From assembly GCF_033242265.1 (NCBI RefSeq), contig NZ_BTFW01000002.1, forward strand, positions 36,815 to 100,814: a DNA stretch of 64,000 bases, read 5' to 3'. This DNA comes from Novosphingobium sp. IK01. GTDB lineage: Bacteria; Pseudomonadota; Alphaproteobacteria; Sphingomonadales; Sphingomonadaceae. The position numbers and the translations under genes were made by a program. Shown in pieces: positions 1 to 64,000 of this stretch. Position 1 is the first letter of the stretch. Every line of letters begins with the position of its first letter. The notes beneath the pieces are model-generated. The model made no database searches. It worked only from the letters and a program-made list of their open reading frames with translations, and was not told the DNA's origin.

Positions 1-1
1 C

Positions 2-178
2 GCCAAGAGAATTGCAGAACACAAAGACGAACGCCTACTTGCGAAGGCGATCTGGTTAGAACGCTATTGGAATGACACGGTGGGAACTCGTGGAATTTTG
101 GGAATGGTAGATCGGGACGCCGATCGCATTCCGCCAGATGCACGGCCATTCCGTAGTCAGCGCTTCATTGCGGGCTGA
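2..178 (+). CDS. C-terminal end of an unidentified protein (partial)
   Basis: An open frame enters from the left edge and stops with TGA at 176-178, giving 58 residues that end in RSQRFIAG. The fragment is charged and soluble-looking (EHKDERLLAK, DRDADRIPPD) with no recognisable motif. It is the only plus-strand frame in a stretch where the neighbouring genes are on the minus strand, so it converges on the HEPN gene. I do not recognise the family and the start lies outside the window. Confidence 0.35.
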   Translation, partial: AKRIAEHKDERLLAKAIWLERYWNDTVGTRGILGMVDRDADRIPPDARPFRSQRFIAG

Positions 179-203
179 GAGCCAGACCCAAAATCTCGGG
201 GCT

Positions 204-267
204 GAAACCGCAAAGCAGGTTCGGTCGAAGCGGAGCGGAGATAGAGCCGTGCCGCAAGGCCGCTCCC
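204..267. repeat. Element B, copy 1: repeated noncoding element
   Basis: This 64-nt stretch closely matches 4491-4554 and 49926-49989. All share a gaaaccgc start, a ggttcggtcg core, gagatagagccgtgc and a cgctccc end. It lies 13 nt after the stop codon of the minus-strand HEPN gene. The other copies lie 12 nt after the ssb stop codons. The constant position 3' of unrelated genes suggests a transcript-end or processing element. That role is inferred. Confidence 0.7.
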
Positions 268-280
268 GGAAATACGAATG

Positions 281-994
281 TCAGGGCTTTTGAGCGATCA
301 GGGCCATGACGGTTTGCTTGCCATCCATCCAGGCCGCGGCGGTAGGGCTTCGCCAGGCAATCATGTCATGGATGCGCTGATAGTCGTCGGCCAGATTTCG
401 GGTAAAGACTGGCTCATGATGGGCAATCCGGTTGCGCAGGTGCCGGATGGCCTGAAGATCGGCATAGGCTTGCGCCCGGCATAGGGGAATGGCCTGTGCG
501 AGCGGATCCCAAGAAAAGAACGTCCGGAAATGCGCGTTCCAAAGTCGGCTATCCTGGCCGGCTGTGAAGATGTTTTCCCAGAAGGCAAATTTGAGTTCAG
601 CAATGATCTTGCCGGTTGTGGGCAGCCTGTGCGCGCAGACCTGAAGATCATCGGCCGGATTGTAGCGAAATTTGCTCTTCGGGCGTGGCAAGCTGCGGAT
701 AAAACCGTTGTTCCACGGCCAGTTTGCACCATGGACAGCCTCGATCGCTTCAGCGATCCCGTTGCGCACCGCCACTTCGCAGACCTGGAGCGGCACGATC
801 AGGGCCGAGGATATATCCAGATTCCACGCATAGAGTTCGAGCGCCATTTCCCGGTCATTGCCCATGGCCTGAAGGTAGGTGGCGAAACGCGGGGCGGAGA
901 TGACGCCTGGCAGATCCTGAAGCTCGGCGGGAGAGAAAGGCAACGTCGCTATCCTGTCTGCGCACGGTATTGACGAACCCGTCAACACCACCAT
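281..994 (-). CDS. HEPN-domain (Abi-like) protein, putative RNase
   Basis: The 237-residue protein resembles the Abi-like branch of the HEPN superfamily, whose members are often metal-independent RNases in abortive infection or toxin systems. The HEPN signature is visible as RNRIAHHEPVF, with R187 and H192 forming the R-x4-H motif in the C-terminal helix pair. No signal peptide or membrane segment is seen. It stands alone: a strong terminator at 1055-1082 separates it from the upstream plasmid operon, and no antitoxin is adjacent. The start at 994 has only a weak Shine-Dalgarno match. A defence role is inferred from the family. Confidence 0.7.
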   Translation of the reverse strand: MVVLTGSSIPCADRIATLPFSPAELQDLPGVISAPRFATYLQAMGNDREMALELYAWNLDISSALIVPLQVCEVAVRNGIAEAIEAVHGANWPWNNGFIRSLPRPKSKFRYNPADDLQVCAHRLPTTGKIIAELKFAFWENIFTAGQDSRLWNAHFRTFFSWDPLAQAIPLCRAQAYADLQAIRHLRNRIAHHEPVFTRNLADDYQRIHDMIAWRSPTAAAWMDGKQTVMALIAQKP

Positions 995-1054
995 ATAAGA
1001 GGCTCTCGGCTTTGAGAACGCGGGCTAACGCCCCCCCTCATCGTCTAAGGAAAT

Positions 1055-1082
1055 AAAAGGCCCGCCGAAAGGCGGGCCTTTT
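1055..1082. terminator. Bidirectional rho-independent terminator
   Basis: A 12-bp perfect stem (AAAAGGCCCGCC paired with GGCGGGCCTTTT) has a GAAA tetraloop. A-rich and T-rich flanks make it competent in both directions. It lies downstream of the minus-strand small-protein operon and upstream of the HEPN gene, so it would insulate the two. Confidence 0.85.
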
Positions 1083-1163
1083 ATTTTTCTGCGCAAACAC
1101 CGCAAATTTCCACCATCATGGGCAAACCGATAGAGCGCCGCGCAGCGGCTCCCTCTTCATTCT

Positions 1164-1238
1164 GTCCTTGTGGCGGCGCGCGTAACGCGCGCCGCCACAA
1201 GGACGCGCCGCGCCCAGCGGCACAGCATGGGCGCGGCG
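1164..1238. repeat. Tandem strong hairpins at the end of the plasmid operon
   Basis: Two adjacent hairpins. The first has 19 perfectly paired bases (1164-1182 with 1186-1204) around a 3-nt TAA loop. The second pairs 1206-1216 with 1228-1238 (11 bp). Neither has a T tract, and a conventional terminator follows at 1055-1082. They could protect mRNA 3' ends, block read-through or serve as a protein-binding or transfer-related site. The pairing is seen directly; the function is unknown. Confidence 0.6.
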
Positions 1239-1247
1239 TCTCCATCA

Positions 1248-1484
1248 TTATGGCGAAATCACTTCTATGATGCCGCGCCCCTCGCGGATGACGGGCCGCC
1301 CGAAATCATCGGTTTCCGGCTTGCGCCAGTGATAGGCAAAGCGGCCCGCCTCGCCCGCGATCGGCGTCACCGTGTAGGCGATCCGTTTGGATTGACCGGA
1401 AGTCCAGCCCTTGCCGATGATCTCGGCAAGGTGGCGCTTGTTGGTCGCGGTCAGGTGAAGGCCCTCGATCAGACAGATTTGCAT
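1248..1484 (-). CDS. Small conserved-type plasmid protein, function unknown
   Basis: The 78-residue protein begins MQICLIEGLHL. It is the last gene of a four-gene minus-strand operon and starts 13 nt after the stop of the 262-residue gene. It is soluble, with no signal peptide, membrane helix or catalytic motif that I can see. The operon context with ardC and ssb suggests it belongs to the plasmid establishment region. I do not recognise the family. Confidence 0.6.
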   Translation of the reverse strand: MQICLIEGLHLTATNKRHLAEIIGKGWTSGQSKRIAYTVTPIAGEAGRFAYHWRKPETDDFGRPVIREGRGIIEVISP

Positions 1485-1497
1485 GGGTCCACCTCGA

Positions 1498-2286
1498 TCA
1501 AAACGCGAAAGCGGCTTGGCCGCTCACCTCGGTATAACTGGTGGCCGGTCCAGCGGTGAAGCGATCCCGGCCAAGCTGGGTCCATTGCAGGAATCCGGCC
1601 CGATCATGGGAAAACCAACCGTCCTCGATGCCGTGAATGATGGCCCAAGCCTGCTCTTCAGCGACGATTCCGGGGCCGATATTGATGGGCCAAAATTCAG
1701 AGCCGCTGTCCTGCCTGCACAGGCTGGGCGCAGAAAACTGGCGGATGATGACCGCCCGGTCATCGGGTTCGCACGCGCCCAGCTCGCGCATGATATGGCG
1801 GGCTTGGCCAATGGTGATATAGCCCTTGCCCGCCCTGCTTTCGTGGTGCGAATGACGGCACCCATAAACGACAGCGCGAAAGATCGAAGCCGGATCGGTA
1901 AAGTGCTGCGTCTCGATCAGTTCGCCCACCAAGCCTTCGCAGATAAGATCCACGGCGTGAAACCATGCCCCTTTGCCCCGCTCGGTGTAACCGTATGCGT
2001 TGGTGATCCCTTCGTGCGCCACCTCGATCCCCAGCGCCTCGACGTGCTGCACGAAAGGATGCGCGGCAAGGCCGGGGTGCATCAAACCAATTTTACGCGG
2101 CTCGCCCTTCTCCGGCCGGATGACTTCGAGCGGCCCCCGGAACAAGCGCGAAGGCAGATTCCACGGGGAAGGAAGGGGGAAGCCTTGGGGCACATGAAGC
2201 GCCCCGTTGATGTCCAAAAGAAAGCTGTTGGCGGCAAGGCCAGCGGCAACGATCTGGTCGCCCAGCGTGTCGGTCGCGGCGCTCAT
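1498..2286 (-). CDS. Plasmid protein of unknown function, 262 aa
   Basis: A soluble 262-residue protein. Its start overlaps the stop of the preceding 87-residue gene by four bases (ATGA), so the pair is probably translationally coupled. Histidine-rich stretches (CRHSHHESRAGKG near the middle, GIEDGWFSHDRAGF near the end) are visible but do not match a metal site I can name. It is the largest member of the four-gene operon and has no signal peptide. No function is assigned. Confidence 0.65.
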   Translation of the reverse strand: MSAATDTLGDQIVAAGLAANSFLLDINGALHVPQGFPLPSPWNLPSRLFRGPLEVIRPEKGEPRKIGLMHPGLAAHPFVQHVEALGIEVAHEGITNAYGYTERGKGAWFHAVDLICEGLVGELIETQHFTDPASIFRAVVYGCRHSHHESRAGKGYITIGQARHIMRELGACEPDDRAVIIRQFSAPSLCRQDSGSEFWPINIGPGIVAEEQAWAIIHGIEDGWFSHDRAGFLQWTQLGRDRFTAGPATSYTEVSGQAAFAF

Positions 2287-2546
2287 TGGCCTACCCCCGA
2301 AATGATCGCGCCGAAACCAAAACCCTCGGCAGCGTCCTCAATGGTGGTCTCAAGGCCGTCAAAATCTTCCTCCGGCCCCAAAAGGTCTGCAATCTCGATG
2401 ACGGTGGCAAGATCCGCGCCGTGGTTCTCTGCCAAGTCTTTGATGTAACCGAAGCGGTCAAAATTGCCCTCCTCCTCATAGCGCGAAAGGTCGATGGTCC
2501 GTGCAGCGTTGAGCCGGAGAATGGTTGCGAGCGGGGTGCCGGTCAT
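2283..2546 (-). CDS. Small acidic plasmid protein, 87 aa
   Basis: I chose the internal ATG at 2546 (MTGTPLATIL) rather than the longer frame because it overlaps the upstream gene's stop as ATGA and leaves compact operon spacing. The product is acidic (SRYEEEGNFD, GPEEDFDGLE), with no membrane segment or signal. It is the second gene of the operon that begins at 2791. The family is not recognised. Confidence 0.6.
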   Translation of the reverse strand: MTGTPLATILRLNAARTIDLSRYEEEGNFDRFGYIKDLAENHGADLATVIEIADLLGPEEDFDGLETTIEDAAEGFGFGAIISGVGQ

Positions 2547-2791
2547 GCGCTCAACTCCGCATAAGTGGCGCTGCATTCATAGCGGATCGCATCGCCATCC
2601 CACATGGGGCCGATCAAGCCTGTGAATTTGGGCGCGCCTTGAAGCTCTTGTCGCTGGCTCGCATTGCTGTTGAAGCCCCGGCACCGAAAACCCTCGACGG
2701 CGGCGCGGGCGGCCACGATCTGCGCGCTGGCTCCCTCGATTTCGATCGTGCGGAAACCTTGCTGAGCGGTCTGATAAATGCGGATTTTCAT
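2543..2791 (-). CDS. Small plasmid protein, 82 aa, first gene of leader-controlled operon
   Basis: It begins MKIRIYQTAQQG. The start at 2791 is preceded on the minus strand by GAAAGGGAAACAAGC, nearly identical to the sequence in front of ardC. This gene and ardC therefore share a ribosome-binding region and the long structured leader (element A). The product is 82 residues, soluble and unrecognised. Its stop overlaps the next gene as ATGA. The shared leader implies expression together with ardC, perhaps early after plasmid entry; that is inference. Confidence 0.6.
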   Translation of the reverse strand: MKIRIYQTAQQGFRTIEIEGASAQIVAARAAVEGFRCRGFNSNASQRQELQGAPKFTGLIGPMWDGDAIRYECSATYAELSA

Positions 2792-3007
2792 ACGCTTGTT
2801 TCCCTTTCTCTTTTGATGGAGCCGAAGGCGATGGCGTCCATCGACTTCTGCCCGCTGGCGAAGTGGGTCGGGGAATGGCGCAAACACGGGCTGGTCGCGG
2901 GGGAGGGGGATCACCCATCCTGCACGGAGCGTAGCGAAGGAAGGATGGGGAAACCCCTGCGACCACCAAGCGGAGCGCGGCACGCGCGCAGACGGCTTGG
3001 CCCTTGC
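2792..3007 (-). promoter_or_regulatory. Element A, copy 1: structured repeated 5' leader
   Basis: About 200 nt directly upstream of the 82-residue gene matches 4184-4394 upstream of ardC. Shared features are a small perfect hairpin (2829-2834 with 2838-2843), a long stem (2892-2902 with 2954-2965) enclosing a second stem (2914-2921 with 2942-2949), and the Shine-Dalgarno region. At the inner stem the two copies differ at positions that stay pairable (A-U and U-A here, G-U wobbles in copy 2). This argues for a conserved fold: a leader RNA or a promoter active on folded single-stranded DNA. Confidence 0.6.
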
Positions 3008-3108
3008 GCCAGGGGGCCGGAACAGGCCCCGGAGCTTCACAAACAACGCGACGGAATAGCCGTCTCCGCTTGCGCTGGAGCCAAGGCGACGATTTACCAT
3101 AGAGGCGG

Positions 3109-3145
3109 AATACGGCGGCGGGGGCAACGCTACCGCCGCCGTATT
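3109..3145. repeat. Perfect GC-rich hairpin
   Basis: Bases 3109-3121 pair perfectly with 3133-3145 (13 bp, TACGGCGGCG core) around an 11-nt loop. It lies between ardC and the 82-residue gene, upstream of element A copy 1. It lacks a T tract. It may be part of the same regulatory leader or a site for a plasmid protein; the role is unknown. Confidence 0.5.
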
Positions 3146-3205
3146 ACGCCGGCAAATCACGATCTATGGGGCAATTGTGGTCATGGTTTTTGTCTTTCCC
3201 TCCTG

Positions 3206-3235
3206 ATGAAAGGAGGGCGACAGGGGCCGCCCTCC
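3206..3235 (-). terminator. Probable terminator of ardC
   Basis: Bases 3212-3219 (GGAGGGCG) pair with 3228-3235 (CGCCCTCC). On the minus strand the stem is followed by a short T-rich run, 10 nt after the ardC stop codon. It would end the ssb-ardC transcript before the next leader. Confidence 0.5.
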
Positions 3236-3244
3236 GGGATGACG

Positions 3245-4183
3245 TCAGGCGGCAATGGCCTGCGCGGGCGTGTCTACGTGTGAAAGGATCAGCTCGCTTG
3301 CGGCTTGCGCAGCGGTTGCGGCGCGGAAAATGGCCCGCTTGTCGTTACGCAAGGCGGTCAACCAAGAGGCAACATAAGCGGCGTGATCCTCACGCTCAGT
3401 CGGTTCCATCCCAAGTTGCGCGCAAAGCATGGCTGCGCCGACTTCGGCAATAAGCTCTTCCTCCGCCCTGATTTCTCGCGATTTCCCGTAATCGCGCAGG
3501 GTTTCGCGGGCGAGGCGCTTGGCGTGGCCGGTGCTATGCACGGCTTCGTGCGCAAGGGTCGCATAGAAGGCATTGCCGCTTTCAAAGTCAGCAAAGGCGG
3601 GCATCTGGATGTGGTCGGCAGCGGGGCTGTAATAGGCGCTCGATCCGCCCTCGGCGTAGGGCACGGGCCAGCGGGCAAATGCCGCATCAAGATCAGCGTC
3701 CCGCTGATCGCGGTTCTTGATCTCGATCCGGGGCACGGGGTACTTGCTCATATCGAGACCATCGATTTGCTCGACGTTGAAAACGACATACTTTTTCAGG
3801 AATTTACGGGTTGCTTCCTCGCCCTCGCTGGTGGTGACAGGCTCGCCGGTTTCCCCATCCTTGGGGGTGAAAGTTCCGGCATGAACGACAAGATTGCCCT
3901 TCTCCCCCTTGCGAACCTGCCCGCCCAGCTCGGCGGCTTGGCGGTAGGTCATCCAATAGGGGTTAATGAAACCGCGCGTCATAGCGGCGGTCCAGAGCAA
4001 AAGGATATTGATACCGCGATAGGCGGTGCCCTCATGCCGCAAGGGCAGGGTTGCAGCGCCGGAAGCCCAACGGGGCGACCACGGGCGCGTGCCAGCTTCC
4101 AGCATGGCGATAATCTGGGCGGTGACTTCCTCGTAAACATCGGCGCGGGGGGCAGTGTTCTGGCGGGTGGTCTTGCGGGTCAT
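3245..4183 (-). CDS. ardC: ArdC-like antirestriction protein
   Basis: This 312-residue protein has the two-domain ArdC layout. The N-terminal DUF1738-type ssDNA-binding domain spans about residues 10-140 (ADVYEEVTAQIIAMLEAGTR, YRGINILLLW, WMTYRQAAELGGQVRKGEKG). A zincin-like C-terminal domain carries HEAVH at 212-216, followed by a downstream glutamate in EELIAEVGA. ArdC proteins protect incoming plasmid DNA from host type I restriction by binding ssDNA. The gene follows ssb on the same strand and is preceded by element A copy 2, so coordinated early expression is plausible. The start at 4183 is supported by the conserved Shine-Dalgarno region. Confidence 0.85.
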   Translation of the reverse strand: MTRKTTRQNTAPRADVYEEVTAQIIAMLEAGTRPWSPRWASGAATLPLRHEGTAYRGINILLLWTAAMTRGFINPYWMTYRQAAELGGQVRKGEKGNLVVHAGTFTPKDGETGEPVTTSEGEEATRKFLKKYVVFNVEQIDGLDMSKYPVPRIEIKNRDQRDADLDAAFARWPVPYAEGGSSAYYSPAADHIQMPAFADFESGNAFYATLAHEAVHSTGHAKRLARETLRDYGKSREIRAEEELIAEVGAAMLCAQLGMEPTEREDHAAYVASWLTALRNDKRAIFRAATAAQAASELILSHVDTPAQAIAA

Positions 4184-4394
4184 GTGCTTGTTTCCCTTCC
4201 TCGATGGAGCCCAAGGCGATGGCGTCCATCGGCTTCTGCCCGCTGGCGAAGCCGGGGGGGTTGAACCGGCATGAGGGCTGGTCGCGGGGGAGGGGGATCA
4301 CCCGTCCTGCACGAAGCGCAGCAAAGGAAGGGTGGGGACACCCCCGCGACCACCAAGCGAAGCGCGGCACGCGCGCAGACGGCCTGGCCCTTGC
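4184..4394 (-). promoter_or_regulatory. Element A, copy 2: structured repeated 5' leader of ardC
   Basis: Imperfect direct repeat of 2792-3007, immediately upstream of the ardC start. The outer stem is perfect here (4279-4290 with 4341-4352, 12 bp). The inner stem is kept through G-U wobble pairs where copy 1 has Watson-Crick pairs. The small cgatgg/ccatcg hairpin is identical. Two unrelated genes sharing one structured leader suggests common control. Confidence 0.6.
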
Positions 4395-4490
4395 CGGGAA
4401 GGGGGGAGGCCGCCCCCCTTGATCTGGAAAAGGAAATGTGGCCGCCCTGGCGGCCTCAGCTTCGAGCGAGGATCGTTGCCCGCATGGGAC

Positions 4491-4554
4491 GAAACCGCTC
4501 GGCGGGTTCGGTCGGAACGCAGTGGAGATAGAGCCGTGCTGCCAAGCCGCTCCC
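4491..4554. repeat. Element B, copy 2
   Basis: Same 64-nt element as 204-267, 12 nt downstream of the minus-strand ssb stop. The third copy at 49926-49989 lies inside the 470-bp duplication, so it is not independent. Copy 1 beside the HEPN gene is independent and diverged, which supports a selected element. Confidence 0.65.
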
Positions 4555-4566
4555 GCTTGGGAAAAA

Positions 4567-4887
4567 TTACTGCTCGCCGCCTGCCTTTGCCAGGACAGAG
4601 AAGGTGTCAGCAATCAATTCCGTCCGATAGGCAATCTCGTTGCCCTCCCCGTGGCTGGTTTCGCGCATTCGTCCAGTGATGTGAACCAGATCGCCTTTGT
4701 CAGCACCCTCAATCTGCTCACGGACATTCGAGAAGCCGACCACGCTGTTCCAATGAGGGTCGCTCTTCCACCCGTCGCCATCACGGCGGTTGTAATTGGC
4801 CGCGACGGTGACATAGATCACCTTGTCGCGCGGCGTGATCTTGCCGATCCGGCCGATGATCCGAAACTCAGCGATGTTCTGCGGCAT
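4567..4887 (-). CDS. ssb: Plasmid single-stranded DNA-binding protein, copy 1
   Basis: The 106-residue OB-fold SSB binds ssDNA during plasmid transfer and replication. It has the family pattern: IAEFRIIGRIGKI at the start, a central WNSVVGFSN strand, and GDLVHITGRMRETSH corresponding to the conserved G-x-x-V-x-V-x-G-R-hydrophobic strand. It lacks the long acidic-tip C-terminus of chromosomal SSB, which is usual for short plasmid forms. An identical gene lies at 50002-50322. It precedes ardC on the same strand with a 383-nt gap holding element A. Confidence 0.85.
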   Translation of the reverse strand: MPQNIAEFRIIGRIGKITPRDKVIYVTVAANYNRRDGDGWKSDPHWNSVVGFSNVREQIEGADKGDLVHITGRMRETSHGEGNEIAYRTELIADTFSVLAKAGGEQ

Positions 4888-4914
4888 GGTCCACTCCCTT
4901 GGCTAATCCACGAT

Positions 4915-4952
4915 GGGGTGACTACACGAAAGTGACGTATCTGCACGGTAAG
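4915..4952 (+). repeat. Tn3-family terminal inverted repeat (Tn-A end)
   Basis: A 38-bp sequence starts GGGGTGAC and ends CACGGTAAG, the usual length and end bases of Tn3-family repeats. It lies 19 bp beyond the stop codon of the truncated transposase gene and 10 bp from the end of the ssb repeat. I could not find its partner in the window, so Tn-A appears to have lost its other end. Confidence 0.8.
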
Positions 4953-4971
4953 GGCGAACGGATAGCGAACG

Positions 4972-7483
4972 TCACGCGGCGAGCAGGGATCGGACGGCGC
5001 GCAGCGGCCGCAAGGCATCCGGATCGGGCCGGTCTTCTACATTCCAGCTATAGTCGCCGGTCAGCGAGATATGCTCCCAGCCCAACGGCGCGACGTGGCG
5101 CGCGATTTCGTCGGGCGTGCCGATGTCCGCCAGCGCCACTTCAAGATAGCGGGTGTTCCACAAGATGATGGCGGCGACGAGCAGGTTGAGGCCGGATGCG
5201 CGATAGGTCTGGTTCTCGAACCGCCGATCACGCAGCTCGCCGAGCTGGTTGAAGAAGATCGCGCGGGCGAGCGCGTTGCGGGCTTCGCCCTTATTGAGGC
5301 CCGCCTGGGTGCGCCGGCGCAGGTCGATGTCGCGCAACCAGTCGAGCATGAAGATCGAGCGTTCGAGACGGCCAAGCTCGCGCAACGCGAGGGCTAGTCC
5401 ATTCTGTCGCGGATAGGCGGACAGGCGGCGTAGCATCGCTGAAGCGGTGCCGGTGCCGGTGCGGATCGATGTGGCGAACCGCAGCAGTTCGTCCCAATGC
5501 GCTGCGACATGACCCAATGCGATCGGTTCGCCCGTCATGCCGGCGAGCAAGGGGCCTGCTTCCTGGCCGGGAAGCAGGTGCAAACGACGTTCCTTGATGT
5601 CGCGCAGGCGTGGCGCGAAACGGTAGCCGAAGAAGGGCATGAGGCCGAACACATGGTCCGATGCCCCGCCTGTATCGGTGTAGTGCTCCTCGATTGTCAG
5701 GCCGGTCTGCTGATATAGCAAGCCATCCAGCACATAGGGAGCTTCGCCGGCGGTCGCCGCGATTACCCGGGTCGCGAAGGGGCCATATCGATCCGAGACA
5801 TGGGTGTAGAAGGCAACGCCCGGTTCGTTGCCGCTGCGCGCGTTGATGTCGCCGATCGCGGCCCCGCGACCACCGGCATGAAATTGCTGTCCGTCGCTCG
5901 ACGAGGTGGTGCCGTCTCCCCACAGCGCGGCGAGCGGCATGGCACGATGGGCGTCGATCAGCCTTCCCAGCGCTTCGCCATAGGCGGCCTCGCTGATGTG
6001 CCAGTCGTGGAGATGGGCGAGCTGACGCAGGCTTGCGCCCCGGCAGGTTTCCGCCATGCGCGTGAGGCCGAGATTGATGCCATCGGCAAGGATGACGGTG
6101 AGCAGCGCATTGCGGTCGTCGGCCTCCCGGCCCGAACGCCGATGGATGAAGCATTCGCTGAACCCGGTCCAGGCATCGACCTCAAGCAGGAGATCGGTGA
6201 TCTTCACGCGCGGCAGTCGGTCGTAGGCAGCGCGACGGGCAATCTCGGTGGCGGGTGGCGTTGCCGCCTTCAGCGGCGAGATGATAAGGCCGCTTTCGTT
6301 AAGCCTGACCTGGGGCAGCTCGCCCTGTCGGGCGAGGACCGTCACCTGTTCGATCGCCGTGTCGAGCCTGGCGCGCCTTTCCTCGATATGACGATCGAAG
6401 TCCGTTTCGATGGCGAGCGGCAACGGCCCCTTCTCGCGAAGCGCGTCGAAGGTGGCCGACGGGATGAGGTAGCTATCGAAATCGCGGAACTGGCGGCTTC
6501 CCGAGACCCATATGTCTCCCGCTCGCAACCGCTCCCGTAGCTGGGCCAAGGCGCATAGTTCATAGGCGGCGCGATCGACGATGCCGTCCCGCAGGACGAA
6601 CGGCCGCCATGCGGAGGGCACAAAGCGCAGCGGCACGCGATCAGGCAAGCGCCGTTTGCCGGTCCGGTATAGCTCCGCGATGATGGTAAGCGCCGACAGG
6701 AGTCCCTGCACCGCACCGGCGCCGCGAAATTCGAAGGTGTTGAGAAAGGCACCGGCAAAGAGCTTCACCGTGCGATGCCGCTCGATCAATTCGGAGGTGC
6801 GATCGACGGTTTCCGGTCGCCCGAGCACTTCGGCCTGCTCGACGGCCACGGCGAAGCGCTGCCAGTCCAGCGCCTCGATCTGCGCCAGAGAATCCACGCC
6901 CTTGCTGCGCGCGTCGATGAGGAGGCGGCAAGACCCCGTGAGCGTCCGGAGGTGGCCTTGCAACTCGCGCACCGTCTTGACGGCTTTGTCGCGGGTCCGG
7001 TTCTCGGCGCGGCGCGCCATGCTGCCCAACAGCTTGTCGAACATCGTCAGGGTGGCGTCGGTCAGGCTTTCCTCAAGGCGGATGCCGGTTGCCGCCAGCG
7101 TCGCATGGCGGCGCAGGGCATTGAGTTCGCCAAGGTGCTGGGGTGTGATGCGACTGCCTTCGTCCGCCAGCCTGTCAAAAGTCAAAGCCGGGATCATGTC
7201 GGCACGGGCGCGATCGAGGCCCAGCGCGCGGATATAGGCGAGCCGTTCGATCAGGCGCAGGATGTTGCGCGCTGCCGGCGATTGTGGCGCATTGCGCAGC
7301 CAGGATAGCCATGTCGCGGCCTGCCCCGTCCGTCGCGCCAGCAAATCGTCCAGACCCTGTAGCGTGTCGGGCCGCAGGCCGTTCGTCAGCACTTCATAGG
7401 TGAGCTGTTCGGCCTGTTGACGCGCCCGTCGCAGCACCGCTTCGAGAATCAATGGAGAAGGCAGGAAGATCTGCCGGCGCCGG
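4972..7483 (-). pseudogene. tnpA: Tn3-family transposase TnpA, 5'-truncated (Tn-A)
   Basis: About 837 codons remain of a gene that normally encodes about 980-1000 residues. The frame is open from the IS21 boundary at 7483 (QIFLPSPLILEAV is the usual sequence after the N-terminal DUF4158-type domain). It keeps the DDE catalytic core (LWGDGTTSSSDGQQF, then YTDTGGASDHVFGL) and the C-terminal LNKGEARNALARAIFF block. The first 150 or so residues are missing at the junction with the IS21 end. It is inactive unless a fusion start is used. The other half of the transposon is not in the window. Confidence 0.85.
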
Positions 7484-7646
7484 TGTCAACACCGGGATAA
7501 AAACGGGCCAGGCACCGGTTTAAAAAGGGGCCAGTTGGGTTGAATAAAAAGCCCCATGGTTGAGGCTGGACAGCATCGGCAGCGGGGAAGCGGCTGTAGC
7601 GGAGCGGAAGCCGATTTCCCGCTGCCGATGGCCGCCTTTTGTCAGA

Positions 7647-8462
7647 TCATTTTGCCTCCCCCTTGTCCTTCTGGCGCTTGCGGCTGCTGGTGAGGCGGAA
7701 GCTGTCACCATTCATCTCGAGGATGTGCACGTGGTGGGTCAGGCGGTCGAGCAGGGCGCCAGTCAAGCGCTCGGACCCGAACACCGATGTCCATTCATCG
7801 AAGGGCAGATTGCTGGTGATCAGCGTGCTGCCGCGTTCATACCGCTGGCTGAGCACCTCGAACAGCAATTCACCGCCCACTGCGGTGAAGGGCACATAGC
7901 CCAGCTCGTCGAGGATCAGCAGTTTCACCGAGGCCAGATGCTTTTGCAGGCTGCGCAGTCGCCGTTCGTCGCGCGCCTCCATCAAGTCATGGACCAGCGC
8001 CGCAGCGGTGGTGAAGGCCACGCTGTGCCCCTTCTGGCAAGCGGCCAGTCCCAGCGCGAGGGCGGTGTGGGTCTTGCCGGTACCGCTGGGGCCCAGCGCA
8101 ATGACATTGCGCTGCCGCTCGATCCATTCTCCGCGCGCCAGTTCCAGCACCAGCGCCTTGTTCAGTGATGGCTGGGCTGCAAAGTCGAAGGTGTCAAAAC
8201 TCTTGGTATGCGGGAACCTGGCCATGCGGATGCGACGCTCGACCATCCGGCGTTCACGGTCGATGCGCTCCAGTTCGCACAGGCGCAGCAGATAGCGCGG
8301 GTAATCGGCCCGATCCTGCGCGGCCTCAAACGCGACCTTCTCATATTCGCGCGCGAAGGATGGCAGCTTGAGTGCTTTGAGGTGGTTTGCCAGCAGCACG
8401 GCGGGCGGCACGCTGGTTGGTTCTGCCTCGATGACCGGCAGCGGCATCATGGGATCGCTCAT
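7647..8462 (-). CDS. istB: IS21-family helper ATPase IstB
   Basis: This 271-residue AAA+ helper protein partners the IstA transposase in target selection and strand transfer. It has Walker A GPSGTGKT at 124-131, Walker B LLILDELGY, and a sensor-like TSNLPFDEW. The C-terminus is basic (LTSSRKRQKDKGEAK). The start overlaps the istA stop (ATGA), the usual coupling in IS21 elements. Length and motifs indicate an intact gene. Confidence 0.9.
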   Translation of the reverse strand: MSDPMMPLPVIEAEPTSVPPAVLLANHLKALKLPSFAREYEKVAFEAAQDRADYPRYLLRLCELERIDRERRMVERRIRMARFPHTKSFDTFDFAAQPSLNKALVLELARGEWIERQRNVIALGPSGTGKTHTALALGLAACQKGHSVAFTTAAALVHDLMEARDERRLRSLQKHLASVKLLILDELGYVPFTAVGGELLFEVLSQRYERGSTLITSNLPFDEWTSVFGSERLTGALLDRLTHHVHILEMNGDSFRLTSSRKRQKDKGEAK

Positions 8463-9979
8463 GCCGCCACTCCTGTCGCCGGGGTGCCGGACTGCGAGAG
8501 CAGGCCCATATAACTGCGCGGGTCAGTGCGCCCAACATGGGCGCGTGGCAAGTGCGGGTAAAATTGCAGATCGAGGCGTGGCACGCGCTGCTCAAGTCGG
8601 GCCAGCGCGATCATCTTGACTGCATCAAAGCTGATCGCCCCCATCTCCAGCGCGCGGGCCACCGCCCATTCCACCAAGGGTTGCTCAAAGCGCTCGCATA
8701 GCCGCAGCACCTGGATGAACTCGCGCCGTCCTTCCTTGCCACTGCGGGCCTCCATCAACCGGCGAATGCGATGCATCGGTTCGGCCAGCACCCAGCCATC
8801 GAGCGGCGCCGCCTGATCAAGGGCACGCGGCTTTTGCTCCAACAGCGCCAGATAATGCAGCGGGTTGGCGATGAAGTCCTCACGCTCATAACTGCGCGGG
8901 TGCACCGCGATCTGCTCCCCGCCGCAGATGATGGAAACCCGGTCGACATAGCCTTTGATCACAACCTCTTGGTGGGCATAGGCCGTTGGCACCGAGTAAT
9001 CATTAGTGCGATAGCGCACCAGCGCCATCGACGAGGCCCGCCCCGTCACCATATGGCAGGGATCAAATGGCACCGTAGGCAGTGGCATGAAGGCCGTCAG
9101 ATCAGCCACCAGCCTGTCCCCGATGCTGTGCTCATGCCCACGCAAGATGGCCTGCCTGCGCTCCACGCATTGTTCGAGGAAGCGCGCGTTCAGCGCATCA
9201 AAGCTGGGCGCCTCCGGCCTTGGCACCATGAAATGGCGCCGGGAGTAGCCGACCAGCCCCTCAACCTTGCCTTTGTCATTGCCCTTTCCCGGGCGGCCAA
9301 ACTTGTCCGCAAACAGGTAATGGCTTTGCAGCGTGGCGAACATCCGGCTGCGCTCGCGCGTCCCGTCGCCCAGGATCTGCGCCACCGCAAGCTTGGTGTT
9401 ATCATACAGGATCGACTGCGGGACGCCGCCAAAGAAGGCGAAGGCGGCCACATGTCCTTCACAAAAGGCCTCGGCCACCTCGGCAGGATAGGCCTTGATG
9501 AACGGCGCATCGCTGTGCGGCAGATCCATGCAGAAATAGTGGAACCGCACCAGCTTGCCGTCGATGATCCCGTCCGCCTCGCCGAAATCTACCTGTGCGT
9601 GCCCCGGCTTGTGGCTCAGGGGTATGAACACCTCGCGGCTGCGCAGCTTGGCCCCCGCCACATAATCGCGGACAATGGTGATGCCACCGGTGAAACCATG
9701 CTCATCGCGCAAACGCTCGAAAATGCGGGCGGCAGTGTGTCGCTGCTTGCTGTGCACCTTGCGGTCATCCACCAGGATCTGGTCGATGATCTCGGTATAT
9801 TCCGCCAGCTTGCGGCTGTAGGTTTGCCCACTCCGGCCATGCGCCCCCGGTTCCGGGAAGCACAGCATCTTGTCTACGGTCTTGCGGTTGATCCCAAAAT
9901 ACCGGGCAGCAGCGCGACGGCTCATCCCGTCAATCAGCACGGCGCGGCGGACCTTCTGATAAAGCTCCACTCTCTTCAT
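8459..9979 (-). CDS. istA: IS21-family transposase IstA
   Basis: This DDE transposase of about 506 residues has an N-terminal helix-turn-helix (DGMSRRAAARYFGINRKTVD) and an rve integrase core with HAQVDFGEADG holding the first acidic residue. QSILYDNTKLAV carries the second, and GKVEGLVGYSRRHFMVP supplies the last glutamate. I chose ATG 9979; an in-frame GTG lies at 9994. With istB it forms a complete IS21 module. Confidence 0.9.
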   Translation of the reverse strand: MKRVELYQKVRRAVLIDGMSRRAAARYFGINRKTVDKMLCFPEPGAHGRSGQTYSRKLAEYTEIIDQILVDDRKVHSKQRHTAARIFERLRDEHGFTGGITIVRDYVAGAKLRSREVFIPLSHKPGHAQVDFGEADGIIDGKLVRFHYFCMDLPHSDAPFIKAYPAEVAEAFCEGHVAAFAFFGGVPQSILYDNTKLAVAQILGDGTRERSRMFATLQSHYLFADKFGRPGKGNDKGKVEGLVGYSRRHFMVPRPEAPSFDALNARFLEQCVERRQAILRGHEHSIGDRLVADLTAFMPLPTVPFDPCHMVTGRASSMALVRYRTNDYSVPTAYAHQEVVIKGYVDRVSIICGGEQIAVHPRSYEREDFIANPLHYLALLEQKPRALDQAAPLDGWVLAEPMHRIRRLMEARSGKEGRREFIQVLRLCERFEQPLVEWAVARALEMGAISFDAVKMIALARLEQRVPRLDLQFYPHLPRAHVGRTDPRSYMGLLSQSGTPATGVAA

Positions 9980-10079
9980 CCTCCACCCCCGCACAAAAGC
10001 AGGGGTCTAGCAGGACTGGCCCATTTTTAATCCGGTGCTACCGGCCGATCCGTGGCCCCTTTTATTCCCGGTGTTCTCA

Positions 10080-10153
10080 ACCCGATCCGCCCCGGGTTCA
10101 TCGTTTAGAAGGCAGAGCAGGGCGGAGGCGTCGAGTACGACTTTGCTACTCAC
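10080..10153 (-). pseudogene. VapC-like PIN-domain toxin, truncated by IS21
   Basis: About 25 codons from a GTG start read SSKVVLDASALLCLLNDEPG, the typical first strand of PIN-domain toxins with the catalytic Asp in VLDASA. The frame then runs into the IS21 right end at 10079 and the rest of the ribonuclease domain is gone. It follows the AbrB-type antitoxin with a 5-nt gap. The toxin must be inactive, leaving an orphan antitoxin. Confidence 0.75.
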
Positions 10154-10394
10154 GCTCCGCCTCACGCCGACGCTCCGCGATAAGCTCGTCAGCCAAGCCG
10201 ACGCCTTCGGGCACATACTTGCGCAGGATCGCGCGAGCACGCTCAAGTGCTTTAGGTACGGAACGTACTCGCAACTCGCCATCGTCCACATCGACGAGAA
10301 CGGTGTCTCCCGTGGTGATCCCGAGCTCACGGCGCATTGCTGCCGGGATCACGAGCTTACCACCATCCACGATCTTGACCCTCTGTGCTTCCAT
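10146..10394 (-). CDS. AbrB/SpoVT-type antitoxin, orphaned
   Basis: The 82-residue protein has an N-terminal swapped-hairpin AbrB domain (VKIVDGGKLVIPAAMRRELG, then GDTVLVDVDDGELRV) and a charged C-terminal tail (ADELIAERRREAERE) of the type that blocks a toxin. Such proteins pair with VapC/PIN toxins and repress their own promoter. I chose ATG 10394 because it begins exactly at the conserved domain. The partner toxin is cut off by the IS21 element. Confidence 0.75.
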   Translation of the reverse strand: MEAQRVKIVDGGKLVIPAAMRRELGITTGDTVLVDVDDGELRVRSVPKALERARAILRKYVPEGVGLADELIAERRREAERE

Positions 10395-10576
10395 CTGCAC
10401 CAAACCCGCTGCTCTGACCTGTCCAACGGCCTTATACCGGAGAGCAAAGTCGGACGCCAGCGTGGAGGCAGGGAGCGATGAGCAGCCGATCACCGAAATA
10501 GCGTTCATCGACGATCGAGCAGCTACTTAGACCCGGATCGCTTAGCCAGGCTACGTAGGATCGGTAGTTGCCGCTC

Positions 10577-10603
10577 TGAGCCGATTACTGCATGATTGGC
10601 TCA
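10577..10603. promoter_or_regulatory. Inverted repeat upstream of serine recombinase
   Basis: TGAGCC and GGCTCA face each other across 15 bp, 31 bp before the recombinase start. The geometry fits a dimer-binding subsite for the recombinase or an operator. The arms are short, so confidence is modest. Confidence 0.35.
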
Positions 10604-10633
10604 CAAGGGTATACTCATGGGAGCCGGGGAACG

Positions 10634-11350
10634 ATGAGCGGCACCTCAAGACCGAACGTGATCCAGGCGGCACGCATCTACCTCCGGGTCAGCACCGAAC
10701 AGCAGGACCTAGCCCGCCAGGAGGCGATCGTTGCCGGCGCCCGCGCCTCGGGCTTCTATGTGGCGGCGGTCTACCGGGAGAAGGCGTCGGGCGCGCGACC
10801 CGACCGACCGGAACTGCTACGCATGGTCGCCGACCTCCAGCCGGGCGAAGTGGTGATCGCGGAGAAAATTGACCGGATCAGCCGTCTGCCGCTCGCCGAA
10901 GCGGAGCTGTTAGTCGACGCAATAAGAGGGAAGGGGGCGCGGCTCGCCGTGCCGGGAATCGTGGACTTAACCGATCTCGTGGCTGACAGTGCCGGGGTCG
11001 CCCGGATTGTGCTCGAAGCGGTGCAGGACATGCTACTGCGTTTAGCGCTGCAATCCGCACGCGACGATTACGAGACGCGCCGGGAGCGGCAGCGTGAAGG
11101 GATCGAGATCGCGAAGCGGGCAGGGCGGTACACCGGGCGAAAGCCAGACCTTGCGCATCACCGTCGCATTATCGCTCTTCGAGATGCTGGCATGAGCATC
11201 ACTCGTACTGCCGAGCTAGCGGGATGTAGTATTGCTCAGGTTAAACGCGTGACAGCTTTGCACCGGGCGAAGTCTTCTATTCACGCGCCGTCAAAGGACA
11301 AACTGACCACTAATCAATTTGATCAACGGCAGAGAATCGTTGAAGGCTAA
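10634..11350 (+). CDS. Serine recombinase / resolvase
   Basis: This 238-residue resolvase-family site-specific recombinase has RIYLRVSTEQQ placing the nucleophilic serine at residue 20. EKIDRISRLPLAEAELLVDA carries the conserved active-site arginines. A C-terminal Hin-like helix-turn-helix (DAGMSITRTAELAGCSIAQV) follows GRYTGRKP. I chose ATG 10634 over the upstream in-frame start because it begins just ahead of the domain. There is no adjacent transposase, so it may be a plasmid multimer resolution gene or a stranded tnpR. It is convergent with katE. Confidence 0.85.
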   Translation: MSGTSRPNVIQAARIYLRVSTEQQDLARQEAIVAGARASGFYVAAVYREKASGARPDRPELLRMVADLQPGEVVIAEKIDRISRLPLAEAELLVDAIRGKGARLAVPGIVDLTDLVADSAGVARIVLEAVQDMLLRLALQSARDDYETRRERQREGIEIAKRAGRYTGRKPDLAHHRRIIALRDAGMSITRTAELAGCSIAQVKRVTALHRAKSSIHAPSKDKLTTNQFDQRQRIVEG

Positions 11351-11351
11351 G

Positions 11352-11379
11352 CGGCCCCACGCCGCGAGACGTGGGGCCG
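11352..11379. terminator. Terminator between recombinase and katE
   Basis: CGGCCCCACG (11352-11361) pairs with CGTGGGGCCG (11370-11379). It lies between the converging stop codons at 11350 and 11387 and is followed on the plus strand by TAATATTT. It probably works in both directions. Confidence 0.75.
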
Positions 11380-11386
11380 TAATATT

Positions 11387-13459
11387 TCAGGCGAGAAGAC
11401 GCACGTCCGGTTCACGGTCGTAGAAGCGCTTTGCCGCCGCGTTCAGGAAGGCGTGATCGATGTCGACGACGCCATCGTCCGGCTCGACCCCCGCCTTCTC
11501 GAGCAACGGCCTCGCAGCCCCCGTCATGCCGATCGCCTTCAGATGCCCGAAGGCATCCATGACGAACTGAATGGCCGGCCCCTGCTTCAGTAGCGAAGCG
11601 CATCCCTCCTCGTTCACCAGGATTGCGACAGCATCGAATATCTGGCTTGGGGTGCCGGCCAGCTGGCCATCCGCCTTGCGCTTGCTGCCGTCGGACAAAG
11701 TGGTGCCGATCTTCGGCGCGACGATCACCGCCTTACCCTTCTCGGCCTCGATCGCAGCGACGAGCTTGGCCAGCGCGTCAGCATCCGTACCATCGGCGAT
11801 CAGGATGCCGACGGCACGACCTTCGAGGAGCGGCTTCATGTTCTTGTGGATCGACAGCGCATTCGAAGGCGCCATATCGATCGTCGGCCGGGCAGCCGGC
11901 GTGGGCTCGGGAAGATCGATTCCCAGCCCATCAGCGACCCGGCGCGCCAGGTCCTCGTCGACGTTGCGCAGATTGGCGACCATCCGCACAGGCACCTTGT
12001 CGAGCAGACCCACCTTCGACAGCTCGAAGACATAGGCCGACGCGATATGCGCCTGCTCGCTTTCTGTTTGCGAGCGATAGAACAGACGCGCCTGGCTATA
12101 GTGGTCCGCGAACAACTCGGCACGAACCCGAAGCTTGTCGCCCTCCTCGTCCGCGCCGGTCGCCGCGTTGGTCGTGACGAACCCACGCTCCATGCTCGCG
12201 CGCGGGCCGCCCTCCTCGCCATGCTCCGCCAGACTGTTCGGCTCGTAATTCGCACGTCCCTTGGGCACCTGCGTCTGCATCAGGCCGTCGCGCTGGAAGT
12301 TCGCAAAGGGACACCGCGGCGCATTGATCGGGATCTGATGGAAGTTGGTCGTGCCGAGCCGCGACTTCTGCGTATCCAGATAGCTGAACAAACGCCCCTG
12401 CAGCAGCGGATCGTTGGTGAAGTCGATCCCCGGCACGATGTTCGTCGGCAGGAATGCGACCTGTTCGGTCTCGGCGAAGAAATTGTCAGGATTGCGGTTC
12501 AGGGTCAGCGTACCGATGACCCGGACGGGCACGTCCTCCTCGGGAATCAGCTTGGTCGCATCCAGCACGTCGTAGGGCTGGGCCTCGGCGAACGCCTGAT
12601 CGAACACCTGGATGCCCAGATCCCACTGCGGAAAGGCGCCGGTGTCGATCGCTTCCCATAGGTCGCGCCTCTGAAAATCATTGTCCGCCGCCTGGAGCTT
12701 GTTTGCCTCGTCCCAGATCGTCGACTGAAGGCCCAGCCGTGGTTTCCAATGAAACTTGACGAAGCTCGATTGCCCTTCCGCGTTGACGAGCCGGAAGGTA
12801 TGGACGCCGAACCCCTCCATCATGCGGAACGAACGCGGCAGCACGCGATCCGACATCGCCCACATCAACATGTGGGTCGTCTCGGGCATCAGCGACGCCC
12901 AGTCCCAGAAGGTGTCATGAGCAGTCGCCGCCTGCGGATAGGCGCGATCGGCTTCCATCTTCACCGAATGGATCAGGTCGGGAAACTTGATCGCGTCTTG
13001 GATGAAGAACACCGGAATGTTGTTGCCGACAAGGTCCCAATTGCCTTCGCGGGTGTAGAACTTGACCGCGAAGCCGCGAACGTCGCGAGGCGTGTCCACC
13101 GAACCGGCTCCACCCGTCACCGTCGAGAAGCGGACGAACACCTCGGTCTTCTCACCCTTGGTGAATACCGCAGCCCGTGAGAGGTCACTGATGTCGTCCG
13201 TCGCTTCGAACACTCCATGGGCACCCGACCCTCGCGCGTGGACGATCCGCTCCGGAATACGCTCGTGATCGAAATGAAAGATCTTCTCGCGCAGCACGAA
13301 ATCCTCGAGCAGCGTCGGACCCCGCTTTCCGGCTTTCAGGCTGTTCTGATTGTCGCTCACGGGAACGCCGTGGTTGGTAGTCAGCACGTCATCCGCACCG
13401 AGCGGCTGCTGGTGCGGCTCGCCGCCGTTGCCGAATTTAGTCTGATGGACGTCCGTCAT
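11387..13459 (-). CDS. katE: Large-subunit monofunctional catalase (HPII type)
   Basis: The 690-residue protein dismutates hydrogen peroxide in the cytoplasm. Visible active-site elements are the distal His74 in [12 protein letters not shown], Asn147 in [12 protein letters not shown], and the proximal heme ligand Tyr360 in [14 protein letters not shown]. The length and the C-terminal flavodoxin-like domain (from about residue 560, [15 protein letters not shown] onward) are diagnostic of the clade 2 large catalases. Neighbouring genes for respiration and metal handling make an oxidative-stress role plausible. The gene appears intact; the Shine-Dalgarno sequence is weak. Confidence 0.95.
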
Positions 13460-13559
13460 GAGAAACCTCGAATAGCTTGTTAGAGGGTAACGATATCAAA
13501 TCCTTAGGGTTGCTCGCGAAGCCAGATAACGGCCGCGCTTTGCATGAGCATCGATTTGT

Positions 13560-13754
13560 TCACGCGTCCATGCGGACAGGACCTATCTGATCCGACTGTC
13601 CCCGACGGGCGCTGTTGGGCGGAAGAATGCTCAGCTTGCCGCGGCGAATAACAGCACGAGAAGCGAACTCTGCCCTATAAAGCGTAGCCAACTGGAGATG
13701 CTCCGCGCGTTCGCGTCGTGGAGGACGTGCCCGCTCATCCTCGATGTCTTGCAT
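13560..13754 (-). CDS. Possible small arginine-rich protein after mdh
   Basis: A 64-codon frame begins MQDIEDERARPPRRER. A GGAGGT Shine-Dalgarno sequence sits 7 nt before it, embedded in the last codons of mdh, whose stop is 4 nt upstream. This coupling is the main support. The sequence is basic and low in complexity, with no known motif, and could be a non-functional frame. Confidence 0.35.
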   Translation of the reverse strand: MQDIEDERARPPRRERAEHLQLATLYRAEFASRAVIRRGKLSILPPNSARRGQSDQIGPVRMDA

Positions 13755-13758
13755 GCGC

Positions 13759-14775
13759 CTACCTCCGATCAGCGCTGGAAACCGACTGTTCCTTGAGGAG
13801 AAGTGAAACCGCGTCGCGCTCCTGCACGAGTTCGGCGACGCTGCGCTGGATCATCATATGCTGGAAGTCGTCGAGCCGAAGCCCGGACACTCGCTCGACC
13901 GATCCGGGCGAGCAGATCGCAGGCACACCGCACATCAGCCCCTCCGGAATATCGTACTCGCCGGTCGAGGACAGGCCCATCGACACCCATCGTCCGTCCG
14001 ACCCAAGCAGCCAGTCCCGCATATGATCGAGCGCGGCATTGGCGGCGGACGCGGCCGAGGATGCGCCGCGCGCCTCGATGATCGCGGTGCCGCGCTGCGC
14101 CACCTGCGGGATCAACGTGTCGGTGCACCAGTCGGGGTCGCCGATCAGGCGGGGCAGGGGCTCGCCGCCGACGACGGCGTTCGTCCAGTCGGCATACATG
14201 GTGGGCGAATGGTTGCCCCAGACCGCGAGCCGCTCGATCTCGCCCACGTTGACGTTCGCCTGTGTCGCCAGCTGGCTGGCGGCGCGATTGTGGTCGAGCC
14301 GGATCATCGAAGTGATGTTGTCGCGGGCGAAGCCGGGCGCGTGCTCGGCCAGCACCCAGGCGTTGGTATTGGCCGGGTTGCCGACAACCAGCACCCTGGC
14401 TTCCCGCTTCGCGGCCCGGTCCAGAGCCTGGCCTTGCGTACGGAAGATGGCGGCATTGGCGGCGAGGAGGTCGCGGCGTTCCATGCCCTTCGAGCGAGGC
14501 CGGGATCCGACCAGGAACGCGGCGTCGATGTCGGCGAACGCGACGTGCGGATCGGCGGTGACGTCCACCCCTTCGAGCAGCGGGAAAGCGCAGTCCTCAA
14601 GCTCCATCACCACGCCCCAGACTGCCGGCAGCGCCTGCTCGAGGTCGAGGAGCTGAAGCCGGACCGGCTGGTCGGGGCCAAGTAGGTCGCCACACGCGAT
14701 CCGGAATAGGAGCGCGTAGCAGATCTGGCCGGCGGCGCCGCTGATGGCGATGTGGACGGGAGGCTTGGCTGACAT
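13759..14775 (-). CDS. mdh: NAD-dependent malate dehydrogenase
   Basis: A 338-residue protein of the MDH type 2 (cytosolic-like) branch that oxidises malate to oxaloacetate. The Rossmann start is [20 protein letters not shown]. Substrate-binding arginines lie in [15 protein letters not shown] and around [11 protein letters not shown]. The catalytic histidine is in [13 protein letters not shown]. It follows the DoxX/DUF692 operon on the same strand after a 137-nt gap. An additional plasmid copy of a central enzyme is unusual and may serve NADH or oxaloacetate supply for the respiratory genes nearby; that link is inference. Confidence 0.9.
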
Positions 14776-14912
14776 GGCGGAGGTCCTTGGGTGAAGCTTG
14801 GCTAGGAAGAGGGCGGGGGGAGCGGAGCGAGGATGGCGGCCCGCTCTCCGCCGTCAGGTTGTCTTGTCTCGGGAGGGGGCGCGTCGACCTATGTAGACGG
14901 CTCTTCTCCCGC

Positions 14913-15593
14913 TTAGATCGCCGGAGCCGGATAGCCCGTCGGTTGTGGCATCGGCGGCGAACCGGTCGGACGCACAAGCGCCGCATCATGGTAGGCAGGC
15001 AGCAACCAACCGAACAGCAGTGGTCGCCCACGTGCGATCCAATAGTCCAGGCTGAGAAACCGACCAGCGCCATAGAAGAGCAGGACGGCCAGCATGATGA
15101 CATAGGTCACGGTGAACTCGATCCCATTATTCAGGATGATCGGATCGCCAAGCTTGGTGATATAGTTGAAGCGGCCAGGGAAGTTCTGCGCAAGCCACTC
15201 CATGAAAGCCTGGAAGCGCAGGGTCGACTCCGCCGTCTTGCCCGCGATCGCAGCCCAGCCATGCGACCAATGAACCGACAGCCCGGCAACCGTCATGGTC
15301 ACCATCAGCGGGATCGAGATCAGCCGCGTGAAGAGGCCAAGCGCGAGACAGATGCACCCGGCCGTTTCCGTCGCGGTGGCCAGCGTCGCCATGAGCAGCG
15401 GAGCCGGCATGTTGAGCCCGCCCTGGGCTGCGGGTGCCCCGAACCATTGTACCAGCGCGGAGAAGCCCGTCAGCTTGGCATGGGCACCTTCGTAGAAGAT
15501 CGGCAGCAGATAGATCCGGATCGCAAGCAGCGGCAGGAAATCGAGCAGCTGGACACGGCGGAACGCGGTATCCAGCCAGCGGAAAATCATCAT
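14913..15593 (-). CDS. DoxX-family membrane protein (HvfD-like)
   Basis: A 226-residue inner-membrane protein with the four-helix DoxX pattern: LPLLAIRIYLLPIFYEGAHA, LLMATLATATETAGCICLAL, LISIPLMVTMTVAGL and a C-terminal VTYVIMLAVLLFYGAG. DoxX proteins recur as the last gene of DUF692/DUF2063 operons (HvfD), where a redox or thiol role is suspected. The start MMIFRWLD overlaps the upstream DUF2063 gene by four bases. The C-terminal tail is proline-rich. The precise function is not established. Confidence 0.8.
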   Translation of the reverse strand: MMIFRWLDTAFRRVQLLDFLPLLAIRIYLLPIFYEGAHAKLTGFSALVQWFGAPAAQGGLNMPAPLLMATLATATETAGCICLALGLFTRLISIPLMVTMTVAGLSVHWSHGWAAIAGKTAESTLRFQAFMEWLAQNFPGRFNYITKLGDPIILNNGIEFTVTYVIMLAVLLFYGAGRFLSLDYWIARGRPLLFGWLLPAYHDAALVRPTGSPPMPQPTGYPAPAI

Positions 15594-16300
15594 CGGAAAG
15601 TGTCCTTCTGATCGGCGAGAACAAGAAGCTGGTCGGCAAGGCCTTGTTCGACCCAGTCGGACACCAGCGGTGAGAGGGAGGGTTCGACGGCTTCGGCCAG
15701 CGCTCGCGATGTCATCGTCTCTTCCTGCTCCAGGCGATCCAGCAGCAGGCAGTCGCTGACGGTCAGCGGGCGGGTAAGGACATGATGCTCGCGCGTCCGG
15801 TACACCCCGTGCGGACGCAGTCGCGCGGGTGTGAGGCTGTCGTTCGCATCGATGAGCGCGGGATCGAACGGCAGCATGACCACGCGCAGCGTAGGATTGG
15901 CCGTGACCGGCCCAGCCGCGTCGGTGCTCCCTGCGGCATCGCCCGACAGCGCCGCCGGGTCGATTTCCACCTGGAGCAACACCCATTCATATTCGACAAG
16001 GGGCATCAGCGCGGGCGGCAGCACCGGCTGCCCTTGCGCGAACAGCACGAATTCGGTGGCGATCTGGTGGAATTGCGGCCGGCTCGCGGGATGCGCGGCG
16101 ACGAAGGCATCCGCCGCCGCGGCCACCACGACCTCGCCCGCCATGCGTGCCACGGCGGGGAAACTGCAACGGATGGCGTCGGCGACGTTCTCGCGCAACA
16201 ATTGCCCGTACAGGTCGCGGGGATCACGCCGCGCCCGGCCGGCAAGATCGGCGATCTCGATAAGCAGCCGGTCGGGCGCCGCCACGTCAGGCGAGCGCAT
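15590..16300 (-). CDS. DUF2063-family partner protein (HvfC/BufC-like)
   Basis: A 236-residue protein of the kind encoded beside MNIO (DUF692) enzymes. The N-terminal DUF2063 region has LLRENVADAIRCSFPAVARM. The C-terminal part contains VYRTREHHVLTRPLTVSDCL and a winged-helix-like end. Partner proteins of this type are thought to hold the precursor peptide for modification by the MNIO enzyme. I chose ATG 16300, which overlaps the end of the DUF692 gene by 14 bases; the longer frame upstream is the shadow of that gene. Confidence 0.8.
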   Translation of the reverse strand: MRSPDVAAPDRLLIEIADLAGRARRDPRDLYGQLLRENVADAIRCSFPAVARMAGEVVVAAAADAFVAAHPASRPQFHQIATEFVLFAQGQPVLPPALMPLVEYEWVLLQVEIDPAALSGDAAGSTDAAGPVTANPTLRVVMLPFDPALIDANDSLTPARLRPHGVYRTREHHVLTRPLTVSDCLLLDRLEQEETMTSRALAEAVEPSLSPLVSDWVEQGLADQLLVLADQKDTFR

Positions 16301-17126
16301 GAGCCGGCTCCGCCATCGCGGCCTGCACCGCCGCCACCTCCTCCGCCAGCTCGTCGAGCGAGGGTACGAAATTATCGCGCTCCAGCAGCAGCGGCCGCGC
16401 CCCGTGATGCTGCCACACCGCCCGGCCAAGCGCGGTCACCGCATCGGCGACCGGCGTGCCGTGGGTGTCGAGCAACGTGCCGTCCTCCAGCTCCAGATGC
16501 CCGGCGATATGGTAATAAACGATCGCATCGGACGGCAGCGCGGTGACGAACGCCAGCGCATCCTCGTGATGGTTGTGCGCGTTCACATAAGCGTTGTTGA
16601 TGTCCAGCAGGAGGCCACAGCCCGACCGTTCGACCAGCGCAGAGACGAACTCGGCCTCCGGCATCTGGTCCGGGAAGCCGTGATAATAGGAAATGTTCTC
16701 CAGCACGAGCCGGCGCCCGGTCGCATCCTGCACCTGGTCGATGCGATCGGCCAGGTAATCGAGGTTGGACGCCCGCCGGGGCACCGGCAGCAGATCGTAG
16801 AGATAGCCGGTCTCGTCGCGCGACAGGCTGAGGTGATCGCTGTACAGGGCGATGCCGTAATCGTCGAGGAAACGCCGGACATCGGCGAGGAAATCCCGGT
16901 TCAGCTGTCGCGGATCCGCGATCGACAGGCTCAGCCCGTGCGCCACCAGCGGATAAAGGTCGGCGAGGCGGTCCAACTGGTCGCGCTTGCGCCCGCCGAT
17001 CCCCAGCCAGTTCTCCGGCGCGATCTCCAGGAAATCGATGTCCCGCCGCCGGGGCTGGTCGCACAAGGGCGCGACCAGTTCCGGACGAAGGCCCACGCCG
17101 CGGGCGGTGGCACTCAGCGGCCGCAT
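16287..17126 (-). CDS. MNIO-family (DUF692) iron enzyme, HvfB/BufB-like
   Basis: This 279-residue TIM-barrel protein belongs to the multinuclear non-heme iron oxidase family that modifies cysteines in RiPP precursors to metal-binding heterocycles or related groups. Conserved metal-site stretches are DIDFLEIAPENW, LYSDHLSLSRDETG, LENISYYHGFPDQMPEAEF, LLDINNAYVNAHNHHEDA and VYYHIAGHLE. I chose ATG 17126, which overlaps the small Cys-bearing gene just upstream, its likely substrate. The order precursor, MNIO, DUF2063, DoxX matches hvfABCD-type operons. Confidence 0.85.
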   Translation of the reverse strand: MRPLSATARGVGLRPELVAPLCDQPRRRDIDFLEIAPENWLGIGGRKRDQLDRLADLYPLVAHGLSLSIADPRQLNRDFLADVRRFLDDYGIALYSDHLSLSRDETGYLYDLLPVPRRASNLDYLADRIDQVQDATGRRLVLENISYYHGFPDQMPEAEFVSALVERSGCGLLLDINNAYVNAHNHHEDALAFVTALPSDAIVYYHIAGHLELEDGTLLDTHGTPVADAVTALGRAVWQHHGARPLLLERDNFVPSLDELAEEVAAVQAAMAEPAHALA

Positions 17127-17410
17127 ACGCCCTCGGCCAGCCGGTCCTGGCTGGTCTGGGCGACCTTGTATCCCTTGCCGCTCAGGCCGCACTGGCCGTC
17201 GCGGGCGCGGACCAGCTGGCCGCTGGGATCCTGCTTCAGCTTGGTCTGGGCATAGATCTTTTCCGTGCCGCACTTGCCGCTGGCGCATTTGCCGCCGCCG
17301 TGCGCCGCCGGGCTGGCGGTGGTGGTCGCGGCGGATGCGGCTTCTGCCGCCTGCGCCGCGCTGGCTGCCAGCGATGTGACGGCGATGCCGAGGATCAGTT
17401 CACGCTTCAT
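17114..17410 (-). CDS. Cys-bearing secreted RiPP-like precursor (HvfA/BufA-like)
   Basis: The 98-residue protein has a clear signal peptide (MKRELILGIAVTSLAASAAQ, then AAEA). The mature part contains KCASGKCG plus two later cysteines (DGQCG and EGVCGR at the end). The spaced G-K-C pattern resembles HvfA-type precursors (EGKCG repeats), and the four-cysteine total resembles BufA. The adjoining MNIO enzyme gene overlaps its 3' end. I infer a copper-binding or metal-buffering exported peptide. The exact family cannot be settled by reading alone. Confidence 0.7.
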   Translation of the reverse strand: MKRELILGIAVTSLAASAAQAAEAASAATTTASPAAHGGGKCASGKCGTEKIYAQTKLKQDPSGQLVRARDGQCGLSGKGYKVAQTSQDRLAEGVCGR

Positions 17411-17428
17411 GACAACAACTCCTTGGGG

Positions 17429-18364
17429 TCAGCGGGACAAGGGAAAACAGGACAGGTCGCGTCCCGCGGCGACCGGGCCGTGGTAGAAGCCGCGGATGAT
17501 CTGGATGTTGTGATCCTTGTCGCGCAGCGACCGGCCCATGAAGTGGTCCAGCACCAGCATCCTGGGGTGCGTTGCCGCGGCGATCTTGCCCACCACGGTC
17601 GGCGGGGCGTGCAGGAAGCGCGAGGCGGCATCGGCATCGTCGTCGATCGCCGCCGGCATCATCAGGATGTCGGCACCGCGCGCGAAATCGAGGAACTCGC
17701 GCCGGCTGCCGTTCTGGTCGGCGGACAGCACGATCACCCCCTTGGGCGTGGCGATGCGAAAGGCCAGCGCGGGGACGTCGCCGTGGGGAATGCCCAGGGC
17801 AGTGATGGTCACGCCATCACCCCGCCATACCAGCGTCGGCACCGGCTTGGCGACATTGACGTCAAATGCATGGACGTCGAGCTTCAATCCCTCGCTGGCC
17901 GAGGACAGGCCCGACAGATAGGCGAACGAGCCATGACCCTTACCGAACTCGCGCTGGAAGAAGCCGGTCATGCTGGGGAAATTGGCGTTGCCCGTCGGGC
18001 CGACCAGCCTCACCGCATGGCTGTTCGCAAGGAAATAGCCGCCCTTCAGGATCGCGGGCAGATCGGCGCTGTGATCCGTGTGGAAATGCGAGATGCCGAT
18101 GAAGTCGAGGTCCTCCAGCCGCGCGCCCGACTGGCCGTAGCGCAGATAGGTACCGCCGCCGGCATCGATCAGGATGCGCGCCTTGCCGTTGATCCAGATG
18201 ATCGCCCCGGACGAAGCGCGCGCATCGTCGGAGATCGGCCCGCCCGAGCCGAGCAGTTGCAGCGCAACACCGCTTGTGCCGCATTGCGGGACCTCCTGCG
18301 CCATCGACGGCGATGCCATGGCAAAGGCGGCAGCCATGGGCAGGCTACGCAAGAGCTTTTTCAT
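17429..18364 (-). CDS. Secreted MBL-fold metallo-hydrolase
   Basis: The 311-residue protein has a signal peptide (MKKLLRSLPMAAAFAMASPS, cleavage near AQE) and a metallo-beta-lactamase fold. The zinc motif SHFHTDHSAD, a later ALGIPHGDVPALAF and the C-terminal LVLDHFMGRSL supply further ligands. I chose ATG 18364 because it begins the signal peptide. It is the first gene of the RiPP-like operon, 18 nt upstream of the precursor gene. Its substrate is unknown. Its position suggests a role in maturation or use of the exported peptide, but that is inference. Confidence 0.75.
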   Translation of the reverse strand: MKKLLRSLPMAAAFAMASPSMAQEVPQCGTSGVALQLLGSGGPISDDARASSGAIIWINGKARILIDAGGGTYLRYGQSGARLEDLDFIGISHFHTDHSADLPAILKGGYFLANSHAVRLVGPTGNANFPSMTGFFQREFGKGHGSFAYLSGLSSASEGLKLDVHAFDVNVAKPVPTLVWRGDGVTITALGIPHGDVPALAFRIATPKGVIVLSADQNGSRREFLDFARGADILMMPAAIDDDADAASRFLHAPPTVVGKIAAATHPRMLVLDHFMGRSLRDKDHNIQIIRGFYHGPVAAGRDLSCFPLSR

Positions 18365-18567
18365 CAGAGGGATCCTTGATGCTCCGGGATTGGCATCGCC
18401 GAGCCGGGTTTTCACACCGGATACGGAGAGTTGCGCGGTCACGGCTGAGAGGGTTGAAACCATGACAAGGAGATGCCTCGGCCTATCAAATCAATCCAAC
18501 CGTTTGGTCTGATAGTTTTGATCTCGTATTGGGATCGATTGGAGCGCTTGGAGCGCTTGGCCACCGT

Positions 18568-18684
18568 TTAGGCTGAACCCATCAGCCACCACCGTAGCAG
18601 TCCGGCCACCAAGCCGAGTGCGGCGACGCTCGCCAGCCAGATCGCGCCCAGCCACGCGAGACGCTGCCAGAGCGGCGCCTGCAT
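18568..18684 (-). CDS. DUF2474-like small membrane subunit of bd oxidase
   Basis: A 38-residue single-helix protein (MQAPLWQRLAWLGAIWLASV at the start, LLRWWLMGSA at the end) in the position of the small CydX/DUF2474 subunit found after cyanide-insensitive bd oxidases. Its ATG overlaps the TGA of the cydB remnant (TGATG). With cydB broken by Tn-B it is separated from its promoter and probably not expressed normally. Confidence 0.75.
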   Translation of the reverse strand: MQAPLWQRLAWLGAIWLASVAALGLVAGLLRWWLMGSA

Positions 18685-18848
18685 CAGTGATACCCCTCGG
18701 CGGCAACCTTGCCGCGGAACACCCAATAGGCCCAGCCAGTATAGGCCAAAATCGTGGGAATGATGACGGCGGCGCCGACGAGCATGAACACTTGGCTCTG
18801 CGCGGGCGCGGCGGCCTGCCAGATCGTCAGGCTCTGCGGCACGATGTA
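18684..18848 (-). pseudogene. cydB: cydB 3' fragment, cut off by Tn-B
   Basis: The frame reads YIVPQSLTIWQAAAPAQ and VFMLVGAAVIIPTILAY up to GKVAAEGYH and a stop, the last two helices of bd oxidase subunit II. It ends at the transposon boundary. Removing Tn-B and one ATGTA copy joins it in frame to the 5' part at 24957-25822 (SMYPY then IVPQS). The insertion was therefore clean and probably recent. Confidence 0.9.
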
Positions 18849-18880
18849 GGGGTTCTAAGCCAGAACCGCCGAAATTTCCG

Positions 18881-21800
18881 TCATCCCAGCTCCAGCCCCG
18901 CCACGAGCGCATCCAGGTCGATCATCTTGCCGTCGCTCTGGAAGGTGTAATGCCCGTTCAGCAGGATGTGCCGCCAGGCCGCCGGCGATATCTGGGTCAG
19001 GAGAGCGTGCGCCTTGGCGTTGCCGCTCGCCTCGTACTTCATCAGCAGCCGCGAGAGGATGGCCGAGTTGTAGAAGATGACCGCGTTGGCGATCAGCCTG
19101 GCGCACTGGTTGCTGATCTCAATTTCGATGTCGGTGCGCCCGGTCAATTCCTTCTTGCCGCCGACCTGGGCGATGGTTGAGCGTAGCTGGTGATAGGACT
19201 CGATGCGGTTCTGTGAGCGGTGAACGTTGCGCTCCAGTTGCGGATCGCGCAGGTAGCGCAGCGTGTAGATGCTGCGGATGAGCTTGTCGAACTCGAACAC
19301 CGCGCGCCGCGTGGGGTTCGGCGCGGTGTAGGTGCATAGCTTGCGGATCAGCGTGCCCTGCGTCATCTCCTTCAGTCCGAGCGTGGCGACAATCTGGTCG
19401 AGGTTCGGCTTCTCGCTGACTATGAGATCGCGGTCGATTCTCCCGGCCGGCCGGATCAGGCACTGATCGTACAGCGCCGGATCGTCGGCACTGTAGAGTT
19501 CCTTCAACTGATCGCCAAGGTCGGTGAAGCGCGGCTCGAAACGCAGGCCGAACCAGTGCAGGATAGCGAAGTTGGCCTTGTTGACGCTGTGCATGTCGCC
19601 GGTGATCGCGGTCGGCACGATGTCCGACGTGTTGCGATACCAGATGTCGAACACGTGATGGGCCTCGTAATCGTGCGCGCCGATCAGGTAGCCGTTGAGC
19701 GGCACGTGGTTGCACAGCAGCGTGTAGGCGACCACGCCCTTGCCGCGCCCAAAGTATTTGCGCGAGTGGCGCGCTTTCACGGTCGGCCGCTCGACGCCGA
19801 ATTTCTGACCATCGACGGCACCGTACAGTGCATCGAGGTCGAACGAGTAGTACGGGAAGATCGGCAGCGCGGCGATGGCGTTGCTGATGCAGTCGTTGGC
19901 CGCGTGCAGCGTTGCGTGGCGCAGGTACTGTTGGTAGGCGCTCTCCAGCACGTGGTACGGGATGTCGCTGGTGCGTGCCATGACCTGGTTGCCGTGGTTC
20001 ATCGCCTGCGCGATGATGACCGCCATCAGGCTGTCGGCGTCGGCGACCTTCTTCGCATAGCGCGGCTGCAAAGGCGTCAGCGCCGACAGGAACTGGCACT
20101 GGCCGTTGACGAAGCGGAACACGTCGGCCACGTCGCAGAACGGCAGTTGCTCGTAGAACGCCTTCTCGCGCGCCTTCTGGTTCTCGCCCTTGGGCTTGCG
20201 CCATGTCAGCTTCTGCGTGTCCTTGTCGTATTCTAGGTGCGTCAGCTTGCCCTGCTTCAGCTCGCGGTTGAAGGCCAGCCACTGAGCGCGCAGCTCGGTC
20301 GCGAGCGCATCGAGCTGGGCATCGAGTGGCTGCCGCAGGAACGGGATGTCGATCTGCGCCAGCACGGCGGCCTTCTCATCCAGCGAAACCAGCTCGTCGG
20401 AAAAATGCCGGTGCTGCAAGCTGTCGTCGAGGTAGAGTTCACCCGACTGGAAGCGCTTCCTGACCTGGCGGTACAGCCAGAACTCGTAGCGGTCGGCATG
20501 CAGGTCCGTCGGCTTGCCATCGGCATCGAAGGTCAGCAGGTACGGTCGCAAGCGTTTCGGCAGCGTGGCCGCTGGACATTCGGCGAGCGGCCGTTGCGAT
20601 AGGCGCTGCTGTTTGGCGAACACGTCCTTGGCCCAGGCCAGCGCCACGAGCCACGGGCTGCCCGGATCAGTGCCAGCGAGGTCGAGCGCGACATACAGCG
20701 GCCGAAGATGGCGGCGGATGCGCTCAGCCAGGCCGTCCACCGCCTGCCAGTGCAAAGCCAGCTTGCTCACCGGCTTCACGCTCATGCGCTGCGCGGTGGT
20801 TTGCAGCGTATCGCGGGGCATGATTTTGTAGGCGCGCTGGCGCACATCGCCGAACGGCGTGGGATCGGGCACGCTGTCGTCGATGTAAAGCGACAGCAGG
20901 CGGCCGACCTGCGGTGTGTCTTGCTGACGGCGCACCTGCTCGGCGACAAAGGATTGCTTTGCGCCCGCACTGCTTTCGTCCTCCAACTGCTTCATGTGGT
21001 AGGCCATCGCATCGACCAGGTTGTCGGAAAGCTGCCGGTAGCGCACCCAGGCATAGCAAAGCAGGTAGAGGTAGGTCTGATCGGCCTTCAGGTTGCGTAG
21101 ATCGTGGACGGTGTAGAAGTTCGCCAGGCTGGCGTAGTACAGCAGATTCTGCTGCGAGACGCCGAGCTTGGGCAGCAGCGCCTTGGCGATCCGGTGCAGC
21201 GGCTCCAGCGTGGCGCGCTTTTCGCGTTCGCGGGCCATCTGACGCCAGCCAAAGTCCTTGGCGTCCTGCTTGAGCGCCGCCAATTGCGACAGGGTGTCGT
21301 CACGCACTAGAAGCCGACCCAGCGCGGCCTTGGCCGATTCGTCCAACACTTCCGACAGCAGGCCAGCCAGCCGCCGACGCTCGGCGGACAGGGCTTCGCT
21401 CACCAGCTCTTGCAGGGTGGTATAGCCGGGCCGGATGATCTTGTGCTCGTTTAGCCAGACGATCAGCTCGGCGGCGATGAACCCCGGCATCACGTCGCGC
21501 CGCACGGTCTGCGCGGCCTGCTGCGCGAGCTGCGCCAGGAACTCGGCCGCCCACGGCCGGTAGCCGAACAGATCGGCAATCCACTCGCGCTGGGTGTAGT
21601 GCTCGTGCTTGGAGATTGGCTTGTGCTCGAAGGACTCGCCGTGGAAGTAGCGGCTCAGCACGAAGGCGCAATCGTGCTCGACCTCACTCCAGTCGAAGCG
21701 GAAGAAGGCATGCTTGGCCTTGAAGTAACCGATCTGCAAGATGCAATAGACCTGGGCATGGAGACCAGGCCGGCTGCTGGCGAGCGCCAGTTCGGTTTCA

Positions 21801-21910
21801 GTCAACGCCAAGTATTCCAGCCGCTGGGCGTCGTCGAAGTCCGGCAGGCCGTACAGGGCTTCCTGCTCGGCGTCCGACAGGACGGTCAATCGTTCGCTCT
21901 TGGTCGTCAT
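18881..21910 (-). CDS. tnpA: Tn3-family transposase TnpA (Tn-B)
   Basis: A 1,009-residue, full-length Tn3-type DDE transposase. The N-terminal DUF4158-type DNA-binding domain starts VLSDAEQEALYGLPDFDD. The C-terminal catalytic DDE_Tnp_Tn3 domain includes ALYGAVDGQKFG, TAITGDMHSVNKANF and the closing RSQNRIESYHQLRSTI. I chose ATG 21910, which overlaps tnpR by four bases. The longer upstream frame is a shadow of tnpR. It is distinct from the transposases of Tn-A and Tn-C. Confidence 0.95.
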   Translation of the reverse strand: MTTKSERLTVLSDAEQEALYGLPDFDDAQRLEYLALTETELALASSRPGLHAQVYCILQIGYFKAKHAFFRFDWSEVEHDCAFVLSRYFHGESFEHKPISKHEHYTQREWIADLFGYRPWAAEFLAQLAQQAAQTVRRDVMPGFIAAELIVWLNEHKIIRPGYTTLQELVSEALSAERRRLAGLLSEVLDESAKAALGRLLVRDDTLSQLAALKQDAKDFGWRQMAREREKRATLEPLHRIAKALLPKLGVSQQNLLYYASLANFYTVHDLRNLKADQTYLYLLCYAWVRYRQLSDNLVDAMAYHMKQLEDESSAGAKQSFVAEQVRRQQDTPQVGRLLSLYIDDSVPDPTPFGDVRQRAYKIMPRDTLQTTAQRMSVKPVSKLALHWQAVDGLAERIRRHLRPLYVALDLAGTDPGSPWLVALAWAKDVFAKQQRLSQRPLAECPAATLPKRLRPYLLTFDADGKPTDLHADRYEFWLYRQVRKRFQSGELYLDDSLQHRHFSDELVSLDEKAAVLAQIDIPFLRQPLDAQLDALATELRAQWLAFNRELKQGKLTHLEYDKDTQKLTWRKPKGENQKAREKAFYEQLPFCDVADVFRFVNGQCQFLSALTPLQPRYAKKVADADSLMAVIIAQAMNHGNQVMARTSDIPYHVLESAYQQYLRHATLHAANDCISNAIAALPIFPYYSFDLDALYGAVDGQKFGVERPTVKARHSRKYFGRGKGVVAYTLLCNHVPLNGYLIGAHDYEAHHVFDIWYRNTSDIVPTAITGDMHSVNKANFAILHWFGLRFEPRFTDLGDQLKELYSADDPALYDQCLIRPAGRIDRDLIVSEKPNLDQIVATLGLKEMTQGTLIRKLCTYTAPNPTRRAVFEFDKLIRSIYTLRYLRDPQLERNVHRSQNRIESYHQLRSTIAQVGGKKELTGRTDIEIEISNQCARLIANAVIFYNSAILSRLLMKYEASGNAKAHALLTQISPAAWRHILLNGHYTFQSDGKMIDLDALVAGLELG

Positions 21911-22500
21911 CGCGATGACGCTCCACGAGAGCCCGTCCAACCAACCCGTGCCAGGGTCTCGATCAGCGTGGTTCGCTTGACGCCGAAGTTGCGGCACACC
22001 GCCGCCTTGGACATGCCGCCATCGAGCGCAGCGACGATGGCCTCCAGCTTCTCGCCGGTGATCGCCTGCGGCCGGCCGCCGATCCGGCCGCGTTTGCGGG
22101 CGGCAGCCAGACCGGCGACGACACGTTCCTGGATCAAGGCGCGTTCGTACTGCGCGAGCGCGCCGAACACCTGGAACAGAAACTCGCCCGAGGGCGTCGT
22201 GGTATCCAGGTTCTCCGTCAGCGAGCGGAACGCCACCTGCTTTTTCTTGAGCGAGGTCACGATGGCGAGCAAGTGCGACAACGAACGGCCGAGCCGGTCG
22301 AGCTTCCACACGACCAACACGTCGCCAGGGCGAACGAATTCGAGCGCCCGCGCCAGGCCCGCGCGGTCGTCCTTCGCGCCGGAAGCATGATCCTCGAACA
22401 GATGCCGCGCATCGACGCCGACGGCGAGCAGCGCATCGCGCTGCAAGTTCGTGCTCTGGCGGTCGGAGTCCGACGACACGCGCATGTAACCTACCAACAT
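21907..22500 (-). CDS. tnpR: Serine resolvase TnpR (Tn-B)
   Basis: A 197-residue resolvase that separates cointegrates. The catalytic serine is in MLVGYMRVSSD (residue 9). VLVVWKLDRLGRS and FGALAQYERALIQERV are the standard dimer and active-site segments. A helix-turn-helix (GGMSKAAVCRNFGVKRTTL) ends the protein. It is transcribed together with tnpA, and the presumed res site lies just upstream. Confidence 0.95.
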   Translation of the reverse strand: MLVGYMRVSSDSDRQSTNLQRDALLAVGVDARHLFEDHASGAKDDRAGLARALEFVRPGDVLVVWKLDRLGRSLSHLLAIVTSLKKKQVAFRSLTENLDTTTPSGEFLFQVFGALAQYERALIQERVVAGLAAARKRGRIGGRPQAITGEKLEAIVAALDGGMSKAAVCRNFGVKRTTLIETLARVGWTGSRGASSR

Positions 22501-22603
22501 AAGCGGAAAACCATTAAGACGAGGTTTCCGTATGGTAGCGTCTGGCGACAGAGTTTTCCGCACAATTTTGCGGCCACTCGGAGGTTGGTGCAGAGGACCG
22601 TTG

Positions 22604-22641
22604 AAGGCCTGTCGAAAAACAAATGTTTTCCGACAGGCCTT
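22604..22641. promoter_or_regulatory. Palindrome upstream of tnpR, candidate res subsite
   Basis: A 17-bp inverted repeat with one mismatch (AAGGCCTGTCG ... CGACAGGCCTT) and a 4-nt centre. It sits about 105 bp upstream of tnpR, between the divergent tnpR and the antitoxin gene. It could be a resolvase site or a terminator isolating the passenger genes. Confidence 0.5.
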
Positions 22642-22738
22642 GGCCTAGCGCACGCCCGCCTTGCAGCGTTCTGTGAATAGCGCTTAGTAATGACGGCGTA
22701 TATACTTTGTTAGTATCAAGTGGCAGGAGGCCCCGATC

Positions 22739-23017
22739 ATGTCAAAACAAGCCGTTTTCACGATGAAGCTGGAGCCTGAGTTGCGCGCCGAGTTTATGGC
22801 CGAAGCCGAGGCGGCCCATCGCCCGGCGTCGCAAGTGCTGCGCGAGCTGATGCGCGAGTTCGTTCAGCGCCAGCGCGAGTCGCGCGAGTACGACGAGTTC
22901 CTGCGCCGCAAGGTCGAAGCCGGCCGGGCTTCGATGCGCGCTGGATTGGGGCGGTCGAACGATGAAGTTGAGGCCGAATTCGCCGCACGGCGTGCCAGTG
23001 TGGCGAGCCAGGCGTGA
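22739..23017 (+). CDS. parD: ParD-like antitoxin carried by Tn-B
   Basis: The 92-residue protein has an N-terminal ribbon-helix-helix region (AVFTMKLEPELRAEFMAEAE, PASQVLRELMREFV) and a charged C-terminal tail. It is followed by a ParE-type toxin with a 4-base overlap. An ATACT-ttgtt-AGTAT inverted repeat at 22702-22716 and a GGAGG ribosome site lie upstream, consistent with self-repression. Toxin-antitoxin passengers of this kind are known in Tn3-family transposons and may stabilise the host replicon. Confidence 0.8.
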   Translation: MSKQAVFTMKLEPELRAEFMAEAEAAHRPASQVLRELMREFVQRQRESREYDEFLRRKVEAGRASMRAGLGRSNDEVEAEFAARRASVASQA

Positions 23018-23298
23018 GGGTTGTTTGGACGCCCGAAGCGCAGCAAGACCGTGCCGATGTGTGGGACTACATCGCAGCCGACAATCCGCGCGCGGCGGCC
23101 CGGATGGATGAGATTTTCAGCGACGCGGCCGCCCGCTTGATCCAGCACCCCATGCTGGGCAAGCCGGGAAAGATTCCCGGGACCCGCGAGTTGATCCCGC
23201 ACGAAAGCTATCGCCTGGTGTATCAGATCGACGGCGAAACGGTGTGGATACTGACGCTGGTTCATACTGCCCGCCTGTTGCCGCCTGTGCGCGATTAA
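23014..23298 (+). CDS. parE: ParE/RelE-superfamily toxin carried by Tn-B
   Basis: The 94-residue protein reads VVWTPEAQQDRADVWDYIAA, then ARLIQHPMLGKPG and GTRELIPHESYRLVYQI. This is the characteristic ParE fold (HP.LG..G.....R.l....Y...Y). It starts with GTG overlapping the antitoxin stop, so translation is coupled. By family it would poison DNA gyrase unless bound by the antitoxin, although the gyrase target is not certain for every member. Confidence 0.8.
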   Translation: MRVVWTPEAQQDRADVWDYIAADNPRAAARMDEIFSDAAARLIQHPMLGKPGKIPGTRELIPHESYRLVYQIDGETVWILTLVHTARLLPPVRD

Positions 23299-23468
23299 GA
23301 TATGATCATGGCAACAATGAAACGGCGCGTTGACAGACTGCTTTCGAGCCAGACCGCGGTCGGCGGCAGGCGGCCAGTTGCGCGGAGGCGATGATGCACA
23401 AGCACGGGATCGGCAGATAGGTTCTTCGAAGCTGCAAGAGTTAAAACATTCACACATGAAAGATTGAA

Positions 23469-24029
23469 ATGGATACACGATTATTTGCTTTCGTCGGCGC
23501 AGACATTGGCCCTTGGCGGATTGTCAGGGCCGAAACGAGAGTTGGCGAGCCCCTGCCTGAAGCCAAAAGGCTCAACGTCGTATCCGCTTCAGAGTTGCAG
23601 TCTGAAACCAATGCACCCTGGATACTTCGTGGAATAACCAGCAATGAACGATATGTCATGCGCGCAGAGAAGAATGAAATTGTAGCGAAGCAGCAAGGTC
23701 TGGCGCGCCCAGAAGCAACGTGCGGTGCGCTAATACCGATCCGGAAGAACGCAGCTTGGTGGGAGCTCACGCAAGACGAACGCCGGAGCGTTTTCGAACA
23801 GTCGAAGCACGTCCAAATCGGGCTTCAGTATTTGCCTGCAGTAGCGCGCAAGCTCCACCACTGCCGCGACCTCTCAGAGAATGAACCGTTCGATTTTCTG
23901 AATTGGTTCGAATACGCGCCAATTCATGAGGTTGAGTTCAACAGGCTGCTTTCCGAACTGCGTGCGTCAGAGGAATGGAAATACGTCGACCGAGAAGTCG
24001 ATATTCGTCTTACGCAAGCACAGGTCTAA
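23469..24029 (+). CDS. Chlorite-dismutase-like protein (cassette gene)
   Basis: The 186-residue protein resembles the chlorite dismutase/EfeB-like ferredoxin-fold superfamily, with CGALIPIRKNAAWWELTQDE and the histidine-bearing segments SKHVQIGLQYLP and ARKLHHCRDL. PFDFLNWFEYAPIHEVEFNR is typical of the second half. Members bind heme and act on chlorite or related substrates, but some lack activity. The gene is AT-richer than its surroundings and is followed by an attC-like site, so it looks like an integron cassette inside Tn-B. Confidence 0.65.
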   Translation: MDTRLFAFVGADIGPWRIVRAETRVGEPLPEAKRLNVVSASELQSETNAPWILRGITSNERYVMRAEKNEIVAKQQGLARPEATCGALIPIRKNAAWWELTQDERRSVFEQSKHVQIGLQYLPAVARKLHHCRDLSENEPFDFLNWFEYAPIHEVEFNRLLSELRASEEWKYVDREVDIRLTQAQV

Positions 24030-24100
24030 CCCGCCGATGAACACGGACCCCCAACAGCGGCGCGTTGCGCCGCCGTTTCGGGCCGGTTATCGGCAACGTA
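24024..24100. repeat. attC-like recombination site 1
   Basis: The sequence starts GTCTAAC (an RYYYAAC core) at the 3' end of the chlorite-dismutase-like gene and ends in CGGCAACGTAGAAC. Between them are complementary arms (GCGCGTTGCGC and similar). It has the size and end placement of a cassette attC, but the right core is degenerate. No integrase gene is present in the window. Confidence 0.5.
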
Positions 24101-24162
24101 GAACTCTCGGATACAGTTGTTCTGTAATAACTTCTCAAGCCAAATTGATTTTTGGAGTGGAT

Positions 24163-24519
24163 ATGGAAATGGAATCAAGAATATTTTCGGTAACAGAATA
24201 TATTCGTCCGTCTGACGGCGAACCAATTCGTTCAGTGGTTCTGGAAACCAAGGACTCAGCAGTTGTTGTTTGGCATGCCCATCCTGGGCAAGAAATAACC
24301 GCTCATGTTCACCCGGACGGCCAAGATACTTGGACGGTTATCTCTGGAGAGGCTGAGTATTACCAAGGAGGCGGCAAAGTCGCTCATCTAAAGGCTGGAG
24401 ATATTGCCATAGCAAAACCTGGCCAAGTGCATGGCGCTCTAAATACTAGTCCAGTGCCGTTTGTATTTGTCTCAGTGGTTGCATCTGGCAACGCGGGTTT
24501 TGCGTTGGCTGAAAAATAG
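24163..24519 (+). CDS. Small cupin protein (cassette gene)
   Basis: A 118-residue single-domain cupin. The metal-site motifs are visible as WHAHPGQEITAHVHPDGQDT (motif 1: histidines plus Gln) and KPGQVHGALNT (motif 2). Small stand-alone cupins bind metals or small ligands, and a specific reaction cannot be named. The start MEMESRIFSV follows an AT-rich region with GGAGTG as a ribosome site. It lies between two attC-like sites, so it appears to be the second cassette of an integrase-less array. Confidence 0.7.
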   Translation: MEMESRIFSVTEYIRPSDGEPIRSVVLETKDSAVVVWHAHPGQEITAHVHPDGQDTWTVISGEAEYYQGGGKVAHLKAGDIAIAKPGQVHGALNTSPVPFVFVSVVASGNAGFALAEK

Positions 24520-24546
24520 TCTTTCTCAAATGTGTGCCCCAGAGAG

Positions 24547-24616
24547 TTCTAACCCATCCATCAACACGGACGCTGCGCGATGAAGCCGCGCCGCGCCGGC
24601 TAACTCCACGTTGAGC
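24547..24616. repeat. attC-like recombination site 2
   Basis: The left core TTCTAAC and the right core GTTGAGC (a GTTRRRY match) border 70 nt with internal complementarity (GCGCGATG..., GCCGCGCCGCGCCGGC). It lies 27 nt after the cupin stop, where a cassette attC belongs. Sites 1 and 2 share CCAT/CGATGAACACGGAC-like inner sequence, supporting common origin. Confidence 0.55.
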
Positions 24617-24921
24617 GTCAGCTTTCCATATGTCTGGGGGTCTGCAACGGGTCGGGTGCCGTCGCGTGCGCAGTGTCAAAGCTGACATGACTAATACATG
24701 AGATGGGCTGATGCTCGCCGTCCGGTCAGGCAGCTGCCCCCCTGCAGGACTCACAGCAGTTGTATGCCACCCGTCATCCGAGACGTCAGTCGGCCTCATC
24801 CAGACCGGAACAATCTGGACGTGACGTCCGGCTGGCATTGCCGTGATCGAAATGGCGGCTAGTGACACGACTGTTGGGTCTACCCCATCGACCGGGCGCG
24901 GGACAAGCCACGTTGATCGGC
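24617..24921. other. Noncoding right end of Tn-B
   Basis: About 300 bp between the last attC-like site and the right inverted repeat. Open frames here are short and have no ribosome site or recognisable product. I see no integrase fragment or attI. The stretch probably represents the former cassette-insertion flank of the transposon. Confidence 0.4.
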
Positions 24922-24956
24922 TGACGGAATTTTCGGCGGTTCCGGCTTAGAACCCC

Positions 24957-25822
24957 ATGTAAGGATACATGCTGACCCCGAGCCCGACGAACCCGAGCAG
25001 GAATAGCCCGAGCGCGAGCAGGAATGGCAGGCGCTCGCCGCCACGTGCCAGCGAGCGGAAGAACAGCACGGCGGTGACGAGTACAAGCAGCGGCACCTGC
25101 GCCGTCACAAACACGCCGGGGACCGCGAACCAGCGCCGCCAGTAGGCATAGCTGAGGAAGGGCGTGGCGGCGCTCACTGCAGCGAGCGCGACCAGCATGG
25201 CGATCGCCAACCAGAACGCCATGCGCCGGGCATGTGCCTGACCCGACGCTTCCGTTTTCCACACCAGCCAGCATGCGCCGAGCAGCGCATAGCCGACGAG
25301 CAGCGACGCGCCGGTGAGCAGCGAAAACGGTGATAGCCAGTCGAGCCAGCCACCGGCATAGGTCCAACCGCCCGCAGCAGCATCGCTCCGCACCGAGATA
25401 CCCTGAAGAATGGCGCCGAGCGCGATGCCCTGCGCTAGCGTCGCAACGACCGAGCCGATGGTGAACGCCGCGTCCCAGAGCGGGCGATGCGGCGCGTGCC
25501 GCCAGCGGAACTCGAACGCCACGCCGCGGAACACCAGCCCGAGCAGCATGGCGATAATGAGCGGGTAGGTCGCGGGCAGGATGATCGAATAGGCCAGCGG
25601 GAACGCTGCCAGGAGCCCACCACCACCCAGCACCAGCCAGGTCTCGTTGCCATCCCAAACGGGCGCGATGCTGTTCATCGCCGCATCCCGCTCCGGGCCG
25701 ACCTTGAGAGTTGGAAACAGGATGCCGATGCCGAGATCAAACCCGTCCATCACCACGTAGGCGAAGATCGCGAAGGCGATGACGCAAGCCCAGGCGGTCG
25801 AGAGGTCGAGGTCGTAACTCAT
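24957..25822 (-). pseudogene. cydB: cydB 5' part, interrupted by Tn-B
   Basis: About 288 codons of the bd (CioB-type) quinol oxidase subunit II. From MSYDLDLSTAWACVIAFAIF it shows the hydrophobic helices and NSIAPVWDGNETWLVLGGGG typical of subunit II, then GVSMYPY at the insertion point. In the inserted state translation would continue a few codons into the transposon end and stop. The start overlaps the cydA stop by four bases. Loss of the last two helices should inactivate the oxidase unless Tn-B excises. Confidence 0.95.
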
Positions 25823-27240
25823 GCGTGCACTTCCACCTTCGGCCCGTCGGCATCGACGCCAGGCGCCGGTGTGATCCCCGCGGCGCGCACCGGCATGTGA
25901 GCGGGCTCTGGCTCGCCCGCGTCGGGCGAGCGCGCCATCAGGCGCAGGATATACCAGGTGCCTGCGCCGAAGGCGGCGAAGTAGACCAGCACGAAGGCGG
26001 TGAGTGAGGCGGCGACGGCCGGCGCGGCGAGCGGGGAGTGCGACTGGGCGGTGAGGAGATGGCCGTAGACCGTCCAGGGCTGCCGGCCGACCTCGGTCGT
26101 CACCCAGCCTGCCAGCACCGCGACGAAGCCCGAAGGCCCCATCAGGATCGCGGCGCGCTGCAACCAGCGGTTCTCGAACAGTGTCCCCCGCCAGCGCGCC
26201 CACAGGCTCCACAGGCCGAGGTCGAGCATTGCGAAGCCGAGCCCGACCATGAGGCGGAACGACCAGAACAGGATCGAGACCGGCGGCACGCGGTTCGCGG
26301 GGAAGGCGTCGAGCCCCGCCAGCGGCGCGTTCAGGTCGTGCTTGAGGATGAGCGAAGACAGCTTGGGCACCTCGATGGCATGATCCATGCGGTGGCGTGC
26401 GGGATCGGGGATGCCGAACAGAACGAGCGGCGCGCCATGCGGATGGCTGTCGAAATGCCCTTCCATCGCCGCGATCTTCGCCGGCTCATACTGGAGGGTG
26501 TTGAGCCCCTGGGTGTCGCCCGCGAAGATCTGGACCGGTGCCACCAGCGCCGCCATCCACATCGCCATCGAGAACATCTTGCGCGCGTGCGCGTCACCGG
26601 CGTCGCGCAGCAGGTGCCAAGCTCCGACCGCGCCCACCACCAGCGAGGTGGTGAGATAGGCGCCGATGACGGTGTGGACGACGCGGTAGGGGAAGCTCGG
26701 GTTGAAAATGATCGGCCACCATGAGCCGGCCGGCACGAACTGGCCCTGCGCATTGATTGCGAACCCGGCAGGGGTGTGCATCCAGCTGTTGGCATCGACA
26801 ATCCAAGTGGCCGAGATCAGCGTGCCGAGTGCCACCATCGCCGTTGCGAGCAGATGAAGGCGCGGGCCGACCTTCTTCATTCCGAACAGCATGACGCCGA
26901 GGAAGCCGGCTTCGAGGAAGAAGGCGGTCAGGACCTCATAGGCCATGATCGGTCCGATCACCGGCCCGGCCTTGGCCGAGAACACCGACCAGTTGGTGCC
27001 AAACTGGTAGGACATGACGATGCCCGACACGACGCCCATCCCGAACGCCACCGCGAAGATCTTCACCCAATAGCGGAACAGGTCGAGATAGAGCTGCTTG
27101 CCCGTGCGCAGCCACAGGCTTTCCAGTACGAGCAAATAGCTCGCCAGTCCGATCGAGAAGGCCGGGAAGATGAAATGGAACGACACCGTGAACGCAAACT
27201 GCGCACGGGCGAGCACGACGGGGTCGAGCGATTGGAGCAT
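25819..27240 (-). CDS. cydA: Cytochrome bd-type quinol oxidase subunit I (CioA-like)
   Basis: This 473-residue membrane protein carries the hemes of a bd-type quinol oxidase. It has the conserved ARAQFAFTVSFHFIFPAFSI start with the high-spin heme histidine, GFLGVMLFGMKKVG, and TAMVALGTLISATWIVDANS with WMHTPAG. GLNTLQYEPAKIAAMEGHFD is the conserved GRQPW-side region, followed later by GWVTTEVGRQPWTVYG. The short Q-loop indicates the cyanide-insensitive subclass. I chose ATG 27240 at MLQSLDPV. It is intact but its partner cydB is broken. Confidence 0.95.
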   Translation of the reverse strand: MLQSLDPVVLARAQFAFTVSFHFIFPAFSIGLASYLLVLESLWLRTGKQLYLDLFRYWVKIFAVAFGMGVVSGIVMSYQFGTNWSVFSAKAGPVIGPIMAYEVLTAFFLEAGFLGVMLFGMKKVGPRLHLLATAMVALGTLISATWIVDANSWMHTPAGFAINAQGQFVPAGSWWPIIFNPSFPYRVVHTVIGAYLTTSLVVGAVGAWHLLRDAGDAHARKMFSMAMWMAALVAPVQIFAGDTQGLNTLQYEPAKIAAMEGHFDSHPHGAPLVLFGIPDPARHRMDHAIEVPKLSSLILKHDLNAPLAGLDAFPANRVPPVSILFWSFRLMVGLGFAMLDLGLWSLWARWRGTLFENRWLQRAAILMGPSGFVAVLAGWVTTEVGRQPWTVYGHLLTAQSHSPLAAPAVAASLTAFVLVYFAAFGAGTWYILRLMARSPDAGEPEPAHMPVRAAGITPAPGVDADGPKVEVHA

Positions 27241-27452
27241 GGGACGATGTGTCCTCCTGACTTCCAGATAGGTTGCAGGCGGCGGCAAATCACTGCGTCG
27301 GCTGAGATCATTTTGATCGGCTGACGGAACGGATTGGGCTGCCGCCTCTCGTCGCCAGCAGATCGATACGATCATGTGATTGGAACAAGCGCCACAAACG
27401 GTTGGTGTGATCGATCCTCGAAGCCTATCTCGTGGCTACAGGAGGCAACACA
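27241..27452. promoter_or_regulatory. Divergent promoter region between cydA and lysR
   Basis: A 212-bp gap separates the minus-strand cyd operon from the plus-strand lysR. It contains TGTGATCGATC and CACAAACGGTTGGTGTGAT near 27392-27411, of the kind LysR proteins recognise (T-N11-A). A similar CCAAACGGTTGGATTGAT sequence lies upstream of the MBL/RiPP operon (rc of 18487-18507). The regulator is likely to control its own promoter and perhaps cyd. Confidence 0.4.
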
Positions 27453-28325
27453 ATGACGCTTGAGCAGCTTCGGATCTTTGTCGGCGTGGCGGAACGCGAG
27501 CACATGACGCGGGCCGCGGAGGCGCTCAACGTGACGCAGTCGGCTGCCTCTGGGGCGATCGCCGCGCTGGAGGGGCGCTACGGCGTCCCGCTGTTCCATC
27601 GCGTGGGCCGTGGCATCCAGCTGACTGAGGCAGGCCGCGGCTTCCTGGACGAGGCACGCTCCGTGCTCGGCCGCGCCGCGCATGCCGAGACGATGCTGGC
27701 CGACTATGCGGGGCTGGCGCGCGGCACGCTGAGGTTGGTCGCCAGCCAGACCATCGCCAGCTACTGGCTGCCACCGATCCTGGCGGCTTTCCATGAACGC
27801 CATCCGCAGATCGCGGTCGAGCTCGCGATCGACAACACGGAAGGCGCCGCTGCCCAGGTGCTGGATGGGGCCGCCGAATTAGGTTTCGTGGAAGGCGTAA
27901 TCGACGAGCCCGCCTTGGCCGACTGGATCGTGGGGCAGGATCCGATGGTCTTGGTTAGCCGAGCGGACGTGGCCCAAGTCGACGAGGCGTGGCTCCGTGC
28001 CGCACGCTGGATCGTACGCGAGCAGGGCTCGGGCACGCGCTCCAGCTTCGAGGAGGTGCTACGTGGCCGTGGCGTCGATCCAGCAAGTCTCGATGTGACG
28101 ATGACCTTGCCCTCGAACGAGGCGGTGCGGACCGCGGTAGAGGCCGGGGCAGGGGTGGCGGCGCTCTCGCGCCTCGTCGTGGCGCCCGCACTCGCGGCCG
28201 GCACGCTCGCCGAGCTGCCGTTCGTCCTACCCGACCGTCCGTTCCACGCGCTTCGCCACAAGGAACGCTACCGCACCCGGGCAGCCGACGCGTTGACCGA
28301 CCTCATCAAGGAGCAGGCGAGATGA
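27453..28325 (+). CDS. LysR-family transcriptional regulator
   Basis: A 290-residue LysR regulator with an N-terminal winged helix (MTLEQLRIFVGVAEREHMTR, ALNVTQSAASGAIAALE) and a C-terminal effector domain (GTLRLVASQTIASYWLPPIL, the usual first strand). The start at 27453 has a good AGGAGG ribosome site. It overlaps the TDT exporter gene (ATGA), so it probably controls that exporter in response to a small anion such as sulfite. It is divergent from cydA, which may be a second target. Confidence 0.9.
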   Translation: MTLEQLRIFVGVAEREHMTRAAEALNVTQSAASGAIAALEGRYGVPLFHRVGRGIQLTEAGRGFLDEARSVLGRAAHAETMLADYAGLARGTLRLVASQTIASYWLPPILAAFHERHPQIAVELAIDNTEGAAAQVLDGAAELGFVEGVIDEPALADWIVGQDPMVLVSRADVAQVDEAWLRAARWIVREQGSGTRSSFEEVLRGRGVDPASLDVTMTLPSNEAVRTAVEAGAGVAALSRLVVAPALAAGTLAELPFVLPDRPFHALRHKERYRTRAADALTDLIKEQAR

Positions 28326-29485
28326 CGCCCGACGACACCGGAAACCTCCAAGAAGTGAGGCGCGGTTGGCGCCCTTTGGTGCAGCTCGAACACCCGCGGG
28401 AGATGATCCGCCAGTTCACCCCCAACTGGTTCGCCGCGACCATGGGCACTGGCATCCTGGCGCTCGCCCTGCCGCAGATGCCGGGCATCGGCCCGGCGGT
28501 GAAGCCGATCGGGGAGGCACTGTGGCTGTTCAACATCGGCCTCTTCATGCTTTTCAGCGGCCTTTACGGCGCGCGCTGGCTTCTGTTCGGGCATGAGGCC
28601 AAGCGCATCTTTGGCCACAACACCGTGTCCATGTTCATCGGCACGATCCCGATGGGGCTGGCGACGATCATCAACGGCTGCCTCGCCTTCGGCATCGCCC
28701 GCTTCGGACCCGGGATCGTAGGCGTGGCGCAGGTCCTGTGGTGGTTGGACGTGGCGATGTCGCTCGCCTGCGGCGTGCTGATCCCCTACCTCATGTTCAC
28801 GCGCCACGAGCACAACTTGGATGGTATGACCGCAGTGTGGCTACTGCCGGTGGTCGCGGCCGAGGTCGCCGGCGCCAGTGGCGGGCTGCTCGCGCCGCAC
28901 CTGGTGGGCGCACACATGCAGATGGTGGTGCTCGCCACCTCCTACGTGCTGTGGGCCTATTCAGTGCCGGTGGCGTTCGGCATCCTCGCCATCCTGATCC
29001 TGCGCATGGCGCTGCACAAGCTGCCGCACGAGAGCATGGCGGCTTCCTCTTGGCTGGCGTTAGGACCCATCGGGACCGGTGCGCTCGGCATGCTGGTGCT
29101 GGGCGGCGATGCGCCCGCGATCCTGGCGGCAAACGGTCTGGGGCTGGTCGGCGCCGTGGCGCAGGGCCTTGGCACTGTGGCGGGGCTGCTGTTGTGGGGC
29201 TTCGGCCTGTGGTGGCTGCTGCTCGCGACGCTGATCACGATCCGCTACTGGCGGGCGGGCGTGCCGTTCAACCTCGGCTGGTGGGGCTATACTTTCCCGC
29301 TCGGCGTCTACACGGTCGCGACCTTCCGGCTCGGCACGACGCTGCACCTCGTCTTCTTCGGCGTGACCGGGACGGTGCTGACGGTGGCGCTCGCGGCGAT
29401 GTGGCTGCTGGTGGGCGCCAAGACGCTGTCGGGGGCCTGGGCTGGCCGGCTATTCGTCTCGCCCTGTATCGCCACCCCGCGCTGA
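28322..29485 (+). CDS. TDT-family membrane exporter (tellurite/sulfite type)
   Basis: A 387-residue, roughly ten-helix membrane protein of the tellurite-resistance/dicarboxylate transporter family, members of which export sulfite or C4-dicarboxylates. The first helix is preceded by the family marker FTPNWFAATMGTGILALALP. HNTVSMFIGTIPMGLATIIN and NLGWWGYTFPLGVYTVATF are the other conserved blocks. It is translated together with the LysR gene. With TauE/SafE, DsrE and TsdA-like genes nearby, sulfite is a plausible substrate, though this cannot be told from the sequence. Confidence 0.85.
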   Translation: MTPDDTGNLQEVRRGWRPLVQLEHPREMIRQFTPNWFAATMGTGILALALPQMPGIGPAVKPIGEALWLFNIGLFMLFSGLYGARWLLFGHEAKRIFGHNTVSMFIGTIPMGLATIINGCLAFGIARFGPGIVGVAQVLWWLDVAMSLACGVLIPYLMFTRHEHNLDGMTAVWLLPVVAAEVAGASGGLLAPHLVGAHMQMVVLATSYVLWAYSVPVAFGILAILILRMALHKLPHESMAASSWLALGPIGTGALGMLVLGGDAPAILAANGLGLVGAVAQGLGTVAGLLLWGFGLWWLLLATLITIRYWRAGVPFNLGWWGYTFPLGVYTVATFRLGTTLHLVFFGVTGTVLTVALAAMWLLVGAKTLSGAWAGRLFVSPCIATPR

Positions 29486-29744
29486 ACCGCTCGCTTGAAG
29501 GGATCGGAACGATATGTGACGACCCTCGATATGGAAGCCGTCTTAGCCCCGCTGCAGTTGACCATTGCGTAGATGCCGAGCGGCTTTCCTGTACCGATCT
29601 CGAATGCCCCTGATCACCCCCCGACTTGACCAACACCGACGACAAGCTCTGCGGAAGAATGACTTTTTTCGAAGGCGAGTACGACGGAGCGGCGCTTTGC
29701 GCACGAATTTAGGCAGAAGCTGAACCAAAATCTTAGTTGCCTCG

Positions 29745-31823
29745 TCAGTTCAGGCGCATCGCGTTCATCGTCACTAGGCATGAGCTCGCGACCATCGCAG
29801 CCGCTGCGACAAGAGGGGTCATCAGGCCCAAAACCGCGAGCGGCACCGCCACGATGTTATAGCCTGTTGCGAGTACGAAATTTTGCGTAATCACGTGCTG
29901 CGTTCGCCTCGCTAGTCGCCACGCAGGCAGCACGGTCCCGATCCCGCCAACTTCAAGCACCAGCCCGGCCGTTGCGGCCGCGGCGGCATGCGCGCGCGCG
30001 ACGGTGATGCCGCAATCGGCCGCTGCCAGCGCGGGCGCGTCGTTGACGCCGTCGCCGATCACGATCACTGGATGCAACACCGCAGCGACCAGCTTTGCCT
30101 TATCGAGCGGTGTGCAACCTGCCGCGACCATCGTCTGCGGCACGCCGACGCGGCCCGCCACCGACAGCGCCGCGTCCACGCCGTCTCCCGTCGCCAGCCT
30201 CACCTCGATCCCGGCCGCATGCAGCTCTGCGATGGTCGCGGGCGCTTCCTGGTCGAGCGTGTCGGCCAAGCCGATCCTACCTGCGCGCTGGCCATCGATC
30301 ATCACGTCGAGCCAGGTCCGGCCATCATCGCACGCGTCATTGGCCGAACTCACAGCCACATCCCGACCACGCAGATCTACTCCACCTGCGCTTCGGTCGA
30401 AGCGGTTGCCTGCGGGTCCGTCCGCACCGTTCGCCAGGGCGCGCGCGATCGGGTGATCGATCCCGCGCTCGGCGGCCGCGGCGGCCTCGAGCAGCTCTTC
30501 CCTGGCGAACGGTGCGATCGGCTCGACCAGATCAACCCGAAGCCGAGCGAGGGTCAGCGTTCCGGTCTTGTCAAAGATCGCCGTCCGCATGCCGGCGAGC
30601 GCCTCGAGCGCGGCGGGGTCGGCGATCCGGATCCCGCGTCGTGCCGCAACGCCTGCGGCTCGAACATGCGCGAGCGGTGCGGCGATCGCCAGCGCGCAGG
30701 GGCAGATGACGATCAGCGTCGCGAGCGCACGCGTCATCGCTTCGACCAGCGAGGCTCCAAGAGCGAAAGCGATCAGGAAGGCGAGGGCCGACCAGGCCGG
30801 TGCGGCGGCAAGCAATCGCGCGATCCATTGATCGAGCGCGCGACGCGGTTCGCCGCGGCCGGCGATCTCGAGCGCGATCCGGCCGCCCATGCGGTCGATG
30901 TCGCGGTCGCCATAAGCACGGTCGACCCGCACCATCAGTCTGCGCCGCAGGTTCGTCGTTCCCGCCTGCACCCGGTCATCCGGGCCAATGGCGCTCGCCA
31001 TGGCCTCCCCGGTCATGATCGAGCGATCGATAAGGCTTTCGCCCTCGACGACGACGCCATCGCCGGGGATCACTGCTCCGGCATCGATCATGATCGATGC
31101 GCCGATCGCAAGCTGCCGCAGCTCCACCGATCCACCATCCGCCAGTGCGACCGCCTGGTTCGCTGCCAGATCGTCCACCGCCGACAAGGCTTGGATCGCA
31201 GTGCGGCGGACCCGTGTCTCAATCAGACGACCCAGAAGGAGCAGCGTCACCAGCATCGTCGCGGTGTCGAAATAGACCTGCGCTTCCCCGCGAACGAGCG
31301 AAGCGGTCGAGAGCACCACCGCGCCGCTCGCGCCGGTCGCGATCAGCAGGTCGAGACCTGGCGCACGCAGCCGGATCGAGCGCCACGCCATGCGAAAGAT
31401 CGCCGCGCCCGAATAGGCGAGCACGGGCAGGGCGAACAGCCCGGAGGCGAGCGCGATCCACCAGGCGACAGGGGATGCGATGTCCGGTTGGACGTAGAGA
31501 ATGAGCGCCGCCCCCATCGACCACATGCCGAAGACGATCGCGACCGCGAGCCGCAGCGCCAGCCTCTGCACCTCGCGATCGAACCGCGCCGCAGTGTCGG
31601 CCAGACTCTGCCGCTCGATCAGCCGGTAGCCCGCCTCGCCGACGCGGCGGCCGATCGCCTGCGGATCGCAGCGCGCCGGGTCCCAGCGGACCAACGCGGA
31701 CGCGGTGACGAAGTGGACGCCGGCGGCGACGACGCCGTCGAGAGCCGCAAGGCGCTTTTCCAGCCCGCGCGCGCATCCGGCACAGAACAGGCCATCAACG
31801 GCGAAGAGCTGGCGCTGCTCCAT
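29745..31823 (-). CDS. ccoI: CcoI/CopA2-like copper-transporting P-type ATPase
   Basis: The 692-residue P1B ATPase has an N-terminal HMA domain with the copper motif CAGC at 14-17. The translocation motif CPC is at 374-376, the phosphatase TGE at 271-273, the phosphorylation site DKTGT at 418-422 and the hinge GDGVNDAP near residue 610. Copper ATPases of this branch supply the CuB site of cbb3 oxidases. It is the last gene of the oxidase operon, 7 nt after the TsdA-like cytochrome gene, which supports that role. The motifs appear complete. Confidence 0.9.
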   Translation of the reverse strand: MEQRQLFAVDGLFCAGCARGLEKRLAALDGVVAAGVHFVTASALVRWDPARCDPQAIGRRVGEAGYRLIERQSLADTAARFDREVQRLALRLAVAIVFGMWSMGAALILYVQPDIASPVAWWIALASGLFALPVLAYSGAAIFRMAWRSIRLRAPGLDLLIATGASGAVVLSTASLVRGEAQVYFDTATMLVTLLLLGRLIETRVRRTAIQALSAVDDLAANQAVALADGGSVELRQLAIGASIMIDAGAVIPGDGVVVEGESLIDRSIMTGEAMASAIGPDDRVQAGTTNLRRRLMVRVDRAYGDRDIDRMGGRIALEIAGRGEPRRALDQWIARLLAAAPAWSALAFLIAFALGASLVEAMTRALATLIVICPCALAIAAPLAHVRAAGVAARRGIRIADPAALEALAGMRTAIFDKTGTLTLARLRVDLVEPIAPFAREELLEAAAAAERGIDHPIARALANGADGPAGNRFDRSAGGVDLRGRDVAVSSANDACDDGRTWLDVMIDGQRAGRIGLADTLDQEAPATIAELHAAGIEVRLATGDGVDAALSVAGRVGVPQTMVAAGCTPLDKAKLVAAVLHPVIVIGDGVNDAPALAAADCGITVARAHAAAAATAGLVLEVGGIGTVLPAWRLARRTQHVITQNFVLATGYNIVAVPLAVLGLMTPLVAAAAMVASSCLVTMNAMRLN

Positions 31824-31830
31824 CCGCGCG

Positions 31831-32859
31831 TCAGCGCGAGGCGATTCGCGTGGGCGGGGCGGTGCCGGTTCCCAGCAGGTGGCCGTCGACCATCTTGCCG
31901 TAGAAGGTCTTTTCCTTGGCATGGAACGCCTTGGCGTTCTCCTCGACGGTGCCTTTCTGGCGCGGATCCTTGGGCCGTTCCTGGCTATCGATCCAGGCGG
32001 CGGCGTCCCACGACTGCTGGTCGCTGAGCGAATTGCCCGCGCCGAGCGGCATATTCGCCTTGATGAAACCGGCGGCATTATTGACCACCGCCATGCCGGC
32101 GCCCCAGTTGTAACTTTTCGGCCCCCACAGCGCCGGGAAGACGACCCGGCCGTTGAGGTCGGTGCGGCCCTGTCCATCGGCACCGTGGCAGGCCGCGCAA
32201 TGCTGGGCATAAACCGCCTGGCCACGGCTGCGATCGTAGCCGAGCGCGGTCAGCTTGAGCTTTACGAAACCCGCGCCCTTCAGCTTGGTGTCGGTGGGCG
32301 CACCCTTCGCGAGCCAATGGAAATAGGTCTGGAGATCGGCATAGACCGGATCGCCGGGCTTGGGCGGTCCGCCGCTCGGACTGTCCTGCGCGTTCATCGA
32401 ATAGCTGAAGCAGCCCTTCAGCCGGTCTTCCATGGTGTTGATCTTCCCGTTCTTGGACCGGTACTGGGGGTAGCTGACCCACGCCGCCCACATCGGTGCC
32501 GAGTTGGTCTTGCGCCCGCCGTCGAGGTGGCAATTGCGACAGGCAAGGCCGTTGCCGACGAACTGCGATGCCTGCGTACCGGTATTCTCGAAGATCGCGA
32601 GCCCGTGGCGGATCGCGTCGCCTTCAGGACCGCCGGGGATCTTGCTCATCGGTGGTGGCGTGAAGCTGACCGGCGTGCCCGGCGCCGATACGGCGGCATC
32701 GGGCGTGGGCGCATGGTGGAACTCGTCGCGGATGAGCACCGCGAAGACGAACAGCGTTACGCCGCCACCAAGGGCGTAGAGGCCGCGGCGAGTGGTCCGC
32801 GCACGATCATGATCACGCGGCGGCTCGCTGCTGGCGGGATCGCGGGACTCGTCCATCAT
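31831..32859 (-). CDS. Membrane-anchored diheme c-type cytochrome, TsdA-like
   Basis: A 342-residue protein with an N-terminal anchor (GLYALGGGVTLFVFAVLI, about 26-43) and two heme c sites, CRNCH at 107-111 and CAACH at 221-225. The block YPQYRSKNGKINTMEDRLKGC matches the thiosulfate dehydrogenase (TsdA) family, which oxidises thiosulfate to tetrathionate or works in reverse. It overlaps the upstream triheme gene (ATGA), so it appears to feed or draw electrons from the cbb3-like oxidase. Thiosulfate activity is inferred. Confidence 0.8.
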   Translation of the reverse strand: MMDESRDPASSEPPRDHDRARTTRRGLYALGGGVTLFVFAVLIRDEFHHAPTPDAAVSAPGTPVSFTPPPMSKIPGGPEGDAIRHGLAIFENTGTQASQFVGNGLACRNCHLDGGRKTNSAPMWAAWVSYPQYRSKNGKINTMEDRLKGCFSYSMNAQDSPSGGPPKPGDPVYADLQTYFHWLAKGAPTDTKLKGAGFVKLKLTALGYDRSRGQAVYAQHCAACHGADGQGRTDLNGRVVFPALWGPKSYNWGAGMAVVNNAAGFIKANMPLGAGNSLSDQQSWDAAAWIDSQERPKDPRQKGTVEENAKAFHAKEKTFYGKMVDGHLLGTGTAPPTRIASR

Positions 32860-34058
32860 CTCTCCTTCCTCGCTGTGGCAACTCCGGCCGGCGTCGGCGG
32901 AAGCGTCGCCAGATAATCGGCGACGGCCCGCCGGTCGGCGTCGTTCAACCGTTTGGCGATCGGGGTCATCAGGTTGGCGTTCTTGCCGAGCGCCGCGATC
33001 GCTGCGACCCGTCCGGCCGCATAGCCCGGATGCTGTGCGGCGATCGCCGGGAACGAAGGGGCGACGCCAAATCCGGAAGATCCGTGACACGAGAAGCAGG
33101 AGGGGATTTGCGCGCGATCGTCACCGAGCAGAGCCAGCGTTGCCCCGCGCCCGATATCGCCGCCGAGCGAAGGACGGGCGTTCGAGGGCGTCGCAAGGCC
33201 GGCATAGTAGTGGGCGAGCGCCGCACGCTCAGCCGGAGCGAGCTGCCGCGACACGGTGTACATGGAGTCGTTCGCGCGCGCGCCGCTCGCGAAGTTGGTC
33301 AGCTGCGCCGCGATATAGTCGGCCGGCAGCCCGGCCAGCCGCGGCACACCATCGCGCCCTTCGCCTGCCATGCCGTGGCACGAGGCGCAGGACCAGCCAC
33401 CGCGGACGCCGTTGAAGGCGATTCTCATCGCCAACGCCTGGTCCGGCGCGGGAGGCGCGATGGGGTTGGACGGCTGCGCCCCCATTGCTGGCACCATCTG
33501 AGCGACGTCGGCACCGCCCTGCCAGGGCCCGGCCCTGTTGGCGGTGGCGGCGCGTTCCCGGGCGACGAAGGCGGCATCGAGCGTCGGTCCTCGAGAACCC
33601 CAGGTCCGGCGAACATAGCTGGCGAGCCGTGCGAGTTGCGCGTCGTCGAGGACGCTCGCGAACGCGGGCATATGACCGTCATAGGTCTTGCCCTCGATCG
33701 CGATCGGCCCGGTGATGCCGTGGAGCAGGATCTGGACGATCGCGTGCGGGTCGGCTGCAACGACAGGCGAACCCGAGAGCGGCGGGACCGCGCCGGCGAT
33801 GCCGCCGCCGTCGCCCTGGTGGCAGGTCGAGCAGCGCTCGGCGAACAGCAGCGCTCCCGGCGCGTCCTGCTGCGCGAGCGTCTGGCGGGCCTGCGCGATG
33901 CGGGCGGTATCGCTGCGACGATGCGCCGCGCTGTCCTGCAACAGCGTCATCGCGCCCCACAGCACCAAGGCGATCGCGATCCAGTAGACCGGGAGCGGGA
34001 TGCGGCGGCGGGGCTCGTAGGGCTCGAACCGCTCGTCCTCGGGCGGCGGCGCGGTCAC
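32856..34058 (-). CDS. ccoP: Triheme c-type cytochrome subunit (CcoP-like)
   Basis: A 400-residue protein with a short cytoplasmic N-terminus, a single anchor (VYWIAIALVLWGAMTLL, 24-40) and three heme c motifs: CSTCH 76-80, CASCH 224-228 and CFSCH 321-325. CcoP of cbb3 oxidases has the same anchor plus two hemes, so the third heme domain is an addition. The GTG start at 34058 overlaps the ccoO stop. Frames running further upstream are shadows of ccoO. It probably receives electrons for the oxidase. Confidence 0.8.
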   Translation of the reverse strand: MTAPPPEDERFEPYEPRRRIPLPVYWIAIALVLWGAMTLLQDSAAHRRSDTARIAQARQTLAQQDAPGALLFAERCSTCHQGDGGGIAGAVPPLSGSPVVAADPHAIVQILLHGITGPIAIEGKTYDGHMPAFASVLDDAQLARLASYVRRTWGSRGPTLDAAFVARERAATANRAGPWQGGADVAQMVPAMGAQPSNPIAPPAPDQALAMRIAFNGVRGGWSCASCHGMAGEGRDGVPRLAGLPADYIAAQLTNFASGARANDSMYTVSRQLAPAERAALAHYYAGLATPSNARPSLGGDIGRGATLALLGDDRAQIPSCFSCHGSSGFGVAPSFPAIAAQHPGYAAGRVAAIAALGKNANLMTPIAKRLNDADRRAVADYLATLPPTPAGVATARKER

Positions 34059-34675
34059 TTGCCCACCTGCCCCACGGCATAGCCGTCGTCGCGGATCGCC
34101 TTGGCCGGCGCGGGATAGGTGTGGTCGAGCGAGAGGAGGTAGGCGACGAGCTCGCGCGCCGCCGGCTTGGCGACGACGACCTTGCCCACGATGCGCGCCT
34201 TGGGCGGCAGCCAGACGACGACGTCGCCGGGAGCCGCCCGATCCTTCACCTCGAAGAGGAAAGGATAGGCCGGCATGATGCTCCACGGCGAGACGGCGCG
34301 AGGTTGGTACAGGTGAGTCAGCTGCCAGGAGGCACTCGGCAGGCGCGCGCCGACGTTGAACAGGTCGGGCCCGGTCCGCATCGTGCCCATCAGGTGCGGA
34401 TAGTCGTGCGCATAGTCGGCGGCGACCGAGGGGCGACCCCAGCCGCGCTCGGCGTCGGGCGCCTGGTCGGGGGTGCGCGGCTGCTGGCTGTGGCAGTAGA
34501 CGCAGCCCATCGATACGTAGACCTCGCGTCCGCGAAGCTGCTCGGCGGTGTATGGCTGCAGGCCGGCCGCGGGCACCTCCCGGCCGATCTGCAGCTTGGG
34601 GCCGACCACCAGCATCAGCGTCGCGAAGGCGAGGATGACCATCGACAGGATGACGAGCGGGACGGCGCGGTTCAT
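34055..34675 (-). CDS. ccoO: cbb3-type oxidase monoheme subunit II
   Basis: The 206-residue protein has one N-terminal membrane helix (PLVILSMVILAFATLMLVVG) and a periplasmic heme c domain with CVYCH at 58-62. The conserved ccoO stretch YVSMGCVYCHSQQPRTPDQA and the later HLMGTMRTGPDLFNVGAR, HLYQPRAVSPWSIMPAYPF are clear. It sits between subunit I and the CcoP-like gene with four-base overlaps on both sides. Confidence 0.95.
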   Translation of the reverse strand: MNRAVPLVILSMVILAFATLMLVVGPKLQIGREVPAAGLQPYTAEQLRGREVYVSMGCVYCHSQQPRTPDQAPDAERGWGRPSVAADYAHDYPHLMGTMRTGPDLFNVGARLPSASWQLTHLYQPRAVSPWSIMPAYPFLFEVKDRAAPGDVVVWLPPKARIVGKVVVAKPAARELVAYLLSLDHTYPAPAKAIRDDGYAVGQVGK

Positions 34676-36222
34676 GCCGCGACCGCCGCACGCGAGGCCG
34701 AGCGGGGCAGGAGGATGGCGGCGACGTTGATCGCGAACAGGAAGTGGCCGAGCGTCATGATCGCACCGCCGAGCGAGCGGCCCTCGAGGAACGGCTTCAG
34801 CAGGATCACGCTCGCCGAGAAGGGGCGCGAGGCGTCAAGCATCGCCTCGCCTTCGAGCCAGCCGCCGATCGTCAGCGCCGTGAAATAGAGCGCGAAGCCC
34901 ACGACCACGCACCAGAAGTGCGCCGCGATCAGCCCCGGCCACGGCCATGGTCGCCCGGTGATCCGCGGCATCATGTAGTAGACACCGCCGAACATGATGA
35001 AGCTGGCAAAGCCATAGGCGCCGAGATGGGCATGGCCGATCGTGAACTGGGTGAAGTGCGTGACGGTGTTGATCGAGCGCAGCGCCTCCAGCGATCCCTC
35101 GAACGAGGCGAGCGTGTACATGACCGCGCCGAGCGACACGAAGCGCAGCGGCAACGAGGCGCGGAACGCCCACAAGTTCCGCGCGACGACGACGTGCTGG
35201 TTGATGGCGACCGCGAGCACAGGCACGAACATCATCACGCTCTGCACGACCGAGAGCGTCACGACCCAGGTCGGCACGGGGCCGCCGATCAGGTGGTGGA
35301 TGCCGACCTGGCTGTAGAACAGCGCCAGCGCCCAAAAGCCGAGCAGCGAGAGCGCATAGGAATAGACCGGCTTGCCGATGATCTTGGGGATGAAATAATA
35401 GGCCGCGCCGAGCCCGAGCGGGGTCAGCCACAGGCCGAGCACGTTGTGCGCGAACCACCAGTTGACCGTGGCCTGCTCGGCCCCGACGAAGACGTAGGGG
35501 ATGTTGGCGATGATGAAGAGAGCCGGAAACCACATCATCGCGGCGAGGTAATACCAGCCCGAGACGTAGATATGCTCGACCTCGCGCGAGAAGGCCGTGC
35601 GCAGCAGCGGAAAGACCGTGAGCGCGCCGCCGACCGCGAGCAGCCCGTCGATCTGCCACGGGATCTCCAGCCATTCCTCGCCGTCGTTCCATCCGCTGGC
35701 AATCGCGATCAGCCCGGCGACGAGGCCGATGTTCCACAGCGCCGCGCCCCAGGTGACGAACCCCGCCGATCGCAGTGGCGTCCGGAACAGGCGCGGCGTG
35801 ATCCAGGTCGCGGTGGCGATGCCCGCCAGCGACAGCCAACCATAAATGACGAGGGTGAGGTGGAGCGTGCGGAGCCGCCCGAAGGTCAGCGCCGCGCTGC
35901 CGTCGAGCCAGTCGGGCATGTGAAGCTTGAGCGATGCGATCAGGCCGAAGACCGAGCCCAGCACCAGCCACAGCACCGCGGCGACGAGCAGGAGGGTGAC
36001 GGGTCGCGCCGTCGACGCATCGATCGCTGTACGCTCGCGGTCGATCGCCTCGCCCGACACGGTCGGATCGTCGAGTTCGCCTTCCTCGTCCTCGTGGAAG
36101 ATCACCCGCGCCTGGCGCTGGCCGAAGGCGAACTGGCCGCTCGAGATCGCCCAGATCAGCGCCGCCAGCCCCGCCACCGAGACGAGGAAGCTAATCGTCA
36201 GGAAGAGGCCGATGGTCAGCAC
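34672..36222 (-). CDS. ccoN: cbb3-type oxidase subunit I with CcoS-like N-terminal extension
   Basis: From the GTG at 36222 the product has about 516 residues. The first 50 (TISFLVSVAGLAALIWAIS, SGQFAFGQRQARVIF, then an acidic EDEEGELDD) resemble CcoS, a small assembly protein for cbb3 oxidases normally encoded separately. The rest is a heme-copper oxidase subunit I: HLTLVIYGW, WWFAHNVLGLWLTPLGLGAA for CuB, GIHHLIGGPVP, and HFTQFTIGHAHLGAYGF for the hemes. An in-frame TTG at 36285 is less likely. The fusion reading is mine and should be checked by alignment. Confidence 0.85.
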   Translation of the reverse strand: MLTIGLFLTISFLVSVAGLAALIWAISSGQFAFGQRQARVIFHEDEEGELDDPTVSGEAIDRERTAIDASTARPVTLLLVAAVLWLVLGSVFGLIASLKLHMPDWLDGSAALTFGRLRTLHLTLVIYGWLSLAGIATATWITPRLFRTPLRSAGFVTWGAALWNIGLVAGLIAIASGWNDGEEWLEIPWQIDGLLAVGGALTVFPLLRTAFSREVEHIYVSGWYYLAAMMWFPALFIIANIPYVFVGAEQATVNWWFAHNVLGLWLTPLGLGAAYYFIPKIIGKPVYSYALSLLGFWALALFYSQVGIHHLIGGPVPTWVVTLSVVQSVMMFVPVLAVAINQHVVVARNLWAFRASLPLRFVSLGAVMYTLASFEGSLEALRSINTVTHFTQFTIGHAHLGAYGFASFIMFGGVYYMMPRITGRPWPWPGLIAAHFWCVVVGFALYFTALTIGGWLEGEAMLDASRPFSASVILLKPFLEGRSLGGAIMTLGHFLFAINVAAILLPRSASRAAVAA

Positions 36223-36378
36223 GTGAGGTCGACGATCCTTTCGAGGGTGACTGAACGCTAGCCGCGCAACCAGCGCGGCGTCCAATCATGATTTTCGATC
36301 GGAACGGTCGCCAGAAGCTGTTGGTATTCAACGGGAGCGAAGCATAGCTTCGCGAACAAGAGACAACAGGAGGCGTCG
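36223..36378. promoter_or_regulatory. Divergent promoter region of the oxidase and DsrE operons
   Basis: A 156-bp gap between the minus-strand ccoN operon and the plus-strand DsrE operon. It must hold both promoters. A clear GGAGG ribosome site precedes 36379, and GAAAGGA lies upstream of the ccoN GTG. I do not see a convincing FNR or Fur box. Confidence 0.45.
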
Positions 36379-36936
36379 ATGAGGACGATGATGAAGACGA
36401 TGATGGCGGGGGCGCTGCTGGCGTCCGCGGGGACGGCGATGGCAGCTGACATGCCGCCGGGGTTCTGGACGACGCCGACGATCCAGGGCTACGGCAAGAT
36501 CCATTATCTGGCGAACGCGGCCTACAAGCCCGACCCCAAGCAGACCTACCGCATCGTCTTCGCGGTGACGCAGGGCGCAAAGTCACCCGGCGACGTCAAC
36601 GCCTCGCTCGATCACGTCGCGCGGACGGTCAACCTGTACGTTGCGGCCGGCGTGCCGCTCGATCACCTGAAGTTCGTCGCGATCACCTACGGTCCGGCGA
36701 CGCCACTGACGCTCGACGACGCGCAATATCGCGCCAAGTTCGGCGTCGCCAATCCCAACCTTCCGCTGATCGCGGAGCTTCGCAAGGCGGGGGTCGACGT
36801 CGCCGTCTGCGCTCAGGCGGTCGCCGAGCACGACTTCCAGTACGACTGGGTCGACAAGCGGGTGACGCTCGCGCTGTCGGGTCTCACCACCGTTACCACG
36901 CTGGAGCATCAGGGCTACGACCTGATGCAACTGTGA
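36379..36936 (+). CDS. Secreted DsrE-family protein
   Basis: The 185-residue protein has a signal peptide (MKTMMAGALLASAGTAMA) and a DsrE/DsrF-like fold: YRIVFAVTQGA, SLDHVARTVNLYVAAGVP, FVAITYGPATPLTLDD, and a C-terminal cysteine in VDVAVCAQAVAEHD. DsrE-like proteins handle sulfur in persulfide form, and periplasmic versions occur beside sulfur-oxidising and cytochrome genes. It is the first gene of the operon divergent from the oxidase, with a strong ribosome site. The role is inferred from family and context. Confidence 0.8.
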   Translation: MRTMMKTMMAGALLASAGTAMAADMPPGFWTTPTIQGYGKIHYLANAAYKPDPKQTYRIVFAVTQGAKSPGDVNASLDHVARTVNLYVAAGVPLDHLKFVAITYGPATPLTLDDAQYRAKFGVANPNLPLIAELRKAGVDVAVCAQAVAEHDFQYDWVDKRVTLALSGLTTVTTLEHQGYDLMQL

Positions 36937-36958
36937 CCTTCGACCAGGGAGACAATCA

Positions 36959-37951
36959 ATGGCAAGCACATGGCGCGCGGCGATCGCCGCGCTGGCGCTG
37001 ACGGCCGCGACTGGCGTTCCGGCGATGGCGCAGGACAAGAAGGTGGAGAGCGTAACCGACCTCGGCGTTTATCCGCCGTGGCAGGAAGGGCGCAACGACG
37101 ACGCGGTCGATCGCGGCTTCGGCTTCACGATCGCGGACGCCGACAATCTCGCCGACTTCCACGGCAATCCCCAGAACCCGCTGCTGTCGCTCTACGTCGG
37201 CGGCAATTATTTCTTCGCGATGGCGCCGCTGGTCGCCGCGTTCGAGGCGAAATATCCCGAGTATCGCGGGCGGCTGTATTGGGAGACGATCCCGCCGGGG
37301 CTGCTGGTCCGCCAGATGCAGGCGGGTGGTACCGTCACCGTCGGCAACATGACGTGGACGGTGAAGCCCGACGTCTATCTCGCCGGCGAGAAGGCGGTCG
37401 AGAAGCAGATCGAGGCGGGGCTGCTCCAGGGGCCGGTCGTTCCCTACGCCACCAACACGCTCGCGATCATGGTGCCCAAGGGCAACCCGGCGGGCATCAA
37501 GGGGCTCGCCGATCTGGGGCGGCCCGGCGTCAAGCTCGCCATGCCCAACCCCGAGTTCGAGGGGATCGCCCGGCAGATCGAGGCGTCGCTGACCAAGGCG
37601 GGAGGCGCGTCGCTCGCCGACGCCGTCTATAAGACCAAGGTCCAGGACGGCTCTACCCAGCTCACCCACATCCACCACCGGCAGACGCCGCTCTGGCTGA
37701 TGCAAGGCAAGGCCCAGGCCGGGGTGACATGGCAATCGGAGGTCGAGTTCCAGAAGCAGGCGGGACACCCCATTGAGGGCGTCGATATTCCCGCGGCCGA
37801 CAACACCACCGCGATCTACGCCGGCGCCGTGGCGAAGAATGCGGCTCACCCCGAGGCAGCGCGCCGGTGGCTAGCCTTCGTGCGCTCGCCCGAAGGGCTG
37901 GCGATCTTCGAACGCTACGGGTTCAAGCCATATACCGGAGCAGCGAAGTGA
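36959..37951 (+). CDS. Periplasmic binding protein 1, ModA-like
   Basis: A 330-residue secreted protein (ALALTAATGVPAMAQDKK) of the periplasmic-binding superfamily. LSLYVGGNYFFAMAPLVAAF gives the ligand-binding first strand. TNTLAIMVPKGNPAGIKGLADL and VKLAMPNPEFEGIARQIE are typical of oxyanion-binding proteins. No permease or ATPase gene follows, only a second binding protein, so it is orphaned from an ABC transporter here. It may act as a sensor or scavenger. The ligand cannot be assigned. Confidence 0.7.
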   Translation: MASTWRAAIAALALTAATGVPAMAQDKKVESVTDLGVYPPWQEGRNDDAVDRGFGFTIADADNLADFHGNPQNPLLSLYVGGNYFFAMAPLVAAFEAKYPEYRGRLYWETIPPGLLVRQMQAGGTVTVGNMTWTVKPDVYLAGEKAVEKQIEAGLLQGPVVPYATNTLAIMVPKGNPAGIKGLADLGRPGVKLAMPNPEFEGIARQIEASLTKAGGASLADAVYKTKVQDGSTQLTHIHHRQTPLWLMQGKAQAGVTWQSEVEFQKQAGHPIEGVDIPAADNTTAIYAGAVAKNAAHPEAARRWLAFVRSPEGLAIFERYGFKPYTGAAK

Positions 37952-38694
37952 AAGCGGCGCTGCTCGCGGCGGTGACGATGCTCGGAATGGGCCCGCCGGC
38001 GTTGGCCGAGACGATCCACGTCTACGGCCCCGGTGGTCCCGCCCCGGCGATGAAGGAGGCGGCGGCGACCTTTGGCAAGGTCAACGGCGTCGAGGTGATC
38101 ATCACCGCCGGTCCGACCCCGCAATGGTCCAACGCGATGAAGACGGACGGCGACATCGTCTATAGCGGCTCAGAGGTCATGATGAGCGACTTCGTGTCGA
38201 CCTTCGACGGCCTCGTGCTGCCCGATACGGTCACGCCGCTCTATCTGCGTCCGGCGGGCATCCTGGTCCGTCCCGGCAACCCCAAGCATATCGGGGGTTT
38301 TGCCGATCTGTTGAAGCCAGGAATCAGGATCGCGGTCGTCGACGGCGCCGGGCAGCAGGGCATGTGGGAGGACATTGCTGGCCGCAACGGCGACATCGCG
38401 ACGGTCAAGGCGTTCCGTCGCAACATCGTGCTCTATGGCAAGAACACCGCGCTGGCGCTCAAGGGCTGGAAGGCCGACCCGACGATCGACGCGTGGGTGA
38501 CCTTTCCGATCTGGGCAAAGGCAAATCCCGGTGTCGCCGACGTGGTGCCGCTGGACGCGAACCGGCTCGTCTACCGGGATGCGGGCGTCGCGCTGACGAC
38601 GCGCGGGCAGGGCAAAGCCGGCGCACAGGCATTCGTCCGATTCCTTGCTGGGCCGCAAGGGGCTGCTATCTTCCGGAAGTGGGGCTGGCAGTAA
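37948..38694 (+). CDS. Periplasmic binding protein 2, ModA/oxyanion-like
   Basis: A 248-residue secreted protein starting with GTG that overlaps the stop of the first binding protein. The signal peptide ends near GPPALAETI. IHVYGPGGPAPAMKEAAATF and ILVRPGNPKHIGGFADLLKP are the conserved ModA-like blocks, and the end (GPQGAAIFRKWGWQ) matches the family. Two tandem orphan binding proteins without transporter subunits is unusual. The pair lies upstream of a truncated chromate transporter and TauE/SafE. Confidence 0.7.
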   Translation: MKAALLAAVTMLGMGPPALAETIHVYGPGGPAPAMKEAAATFGKVNGVEVIITAGPTPQWSNAMKTDGDIVYSGSEVMMSDFVSTFDGLVLPDTVTPLYLRPAGILVRPGNPKHIGGFADLLKPGIRIAVVDGAGQQGMWEDIAGRNGDIATVKAFRRNIVLYGKNTALALKGWKADPTIDAWVTFPIWAKANPGVADVVPLDANRLVYRDAGVALTTRGQGKAGAQAFVRFLAGPQGAAIFRKWGWQ

Positions 38695-38709
38695 GGCCGT
38701 GTCGTCTCG

Positions 38710-39204
38710 ATGGACGCGCGCGATCAGCCGATCCGCGCGAATATCGCGGCTCCGCTGAGATCCGCAACTCATCACGTCCTCACCGACAAGCAGCTCAACG
38801 AAGCCGTCGTCATCACGCGCAGCTCGCCCGGCCCGGTCGGGCTCTATGTGGTCAGCGTCGGCTATTTCGTGGCCGGCATCCCGGGCGCCATCGCCGGATG
38901 GCTGGCGATGGTGACGCCGGCGGGACTCATCATCCCGCGGGTCCACCTCGTCGGCCGGCGCATGGAGCATCCCCGCGTGCGCTCGGTCCTCCAGACCGTG
39001 GTGATCGCCAGCGCCGGGCTGCTGCTCGCCGCTGCCATCCCGCTCGCCAGGGACGGGCTGACCGATCCGGTCACGATCGTCATCGCCGTCGTCAGCCTGG
39101 CGCTGCTGTTCGCCACCAAGCTCGACACGCTCTGGATCATCCTCGGCGCGGCAATGACGTCGCTGACTACCTCGGCGATCGGCGCCGTTCCTCTCCTCCA
39201 TTAG
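38710..39204 (+). CDS. chrA: Chromate transporter ChrA half-protein, N-terminally shortened
   Basis: A 164-residue membrane protein with the CHR signature second half: DKQLNEAVVITRSSPGPVGL, YFVAGIPGAIAGWLAMVTPA, then two hydrophobic helix pairs. A normal short-chain CHR protein of about 190 residues begins with a glycine-rich FGGG segment that is missing here. The N-terminus (MDARDQPIRANIAAPL) does not resemble it. No N-terminal partner gene is adjacent. It may be a damaged remnant or a divergent half. Chromate transport is the family function. Confidence 0.55.
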   Translation: MDARDQPIRANIAAPLRSATHHVLTDKQLNEAVVITRSSPGPVGLYVVSVGYFVAGIPGAIAGWLAMVTPAGLIIPRVHLVGRRMEHPRVRSVLQTVVIASAGLLLAAAIPLARDGLTDPVTIVIAVVSLALLFATKLDTLWIILGAAMTSLTTSAIGAVPLLH

Positions 39205-39212
39205 GCGATCCG

Positions 39213-39953
39213 TTGGACACCTATACCCTGCTCGCGATCTGCGCCCTGCTCGGGCTCGGCGCTCTCCTCTACACCTCGGTCGGACACGCCGGGGCGTCCG
39301 CCTACATAGCCATCATGGCGCTGTTCAGCCTCGCCCCGGCGACAATCCGACCGGCCGCGCTGGTCCTCAACATCATGGTCGCCTCGTTCACCTCGTGGCG
39401 GTTCATCCGCGCCGGCCAATTCGATGGGCGACGCCTTCTTCCCTTTCTGATCGGCTCCCTGCCGCTCGCTTTCATCGGCGGGCGCATCACCTTGCCGGGC
39501 GCGACCTACCGGCCGCTGATCGGTATCGTCCTCCTGATCGCCGGTGTGCGACTGCTCTGGCCACGACCGATGAAGCGGCAGGACGAAATCACGACACCGC
39601 CGCCTGCTGCCGGGGTCGCGAGCGGCGCCGCGATCGGGCTGCTCTCCGGGCTGACCGGCACCGGAGGCGGCATCTTTCTCAGCCCGCTGCTCATCATGGC
39701 GGGCTGGTCGAGCGCGCGGATGGCAAGCGGCATCGCAGCCGTGTTCATCCTGGCGAACTCGATTGCCGGCCTCGCCGGCAACCTGTCGAGCGTCGGACAC
39801 CTGCCGCCCGAATTACCTTGGTTCATGGTGTCGGTTGCGATTGGCGCGGTGATCGGCACATCGCTGGGGGTGACACGCCTGCCTGCACATCGCCTTCTGC
39901 AGGCGCTCGGTGTCGTATTGCTGGTTGCGGCGGGGAAGCTGATCCTGACCTGA
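39213..39953 (+). CDS. TauE/SafE-family sulfite/organosulfonate exporter
   Basis: A 246-residue membrane protein with the duplicated TauE/SafE pattern: LLGLGALLYTSVGHAGASAY at the start, RPAALVLNIMVASFTSWRFI, and ASGAAIGLLSGLTGTGGGIF, LSPLLIMAGWSSARMASGIA in the second half. The family exports sulfite, sulfoacetate or related compounds. The start codon is TTG at 39213, 9 bp after the ChrA stop. It fits the sulfur theme of the DsrE, TsdA-like and TDT genes. Confidence 0.85.
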   Translation: MDTYTLLAICALLGLGALLYTSVGHAGASAYIAIMALFSLAPATIRPAALVLNIMVASFTSWRFIRAGQFDGRRLLPFLIGSLPLAFIGGRITLPGATYRPLIGIVLLIAGVRLLWPRPMKRQDEITTPPPAAGVASGAAIGLLSGLTGTGGGIFLSPLLIMAGWSSARMASGIAAVFILANSIAGLAGNLSSVGHLPPELPWFMVSVAIGAVIGTSLGVTRLPAHRLLQALGVVLLVAAGKLILT

Positions 39954-40011
39954 TGGAGCGCGATCAGGGCGCCAATGATCGCCCTCAAGGATGCAGGTGG
40001 TGATTGTTCTC

Positions 40012-40212
40012 TCACGTTTCGGCCGGCGCCTCGGTCTGGATCGTGCAATGTTCGATGCCGAACCGGCGGTCGAGCGTATCTCGACTATCTTCCTGACCGC
40101 ATCGGCATCGACGCCTTCGGCGAAGGTGACGCGCGCTGTGCAGGTGATGTCATCCGACGAAATCCATCAGACATGGAGGTCGCGAACTCCGCGACGCCGG
40201 ACGATAAACAAT
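40012..40212 (-). pseudogene. Decayed CDF (CzcD-like) cation exporter, 3' end
   Basis: On the minus strand GVRDLHV, then a TGA stop, then WISSDDITCTARVTFAEGVD in one frame and LDRRFGIEHCTIQTEAPAET-stop in another reconstruct the C-terminal domain of cation diffusion facilitators (LHVW ... H.TIQ.E). A stop codon and a frameshift interrupt it, and everything upstream is missing at the ISNCY border. It is a relic of a heavy-metal efflux gene. Confidence 0.65.
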
Positions 40213-40264
40213 GATGCAACTGACTCACCAACTTTACATAATCTATGTTATCGAACTGGCAGCT

Positions 40265-41450
40265 TGTAAGTGCCAAGTACAAATGACACCAGCCCGCTAG
40301 ATAGAAATGGCACTCTTTGTACCATCGACGGGCTGTCGGTGTCATAGCCGTTCTCGGCAACGAGGACGCGCATTGTATGACGGTGCTGGCGATGAGTGCT
40401 GCTGAGATTACCCGGTTCGACACGCTGATGCGGCTCGACCGCGGCGAGATCCGGGTTACGGACGCGATGGAGCTGCTCGGCCTTGCCAGGCGGCAGGTTT
40501 ACCGGCTGCTGAGCCGCCTGCGAGAGGACGGCGCGAGCGGCCTGGTGTCGCGCAAGCGAGGACGCCCGAGCAACCGACGCTACAGCGACGCCTTCCGCGC
40601 CGAGGTGGCCACTCTGGTGCGCGAGCACTACGCCGACTTCGGACCGACGCTGGCGCGCGAGTACCTCGCCGAGCGCCATGGCATCGGCCTGTCGCGCGAG
40701 ACCCTGCGGCGCATCATGCTGGAGGCCGGGCTGTGGCAGGACCGTGCGGCCAAGCGCCCTCGCCCGTACCAGCCCCGCTACCGGCGCGACTGCCGCGGCG
40801 AGCTCATCCAGGTCGACGGCTCCAAGCACTGGTGGTTCGAGGGCCGCGGTCCGCAATGCACGCTCCTGGTCTTCATCGACGATGCCACCAGCGAGCTTAT
40901 GCACCTTGAGATGGTCGGCAGCGAGAGCACCTTCTCGTACATGCGCGCGACAAGGACCTATCTCGAGCGGCACGGCAAGCCGGTCGCCTTCTACACGGAC
41001 AAGCACAGCGCCTTCCGCAACAACACGGCCTCGGCAAAGGGCGACGGCATGACCCACCTCGGCCGTGCGCTGTACCGGCTCAACATCGAGCTGATCTGCG
41101 CGAACTCGCCGCAGGCGAAGGGACGCGTCGAGCGAGTCAATGCGACGCTGCAGGACCGCCTGGTCAAGGCCATGCGGCTCCACCGCATCTCCACCATCGA
41201 CCAAGCCAACGCCTTCCTCCCCTCCTACATGGCGCAGCACAATCGTCGGTTCGCCAAGGCGCCGTTCGACCCGCGCGACCTTCACCGGCCGCTGGCCATC
41301 CACGATGACCTTGAGGCGGAGCTGGTCTGGCGCGAGCAGCGCACCGTCACCGGCGCCCTCACCTTGCACTACAACAAGGTCATGTTCATCCTTGTGCCCT
41401 CGCCTGCGACGAAGGCGCTCGCGCGGAAGAAAGTGGACGTGTGCGAGTAA
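40265..41450 (+). mobile_element. ISNCY-type insertion sequence, 3'-truncated
   Basis: The left noncoding end begins around 40265 (CTTGTAAGTGCCAAGTACAAATG) and the transposase runs to the right junction near 41450, where sequence changes to a secreted-protein fragment. The left border is placed only approximately and no right repeat is present. It separates the decayed CDF gene from the ArsR-like fragment. Confidence 0.5.
40377..41450 (+). pseudogene. ISNCY-family transposase, C-terminally truncated
   Basis: A 357-codon frame with an N-terminal helix-turn-helix (RVTDAMELLGLARRQVYRLL, SRLREDGASGLVSRKRGRP). The rve-type DDE core has LIQVDGSKHWWFEGRG with the first Asp, FYTDKHSAF with the second, and QAKGRVERVNATLQDRLVK with the glutamate. 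The C-terminus ends abruptly (RKKVDVCE) without the usual 40-80 residue tail because the element is cut at about 41450. The catalytic core is intact but the element is incomplete. Confidence 0.75.
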
Positions 41451-41451
41451 C

Positions 41452-41528
41452 TGGGCCAGGGCCGCTACCGATCCACAGGCCAGAGCCACGATTGAAACAA
41501 CCTGTCCGAGCTTCTTCATCCGTATCAT
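41452..41528 (-). pseudogene. N-terminal fragment of a secreted protein
   Basis: A signal-peptide-like start (MKKLGQVVSIVALACGSVAA, then LAQ) with a ribosome site AGGAAAAGGG precedes the junction with the ISNCY element. Only about 26 codons survive. It follows the ArsR-like fragment on the same strand, so it was probably the second gene of a metal- or arsenic-related operon. Confidence 0.45.
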
Positions 41529-41585
41529 CCCTTTTCCTGGAGGCGCGAAGCCGCCTTGTTCGGATGCCAGCCTCGACCTGGTCGT

Positions 41586-41694
41586 TCAGGCGGCACGGCA
41601 GGCGAGCAGTTCGTCGGCAAGGGGGTGACACAGTTCGGCCCGCCCTTCGCAACAGTCCTTCACCAGAAACAGCATAAGCCCGCGCAGCGCATCG
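41586..41694 (-). pseudogene. C-terminal fragment of an ArsR-like regulator
   Basis: About 36 codons, DALRGLMLFLVKDCCEGRAE through LACRAA and a stop. This resembles the cysteine-bearing C-terminal end of ArsR-family repressors (L..FL..DCC.G). Upstream the frame enters an IS6-type end, so the DNA-binding domain is gone. The identification rests on a short match. Confidence 0.4.
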
Positions 41695-41771
41695 GGCTCT
41701 GTTGCAAACTCTGACACGGTTTCCAAGATTGGGCTCATGTACTGTCAAGGTCAGTTGCGATGAACGATTTC
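41695..41771. mobile_element. IS6-family-like terminal remnant
   Basis: GGCTCTGTTGCAAA at 41695-41708 matches the terminal repeat typical of IS6/IS26-group elements such as IS6100. The 63 bp that follow would be the element's interior, cut off by the IS21 copy at 41772. It abuts the ArsR-like fragment exactly. No transposase remains. Confidence 0.5.
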
Positions 41772-41983
41772 TGTCAACACCGGGATAAAAACGGGCCAGG
41801 CACCGGTTTAAAAAGGGGCCAGTTGGGTTGAATAAAAAGCCCCATGGTTGAGGCTGGACAGCATCGGCAGCGGGGAAGCGGCTGTAGCGGAGCGGAAGCC
41901 GATTTCCCGCTGCCGATGGCCGCCTTTTGTCAGATCATTTTGCCTCCCCCTTGTCCTTCTGGCGCTTGCGGCTGCTGGTGAGG
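41772..41983 (-). mobile_element. IS21-family element, truncated second copy
   Basis: These 212 bp are identical to 7484-7695, the left end of the complete IS21 element including the last codons of istB. The copy ends where IS110-family transposase sequence begins. It shows the IS21 element was present twice, giving the island a second internal recombination site. Confidence 0.95.
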
Positions 41984-42186
41984 TGCGTTTCGTCGGCACG
42001 GTCGCCAACGAGGACGATGCGATCAGGAATCTGGTCAAGCGGCTGACTGGACCGGGCGTGACGTTGAACGTCTGTTACGAAGCTGGTCCCTGCGGGTATG
42101 GCTTGCATCGGCTGCTGACGAAGCTGGGACAGAATTGCATCGTCATCGCCCCCTCGATGATGCCGCGGCGCCCGGGTGACCATGTA
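41984..42186 (+). pseudogene. IS110-family transposase, 5' part (split by Tn-C)
   Basis: The frame reads VRFVGTVANEDDAIRNLVKR and CYEAGPCGYGLHRLLTKLGQ to MMPRRPGDHV. It is the N-terminal DEDD (RuvC-like) domain of IS110 transposases, lacking roughly the first 30 residues at the IS21 junction. The final five bases are the ATGTA target site of Tn-C. Joining to 48698 restores PGDHV-KTDRRDAMTLARLL in frame. Confidence 0.9.
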
Positions 42187-42233
42187 GGCCTCGGTGCATT
42201 ATTGGGACACAGATATACGGTAGCGCCGTAGCG

Positions 42234-44975
42234 TCACCCGCTGCTGACCCGAAGCGGTAGGAATCCGTTATTGTCCAGCATGGCGCTATCCGAGAACACA
42301 TAGTCACCGGTCAGGTTGATGTGATCCCAACCCAATGGCGAAAGTTCGCACAGCAAATCTTCCGGGATAGGCTGACCGTTTATGCGAAGGGCCTCGGATG
42401 CGCGGCTGAGATATTTGCAGTTAAACAGGATAATCGCGGCGGTCACCAGGTTGAGCGCCGCTGCCCGAACCTGCTGATTTTCCGCGCCTCGATCTCGAAA
42501 GCGACCAAGGCGATGAAAGGCAACGGCGCGCGCCAGAGTATTGCGGGATTCACCCTTGTTCAGTTCCGCCGTGACCAGTCGGCGGAGGGCGGGATCTTCG
42601 AACCATCGCAGCGTGAACAGCGTGCGTTCTATCCTGCCAATTTCCCGCATGGCGGCGGCAAGGCTGTTTTGCTGCCGGTAGGCCGATAGCTTTTTCAGGA
42701 TCAGCGAGGGCGTGACGACACGGTTGCGCATGGCAACGATGATTTGATGAATATCGTCCCAATGGCTGCGGATCAGGTCTGCATCAAGCCGATGGCCAAA
42801 CAGCGGTCCAAGCTTGCCGTAGCGCATCCGTGGTTCGAAAGCGTATAGCTTGCGGTCGGACAGGCGCGGGATTCTGGGCTCGAAGCTGAGGCCGAGCATG
42901 GACATGACACAAAAGACTATATCGGATGCCCCGCCGCCATCGACGTGCAAAGCTCCAAGTTCGACGCTGCTTCCGTGGCCGAGAATGCCGTCAAGTGCAT
43001 GGATCGCCTCGCCCGCTGTTCCGGCGATAACCGTTTGATGAAGCGGGGCGTAGCGGTCGGTGATGGTGGTGTATATCTTCACGATCGGATCCCGACCGTA
43101 GTGCGCGTTCACCGTTCCACCGCTTTCGCCTTGCCCCCCAAGATAGAAATGCTGACCATCGGCTGATGCCCGCCATCCATCGCCGAACCACGCCGCAATC
43201 GGCTCGGCATTTATTGCATCTGTCAGGGTGGCAAGAGCCGCGCGGAATGTTTCGTCCCGCATATGCCAGGTCTGCATGCGCAACAGGGCGCGTCGTGAAG
43301 CGACATTGCAAATATCCGCCATGCGCGTCAGCCCCAAATTGGTGGCTTCGGCAATCAGACTGGCGAGAAATGCCTTTTCGTCGTTCGGCGGCATCCCAGT
43401 CGAGACATGCGTGAAATGGTCAATGAAGCCGGTCCAGTGCGCGACCTGACGCAGGACATCCGTAATTCGGACTGTTGGCAGAAGGCGATAAACGCGCAAC
43501 GCATTTTCGCGTGATCGGTCATCGTTCTCTTCGTCTTTCGGCATTTTGGGAAAGCGCAGCCGGTCTCCGGCGAACAAGGCTGCATCCTTACCGGACAGGC
43601 CCTTCGTGGTTGACAACAATGCCTGATCCAACTGCCCGGCCTTAGCCGCCATCCACTGCTCGAAGTCGGGCGTACTGGATTGCAGCAGTGCAGGGCTGCT
43701 CATGGACGCTGCGCCCGAGGCAGGGGTGATCAGATCCTCGAGAGCGCGGTGCATTCGCGAGGTCGGAACCCACAGATCGCCGGAAGCAAGCGCGTTTGCT
43801 ACAGCAAAGTAGGTCGCCAGCTCCCAGTATGTTCGATCGATCTTGCCATCGGCGAACAGGTGGCGGTGCCATCGTCGTTCTATATGCCCCAGCGGAATAT
43901 CCACCGGCAGCGGTTTGCGCCAATTTCCACCCAGTTGGATCAATATGTCCATGGCGGTTTGCAAGGCGCTGGTCGCTCGCCGACCCTCGAACACAAAGCT
44001 CTCCAGAAAGCGCGGACCGACCTGCTTGAAAATCCGGTATTCCGGGCCAAGCTCGCCAACGGCATCTGGCTTGCCAGGTTTCGTCGTGCGGCGGATGACG
44101 CGGGCATCGGCTTCGATCACGTCAAGGCTGGCAACGGTCGCCACGGCCTCAGCGACATCGCCACCTTTTCGCAACGCCTGTGTCATAGCTTCAAGTACGG
44201 TTGCAATTCGGGTGAGCCGTTCGCGTCCTTGGTCGGCTGTTGCCAAAATCGTCTCTTCGAGCCGCTTTCGTGCTTTCAGGTTCGCGCGTCCGACCAGCGA
44301 GCCATACATCCCAAGCGCGGCATCGGTCGTCGTGGCTTCCAGTTCGCGCAAGGTGGCTACCAGCGTCGCCACGCGACGAGTGGGCGACATTTGCTGCATG
44401 GCCTGGGCCGTGAGGCGCACTCCTTCGCGCGCCAATTGCCGCATTCTCGGATGTGAAATCTCCGGGATCGCCGCTTTGGATGGGCTGACACGCCGGATCA
44501 TATCTATCTTGTCGAGCAGTTCGAGCAATGATCTTGCGCTGACCCGGTAGGGTGGCGCCCTCAGCCAGCTCAACCGGCTTTGCTGGTCGTGGACTTTCTC
44601 CGACAGGATTGTTTCCAGCCTTTGGCGGGTGGCCCCTGCGATCTGGTTGTATATTCTTTCCGCGAATGCCTTATCTGTACGATGCAATGCCGATGCTGTC
44701 ATGCGTTCAATCACGCTGACACCGGGTATTATGATGCGTTCGGCGCGCATTTTCCCGATCAGCCGCATCAGAAGTGCGGGGCCATCGACGGTGATGGCTG
44801 CCTCTCCTTCCAGCCACGCCGCAAGTTGCTCGCGCATAGGACGGGACAGATCCCGGAAGCCATGGTTGCGTTTAATGGTCGCAAGTTGCTCGTAGCGGGT
44901 CGGGCCTCGCCGAGCGAATGCGGCGATCACATCGGCATCGATGTCGAGCTGTTCGGCGATGTAATCGAGCATCAC
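42234..44975 (-). pseudogene. tnpA: Tn3-family TnpA, 3' part (Tn-C)
   Basis: About 911 codons from VMLDYIAEQLDIDADVIAAF to the stop, carrying most of the DNA-binding region and the whole DDE domain: AWFGDGWRASADGQHFYLGG, HVDGGGASDIVFCVMSMLGL and LNKGESRNTLARAVAFHRLG. The first 70 codons are at 46401-46609, beyond the IS256-family element. Deleting that element and one AGCATCAC restores ETLPAVMLDYIAE. The total of about 981 residues is normal, so the gene was intact before this insertion. Confidence 0.9.
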
Positions 44976-45021
44976 GTTAGCGTCCGCGCTCGTGGTGTAA
45001 TTTCCGGTTTAGATTGAGGCG

Positions 45022-45057
45022 ATCGCATGGGGTGGGGCATGCCCCACCCCATGCGAT
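45022..45057. terminator. 36-bp perfect palindrome at the IS256-family 5' end
   Basis: An 18+18 bp perfect palindrome (ATCGCATGGGGTGGGGCA and its complement) lies 79 bp upstream of the transposase start. Such hairpins near insertion-sequence ends block read-through transcription or translation from outside promoters. The fold is seen directly; the role is by analogy. Confidence 0.6.
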
Positions 45058-45135
45058 TTCGATCTCGGTGGCCACCGGGCTCATCGGTAAGGTGGAGTTA
45101 CCACACTTCACACGCCCACCGAGGAGTTGATCTCG

Positions 45136-46347
45136 ATGACCGACGACAGACTACCGCTTGCCGAACTGATGGCGAAGACCGGGGATGGAGATTTTCTGCG
45201 CACAATCGCAGAGAGTGTTTTGCAGATCATCATGGAAGCCGACGTTGACGGCTTGGTCGGTGCTGGCCGCCATGAACGATCCGGCGACCGGACGACCTGG
45301 CGCAATGGCTACCGCGACCGCAGCCTCGATACCCGGCTCGGCACGCTCAACCTCAAGATCCCCAAGCTGCGGACCGGCGCTTACTTTCCGGGCTTTCTGG
45401 AACCGAGGAAGACCGTTGAGAAAGCGCTGGTCGCGGTGATCCAAGAGGCGTGGATTGCTGGCGTCAGCACCCGGCGCGTGGATGAACTGGTCCAGGCCAT
45501 GGGTATGAGCGGCATCTCCAAGTCCTCGGTGTCCAAGCTGTGCAAGGACATCGATGAGCGCGTCCATGCCTTCCTGAAGCGCCCGCTCACCGGCGATTGG
45601 CCCTACCTCTGGCTCGACGCTACCTACCTCAAGGTGCGCGAGGGCGGGCGGATCGTCAGCGTCGCCGCGATAATCGCCGTAGCCGTCAACACCGAGGGCA
45701 AGCGCGAGATTGTCGGCCTCCACATCGGCCCTTCCGAGGCTGAGGTGTTCTGGTCCGATTTCCTCAAGGACCTCGCACGGAGGGGGCTGACTGGCGTGAA
45801 GCTGGTGATCTCCGACGCCCACGAGGGCCTCAAGGCGGCGATCACCCGAGTGCTCAGCGCCACCTGGCAGCGTTGCCGCGTCCACTTCATGCGCAATGCC
45901 CTGGCCTATGTGCCCAAGGGCCAGAACACTGTTGTTGCCGCCGCCATCCGCCAGGTCTTCCTCCAGCCCGATCACGCTGCCGCAACACAGGTCTGGCGCC
46001 AGGTCGCCGACCAGTTGCGCGCCCGCTGGCCGAAGCTCGGCGCCTGCATGGACGACGCCGAGCATGACGTGCTCGCCTACATGGCCTTCCCCGAGCAGCA
46101 CCGGGTGAAGTTGCACAGCACCAACCCGCTCGAGCGCCTGAACAAGGAAGTGAAGCGCCGTGCCGATGTCGTCGGCATCTTCCCGAACGAGGACAGCATC
46201 ATCCGCCTCGTCGGCGCCGTTCTGCTCGAGCAGAACGACGAATACCAACTCCAGCACCGCTACATGCAGATTGAGGGCATGGCAGCCCTCGCCACACCAA
46301 TCATTGAGGAGGTTCAGCCGCTACAGATTACACCCAAGGTCGCCTGA
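45136..46347 (+). CDS. IS256-family transposase
   Basis: A 403-residue Mutator-type DDE transposase. KIPKLRTGAYFPGFLEPRKT and MGMSGISKSSVSKLCKDIDE form the N-terminal part. WPYLWLDATYLKVREGG carries the first Asp, KLVISDAHEGLKAAI the second, and STNPLERLNKEVKRRADVVG the glutamate. I chose ATG 45136 with a GAGGAG ribosome site; a TTG nine bases earlier is also in frame. The gene is full length and probably active. Confidence 0.95.
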   Translation: MTDDRLPLAELMAKTGDGDFLRTIAESVLQIIMEADVDGLVGAGRHERSGDRTTWRNGYRDRSLDTRLGTLNLKIPKLRTGAYFPGFLEPRKTVEKALVAVIQEAWIAGVSTRRVDELVQAMGMSGISKSSVSKLCKDIDERVHAFLKRPLTGDWPYLWLDATYLKVREGGRIVSVAAIIAVAVNTEGKREIVGLHIGPSEAEVFWSDFLKDLARRGLTGVKLVISDAHEGLKAAITRVLSATWQRCRVHFMRNALAYVPKGQNTVVAAAIRQVFLQPDHAAATQVWRQVADQLRARWPKLGACMDDAEHDVLAYMAFPEQHRVKLHSTNPLERLNKEVKRRADVVGIFPNEDSIIRLVGAVLLEQNDEYQLQHRYMQIEGMAALATPIIEEVQPLQITPKVA

Positions 46348-46400
46348 AAATGCAGCCCGATGGCCACACCCGAATTTACACCACATTGACGGACGCGACC

Positions 46401-46609
46401 AGCATCACCGCTGGCAGCGTTTCGCCCCGACGTAAATAGCGACCTGGAAAACGCAGGCAGCATAGTTGCAATGCATAGCCAAGGCGGGTTGCCGGTGTCC
46501 TCGATTTCGCGATGGCGAGCAGATCGCCATCATCGAGGCTATAATGGGTGACGACCTCTCCCTCGGTAGCCGGGAGAGACAAAAGCGCCTCCCTCTGCCG
46601 ATCCGTCAT
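46401..46609 (-). pseudogene. tnpA: Tn3-family TnpA, 5' part (Tn-C)
   Basis: The first 70 codons of the Tn-C transposase, MTDRQREALLSLPATEGEVV through RYLRRGETLPAVML, the usual DUF4158 N-terminal region. In the interrupted state translation reads a few codons into the IS256-family end (VASVNVV) and stops. The start at 46609 is inferred from family alignment; a slightly longer form is possible. Confidence 0.85.
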
Positions 46610-46758
46610 CGAAATGCGTGCTGGCAAGGCTGAAATCCCTTCACAAACGTCTTTCCATTCATTAAAGTTTTGAAATAGGATTTTGAAAGACGCAACCGCA
46701 GTCCACTTGGCCTCGGCCGCATCTCTTTCAAAAACGACCGTTTGCGAATGAGGCTGGA
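46610..46758. promoter_or_regulatory. Divergent tnpA-tnpR gap, presumed res region of Tn-C
   Basis: 149 bp between divergent tnpA and tnpR, the usual location of res and both promoters in this transposon layout. It includes AT-rich TTAAAGTTTTGAAATAGGATTTT-like sequence (46664-46685) and TCATTCGCAAACG near tnpR. I cannot place subsites I-III with certainty. Confidence 0.45.
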
Positions 46759-47331
46759 ATGCTGATCGGCTATGCGCGCATCTCCAAAGGGGACGACCAG
46801 AGTACCGCCCTGCAGATGCGTGCGCTGAAGGATGCAGGGTGCAAACGCATCTTCGAAGAGGCTGCCAGCGGCGGACGATGGGACCGACCGGAACTTCACC
46901 GAATGCTCGATCAGCTCCGCGACGGGGATGTGGTCGTGGTTTGGAAGCTCGATCGCCTATCGCGATCACTGAAGGATTTGCTGCATCTGCTCGACCGGAT
47001 CGAGGCGGCGCAAGCGGGTTTCCGTTCGCTCACAGAAAGCATCGACACAACCACACCAGCGGGCCGCATGATGATGCAGATGATTGGCAGCTTTGCCGAG
47101 TTCGAGCGCGCCATGATCCGAGAGCGGACGAAGGCGGGATTGGACCAGGCACGTGCGGAGGGGCGGGTCGGCGGCCGCCGGCCAAAGCTCAATCCCAAAC
47201 AACGAGCCGAGATTGCCGAAAGTGTGATGTCTGGCCGCAAATCTGCCGCCGAGATGGCCCGTATCTTCGGTGTCAGTCAACCAACTGTTTCGCGTATCGT
47301 AGCGGCAGCCTATCAGGGGGCAAATCGGTGA
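46759..47331 (+). CDS. tnpR: Serine resolvase TnpR (Tn-C)
   Basis: A 190-residue resolvase. MLIGYARISKGDDQSTALQM places the catalytic serine at residue 9. VVVVWKLDRLSRS and IGSFAEFERAMIRERTKAGL complete the catalytic domain, and the C-terminal helix-turn-helix is SAAEMARIFGVSQPTVSRIV. It is intact and divergent from tnpA. Its stop overlaps the start of the passenger gene, an unusual coupling. Confidence 0.95.
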   Translation: MLIGYARISKGDDQSTALQMRALKDAGCKRIFEEAASGGRWDRPELHRMLDQLRDGDVVVVWKLDRLSRSLKDLLHLLDRIEAAQAGFRSLTESIDTTTPAGRMMMQMIGSFAEFERAMIRERTKAGLDQARAEGRVGGRRPKLNPKQRAEIAESVMSGRKSAAEMARIFGVSQPTVSRIVAAAYQGANR

Positions 47332-48614
47332 AAATGTTCAAGAAGCTTATGGTCGCAGGGATATTGGCCATGCCTGTACCATCTTATGCCTCCCCGCCGA
47401 TGCCCTCCGAAAGTATCCGGATAATCACCGCGGCATTACCGGAATGCACCGGCGGTTGGATCGAAACCGACAGGCGCGGCCGCGTTTTCCCGATGGACCT
47501 GGCGCCCCGGCTTTCTCTGCTTTCAGGCCCGTCCAACGCATTGGACCAAGACGCCGGCCAGGATCTCTATCAAATTGCCAAAGGCCTTCTGGCTCCGGCT
47601 ACGGGAGTCCACGACCGGATGATGGATGGGGATGCCAGCCTGAAGTGCCCCGCCCACGCTAAGGAAGCCGTTGCCCTGATGGAATATCTGGTCGATGAAA
47701 AGCCAGATGCATGGCGAGGCGCCACGAATGCGTTCGAATGGCTTGGCCTCGCCTATGAATCAGGAGCCGCAGGCGCTAAAAACGTGGCGAAAGCCCGGCG
47801 TTATTATCTGCGCTTTCGCATCCACACCGGGGTCGGGCCAGAGGCACGTTGGTCTGACGGGATCGATAACAGCCTTTTGGGTAATGTCGAACGCGCGGGT
47901 TTGAGACCGTATCTCGATGCTCTGGCCCAAAGCAAGCGTGGGGGCGGCGCAGCACGATTGGCGCTGGCGGAAGCAGCTTTGCCCACCGATCCTTTAGCTG
48001 CCCGCAAGTGGCTACGATATCTCGATGATCGCCCGCTCATTCGCCTTCTCGAATTGGAAGATCAAAAGCGCATTCCAGTCATCGCAGATGGCGAAGAAAT
48101 CGAATTTTGGGCCGAAGCGTCCAGAACGCTATTCGGATACCGAAAATATTCGGCGCGCTTGCTCAAGGCGGCGCAACAGGTGGATGGAGGAAGCATCCCG
48201 ACCTCTGCCGAACGACCGTCGATTGATCTGCTGCGATCGCATCTCGATATGGCAAGTGTTGCAGATACCGATGCCACCCGCGATCCTATCCCGGTCCGAG
48301 CTTTGGTAACACCGGAGGGGCGCGCAATCTGGATTGAAGCTTGTAGCACTCACCCTGCGCAGTCGATGCCGCTCCAGGTTCTCAATGTGCAATTGAACGC
48401 TGCAAGGCTATATAGCGTGAAGAATGTGGCCGAGTTGCCGACATTGCCCGTTGTGAAGGTCGATGGACGACCGGCTTACGGTTGGATCATCTTGCCGGCG
48501 GTGCATTTCACCCGGACCGACAAAGGCAAGCTGGAAATCAAGTTCGCGAATCTGCCGTCCGAACGCTGCGTATATTCCGGTATCGCGAACGCTCCCCCGT
48601 CACCCGTCATGTAG
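47328..48614 (+). CDS. Passenger gene of Tn-C: secreted protein with Sel1-like and TonB-like regions
   Basis: About 428 residues from GTG 47328, which overlaps the tnpR stop; ATG 47334 is an alternative. The signal peptide is MFKKLMVAGILAMPVPSYAS. A segment near residue 150 (AFEWLGLAYESGAAGAKNVA, KARRYYLRF) resembles Sel1-like repeats. The C-terminal LQVLNVQLNAARLYSVKNVA and YGWIILPAVHF resemble the TonB C-terminal fold. The arrangement suggests an envelope protein that contacts partners. I do not recognise the family and no resistance function is evident. Confidence 0.65.
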   Translation: MKMFKKLMVAGILAMPVPSYASPPMPSESIRIITAALPECTGGWIETDRRGRVFPMDLAPRLSLLSGPSNALDQDAGQDLYQIAKGLLAPATGVHDRMMDGDASLKCPAHAKEAVALMEYLVDEKPDAWRGATNAFEWLGLAYESGAAGAKNVAKARRYYLRFRIHTGVGPEARWSDGIDNSLLGNVERAGLRPYLDALAQSKRGGGAARLALAEAALPTDPLAARKWLRYLDDRPLIRLLELEDQKRIPVIADGEEIEFWAEASRTLFGYRKYSARLLKAAQQVDGGSIPTSAERPSIDLLRSHLDMASVADTDATRDPIPVRALVTPEGRAIWIEACSTHPAQSMPLQVLNVQLNAARLYSVKNVAELPTLPVVKVDGRPAYGWIILPAVHFTRTDKGKLEIKFANLPSERCVYSGIANAPPSPVM

Positions 48615-48697
48615 CAAAATCGGCTGCTGCCATGATCCGCAGTCAGCGCCAAAATCTACTGTATATCTGTGTCCCGATAATGCACTGAGGCCATGTA

Positions 48698-49522
48698 AAG
48701 ACGGACCGGCGTGACGCGATGACCCTGGCGCGGCTGCTACGCGCTGGCGAACTCACCGCAATCTGGATACCGAACGAAGCGCACGAGGCGGTACGCGATC
48801 TCATCCGCGCGCGACGCAGCGCGCAAGACGATGCCATCGGAGCCAAGCAGACAGTGCGCAGCTTCCTGTTGCGTCATGATCGTCGTTTCGGCGGCAAGGC
48901 GGCCTGGACGAAAATGTACTGGCGGTGGTTGTCCGAGCAGCGGTTCGATTTTCCCCACCAACAGCTGGCATTCGAGGAAATGCAGAAGCGGGTGCTGGAG
49001 GCGCAGGCACGGGTCGGGCGCTTAGAAGCGGCGCTGGCTGAAGCGGTGGACGCATGGTGTTTTGCGCCGCTGGTCCGCAATCTACAGGTCCTGCGCGGTA
49101 TCAGGCTAGTCAGCGCTGCGACGCTGGTCGCTGAAGTAGGCGATCTCACCCGCTTCGACAATCCCAAGCAACTGATGGCGTATGTCGGCTTGGTGCCGTC
49201 CGAGCACTCCAGCGGCGCTCGGACCAAACGGGGCCGGATCACCCGCGCGGGCAACGCGCAGGCACGAACCATGCTGATCGAGGCGGGCTGGTCGTATCGG
49301 CTGCCCGCTCGCGAGGAACGACGCTACCGTGAGCGGGTCATCGACTTGCCCGAGGACATCCAGGTGATCGGGTGGAAAGCGCAGGTTCGCCTGTGCCAGC
49401 GCTACCGTCGCCTGGCGGCCACGGGCAAGCCTCAGCCCAAGGTGACCACCGCGATCGCGCGTGAACTGGTCGGCTATGCCTGGGACATCGCCCGTCGGGT
49501 GTCGCCGGCGATAGCCGGCTGA
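48698..49522 (+). pseudogene. IS110-family transposase, 3' part
   Basis: After the second ATGTA the frame resumes with KTDRRDAMTLARLLRAGELT and runs to the end (DIARRVSPAIAG). It includes the C-terminal Transposase_20 domain: QVLRGIRLVSAATLVAEVGD, MAYVGLVPSEHSSGARTKRG (the catalytic serine region) and NAQARTMLIEAGWSYR. Together with 41984-42186 it would give a nearly full IS110 transposase, missing only the extreme N-terminus. Confidence 0.9.
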
Positions 49523-49869
49523 TCCGCGCACGACATTAACGAGAGGAGGCGCCAGCGCACCAACTGCATAGCCTTGGCCAGCGTGCCGCGGGCACCCGAC
49601 TGTGATGGGCAATCCACGATGTACGGTGGGGCAGGTTCGTCCGACGCCCGAACTTAGACGGAGGATAGGCCCAGCGACGGATACGGGTAGTGCGGTAACC
49701 AACCCGCGGATGAGAGCATGATCAATCGTCGTCGATCAGGCGTCCGCGGCACACCCGCCAAGGTCAATGCGACCGCTGGTCTTGCGACCAGCGAAGGAGT
49801 AAACTCGGTCAGCGTCTCGGATGGCAGTCATGAGAGCGTAGGATTTCGCCCCCTCCCGCAAACGACCCC
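49523..49869. other. Noncoding region after the IS110-family transposase
   Basis: 347 bp with no convincing gene. It holds a perfect 8-bp hairpin CGCTGGTC-ttgc-GACCAGCG at 49774-49793 and probably the right end of the IS110-family element, whose border I cannot place. IS110-group elements encode a structured bridge RNA in a noncoding end, so this stretch is a candidate. At 49870 it meets the ssb repeat abruptly. Confidence 0.4.
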
Positions 49870-50339
49870 AATGTGGCCGCCCTGGCGGCCTCAGCTTCGA
49901 GCGAGGATCGTTGCCCGCATGGGACGAAACCGCTCGGCGGGTTCGGTCGGAACGCAGTGGAGATAGAGCCGTGCTGCCAAGCCGCTCCCGCTTGGGAAAA
50001 ATTACTGCTCGCCGCCTGCCTTTGCCAGGACAGAGAAGGTGTCAGCAATCAATTCCGTCCGATAGGCAATCTCGTTGCCCTCCCCGTGGCTGGTTTCGCG
50101 CATTCGTCCAGTGATGTGAACCAGATCGCCTTTGTCAGCACCCTCAATCTGCTCACGGACATTCGAGAAGCCGACCACGCTGTTCCAATGAGGGTCGCTC
50201 TTCCACCCGTCGCCATCACGGCGGTTGTAATTGGCCGCGACGGTGACATAGATCACCTTGTCGCGCGGCGTGATCTTGCCGATCCGGCCGATGATCCGAA
50301 ACTCAGCGATGTTCTGCGGCATGGTCCACTCCCTTGGCT
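49870..50339. repeat. 470-bp direct repeat carrying ssb, copy 2
   Basis: Identical to 4435-4904 (offset 45,435 bp) and in the same orientation. It includes element B copy 3 at 49926-49989. To its right the original backbone continues into the 79-residue and toprim genes, so this copy keeps the native 5' context of ssb. Copy 1 keeps the native 3' context. Confidence 0.9.
50002..50322 (-). CDS. ssb: Plasmid single-stranded DNA-binding protein, copy 2
   Basis: Same 106-residue protein as at 4567-4887 with no differences seen. This copy retains the natural upstream region: its start overlaps the 3' end of the 79-residue gene, which follows the toprim gene. It is therefore likely to be the expressed copy in that operon. 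Downstream of it, element A and ardC are replaced by the island junction. Confidence 0.85.
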   Translation of the reverse strand: MPQNIAEFRIIGRIGKITPRDKVIYVTVAANYNRRDGDGWKSDPHWNSVVGFSNVREQIEGADKGDLVHITGRMRETSHGEGNEIAYRTELIADTFSVLAKAGGEQ

Positions 50340-50542
50340 GATGGACGTTGGCCCGAGCCCAGACCTGGCCATTGTGGATCGCGCAGGATCTGATCGAGCC
50401 CGGTAAAGGCGTGACAGGCCGAAGGCGGCGCCAGGCCGAAACAAGACATGCTGCCATCCTGAAGATGACTGCCGCCAAGCGGAACTTGCGTGGCCGCGAA
50501 AAGCAAGGCCGCGCCGCCGCCCAAAAGCGCCCGCGCTCTCAC
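50303..50542 (-). CDS. Small protein between toprim and ssb genes, 79 aa
   Basis: The GTG start overlaps the toprim stop (GTGA) and the stop codon lies 20 bases inside ssb, so the three genes form an overlapping chain. The N-terminus is hydrophobic (RARALLGGGAALLFAATQVP), and the rest is polar with two cysteines. Overlaps at both ends support a real gene, but no family is recognised. Confidence 0.45.
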   Translation of the reverse strand: MRARALLGGGAALLFAATQVPLGGSHLQDGSMSCFGLAPPSACHAFTGLDQILRDPQWPGLGSGQRPSAKGVDHAAEHR

Positions 50543-51405
50543 GCCCGGATCGCCATTCGGGCCACCAGCGCATCGTTCCAATCGCCGCCTGGCGGAGGAA
50601 GCACGATGTCGAGCAAGCGACCATTTGCGGTGAGATTGTCGTGCCCACGCGCGATCCCATCGGCCGCGGCCTTGCCATGCTGAGAGTAGATGACAACCCG
50701 GCGCACATGGTCAGGAATGGTGATCTCGCGATAGCGCTCAACGCCGCATACCGCCGCGCAACCGGGAAGGTCGTTCAGAACCATCGCAGATTCCGCGTCC
50801 TCAAACCCTTCGGCCAGGTTCATCGTCACATCAGCCGGCGCGCCAAGCTGGATGATGCTTCCGCGCGTATCACCCAGCGTTCGCTTCGCGCCATCGAGGC
50901 ATCGCGCCTTCTCGCCATCGGGGTCGAGGAATATACGCAGCAACGCGCGCAAATCGCGCCCTTCGGTCATCGGGAGAAGAAGAGCTGGCAAACGCAGTTT
51001 GCGGCCATTCTCATAGGTCACGGCGGAGGGCGTAAACCGACCTGCGCAAGAATGCCCGATGCCGCGCCGGTTCAGATAGCGCTCGGCGATGGTCCGGGCG
51101 ACCGGTCTGGCCATCCCCCATATGTCCGTAATCAGCGGGGTCAGATCGCGAGCCGGGGCGGCATCAACAAGATCGCGGGCGCGGACCTTCGGGTTGAGCC
51201 GCAAATCCCGCAACGCGGCCATGATCGCGCTTTGCGTGCAACCGGCAAAGCAATGGAACAGCACGGCTTGCCGGCCAGGCGTCACAGACAAGGATGCTCG
51301 GGCATCCTCATGGGCAGGACAGCGGACCATCCCGTGCTTGCGATGCCAGGTGCCCTTCAGATCATGGACAATCTGGCGCGCGGCTGTTTCCGGCGTATGG
51401 GTCAT
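50539..51405 (-). CDS. Toprim-domain primase-like protein with CHC2-type zinc finger
   Basis: A 288-residue plasmid primase/helicase-like protein. The N-terminal zinc ribbon is MVRCPAHEDARASLSVTPGR with HCFAGC (C-H-C-C ligands). A DUF7146-like middle (RTIAERYLNRRGIGHSCAGR) and a C-terminal toprim domain (VTMNLAEGFEDAESAMVLND with the conserved Glu, and HGKAAADGIARG) follow. I chose ATG 51405. It probably primes replication of the transferred strand, which fits its linkage to ssb. Confidence 0.8.
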   Translation of the reverse strand: MTHTPETAARQIVHDLKGTWHRKHGMVRCPAHEDARASLSVTPGRQAVLFHCFAGCTQSAIMAALRDLRLNPKVRARDLVDAAPARDLTPLITDIWGMARPVARTIAERYLNRRGIGHSCAGRFTPSAVTYENGRKLRLPALLLPMTEGRDLRALLRIFLDPDGEKARCLDGAKRTLGDTRGSIIQLGAPADVTMNLAEGFEDAESAMVLNDLPGCAAVCGVERYREITIPDHVRRVVIYSQHGKAAADGIARGHDNLTANGRLLDIVLPPPGGDWNDALVARMAIRA

Positions 51406-51571
51406 GAGTCCATTATATACTATGCAACAAAAATGGACAGTCGAATTTGCACGCCTTGATCTCGGCTTGCTCCCTCTGGGGAGCATTCCGGCGCCGTTAG
51501 GCGACGGTCCTGCCCTTGCTTTTGAGCGGGATGGTTGATGGTTTGAGCTGAAGGATCGGCATCATGGCCCG

Positions 51572-52591
51572 TCAGGGCAAAGCATATCGGCCGACTAGGC
51601 CGATTCCGCTTTTCCCATTCTTATAAATATAATCCTTTATGAGAGGAGGAAGACCATCGTGACACTCACGGGCCTTACGCTCGGCGGCAAGACGCAGATC
51701 AACACGCAGCCCCGCAGCGACCAGTCTTGCGCGATCAACCTCATCGGCAGGCAGGGCGCGGCGACGTTCCGCCGCCGGTAAAGTCGCAAGCATGGCTGCA
51801 TGTTCTTCGGCAGCCTGGGAGCGCCGATCTTCTTCATCGGCAGGCAAGGGCGTGTGAAGGCCCACCAGCTTTTCCAGCCAGTCCGGCAGGCGGAAGCGGT
51901 AAAGATTGGAGGTCTGGGTCGATCGCGCGCCCACGTCCTTGTCCTGCGTGTAGATGAAACGCCTGATCCATTCGATCATGCCGATGTCGGCCAGCGTTCG
52001 AAGCGAACGATAGATCGTGCTGCGCGAAAGGCCCGTCCACCCCATGATCGTCTCATAGGCCGGGATACACCAGCCCTTGCGAAACTTCTCATTGTCGAGA
52101 AGCTCGATGAGGATCTGCTGACAGGATGGCGTGTAGCAGACCAGCTTCATTTCGCGATCGGTGAGCGCCCGCTCGCCCGCGCGGGCCTCGCAGGCGAGCT
52201 TGCGGCCGAGCTTGAGGACACGCTTGCCGGCGATCACCAGGCGGGCGCGCATTCGCTGCGTTAGCGGCGAGGCAAATTCGGCTTCCTCATCGCTCCCCGT
52301 CCGGACGCTGTTCGCCCACACTTCGTTGCGCGTGATGTGGAGCCCACCTTTACGACCGCGCGGCTTGGGCGTGCCCGCCAGCACGCGGGCGTTGCCAATC
52401 TGGTTGTTGCGGCGCTGCGGCGCATCCAGCCCGCAGATAACTCGCAAGGGCAAAACAGGCACCCCTGCCTTGCGCTGCACCTCCTGAAGATCGAGCCCCA
52501 TGCGAATGTCATCATAGGACACGCCTTCGGCCTGTAACGCCTCGATCACTGATCCTGCCGGTCGGGCAGGCGATTGCAGGGTAAGCTCCAT
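51572..52591 (-). CDS. Winged-helix plasmid replication-associated protein
   Basis: A 339-residue protein with a central winged helix: LTDREMKLVCYTPSCQQILI, then YETIMGWTGLSRSTIYRSLR and TLADIGMIEWIRRF. This resembles the DNA-binding region of plasmid helix-turn-helix replication or control proteins. I chose ATG 52591 (MELTLQSPAR). It lies next to the iteron region and RepA, so copy-number control or an accessory replication role is likely but not shown. Confidence 0.55.
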   Translation of the reverse strand: MELTLQSPARPAGSVIEALQAEGVSYDDIRMGLDLQEVQRKAGVPVLPLRVICGLDAPQRRNNQIGNARVLAGTPKPRGRKGGLHITRNEVWANSVRTGSDEEAEFASPLTQRMRARLVIAGKRVLKLGRKLACEARAGERALTDREMKLVCYTPSCQQILIELLDNEKFRKGWCIPAYETIMGWTGLSRSTIYRSLRTLADIGMIEWIRRFIYTQDKDVGARSTQTSNLYRFRLPDWLEKLVGLHTPLPADEEDRRSQAAEEHAAMLATLPAAERRRALPADEVDRARLVAAGLRVDLRLAAERKARECHDGLPPLIKDYIYKNGKSGIGLVGRYALP

Positions 52592-52753
52592 CGTTCGTCC
52601 CCTCAGGTGAGAGGCCGTCAGCAGGCAAAACTCATCCGTGGCACGAAGCACGCACCCTTGAAGGAATCTTCAAATCCGGCTAGAAGGGGGGTGTTGAGAG
52701 CGCCTAACGGCCACCTTGCATCGTCGCCAAACGATGCCTTCTAACCTCTCGGG

Positions 52754-52775
52754 TGCCCGGCCTTCGTGCCGGGCA
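52754..52775 (+). terminator. Hairpin terminator near the replication origin
   Basis: TGCCCGGC (52754-52761) pairs with GCCGGGCA (52768-52775) and is followed by TTTGTTT. It points toward the iteron cluster on the plus strand and also ends any transcript leaving RepA. A second small hairpin (GCATCGT/ACGATGC) lies at about 52716-52735. Confidence 0.55.
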
Positions 52776-52890
52776 TTTGTTTATGTGCTCACAGCCCATC
52801 CTTTCTGTGCATTGAGCGCTCGGCCAACCGGCCGCTGATTGCGAAGATGATTAATGCCAGTGGCAAGGGATGTGCGGAAGCACCAGAAAC

Positions 52891-52997
52891 TCGTGCTTTC
52901 GCGGACCAATGCCGGAAAAAGCTCGTGCTTTCGCGGACCAATGCCCTGCACCTTCGTGCTTTTGCGGACCTTTGGTTCGTGCTTTCGCGGACCAATT
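52891..52997 (+). repeat. Iteron array (four copies), plasmid origin
   Basis: Four direct repeats of a 20-21 bp unit, TCGTGCTTTCGCGGACCAATG, start at 52891, 52923, 52954 and 52977. The third has TTTTGCGGACC and the fourth differs at its end. Spacing is 32, 31 and 23 bp. They lie just downstream of repA, with further copies upstream of it, so this is very likely the origin bound by RepA. Confidence 0.9.
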
Positions 52998-53046
52998 CGC
53001 TCAAAACCTGCCCTCGGCGCCGAATCAACCGTCCGGCGTCTGCCGG

Positions 53047-53907
53047 TCAGCACGTCGGCTCCGAGTTTTTCGGCAAAATCGTGACTTTGGTGAGCCCCGC
53101 GCGGCGTCCTGGACGCTTTGCCTCTGTATTGACGGCACTTTCGCTCATCGTGATCCGGTAGTCCGGGATCGTATCCTCATCCGCGATCTTTTTGAGCGCG
53201 TGCCGAAAATGCTTGAGGGAGTTCTGATAGCCGAGCTGAAGCCGCAGCTCCTCAATATCCATTTCGACCGGCCCTGGCGCGCAGCTCGCGCGGGCGACCT
53301 CGTAGAGACGCCGCTCAACGGGACCGATCTGGAAATAGGTGGGCGAATAGCCCAGAACCTCACGGTCGCGCAGGATCGCGCGGTAGAGCCAATCACACAG
53401 ACGGACCCTGACGGCCTTGAGCCGCTGATCCCCAGATTTGGTCTTGGTGTATTGTAGCCGGGCCTCGGAGAGCCAGGAGAAGAAGCCGGTCTCGCCTTCA
53501 CCTCCTGCCTCAATATTCGTTTTAATCTGAGTGCCTTGCAGGCGCTCCAGCGCGTCGGAAAGCCGCGTGTAAGATCGCGAAGAGCTGTTCACGCCGGTCA
53601 CGCGAAACAGGTCGTGTGCGGTAAAATAGAAGTCCTGCGAGACGGGCTCGCCGGCATCGGATTTTGCCGCCAGCAAGCTGGCGATGTAGAGCAGAACTTC
53701 CTTGTCGTAGATGGTTGCAACACCGCGAGGGCCGGGGCCGATCTCGATCGAAACCGTATCGGTCTTGTAGACCAGCGACTTTTTCCAGGCCGTCTTGGTC
53801 AGCGCGAAGAAAGGGTAGGCCATCAGCGATCGCTCGCCGCGCACCTCGGTCAGAAGCGGACTATCGAGCGAAAACAGCTCGCCCTGACTCTCGGCACGCC
53901 CGTTCAT
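53047..53907 (-). CDS. repA: Replication initiator protein RepA
   Basis: A 286-residue plasmid initiator of the RPA (PF10134-like) family. YPFFALTKTAWKKSLVYKTD, VLLYIASLLAAKSDAGEPVS, DLFRVTGVNSSSRSYTRLSD and DALERLQGTQIKTNIEAGGE are conserved blocks with a winged-helix character. The start at 53907 is preceded by two more iterons, one inverted, which overlap its promoter. RepA therefore probably binds the iterons both to start replication and to limit its own expression. Confidence 0.85.
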   Translation of the reverse strand: MNGRAESQGELFSLDSPLLTEVRGERSLMAYPFFALTKTAWKKSLVYKTDTVSIEIGPGPRGVATIYDKEVLLYIASLLAAKSDAGEPVSQDFYFTAHDLFRVTGVNSSSRSYTRLSDALERLQGTQIKTNIEAGGEGETGFFSWLSEARLQYTKTKSGDQRLKAVRVRLCDWLYRAILRDREVLGYSPTYFQIGPVERRLYEVARASCAPGPVEMDIEELRLQLGYQNSLKHFRHALKKIADEDTIPDYRITMSESAVNTEAKRPGRRAGLTKVTILPKNSEPTC

Positions 53908-53924
53908 GGCGCCACCACGCAATT

Positions 53925-53980
53925 ATTGGTCCGCGAAAGCACGAAGTTTTGCTCCAGATTCGTGCTTTCGCGGACGAATG
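53925..53980. repeat. Iterons upstream of repA (one inverted, one direct)
   Basis: The unit of the origin array recurs inverted at 53925-53944 and direct at 53960-53980 (GACGAATG variant). The pair faces outward over the repA promoter. Such inverted iterons are typical operators for autoregulation of the initiator gene. Confidence 0.85.
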
Positions 53981-54034
53981 GCGCGCAGACTGCACGGGTC
54001 GCCGCACCATGAAACAAATATGGAGCCCAGGCGG

Positions 54035-54472
54035 TCATGGCTTTGGAGCCTCGATCAACTCAAGCTGGACTGGCGGGTTTGACAGATCATGCCCAACCTC
54101 AGCGAACACCATTTCGAAGGCAGAGCCAAGGCTCAGGTTGCGGAAGCGCTTCTGGATTTCCTTGACGTAATCGACCAGCTCGATGGCGATAATCGGCGAG
54201 ATCCAGCGATAGACCGTATCGGGGGAGCTGGCCGCACGCTGCACATAGTGGTCGAGGCTGACCGTTACGCTCGCCTTGCGAATGATGCGTGCAACGATGG
54301 CGTCACGCGAACGCAGCCGGTATTCCTTCTTGAGCCTATCGATCTGCTGGATCGTCGCTTCGGAGACCGCCATGTTAAGGTTCCGGTTTCCCGTCGCATA
54401 AAGCTCCGCCCGCTGCTGCTGTACCAGCTCCTTCATCGTTAGGCCGGGAGTCTTGGGTCGGGGACGTGCCAT
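54035..54472 (-). CDS. Plasmid RHH-like DNA-binding protein
   Basis: A 145-residue protein (ATG 54472, MARPRPKTPG) containing a ribbon-helix-helix-like stretch: RNLNMAVSEATIQQIDRLKK, EYRLRSRDAIVARIIRKASV. It lies upstream of repA on the same strand and divergent from an XRE regulator, so control of replication or partition is possible. No ParA partner is present in the window. Confidence 0.55.
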   Translation of the reverse strand: MARPRPKTPGLTMKELVQQQRAELYATGNRNLNMAVSEATIQQIDRLKKEYRLRSRDAIVARIIRKASVTVSLDHYVQRAASSPDTVYRWISPIIAIELVDYVKEIQKRFRNLSLGSAFEMVFAEVGHDLSNPPVQLELIEAPKP

Positions 54473-54506
54473 GGCTGAAGAGTAATCGCCATGCGGCAAG
54501 CTTGTC

Positions 54507-54535
54507 AATTTACGGCAGGCGATTCGCTGTAAATT
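54507..54535. promoter_or_regulatory. Operator-like inverted repeat in divergent promoter
   Basis: AATTTAC (54507-54513) and GTAAATT (54529-54535) form a perfect inverted repeat with a 15-bp centre in the gap between the RHH-like gene and the XRE gene. Either neighbouring regulator could bind it. Confidence 0.5.
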
Positions 54536-54625
54536 AATTTATGCTGCAAGATGGGAAGCTGGCGCTTATGTTAAGCATACTTTCCGCCGCCTCAGACCTA
54601 GGGGCGCAGTTTAACCGAGTACCCG

Positions 54626-54889
54626 ATGGCCAAATTTTTGCGTCTGGATGATGTGGTCCAGCCCGCCGCTATCCTGTTCGGCGCGCGCCTCAAAAAGCGT
54701 CGAGAAGAGCTTGGTTTGACGCAAGCACAACTCTTTGAGCAAACCGGGATCACGACCGCCTATATCTCTCAGATCGAACGGGCGCAGGCCAATCCAACCC
54801 TCGATATGATGGTTAAGCTGGCGCAGGCCGTTGGCCTTGAGGCGTGGGATATGATCCGCCCCGAGAACGAGAATCAGAACGAAAAATAA
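54626..54889 (+). CDS. XRE-family transcriptional regulator
   Basis: An 87-residue helix-turn-helix protein: ARLKKRREELGLTQAQLFEQ, TGITTAYISQIERAQANPTL and DMMVKLAQAVG are textbook HTH_3. Single-domain XRE proteins regulate plasmid genes or act as antitoxin-like repressors. It is divergent from the RHH-like gene, with an operator-like repeat between them. Confidence 0.85.
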   Translation: MAKFLRLDDVVQPAAILFGARLKKRREELGLTQAQLFEQTGITTAYISQIERAQANPTLDMMVKLAQAVGLEAWDMIRPENENQNEK

Positions 54890-54969
54890 CAAGATAAGCC
54901 GAATATTTTTCGGGACGAACTCGTTTGCGACAGCATCGCAACAAGCATTAGTCTCCGTCCAACAAAAAC

Positions 54970-55281
54970 ATGGTCGCAAACTTGGCTGGCGCAACGCCGC
55001 AGCGACGAGGTGTGAATGTGACGGATGGGACAACACTGCGCCACAGATTTGGCAATCGGGTCGCCAAGACCCTCGCCGATTTGGGCCTTACACCTTCGGA
55101 TTTGGCGGCCAAAAGCTCGCTTCCCGTGGGCAGAATTGAGAATATCCTGAAAGGCCAGTTAGCCCGCATCACTCTCAGAGATATGGCCCTGATCGCCAGC
55201 GTCCTGGGCACTCCCCTTGCCAATCTCATGATCCCGATCGAGGCCGCCATCGCGTTCGAAGCGTTCGAGATAGCCGAATAG
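54970..55281 (+). CDS. Second XRE-like regulator
   Basis: The 103-residue protein has VAKTLADLGLTPSDLAAKSS, LPVGRIENILKGQLARITLR and DMALIASVLGTPLANLM, a helix-turn-helix of the XRE type. Its last 123 bp overlap the convergent gene at 55159-55815 on the other strand, which is unusual. It follows the first XRE gene by 80 bp. Whether both overlapping genes are expressed is uncertain. Confidence 0.65.
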   Translation: MVANLAGATPQRRGVNVTDGTTLRHRFGNRVAKTLADLGLTPSDLAAKSSLPVGRIENILKGQLARITLRDMALIASVLGTPLANLMIPIEAAIAFEAFEIAE

Positions 55282-55815
55282 GGTTGATCGGCCGATCCCC
55301 AATTCCTTCGCGACAATGGAAGCTGTCACCCCTGGCTCAGCCATACGGGCACGGATCAAGGGGATCTGCTCAGGGGTCAAAACCGGACGACGCCCTTTTG
55401 AGCCGCGCTCGGTTGGATGCGTCTTGAGGCCATGGATATGCCGGTAGTGTCCATCCAGAGCATCGATCAACAGATGGCTGCCTGTTTGCCCGGCCTCGAT
55501 AACCAGTGGCGGGCTCGCCAACTCGATGTCGACCCCCGCCTGCAACAATTTGGAAAACGAGCGGACCAGCATGTCGGTGGAGAGGCCCAGGCAGTTGAGC
55601 GCATGGATCTTGATCCGATCGCCAGCCTGAAGAGGCGATCCAGCCTGGGCAAGCAGATCGGCCAATTGGCTAAAGCTCCGGTGCTCCGCGACAACAACAA
55701 AATCGTCCGGGTCAACCTGGGCTTTCTGTTCTTCGATTGTCGCCGATCCGGGTGTCTCGGCGAGAAAAGCAACAATAGTCAATCGTGGAGCCTCATAGCA
55801 GCGCGAACCTAGCAA
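55159..55815 (-). CDS. Resolvase-like protein lacking catalytic residues
   Basis: A 218-residue protein laid out like a serine resolvase but degenerate. The N-terminal domain begins LTIVAFLAETPGSATIEEQK where catalytic resolvases have GYARVS. The usual LDRLGRS reads LNCLGLS, so the catalytic serine and arginines are gone. The C-terminal Hin-like helix-turn-helix (VTASIVAKELGIGRSTLFGY) is well kept. It may be a DNA-binding regulator. It overlaps the XRE gene at its 3' end. Confidence 0.65.
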   Translation of the reverse strand: MLGSRCYEAPRLTIVAFLAETPGSATIEEQKAQVDPDDFVVVAEHRSFSQLADLLAQAGSPLQAGDRIKIHALNCLGLSTDMLVRSFSKLLQAGVDIELASPPLVIEAGQTGSHLLIDALDGHYRHIHGLKTHPTERGSKGRRPVLTPEQIPLIRARMAEPGVTASIVAKELGIGRSTLFGYLERFERDGGLDRDHEIGKGSAQDAGDQGHISESDAG

Positions 55816-56000
55816 CAGTCAGCCTCGCGGATTTGCCAACCTTCTAAGCGAGACACGCTGGTCCATCAACATGGGGAGCCGCCCTTCAAACCTGGCTCAT
55901 TTTCAATTGATCCGTTCCTCGCCACGGATCGCCGAAGCCTCTTGCAATGTGGGTCCATATCGTTCATTTGTTTATCTGGACTCATGAACGGGGCAATCCG

Positions 56001-56813
56001 ATGCTTCCAGCGGGACTCATGGCCAAGGCAATTCACCTCTGCGCAGCAGGGCTGAGCACGGCCACATTACAGCCGGAAAACAGCGAAAACTTGTACGCCG
56101 TCGTCATTCACTCCGGCGCTCAACTCCTTCACCAACCTGACAATTCCGCTGATGCGCAAGCAACGGTGCGCGATCTTCTGGCGCTCGGGGCGGATTTCGA
56201 CGCTGGACCGCTGGCCATCAATGGACGCGACTTCGCCAGCTACGGCGTCACGTCGGCATCTGTTTTCGATCCGTGCGCCTTGAGCCATGTCGATGATGCA
56301 CCGGGGTCGATCGCCGCAAGCAGCACCCCCACCGTCTCGACGATCGCCGCGCTGGTCCATCAAGCCTTCGGTGCCCGCATCACCGACACCCTGCGCCCAG
56401 TCAACGCCAGCTATGGGGCGCTCCATAGCTGGCACAAGGTCGGCCAGGCCGTCGATTTCGTGCCGGCAGGCGGCGTGCTCTCGATCACGCGCGCGCAAAT
56501 CCGCGCACTGATGGCCGCTCGCGGCATTCGCCTGCTCGAACTGCTCGGGCCGGGTGATCCCGGCCACTCCAACCATTGGCACGTCGCCTTCGCCCGGCCT
56601 GGTCAAGTCATCGACCATATCCGTCAGCAGGAGGGCGATGAGGACTGGATCGTCGCACCAACGTCAGATGGCGCGGTTCCCACCACCACACTGGCAAACG
56701 CAGATGCGCCAACCGCGCCCGTATCCGCGCCGTCTCTCACGGCCAAAGCTCCGCCCCACTGGGATGTGTTCGCCTTGGCCCAATGGCGCGCTGGCCATGG
56801 AGGTGGATCATGA
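56001..56813 (+). CDS. M15-type peptidase with degenerate VirB1-like domain
   Basis: A 270-residue protein at the start of the T4SS operon. Residues 1-95 align by eye with the VirB1 protein encoded nearby, down to VFDPC, but the catalytic glutamate in TESG is replaced (VIHSG, His37). The second half has the metallopeptidase M15 pattern SWHKVGQAVDF (His145, Asp152) and SNHWHVAF (His192/His194). It probably cuts peptide cross-links in peptidoglycan for the secretion machine. No signal peptide is obvious. Confidence 0.75.
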   Translation: MLPAGLMAKAIHLCAAGLSTATLQPENSENLYAVVIHSGAQLLHQPDNSADAQATVRDLLALGADFDAGPLAINGRDFASYGVTSASVFDPCALSHVDDAPGSIAASSTPTVSTIAALVHQAFGARITDTLRPVNASYGALHSWHKVGQAVDFVPAGGVLSITRAQIRALMAARGIRLLELLGPGDPGHSNHWHVAFARPGQVIDHIRQQEGDEDWIVAPTSDGAVPTTTLANADAPTAPVSAPSLTAKAPPHWDVFALAQWRAGHGGGS

Positions 56814-57187
56814 TCGTGAGATGTTTGAGCCGTTGGACCGGCGGCCTGGGTGCAGTCACCTTCCTGGGTGCCGGATTGGCGAGCTTTGCCGCGCCTCAAC
56901 CGGCCCGTGCTTCCGATTGGGGCTGTCAGGTCATTCTCTGTCTGGCCACACCAGGTTCGCCGACCACCTACGCACAATGCGTCGCGCCCATCACCAAACT
57001 CTGGAGGACGCTTGCCTTTGGTGGCTCCTTCCCGACCTGCACGGAAGGCGGCGTAGGAACATCGACCCGCAAGATCCGCGACGGCTATCAGTTGCAGGTC
57101 GCCACCCCTGACGGTTCGGTGAGCAGCTATACGGTCAACACCAAGACCCAGACCATCACCAACACCAGCCCCACGGTGGCGCCATGA
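56810..57187 (+). CDS. Secreted T4SS-operon protein of unknown function
   Basis: A 125-residue protein (ATG 56810) with a signal peptide (GAVTFLGAGLASFAAPQPAR, cleavage near ASDW) and four cysteines (WGCQVILCLA, AQCVAP, FPTCTEGG) suited to disulfides in the periplasm. Its ends overlap the M15 and VirB1 genes by four bases. The cysteine-rich LWRTLAFGGSFPTC block seems typical of such operons in sphingomonad plasmids, but I cannot name the family. Confidence 0.6.
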   Translation: MIVRCLSRWTGGLGAVTFLGAGLASFAAPQPARASDWGCQVILCLATPGSPTTYAQCVAPITKLWRTLAFGGSFPTCTEGGVGTSTRKIRDGYQLQVATPDGSVSSYTVNTKTQTITNTSPTVAP

Positions 57188-57783
57188 TCTATGCGCTGGC
57201 TGCCATCGCAGAACTGGCGCAGCGCTGCGCGCCTGAAATCGCCACAGAAGCGGTTGTACCGCTGGTCATGACCGAAAGCGGTGGCGATGACCTGCGGATC
57301 AACGTCAACAAAGGGCCGCGTGTCCAGGCGACGACAATCGCGGAGGGTGCGGCGCTGGTCCGCCGCTATATGGCCGCCGGCTACACGGTCGATGTCGGCC
57401 TTGCTCAGGTCAACTCTGCCAATTTCGCGCGTCTGGGTGCCAGCATCGAGCAAGTCTTTGATCCCTGCACTAACCTTCGACTTGCCTCCCGCATCCTGCA
57501 AGACAGCTACGCGCTGGCAAGCCGCAGTTATGGGGGGCTCGATGCCATTTCGGCGACCTATTCCCTGTACAACACGGGGTCGCTGACACGCGGGCTGCGC
57601 AATGGCTACGTCCGCCGCGTTTGGGCCAATGCCATTGCCGCAGGGGCCGTCACCACATCCCCTCCCCTCCCCGTGGCGCCAACGGCCGAAATCGGTGCCA
57701 AGAGCGCCCCAGCCTCACAGGCAAGCGGCACCGAGGCATGGGTCGTGGGGCAGGTCACTTCGGGCGTCGAGGTGTTCAAATGA
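57184..57783 (+). CDS. virB1: VirB1-like lytic transglycosylase
   Basis: A 199-residue peptidoglycan-opening enzyme for T4SS assembly. The catalytic glutamate is Glu31 in VVPLVMTESGGDD. VDVGLAQVNSANFARLG, VFDPCTNLRLASRILQ and ATYSLYNTGS are family markers. The C-terminal 40 residues are Pro/Ala-rich. No clear signal peptide is seen beyond the hydrophobic start. It overlaps both neighbours, so it is part of a tightly coupled operon. Confidence 0.9.
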   Translation: MIYALAAIAELAQRCAPEIATEAVVPLVMTESGGDDLRINVNKGPRVQATTIAEGAALVRRYMAAGYTVDVGLAQVNSANFARLGASIEQVFDPCTNLRLASRILQDSYALASRSYGGLDAISATYSLYNTGSLTRGLRNGYVRRVWANAIAAGAVTTSPPLPVAPTAEIGAKSAPASQASGTEAWVVGQVTSGVEVFK

Positions 57784-58871
57784 GCGAGACCAACAGCATA
57801 GCGCCCACCAGCGAGGAGAGGCCGCAGGCCCCGGACAAGCGCCCTGCCTTCGACATTCCCGAGGATCTGGCCAATCGCTATCAGATACGGGTCATTGAGG
57901 GGCCGGCCGAGGGCGAGCGCCGGATCGGCATGTTCATCGGCGGTGACACTGCCGCCCCTGCCCTGGAAATCACGCAGGAGAGGATCGTGGCCCGCCGCGA
58001 AGATCGCGAGACGATTGCCGGCCTCGTCCAGCTCGCCCGTCATAATGGCTGGGAGAAGATCGATGTCGAGGGATCCCCCGAATTTCGCAAGGGCGTCTGG
58101 GAAGCAGCCTCGCGTGAAGGCCTGACGGTCGGCGGCTACGAACCCAGCTTTGTCGAACGCGAGCGCATGGAAATCCTGCGCCGAGAAGAGGCAGAGCGAC
58201 GTGAGCGGGAAGCAGCGCGCCAGCGCAGCGAAGAGACCGCGGCGCGTGCGGTCGATACAGCGGCGGAGGTCGCCGGCACAGCCGAGCGCGAAGCCGCAAA
58301 AGCAGAACCCAACGCGATCGCTCGCGACGGCCGCGACATCGCTGGTTCGCAGGTCGAACCCGCCACGCCGGTAGAAGACCGGGCAACACTCGAACGCGCC
58401 TTTGAGCGCAGCATCAAGGCCCTCGAACAGGCTGGCGATCCACGCGCCGTCATGATGCGGGAAACCGCTTCGGCGCTGGTCGAGGAAATCTACGGGGAGC
58501 GGGACAAGCAGGCTTCTATCAGCCCCGTTCCCGCACAGTCTCGGCCCCATGATGCCGATGCGCGCCACCCTGCATCACAGGAAGAGGCAAAGCGCCCAGA
58601 ACACGAAGCGTTGGCCGACCTCTTTCTCAACGGCTCGGCCCAAACCATTTCCGCTGATCCCAGGCTCGCGCGGGCGCGCGAGGCACAAGAGGTCATGGAA
58701 CTTCATATCGCCGAGGTGTTCCCCGGCGATCCCACCGGCCAGGCGGCTGCCAATCTCGAAAGCCGCCAAATGATCTCGGACGTGCTGCGGCGCGGCCTTG
58801 ATGTCTCGGTTCGTGAGCCGACGCCTGTTCGACAGATCGAGCCAGTCCAGCCCCCAGAATTGGAAAGGTGA
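57780..58871 (+). CDS. LPD7-domain protein of the T4SS operon
   Basis: A 363-residue, highly charged cytoplasmic protein. The region at about 35-125 (YQIRVIEGPAEGERRIGMFI, LVQLARHNGWEKIDVEGSPE, FRKGVWEAASREGLTVGGYE) resembles the LPD7 domain of large polyvalent and relaxase-associated proteins. A glutamate/arginine-rich coiled coil follows (about 140-240). It has no secretion signal. It may connect DNA processing to the transfer channel. The start ATGA overlaps virB1. Confidence 0.65.
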   Translation: MSETNSIAPTSEERPQAPDKRPAFDIPEDLANRYQIRVIEGPAEGERRIGMFIGGDTAAPALEITQERIVARREDRETIAGLVQLARHNGWEKIDVEGSPEFRKGVWEAASREGLTVGGYEPSFVERERMEILRREEAERREREAARQRSEETAARAVDTAAEVAGTAEREAAKAEPNAIARDGRDIAGSQVEPATPVEDRATLERAFERSIKALEQAGDPRAVMMRETASALVEEIYGERDKQASISPVPAQSRPHDADARHPASQEEAKRPEHEALADLFLNGSAQTISADPRLARAREAQEVMELHIAEVFPGDPTGQAAANLESRQMISDVLRRGLDVSVREPTPVRQIEPVQPPELER

Positions 58872-58877
58872 ACAGCC

Positions 58878-59216
58878 ATGAAGATGCTTTCGATTGCCTC
58901 CCGCCACACCGCCCGGCAGATCCTTACCGATCAGCGCGCGCGCCAGATCATTGGCCTTGCCGGTGCGCTCGCCCTTGTTTCGCTGGCACAGCCGGCCTTG
59001 GCCGATGGCACCTCGATCGAGACGGGCCTTTCCACGATCAAGTCATGGATGACGACCGTGGCCTCCGTGGTCGGCATCATCGCCATCATGGCCGTTGGCT
59101 ATGCCAAGCTGACCGGCCGAATGGATTGGGGAAAAGCCGTCACTGTGCTGATCGGCATTGGTATCATCTTCTCTGCCTCCACCATCGTTGGCTGGATGGG
59201 CGGGTCGAGCAGCTAA
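58878..59216 (+). CDS. virB2: VirB2/TrbC-family pilin
   Basis: The 112-residue pilin precursor has a long signal region (LAGALALVSLAQPALADGTS, cleavage near ALAD) and two helices (SVVGIIAIMAVGYAKLTGRM with a charged turn at MDWGKA, then VTVLIGIGIIFSASTIVGWM). This is the normal pilin layout. The gene follows the LPD7 gene by 6 bp and precedes virB3 by 1 bp. Confidence 0.9.
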   Translation: MKMLSIASRHTARQILTDQRARQIIGLAGALALVSLAQPALADGTSIETGLSTIKSWMTTVASVVGIIAIMAVGYAKLTGRMDWGKAVTVLIGIGIIFSASTIVGWMGGSSS

Positions 59217-59217
59217 G

Positions 59218-59550
59218 ATGGACAAGATCGCCGAGGATAAGGTGTTTCTCGCCCTCACCCGGCCATCGGTGTTCATGGGATTGCCGCTTGAGGCGATCCT
59301 GCCGATCGTCATGGTCTGCATGGTGTTCTGGGGGGTGATGCACAATCCCTTCTTCCCCCTCGCCATGTTCGGCGCTCTCTACTTCCCGGCGCGCATGGTG
59401 GTCCATTACGACTACAACGCATTCCGCCTGTGGGGTCTGTGGTTTCAGACCATCTTCCTGTCCAAAAACCGCAAGTTCTGGGGCGGCGGGAGCTATGCTC
59501 CCGTCCGTCTCGGCGCCGGCGTGAAGCGGAAGCACTTCGGCAATGACTAG
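59218..59550 (+). CDS. virB3: VirB3-like T4SS inner-membrane protein
   Basis: A 110-residue protein with VFLALTRPSVFMGLPLEAIL (the TRP marker of VirB3) followed by two adjacent helices (LPIVMVCMVFWGV, FPLAMFGALYFPARMV). It is needed for pilus assembly with VirB4, whose gene overlaps it by eight bases. The size and order are standard. Confidence 0.9.
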   Translation: MDKIAEDKVFLALTRPSVFMGLPLEAILPIVMVCMVFWGVMHNPFFPLAMFGALYFPARMVVHYDYNAFRLWGLWFQTIFLSKNRKFWGGGSYAPVRLGAGVKRKHFGND

Positions 59551-61909
59551 GTTCCTCCTCAAGCACAAACAGGTCGCCCAGCGCGAGGCCGATGACATCA
59601 AGTTCATCCCCTACACCCGCCATGTCGATGACACACTGGTTGCGCTGGAAGATGGCTCGCTGATGCGGATGTACCGCGTGGACGGGCGCCCTTTCGAGAC
59701 CTGTGACATTGCCGACCTCAACACCTGGCACAACAAGCTCAACATCGCCTGGCGCTCGATCGGTGATGATCGCGTGGCGCTCTGGACCCATCTGGTCCGC
59801 ACCGCGACCGATCCGGTGCTCGACGGCCAGTTTCATTCGGATTTCGCAAGGAAGCTCCAGGATCGCTACGCCGAGCGGCTGAAGGACAAGGTGCTCTACC
59901 ATAACGAGTTTTATGTGAGCATCATCGTGCGCCCCTCGAACATGGCCGGCGATCAGATCTCGCGCCTGTTCGGCAAGCGTCAGCCCGGTGCCGAAATCGA
60001 CGAACGCGCCCTGGCGATCATGGCTGACAAATGTCGCGACTTCGAGAGCCTGCTGGCCGACACGAACCCCCAGCGCCTGTCGCTCTATGAGCATAATGGC
60101 GTCCTGTTCTCGCAGCCGATGGAAGTTCTGCATTTCATCCTGACGGGCGATCGTATCCGCGTGCCCTTGGTGAGTGGACGACTCGGCCAGGCCCTCTACA
60201 GCTCGCGCATCGTCTTCGGCCGGGAGGCGGCTGAAATTCGCCTGCCCGACAAGAGCCATTTCCTCGGCATGTTCGGCGTGCGCGAATATGTCGCCAGCAC
60301 GCGCAGCGGCCAGTTCAACAGCCTGCTGACGCTCGATTTCCCCTATGTGCTCACGCAAAGCTTCGCGCCGCTGGTCAAGTCCGTTGCCAGCGAGCGCTTC
60401 ACCAAGAAATACAAGCAGATGGTGTCCTCCGACGATGCCGGTGTCAGCCAGGCCGAGGAGCTGCTGGACGGCGTTGACGATCTGATGGCCAACCGCTTCG
60501 TCATGGGGGAACATCACTTGTCGATCGCCGTCATCGACGATGATCCGCGCCGGTTGCTCGATCGCCTGTCGATCGCCCGCGCGGCCGCCGCCGATACCGG
60601 CATGGTGATGGCGCGCGAGGATGTCGCGCTGGAAGCCGCCTTCTGGGCGCAGCTTCCCGGCAATTTCAAGCTGCGCGCCCGGCCTGCCGTCATCAACAGC
60701 CGCAATTTCGCGGCTTTCAATCCCTTCTATACCTTCCCGGCGGGTCGCAAATCCGGCAACCATTGGGGCGAGGCGGTGACGCTGCTCAAGACGCGCGCTG
60801 GCTCGTCCTTCTGGTTCAATTTCCACCGGGCCGACATCGGCCATACCCTCATCATCGGGCCGACTGGCGCCGGCAAGACGGTGCTGCAAAACTTCCTGCA
60901 AGCCCAGCTCGAAAAGACCGGGGCCAAGCAGGTGTTCTTCGACAAGGATCGCGGCGCGGAAATTTTCGTGCGCGCCTGCGGCGGCACCTATCTGACCCTC
61001 CGCAATGGCGAGCAAACCGGCTTTGCCCCGCTCAAGGGTTTGGAACCAAGCCATGACAACATGGCCTTCCTGCGTCGCTTCGTCCGCGTGCTGGTGCGCC
61101 GCGAGGGCCGTCCCCTGTCAGTCGCCGAAGAACGGCTGATTGACGAAGGCCTCGATGCCGTGATGCGCCTGCCGGCAGCGTCCCGCTCGATCGGGGCGCT
61201 GCGCGAGATGCTGGGCCATGCCGATGCCGAAGGGATCGGCGCCCGGCTCGAACGCTGGTGCCTGGGCGGCCCAATGGGCTGGGCCTTCGATGGTCAGGTC
61301 GATGAAGTGTCGATGGCCGCACGCTTCGTCGGCTTCGACATGACCGATTTCCTCGAAAATCCCGAAATCCGCACGCCCATTATGCTTTACCTTTTCCACC
61401 GCGTCGATGATCTCCTCGATGGTCAACGTGTCGTCGTGGACATCGACGAGTTCTGGAAGGCTTTACAGGATGAAGCCTTCAGCGCTTTCGCGCAGGATGG
61501 GCTCAAGACCTTCCGCAAGCGCAACGCCTTCATGGTCTTCGGCACCCAGTCCCCGGCAGACGCGCTGCGCTCCCCCATCGCCCATTCGATCATCGAGCAA
61601 ACCGCGACCAAGATCCTCCTGCCCAACTCGGACGCCAAGCGCGCCGATTATTGTGATGGCCTGGGCCTCACCGAAGCGGAATATCGCCTGATCCGGGAGG
61701 ATCTGACGCCGGAAAGCCGCTGTTTTCTGATCAAGCAGGGCAACACCTCGATCGTCGCCAAACTCGACCTGGGCGGCATGGGCGATGAACTCTCGGTGCT
61801 GTCGGGCCGCGCCGAAACGCTGGCCGTCATGGAGGCGGCCATCGCCCGCGCCGGGACCGATCCCGCCGCCTGGCTCCCACTGTTCTACGCCAATGAGAGG
61901 AGAAGCTGA
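59543..61909 (+). CDS. virB4: VirB4-family T4SS ATPase
   Basis: The 788-residue ATPase drives pilus assembly and substrate transfer. Walker A GPTGAGKTV is near residue 439. The Walker B stretch is VVVDIDEFWKALQDEAFSAF, and FMVFGTQSPADALRSPIAHS lies downstream. The N-terminal CagE/TrbE-type region (HVDDTLVALEDGSLMRMYRV) is present. It is full length, with the best-conserved sequence of the operon. Confidence 0.95.
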   Translation: MTRFLLKHKQVAQREADDIKFIPYTRHVDDTLVALEDGSLMRMYRVDGRPFETCDIADLNTWHNKLNIAWRSIGDDRVALWTHLVRTATDPVLDGQFHSDFARKLQDRYAERLKDKVLYHNEFYVSIIVRPSNMAGDQISRLFGKRQPGAEIDERALAIMADKCRDFESLLADTNPQRLSLYEHNGVLFSQPMEVLHFILTGDRIRVPLVSGRLGQALYSSRIVFGREAAEIRLPDKSHFLGMFGVREYVASTRSGQFNSLLTLDFPYVLTQSFAPLVKSVASERFTKKYKQMVSSDDAGVSQAEELLDGVDDLMANRFVMGEHHLSIAVIDDDPRRLLDRLSIARAAAADTGMVMAREDVALEAAFWAQLPGNFKLRARPAVINSRNFAAFNPFYTFPAGRKSGNHWGEAVTLLKTRAGSSFWFNFHRADIGHTLIIGPTGAGKTVLQNFLQAQLEKTGAKQVFFDKDRGAEIFVRACGGTYLTLRNGEQTGFAPLKGLEPSHDNMAFLRRFVRVLVRREGRPLSVAEERLIDEGLDAVMRLPAASRSIGALREMLGHADAEGIGARLERWCLGGPMGWAFDGQVDEVSMAARFVGFDMTDFLENPEIRTPIMLYLFHRVDDLLDGQRVVVDIDEFWKALQDEAFSAFAQDGLKTFRKRNAFMVFGTQSPADALRSPIAHSIIEQTATKILLPNSDAKRADYCDGLGLTEAEYRLIREDLTPESRCFLIKQGNTSIVAKLDLGGMGDELSVLSGRAETLAVMEAAIARAGTDPAAWLPLFYANERRS

Positions 61910-61910
61910 G

Positions 61911-62636
61911 ATGAAGGTGCCATCCATCATGTCGCTGGTGATCACGCCGATCGCTTTCGCCCTGCCCTCACCGCCAGCCAGTGCGCAGGGCATCCCCGTC
62001 TATGACAGCTCGAACTACCTTCAAGCCCTGTCGACCGTTTCCAACACGCTCAAGATGGTCCAGCAGGGCGAGACGGCGATCGCGACCGCCAACACCCAGC
62101 TGCAATCCTTGCAGAAGCTCACCAACGTCAATTCGGTAGCCACCAGCCTGATCGATTCCTCAGTGCGCAATATCCTGCCCACCACCACGATGGACGCGAC
62201 CACCTTGCTGTCAGGCGACCTGACGAAGCTGGGCACGCTGGGCACTCAGGCGTCGCAGATCCAGTCGCGCTACACCATCTCGGCCTCGACCTCCTCCAGC
62301 ACCGACGCGGCCTACAATCAGGCACTGAAAGACGCCACCGGCTCGGCCGCCACAACCGCGGCGTTGGGGGCTAACACGCTTTCGATCACCCAGACCCGTA
62401 TGCAGGGCCTCGATCAGCTCCGCACCCAGCTCAACAGCGCCAAAGACCCAAAGGATGTCATGGACCTTCAGGCCCGGATCGGGGTCGAACAGGCCCAGCT
62501 TCAGAACGATCAGATCAAATTGCAGGCGATCCAACTGGCACAGGCCGGTCAGAGCCAACTCGCGATCTCGACCGCTGAAACCAGCGCCGCGCGCAATGCC
62601 AGCAACTTCTATGACACCAACACCCTGAGGAAATAA
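61911..62636 (+). CDS. virB5: VirB5-like minor pilus protein
   Basis: A 241-residue secreted protein (signal MSLVITPIAFALPSPPASAQ; mature start GIPVYDSSNYLQAL). The helical, glutamine/serine-rich body (VQQGETAIATANTQLQSLQK, RIGVEQAQLQNDQIKLQAIQ) matches the VirB5/TrbJ pattern of a pilus-tip adhesin. It starts 1 bp after virB4. Confidence 0.85.
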   Translation: MKVPSIMSLVITPIAFALPSPPASAQGIPVYDSSNYLQALSTVSNTLKMVQQGETAIATANTQLQSLQKLTNVNSVATSLIDSSVRNILPTTTMDATTLLSGDLTKLGTLGTQASQIQSRYTISASTSSSTDAAYNQALKDATGSAATTAALGANTLSITQTRMQGLDQLRTQLNSAKDPKDVMDLQARIGVEQAQLQNDQIKLQAIQLAQAGQSQLAISTAETSAARNASNFYDTNTLRK

Positions 62637-62639
62637 TCC

Positions 62640-62879
62640 ATGCGCAAAATCTCCGCCCTGTGCCTCGTCCTCGCGATGTGCGGCTGCCAGCAAAAGCAGT
62701 CGGTATCTGTCCCCACGACCGATCAGCTCATGGCCGATGGCCAGCTCCTCAAGGCTTGGCAGGGAAAATGTGACACCGGCGAATACAGCCAGCTCCCCGC
62801 CGCGCAGAAGGACAACATGTGCTTCACGACGCGCGAGGCGGCCCGCTCGCTCGCGGTCAAGAAGATGAACGGCCTCTAA
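62640..62879 (+). CDS. Small lipoprotein of the T4SS operon
   Basis: The 79-residue lipoprotein has a signal and lipobox (ISALCLVLAMCGC, modified Cys probably at the second cysteine of MCGC). The rest is polar with two cysteines (GKCDTGEY, DNMCFTT) and a basic end. Its place between virB5 and virB6 matches entry-exclusion (EexN-like) or VirB7-type lipoproteins. The exact role is not clear. Confidence 0.75.
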   Translation: MRKISALCLVLAMCGCQQKQSVSVPTTDQLMADGQLLKAWQGKCDTGEYSQLPAAQKDNMCFTTREAARSLAVKKMNGL

Positions 62880-62915
62880 GCCACCGCCCAGACCCCCATC
62901 CGCGAGGTTTCCACC

Positions 62916-63989
62916 ATGGCCACCGACTCCGTCAATCTCATGGTCCTCTTCACGACCATGTATAGCTATGTCGAAACGGCGATTGACTCGGCTGTGTCGA
63001 GCTTCGGCTCAGGGCTGGTCAGCTTCGTGGCTGCGCCATTGGGGGTCGCCGCCACCATCTATTTCCTGCTGCTCGGCTTTGCCGTGCTGCGCGGCGCAAT
63101 CCAGGCCCCCTTGCGTGAACTGGTGTATCAGGCTGGCAAGGTCGGTTTCGCCATCGCTGCGGCCAGCGCGGTCGGCTACTCCACCTTCGTCGTCAACATC
63201 GCGACCAATCTGCCGCAACAGATCATTTCGGCCGGATCGGGCACTGCGGTGACGAACCCCGGCACGATCTTTGACACCTATGTCTCGGACACGGGAAAGC
63301 TGGCTTCGCGGATGGAAAAGCAGAACGCCGCCATTCAAGCCATGCCGTCGCAAGGCATCACTGATTTTCGCACACCGCTGATCCAGCTTCGCGCCGCTCT
63401 CATCACCTATGCCTGCATTGCCGTGCTCTACATCTTTGCCTTCCTCTCGGCGGCGGTGGGCTTCTGCATCATCATCTTTGCCAAACTGGCCGTCTCGATC
63501 TGCGTCGCGCTGGCACCTCTCGCGCTGGCCTGCCTGCTGTTCAACTCCTCGCGCTGGCTGTTCGACGGGTGGCTCAAGCAGACGGCCAATTACATCCTGC
63601 TGATGGTCGTGATGGCGATCATGACCAAATTCATCACCGGGCTTCAGGAAGCCTCGATGGACGGCATCATTGGCGCGATCGGCGACGGCTCGAACTTCAT
63701 CCAGACCGAGGGCACATTTTCCGAACTCAACACCGGCATGATGATCGTCGCCACCATCTCGTGCTGCGCGATCTACATCGTCGGCACGATCTTCTTTTTC
63801 CAGTCGCCCTCGATCGCCTCCGGCGTTGCCGGCGGGGCGTCTTCGGGCGGCCATGCTTTCCTGCAAACCGGCATGAACCTCGCCGCGAACCGGCTGATGT
63901 TCCGCCGCCTGACAGGCGCGAGCGGGCGCGGCGGTGGTGCTGGCGCCAGCGGCGGCACCGTCTCGCGCTCCACGGGGACCAGCGGATGA
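62916..63989 (+). CDS. virB6: VirB6/TrbL-family T4SS membrane protein
   Basis: A 357-residue polytopic channel protein with helices near APLGVAATIYFLLLGFAVLR, QAGKVGFAIAAASAVGYSTF, ALITYACIAVLYIFAFLSAA, LAVSICVALAPLALACLLF and ATISCCAIYIVGTIFFFQ. The central FNSSRWLFDGWLKQTANYIL is the conserved TrbL stretch. The C-terminus is glycine/serine-rich. The next gene overlaps its stop (ATGA). Confidence 0.9.
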   Translation: MATDSVNLMVLFTTMYSYVETAIDSAVSSFGSGLVSFVAAPLGVAATIYFLLLGFAVLRGAIQAPLRELVYQAGKVGFAIAAASAVGYSTFVVNIATNLPQQIISAGSGTAVTNPGTIFDTYVSDTGKLASRMEKQNAAIQAMPSQGITDFRTPLIQLRAALITYACIAVLYIFAFLSAAVGFCIIIFAKLAVSICVALAPLALACLLFNSSRWLFDGWLKQTANYILLMVVMAIMTKFITGLQEASMDGIIGAIGDGSNFIQTEGTFSELNTGMMIVATISCCAIYIVGTIFFFQSPSIASGVAGGASSGGHAFLQTGMNLAANRLMFRRLTGASGRGGGAGASGGTVSRSTGTSG

Positions 63990-64000
63990 ACCCGCCCGAA
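63986..64000 (+). CDS. Start of the next T4SS gene (partial)
   Basis: ATG overlapping the virB6 stop opens MNPPE before the window ends. By operon order this should be virB8, but five residues cannot confirm it. Confidence 0.4.

Follow-up and report, generated by a model that had tools for sequence, protein, structure and literature searches.

We found that a structured element of about 200-220 nt, two copies of which lie in the stretch of DNA analysed here, is widespread on alpha-, beta- and gammaproteobacterial plasmids, where covariation supports its fold. An initial annotation had described a structured repeat of about 200 nt ahead of two genes; the repeat is real, and its copies precede a gene for an 82-residue product and the antirestriction gene ardC. 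On sequence comparison, we judge the chances to be about evenly balanced that the element is a single-stranded-DNA promoter or initiation site for plasmid-entry genes, of a class apart from Frpo in sequence.

The plasmid and its element copies

The window (the whole stretch analysed, 64,000 nt) covers positions 36815-100814 of the 100.8-kb contig NZ_BTFW01000002.1 of Novosphingobium sp. IK01. This contig is very probably a conjugative plasmid, since it carries VirB10-, VirB11- and VirD4-like coding regions, recognised by reading translations, and a Pfam Relaxase match at contig positions 19441-20895 with a ribbon-helix-helix gene just before it. The same genome has a second relaxase on another contig (C4:34634-34894), where the covariance model found no copy of the element.

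The two window copies share one block of 120 nt (2888-3007 and 4275-4394, 93% identical) and another of 58 nt (2815-2872 and 4203-4260, 90% identical), and the shared stretch reaches the ribosome site, as had been claimed. A third copy (contig 32582-32784), only 77% identical, precedes a ParB-like gene. This divergence and the relatives found in many genera speak against a simple recent duplication found nowhere else, which the initial annotation had allowed for. Beyond the central stems P2 and P3, the predicted folds of both window copies include the hairpins P4, P5 and P0 and an outer stem, P1 (Table 1).

Table 1. Element parts and adjoining genes, in window coordinates
Feature	Positions	Strand	Basis or remark
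82-aa gene behind copy 1	2543..2791	-	no Pfam match
Hairpin P5, copy 1	2829..2843	+	predicted
Hairpin P4, copy 1	2851..2867	+	predicted
Core, copy 1 (before 82-aa gene)	2888..2969	+	covariance model, 84.0 bits, E 6e-20
Stem P2, copy 1 (2892-2903 with 2954-2965)	2892..2965	+	alignment to model; free fold is a variant
Distal hairpin P0, copy 1	3013..3030	+	predicted
ardC, antirestriction gene behind copy 2	3245..4183	-	Pfam ArdcN and MPTase-PolyVal
Hairpin P5, copy 2 (CGATGG/CCATCG)	4217..4231	+	predicted; stems of the region exceed shuffles across copies
Hairpin P4, copy 2	4239..4256	+	predicted; outside covariation count
Outer stem P1, copy 2 (4266-4271/4392-4397 and 4274-4278/4387-4391)	4266..4397	+	predicted; outside covariation count
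Core, copy 2 (before ardC)	4275..4356	+ (template strand)	covariance model, 84.2 bits, E 5.2e-20
Stem P2, copy 2 (4279-4290 with 4341-4352, 12 bp)	4279..4352	+	covaries across copies
Internal-loop strand AGGGGGA, copy 2, opposite N-A (4339-4340)	4291..4297	+	invariance largely from search pattern
Central stem-loop P3, copy 2	4298..4338	+	two variable pairs, often G.T on plus strand
Distal hairpin P0, copy 2	4399..4420	+	predicted
ssb-like gene, upstream of copy 2	4567..4887	-	Pfam SSB

Other repeats were seen in the same region. A second, different repeat of about 70 nt (window positions 4486-4555 and 199-268) has four copies on the plasmid contig, all in one orientation; it also occurs in 14 other plasmid records, from sphingomonads, one Shinella and one Pseudorhizobium, and in several records directly follows an ssb gene. 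A weak Abi_2-like protein (284-994, below the Pfam cut-off) lies beside one copy of this repeat. A 482-bp stretch that includes the ssb gene (4435-4916) is duplicated at about 49870-50351, some 45 kb away, with 99% identity, and transposase-like genes, recognised from their translations, lie between the two.

The fold and the strand that folds

The initial annotation had suggested a covariance model and a search of plasmids with it; the covarying fold is present on many plasmids, ahead of anti-restriction and other entry-type genes. For comparison, 147 distinct copies were reduced to 70 at <75% identity, and their cores were aligned on the template strand (69 distinct sequences). A lack of covariation in wider alignments had been named as evidence against the element; what we found for P2 (12 bp) together with the central P3 was 0.402, against 0.127 +/- 0.009 in shuffles and 0.05-0.10 for slid pairings. 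In the same two stems 89.1% of cells pair (72.4 in shuffles) and 259 cells are changed on both sides (93.4 in shuffles). Counting the pairs that show a change on both sides did not discriminate: there are 12, where shuffles give 11.4, and 12 is attained in 215 of 500. Eight of the ten P3 pairs are invariant; much of this, and of the invariance of the AGGGGGA loop, is explained by the exact pattern with which most copies were collected. Across 69 sequences, the best perfect stem of the P5 region had a mean length of 6.3 bp; for shuffles the mean was 4.5. Fold energies of single copies, taken on the sense strand as RNA, are only moderately better than those of shuffles (z -3.1 and -2.1), and the strong support for the fold is comparative covariation rather than single-copy energies.

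What pairs as G.T on one strand becomes an A.C mismatch on its complement. The claim that A-U pairs are replaced by G-U with the fold kept holds only for the plus strand, the template of the genes, but the same two changes are A.C mismatches on the mRNA strand. Among 128 distinct cores, the outer variable pair of P3 is Watson-Crick in 64, G.T on the template strand in 57, G.T on the mRNA strand in none and otherwise composed in 7; the corresponding counts for the inner variable pair are 93, 22, 8 and 5. At the 12 P2 positions of these cores wobbles total 48 on the template strand and 23 on the mRNA strand. Over all variable pairs of the representatives there are 76 template-strand and 23 mRNA-strand wobble cells, where column composition predicts 113 and 78. 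Among 2000 column shuffles (mean 34.9), 12 attained the difference of 53, a statistic that ignores relatedness; when each stem is taken separately, 36 of 2000 shuffles attain the difference seen in P2 and 344 of 2000 that seen in the two P3 pairs. The excess at pair 30-78 is absent after allowing for composition.

The RNAalifold consensus is -29.0 for the template strand and -15.0 for the mRNA strand; in column-permuted alignments, where permutation destroys the fold too, the mean strand difference is -0.06 and none of 100 reaches 14.05. When the fold was taken without G.T pairs and single mismatches were counted, there were 14 G.T to 6 A.C, a weak result beside the 31 to 42 of five shuffles each. 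A control run of the wobble test on the Frpo copies of F, two copies only, did not validate it, giving 15 to 14 on the template fold and 13 to 12 on the sense fold. Wobble pairs modestly favour template-strand over mRNA folding. Single-copy strand energy was rejected as evidence: in 69 of 70 copies it is the template strand that folds more stably, yet the mean difference is 4.68 against 4.55 in shuffles.

These counts bear on the alternative that survives best, a structured 5′ mRNA leader that would control translation, stability or readthrough of establishment genes, for example by silencing them in donors. Such a leader would suit an element that ends at the ribosome site with near-constant spacing and whose P2 can pair in either strand, and the EGeRS1 region of pLS20 is reported to block readthrough from upstream promoters (PMC8708921). 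In mRNA, however, those 57 of 128 cores would carry an A.C mismatch at the outer variable pair of P3, a position with no mRNA-strand G.T in any core, and relative to prediction it is the mRNA-strand wobbles that are the more depleted. A leader reading alone also does not predict the relaxase-strand bias described below. We regard a leader as possible though rather unlikely.

Distribution, genes served and orientation

The exact core pattern occurs in at least 120 stretches in named genomes. Among the matches listed for it, most are from Alphaproteobacteria, with others from Thiothrix, Pseudomonas and Competibacter, and with metagenome bins, possibly mis-binned, under the labels Bacteroidetes, Saprospiraceae, Chlorobiaceae, Acidobacteriaceae and Scalindua. 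The pattern had no match in viral contigs, and the sequence of one element copy had none in phage records. BLAST with 417 nt spanning the element and the adjacent repeat matched 99 plasmid records; among the best 60 of the 99 rows, 54 reach into the element and 6 match the adjacent repeat only. Iterated nhmmer gave 37 element copies within the loci collected at that stage. The element also occurs on a Nitrosospira plasmid (73 bits), and a weak match (32.9 bits) lies on a Variovorax replicon. The element is present in the sphingomonad-type plasmids that the initial annotation had named, but it is not confined to them.

Among the genomes searched with the covariance model, the element was present in 20 of 396 from the order, 15 of 385 from the class and 13 of 398 from the phylum; each count includes the window's own genome, and the filters used lose weak matches. 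This survey supersedes an earlier one of the order by plain DNA comparison, whose 29 of 296 included many short weak matches. At least two copies were present in 12 of 19 records. As a check on whether chromosomal copies belong to integrative conjugative elements, 20 of the 54 listed frames around three such copies were scanned: ArdC, HipA, GmrSD and IS21 genes lie beside one copy, ParB-like and quorum-sensing genes are near a second, and no relaxase was found among the frames scanned.

An open frame starts 60-260 nt downstream, the range searched, in 141 of 146 copies; one copy has none and is followed by an IS3 transposase, and four have too little flank. The distance from core to start is 80-125 nt in 122 of the 141, with a median of 102 nt. 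The downstream frames fall into 65 groups, and 49 representatives were scanned, with matches that include the ArdC N-domain (13), zincin-like metallopeptidase (11), DUF3768 (7), ParB HTH (5), ArdA (4), DUF932 (3) and DNA methylase (1). The leading region of F likewise holds ssb, ParB-like, DUF932, methylase and antirestriction genes. Proteins resembling the 82-aa product also follow the element at other loci; this gene, DUF3768 and DUF932, marked by the element, are likely establishment genes. ArdC is reported to be required in the recipient and not in the donor (PMC7213743), which fits a switch working on arrival.

Orientation was examined in the window's plasmid and in 26 further plasmid records chosen for variety among the matches, 27 in total, many of the sphingomonad plasmids being related. 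A relaxase match is present in every record, in one case below the family cut-off, and two of the element matches are weak (26.0 and 32.9 bits). The relaxase strand served as proxy for the transferred strand, and the leading region was judged from the kinds of gene present. In 46 of 52 copies the model matches the strand opposite to that of the relaxase gene, and 24 of the 27 records show this arrangement for most or all of their copies, so that the gene served is on the relaxase strand. Going by this proxy, the template would be the transferred strand. The exceptions are one copy each in NZ_CP115460, NZ_CP037914 and NZ_CP017427 (the latter two near-identical), a single copy in each of two Caulobacter plasmids, lying about 1 kb from the relaxase, and one on a 1.16-Mb Rhizobium replicon. 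In R388, ardC and ssb are on the relaxase strand, matching the prevailing arrangement, and most leading genes of F are oriented likewise relative to the tra genes shown.

Two loci, L045 and L046, carry near-identical copies that run against the relaxase-strand rule, and the small served gene of L046 faces a relaxase operon; the element at these loci is perhaps a moved cassette.

Readings of the element and known systems

The reading of the element as a single-stranded-DNA promoter or initiation site is favoured by the covariation, the near-constant spacing to the start codon, the kinds of gene served and the multiple copies per record; orientation and wobble pairs favour it over an mRNA leader, only moderately. 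It is weakened by the six copies of opposite orientation, by the modest size of the wobble excess and by the choice of records, which was ours and included related plasmids. Between a single-stranded-DNA promoter and a leader RNA the initial annotation had left the choice open. The comparison bears out its predicted pattern and leans moderately to the former; the likeness to F that it drew did not extend to sequence, the model failing to match F's Frpo.

On this promoter reading, the transferred strand (the plus strand here) would enter the recipient first, and each element on it would fold into P1-P2-P3 with the conserved internal loop. RNA synthesis would start on the folded strand toward the adjacent gene. 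Establishment genes, those for anti-restriction among them, would then be expressed ahead of second-strand synthesis, and conversion of the plasmid to the double-stranded form would abolish the signal, making expression early and transient.

A related alternative is a single-strand initiation site that provides primers for second-strand synthesis, with secondary effects on neighbouring genes. Frpo is said to be given both promoter and priming roles in the title of Masai and Arai 1997, and toprim-domain genes lie near element copies in five plasmids. Priming, however, needs neither a near-constant start-codon spacing nor a copy before each of several genes, and we consider this alternative unlikely. 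An antisense RNA from the strand opposite the genes would give the same wobble pattern, as a copy of that strand; its promoter, we infer, would need to be in the short ribosome-site stretch or in unrelated downstream genes, and a weak scan found no promoter-like site in the window region, making it highly improbable. Least probable of all is a protein-binding site in double-stranded DNA, such as an operator, with palindromic arms. It would suit repeated copies ahead of genes that may be co-regulated, but P2 changes sequence yet keeps its complementarity, which points to a folded single strand or cruciform.

A bolder form of the promoter reading, which we hold tentatively and at somewhat less than even probability, is a Proteobacteria-wide single-stranded-DNA gene switch unrelated to Frpo, in which polymerase or a plasmid factor would recognise the conserved internal loop instead of -35/-10 boxes. 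If so, several copies per plasmid would join anti-restriction, methylase, ParB-like and uncharacterised genes in an 'entry regulon' marked by DNA shape. A covarying element of different design in alpha-, beta- and gammaproteobacterial plasmids offers a way to study how anti-defence genes may be expressed when other plasmids enter a cell. Even if it acts as RNA, this would be a structured element of which we found no description in the literature searched, most subscription papers and preprints lying outside its reach; the initial annotation had likewise known of none for sphingomonad-type plasmids.

With the structured RNA families of Rfam the element has in common covarying stems, conserved loops and a position upstream of genes. 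No Rfam family reached its gathering score, either in the window or over 38 kb from the contig start, and such weak matches as lie near the element score less than half of their cut-offs.

In the Bacillus plasmid pLS20, structured EGeRS1 repeats without a clear promoter in the published description precede ardC and other establishment operons (PMC8708921). Like the element, they are rich in inverted repeats and lie immediately upstream of the ribosome site, but they are 420-750 bp long against about 220 nt here. EGeRS1 was judged not to be a single-stranded-DNA promoter because the transferred strand of pLS20 is the non-template strand (PMC8708921, section 4.1), so a structure before ardC is by itself no proof of such a promoter; this precedent weakens the promoter reading and strengthens the leader alternative. 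For the element, in contrast, the relaxase proxy gives the template as the transferred strand in 46 of 52 copies, a comparison with EGeRS1 made by description, not sequence.

The closest likeness is to Frpo1 and Frpo2 of F and ssi of ColIb-P9, non-coding hairpin sequences repeated before several leading-region genes. In the reports consulted, knowledge of single-stranded promoters comes from F and ColIb-P9, from relatives identified by their similarity to these and from candidates picked out by -35/-10 boxes, and Frpo-like promoters have been sought across plasmids in both of these ways (PMC11541004). Canonical -10 and -35 boxes are reported for Frpo (PMC9849209); our sigma-70 scan for such boxes had no match at the element and also misses the Frpo regions of F. 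At the reported Frpo positions F has two intergenic segments that are 89% identical. Their architecture differs from that of the element, and the covariance model had no match up to E 10 in an 18-kb F stretch or in R388. Frpo is reported to be required for early expression in transconjugants (PMC9849209), a precedent that favours the promoter reading. The kinds of gene served overlap with those of F, and two features of the Frpo/ssi class are present in the element: a conserved stem-loop fold, by covariation, and a place ahead of probable leading-region genes in a mostly fixed orientation to transfer genes, by the relaxase-strand proxy. By this analogy the element is likely to be Frpo-like in function and a separate class in sequence.
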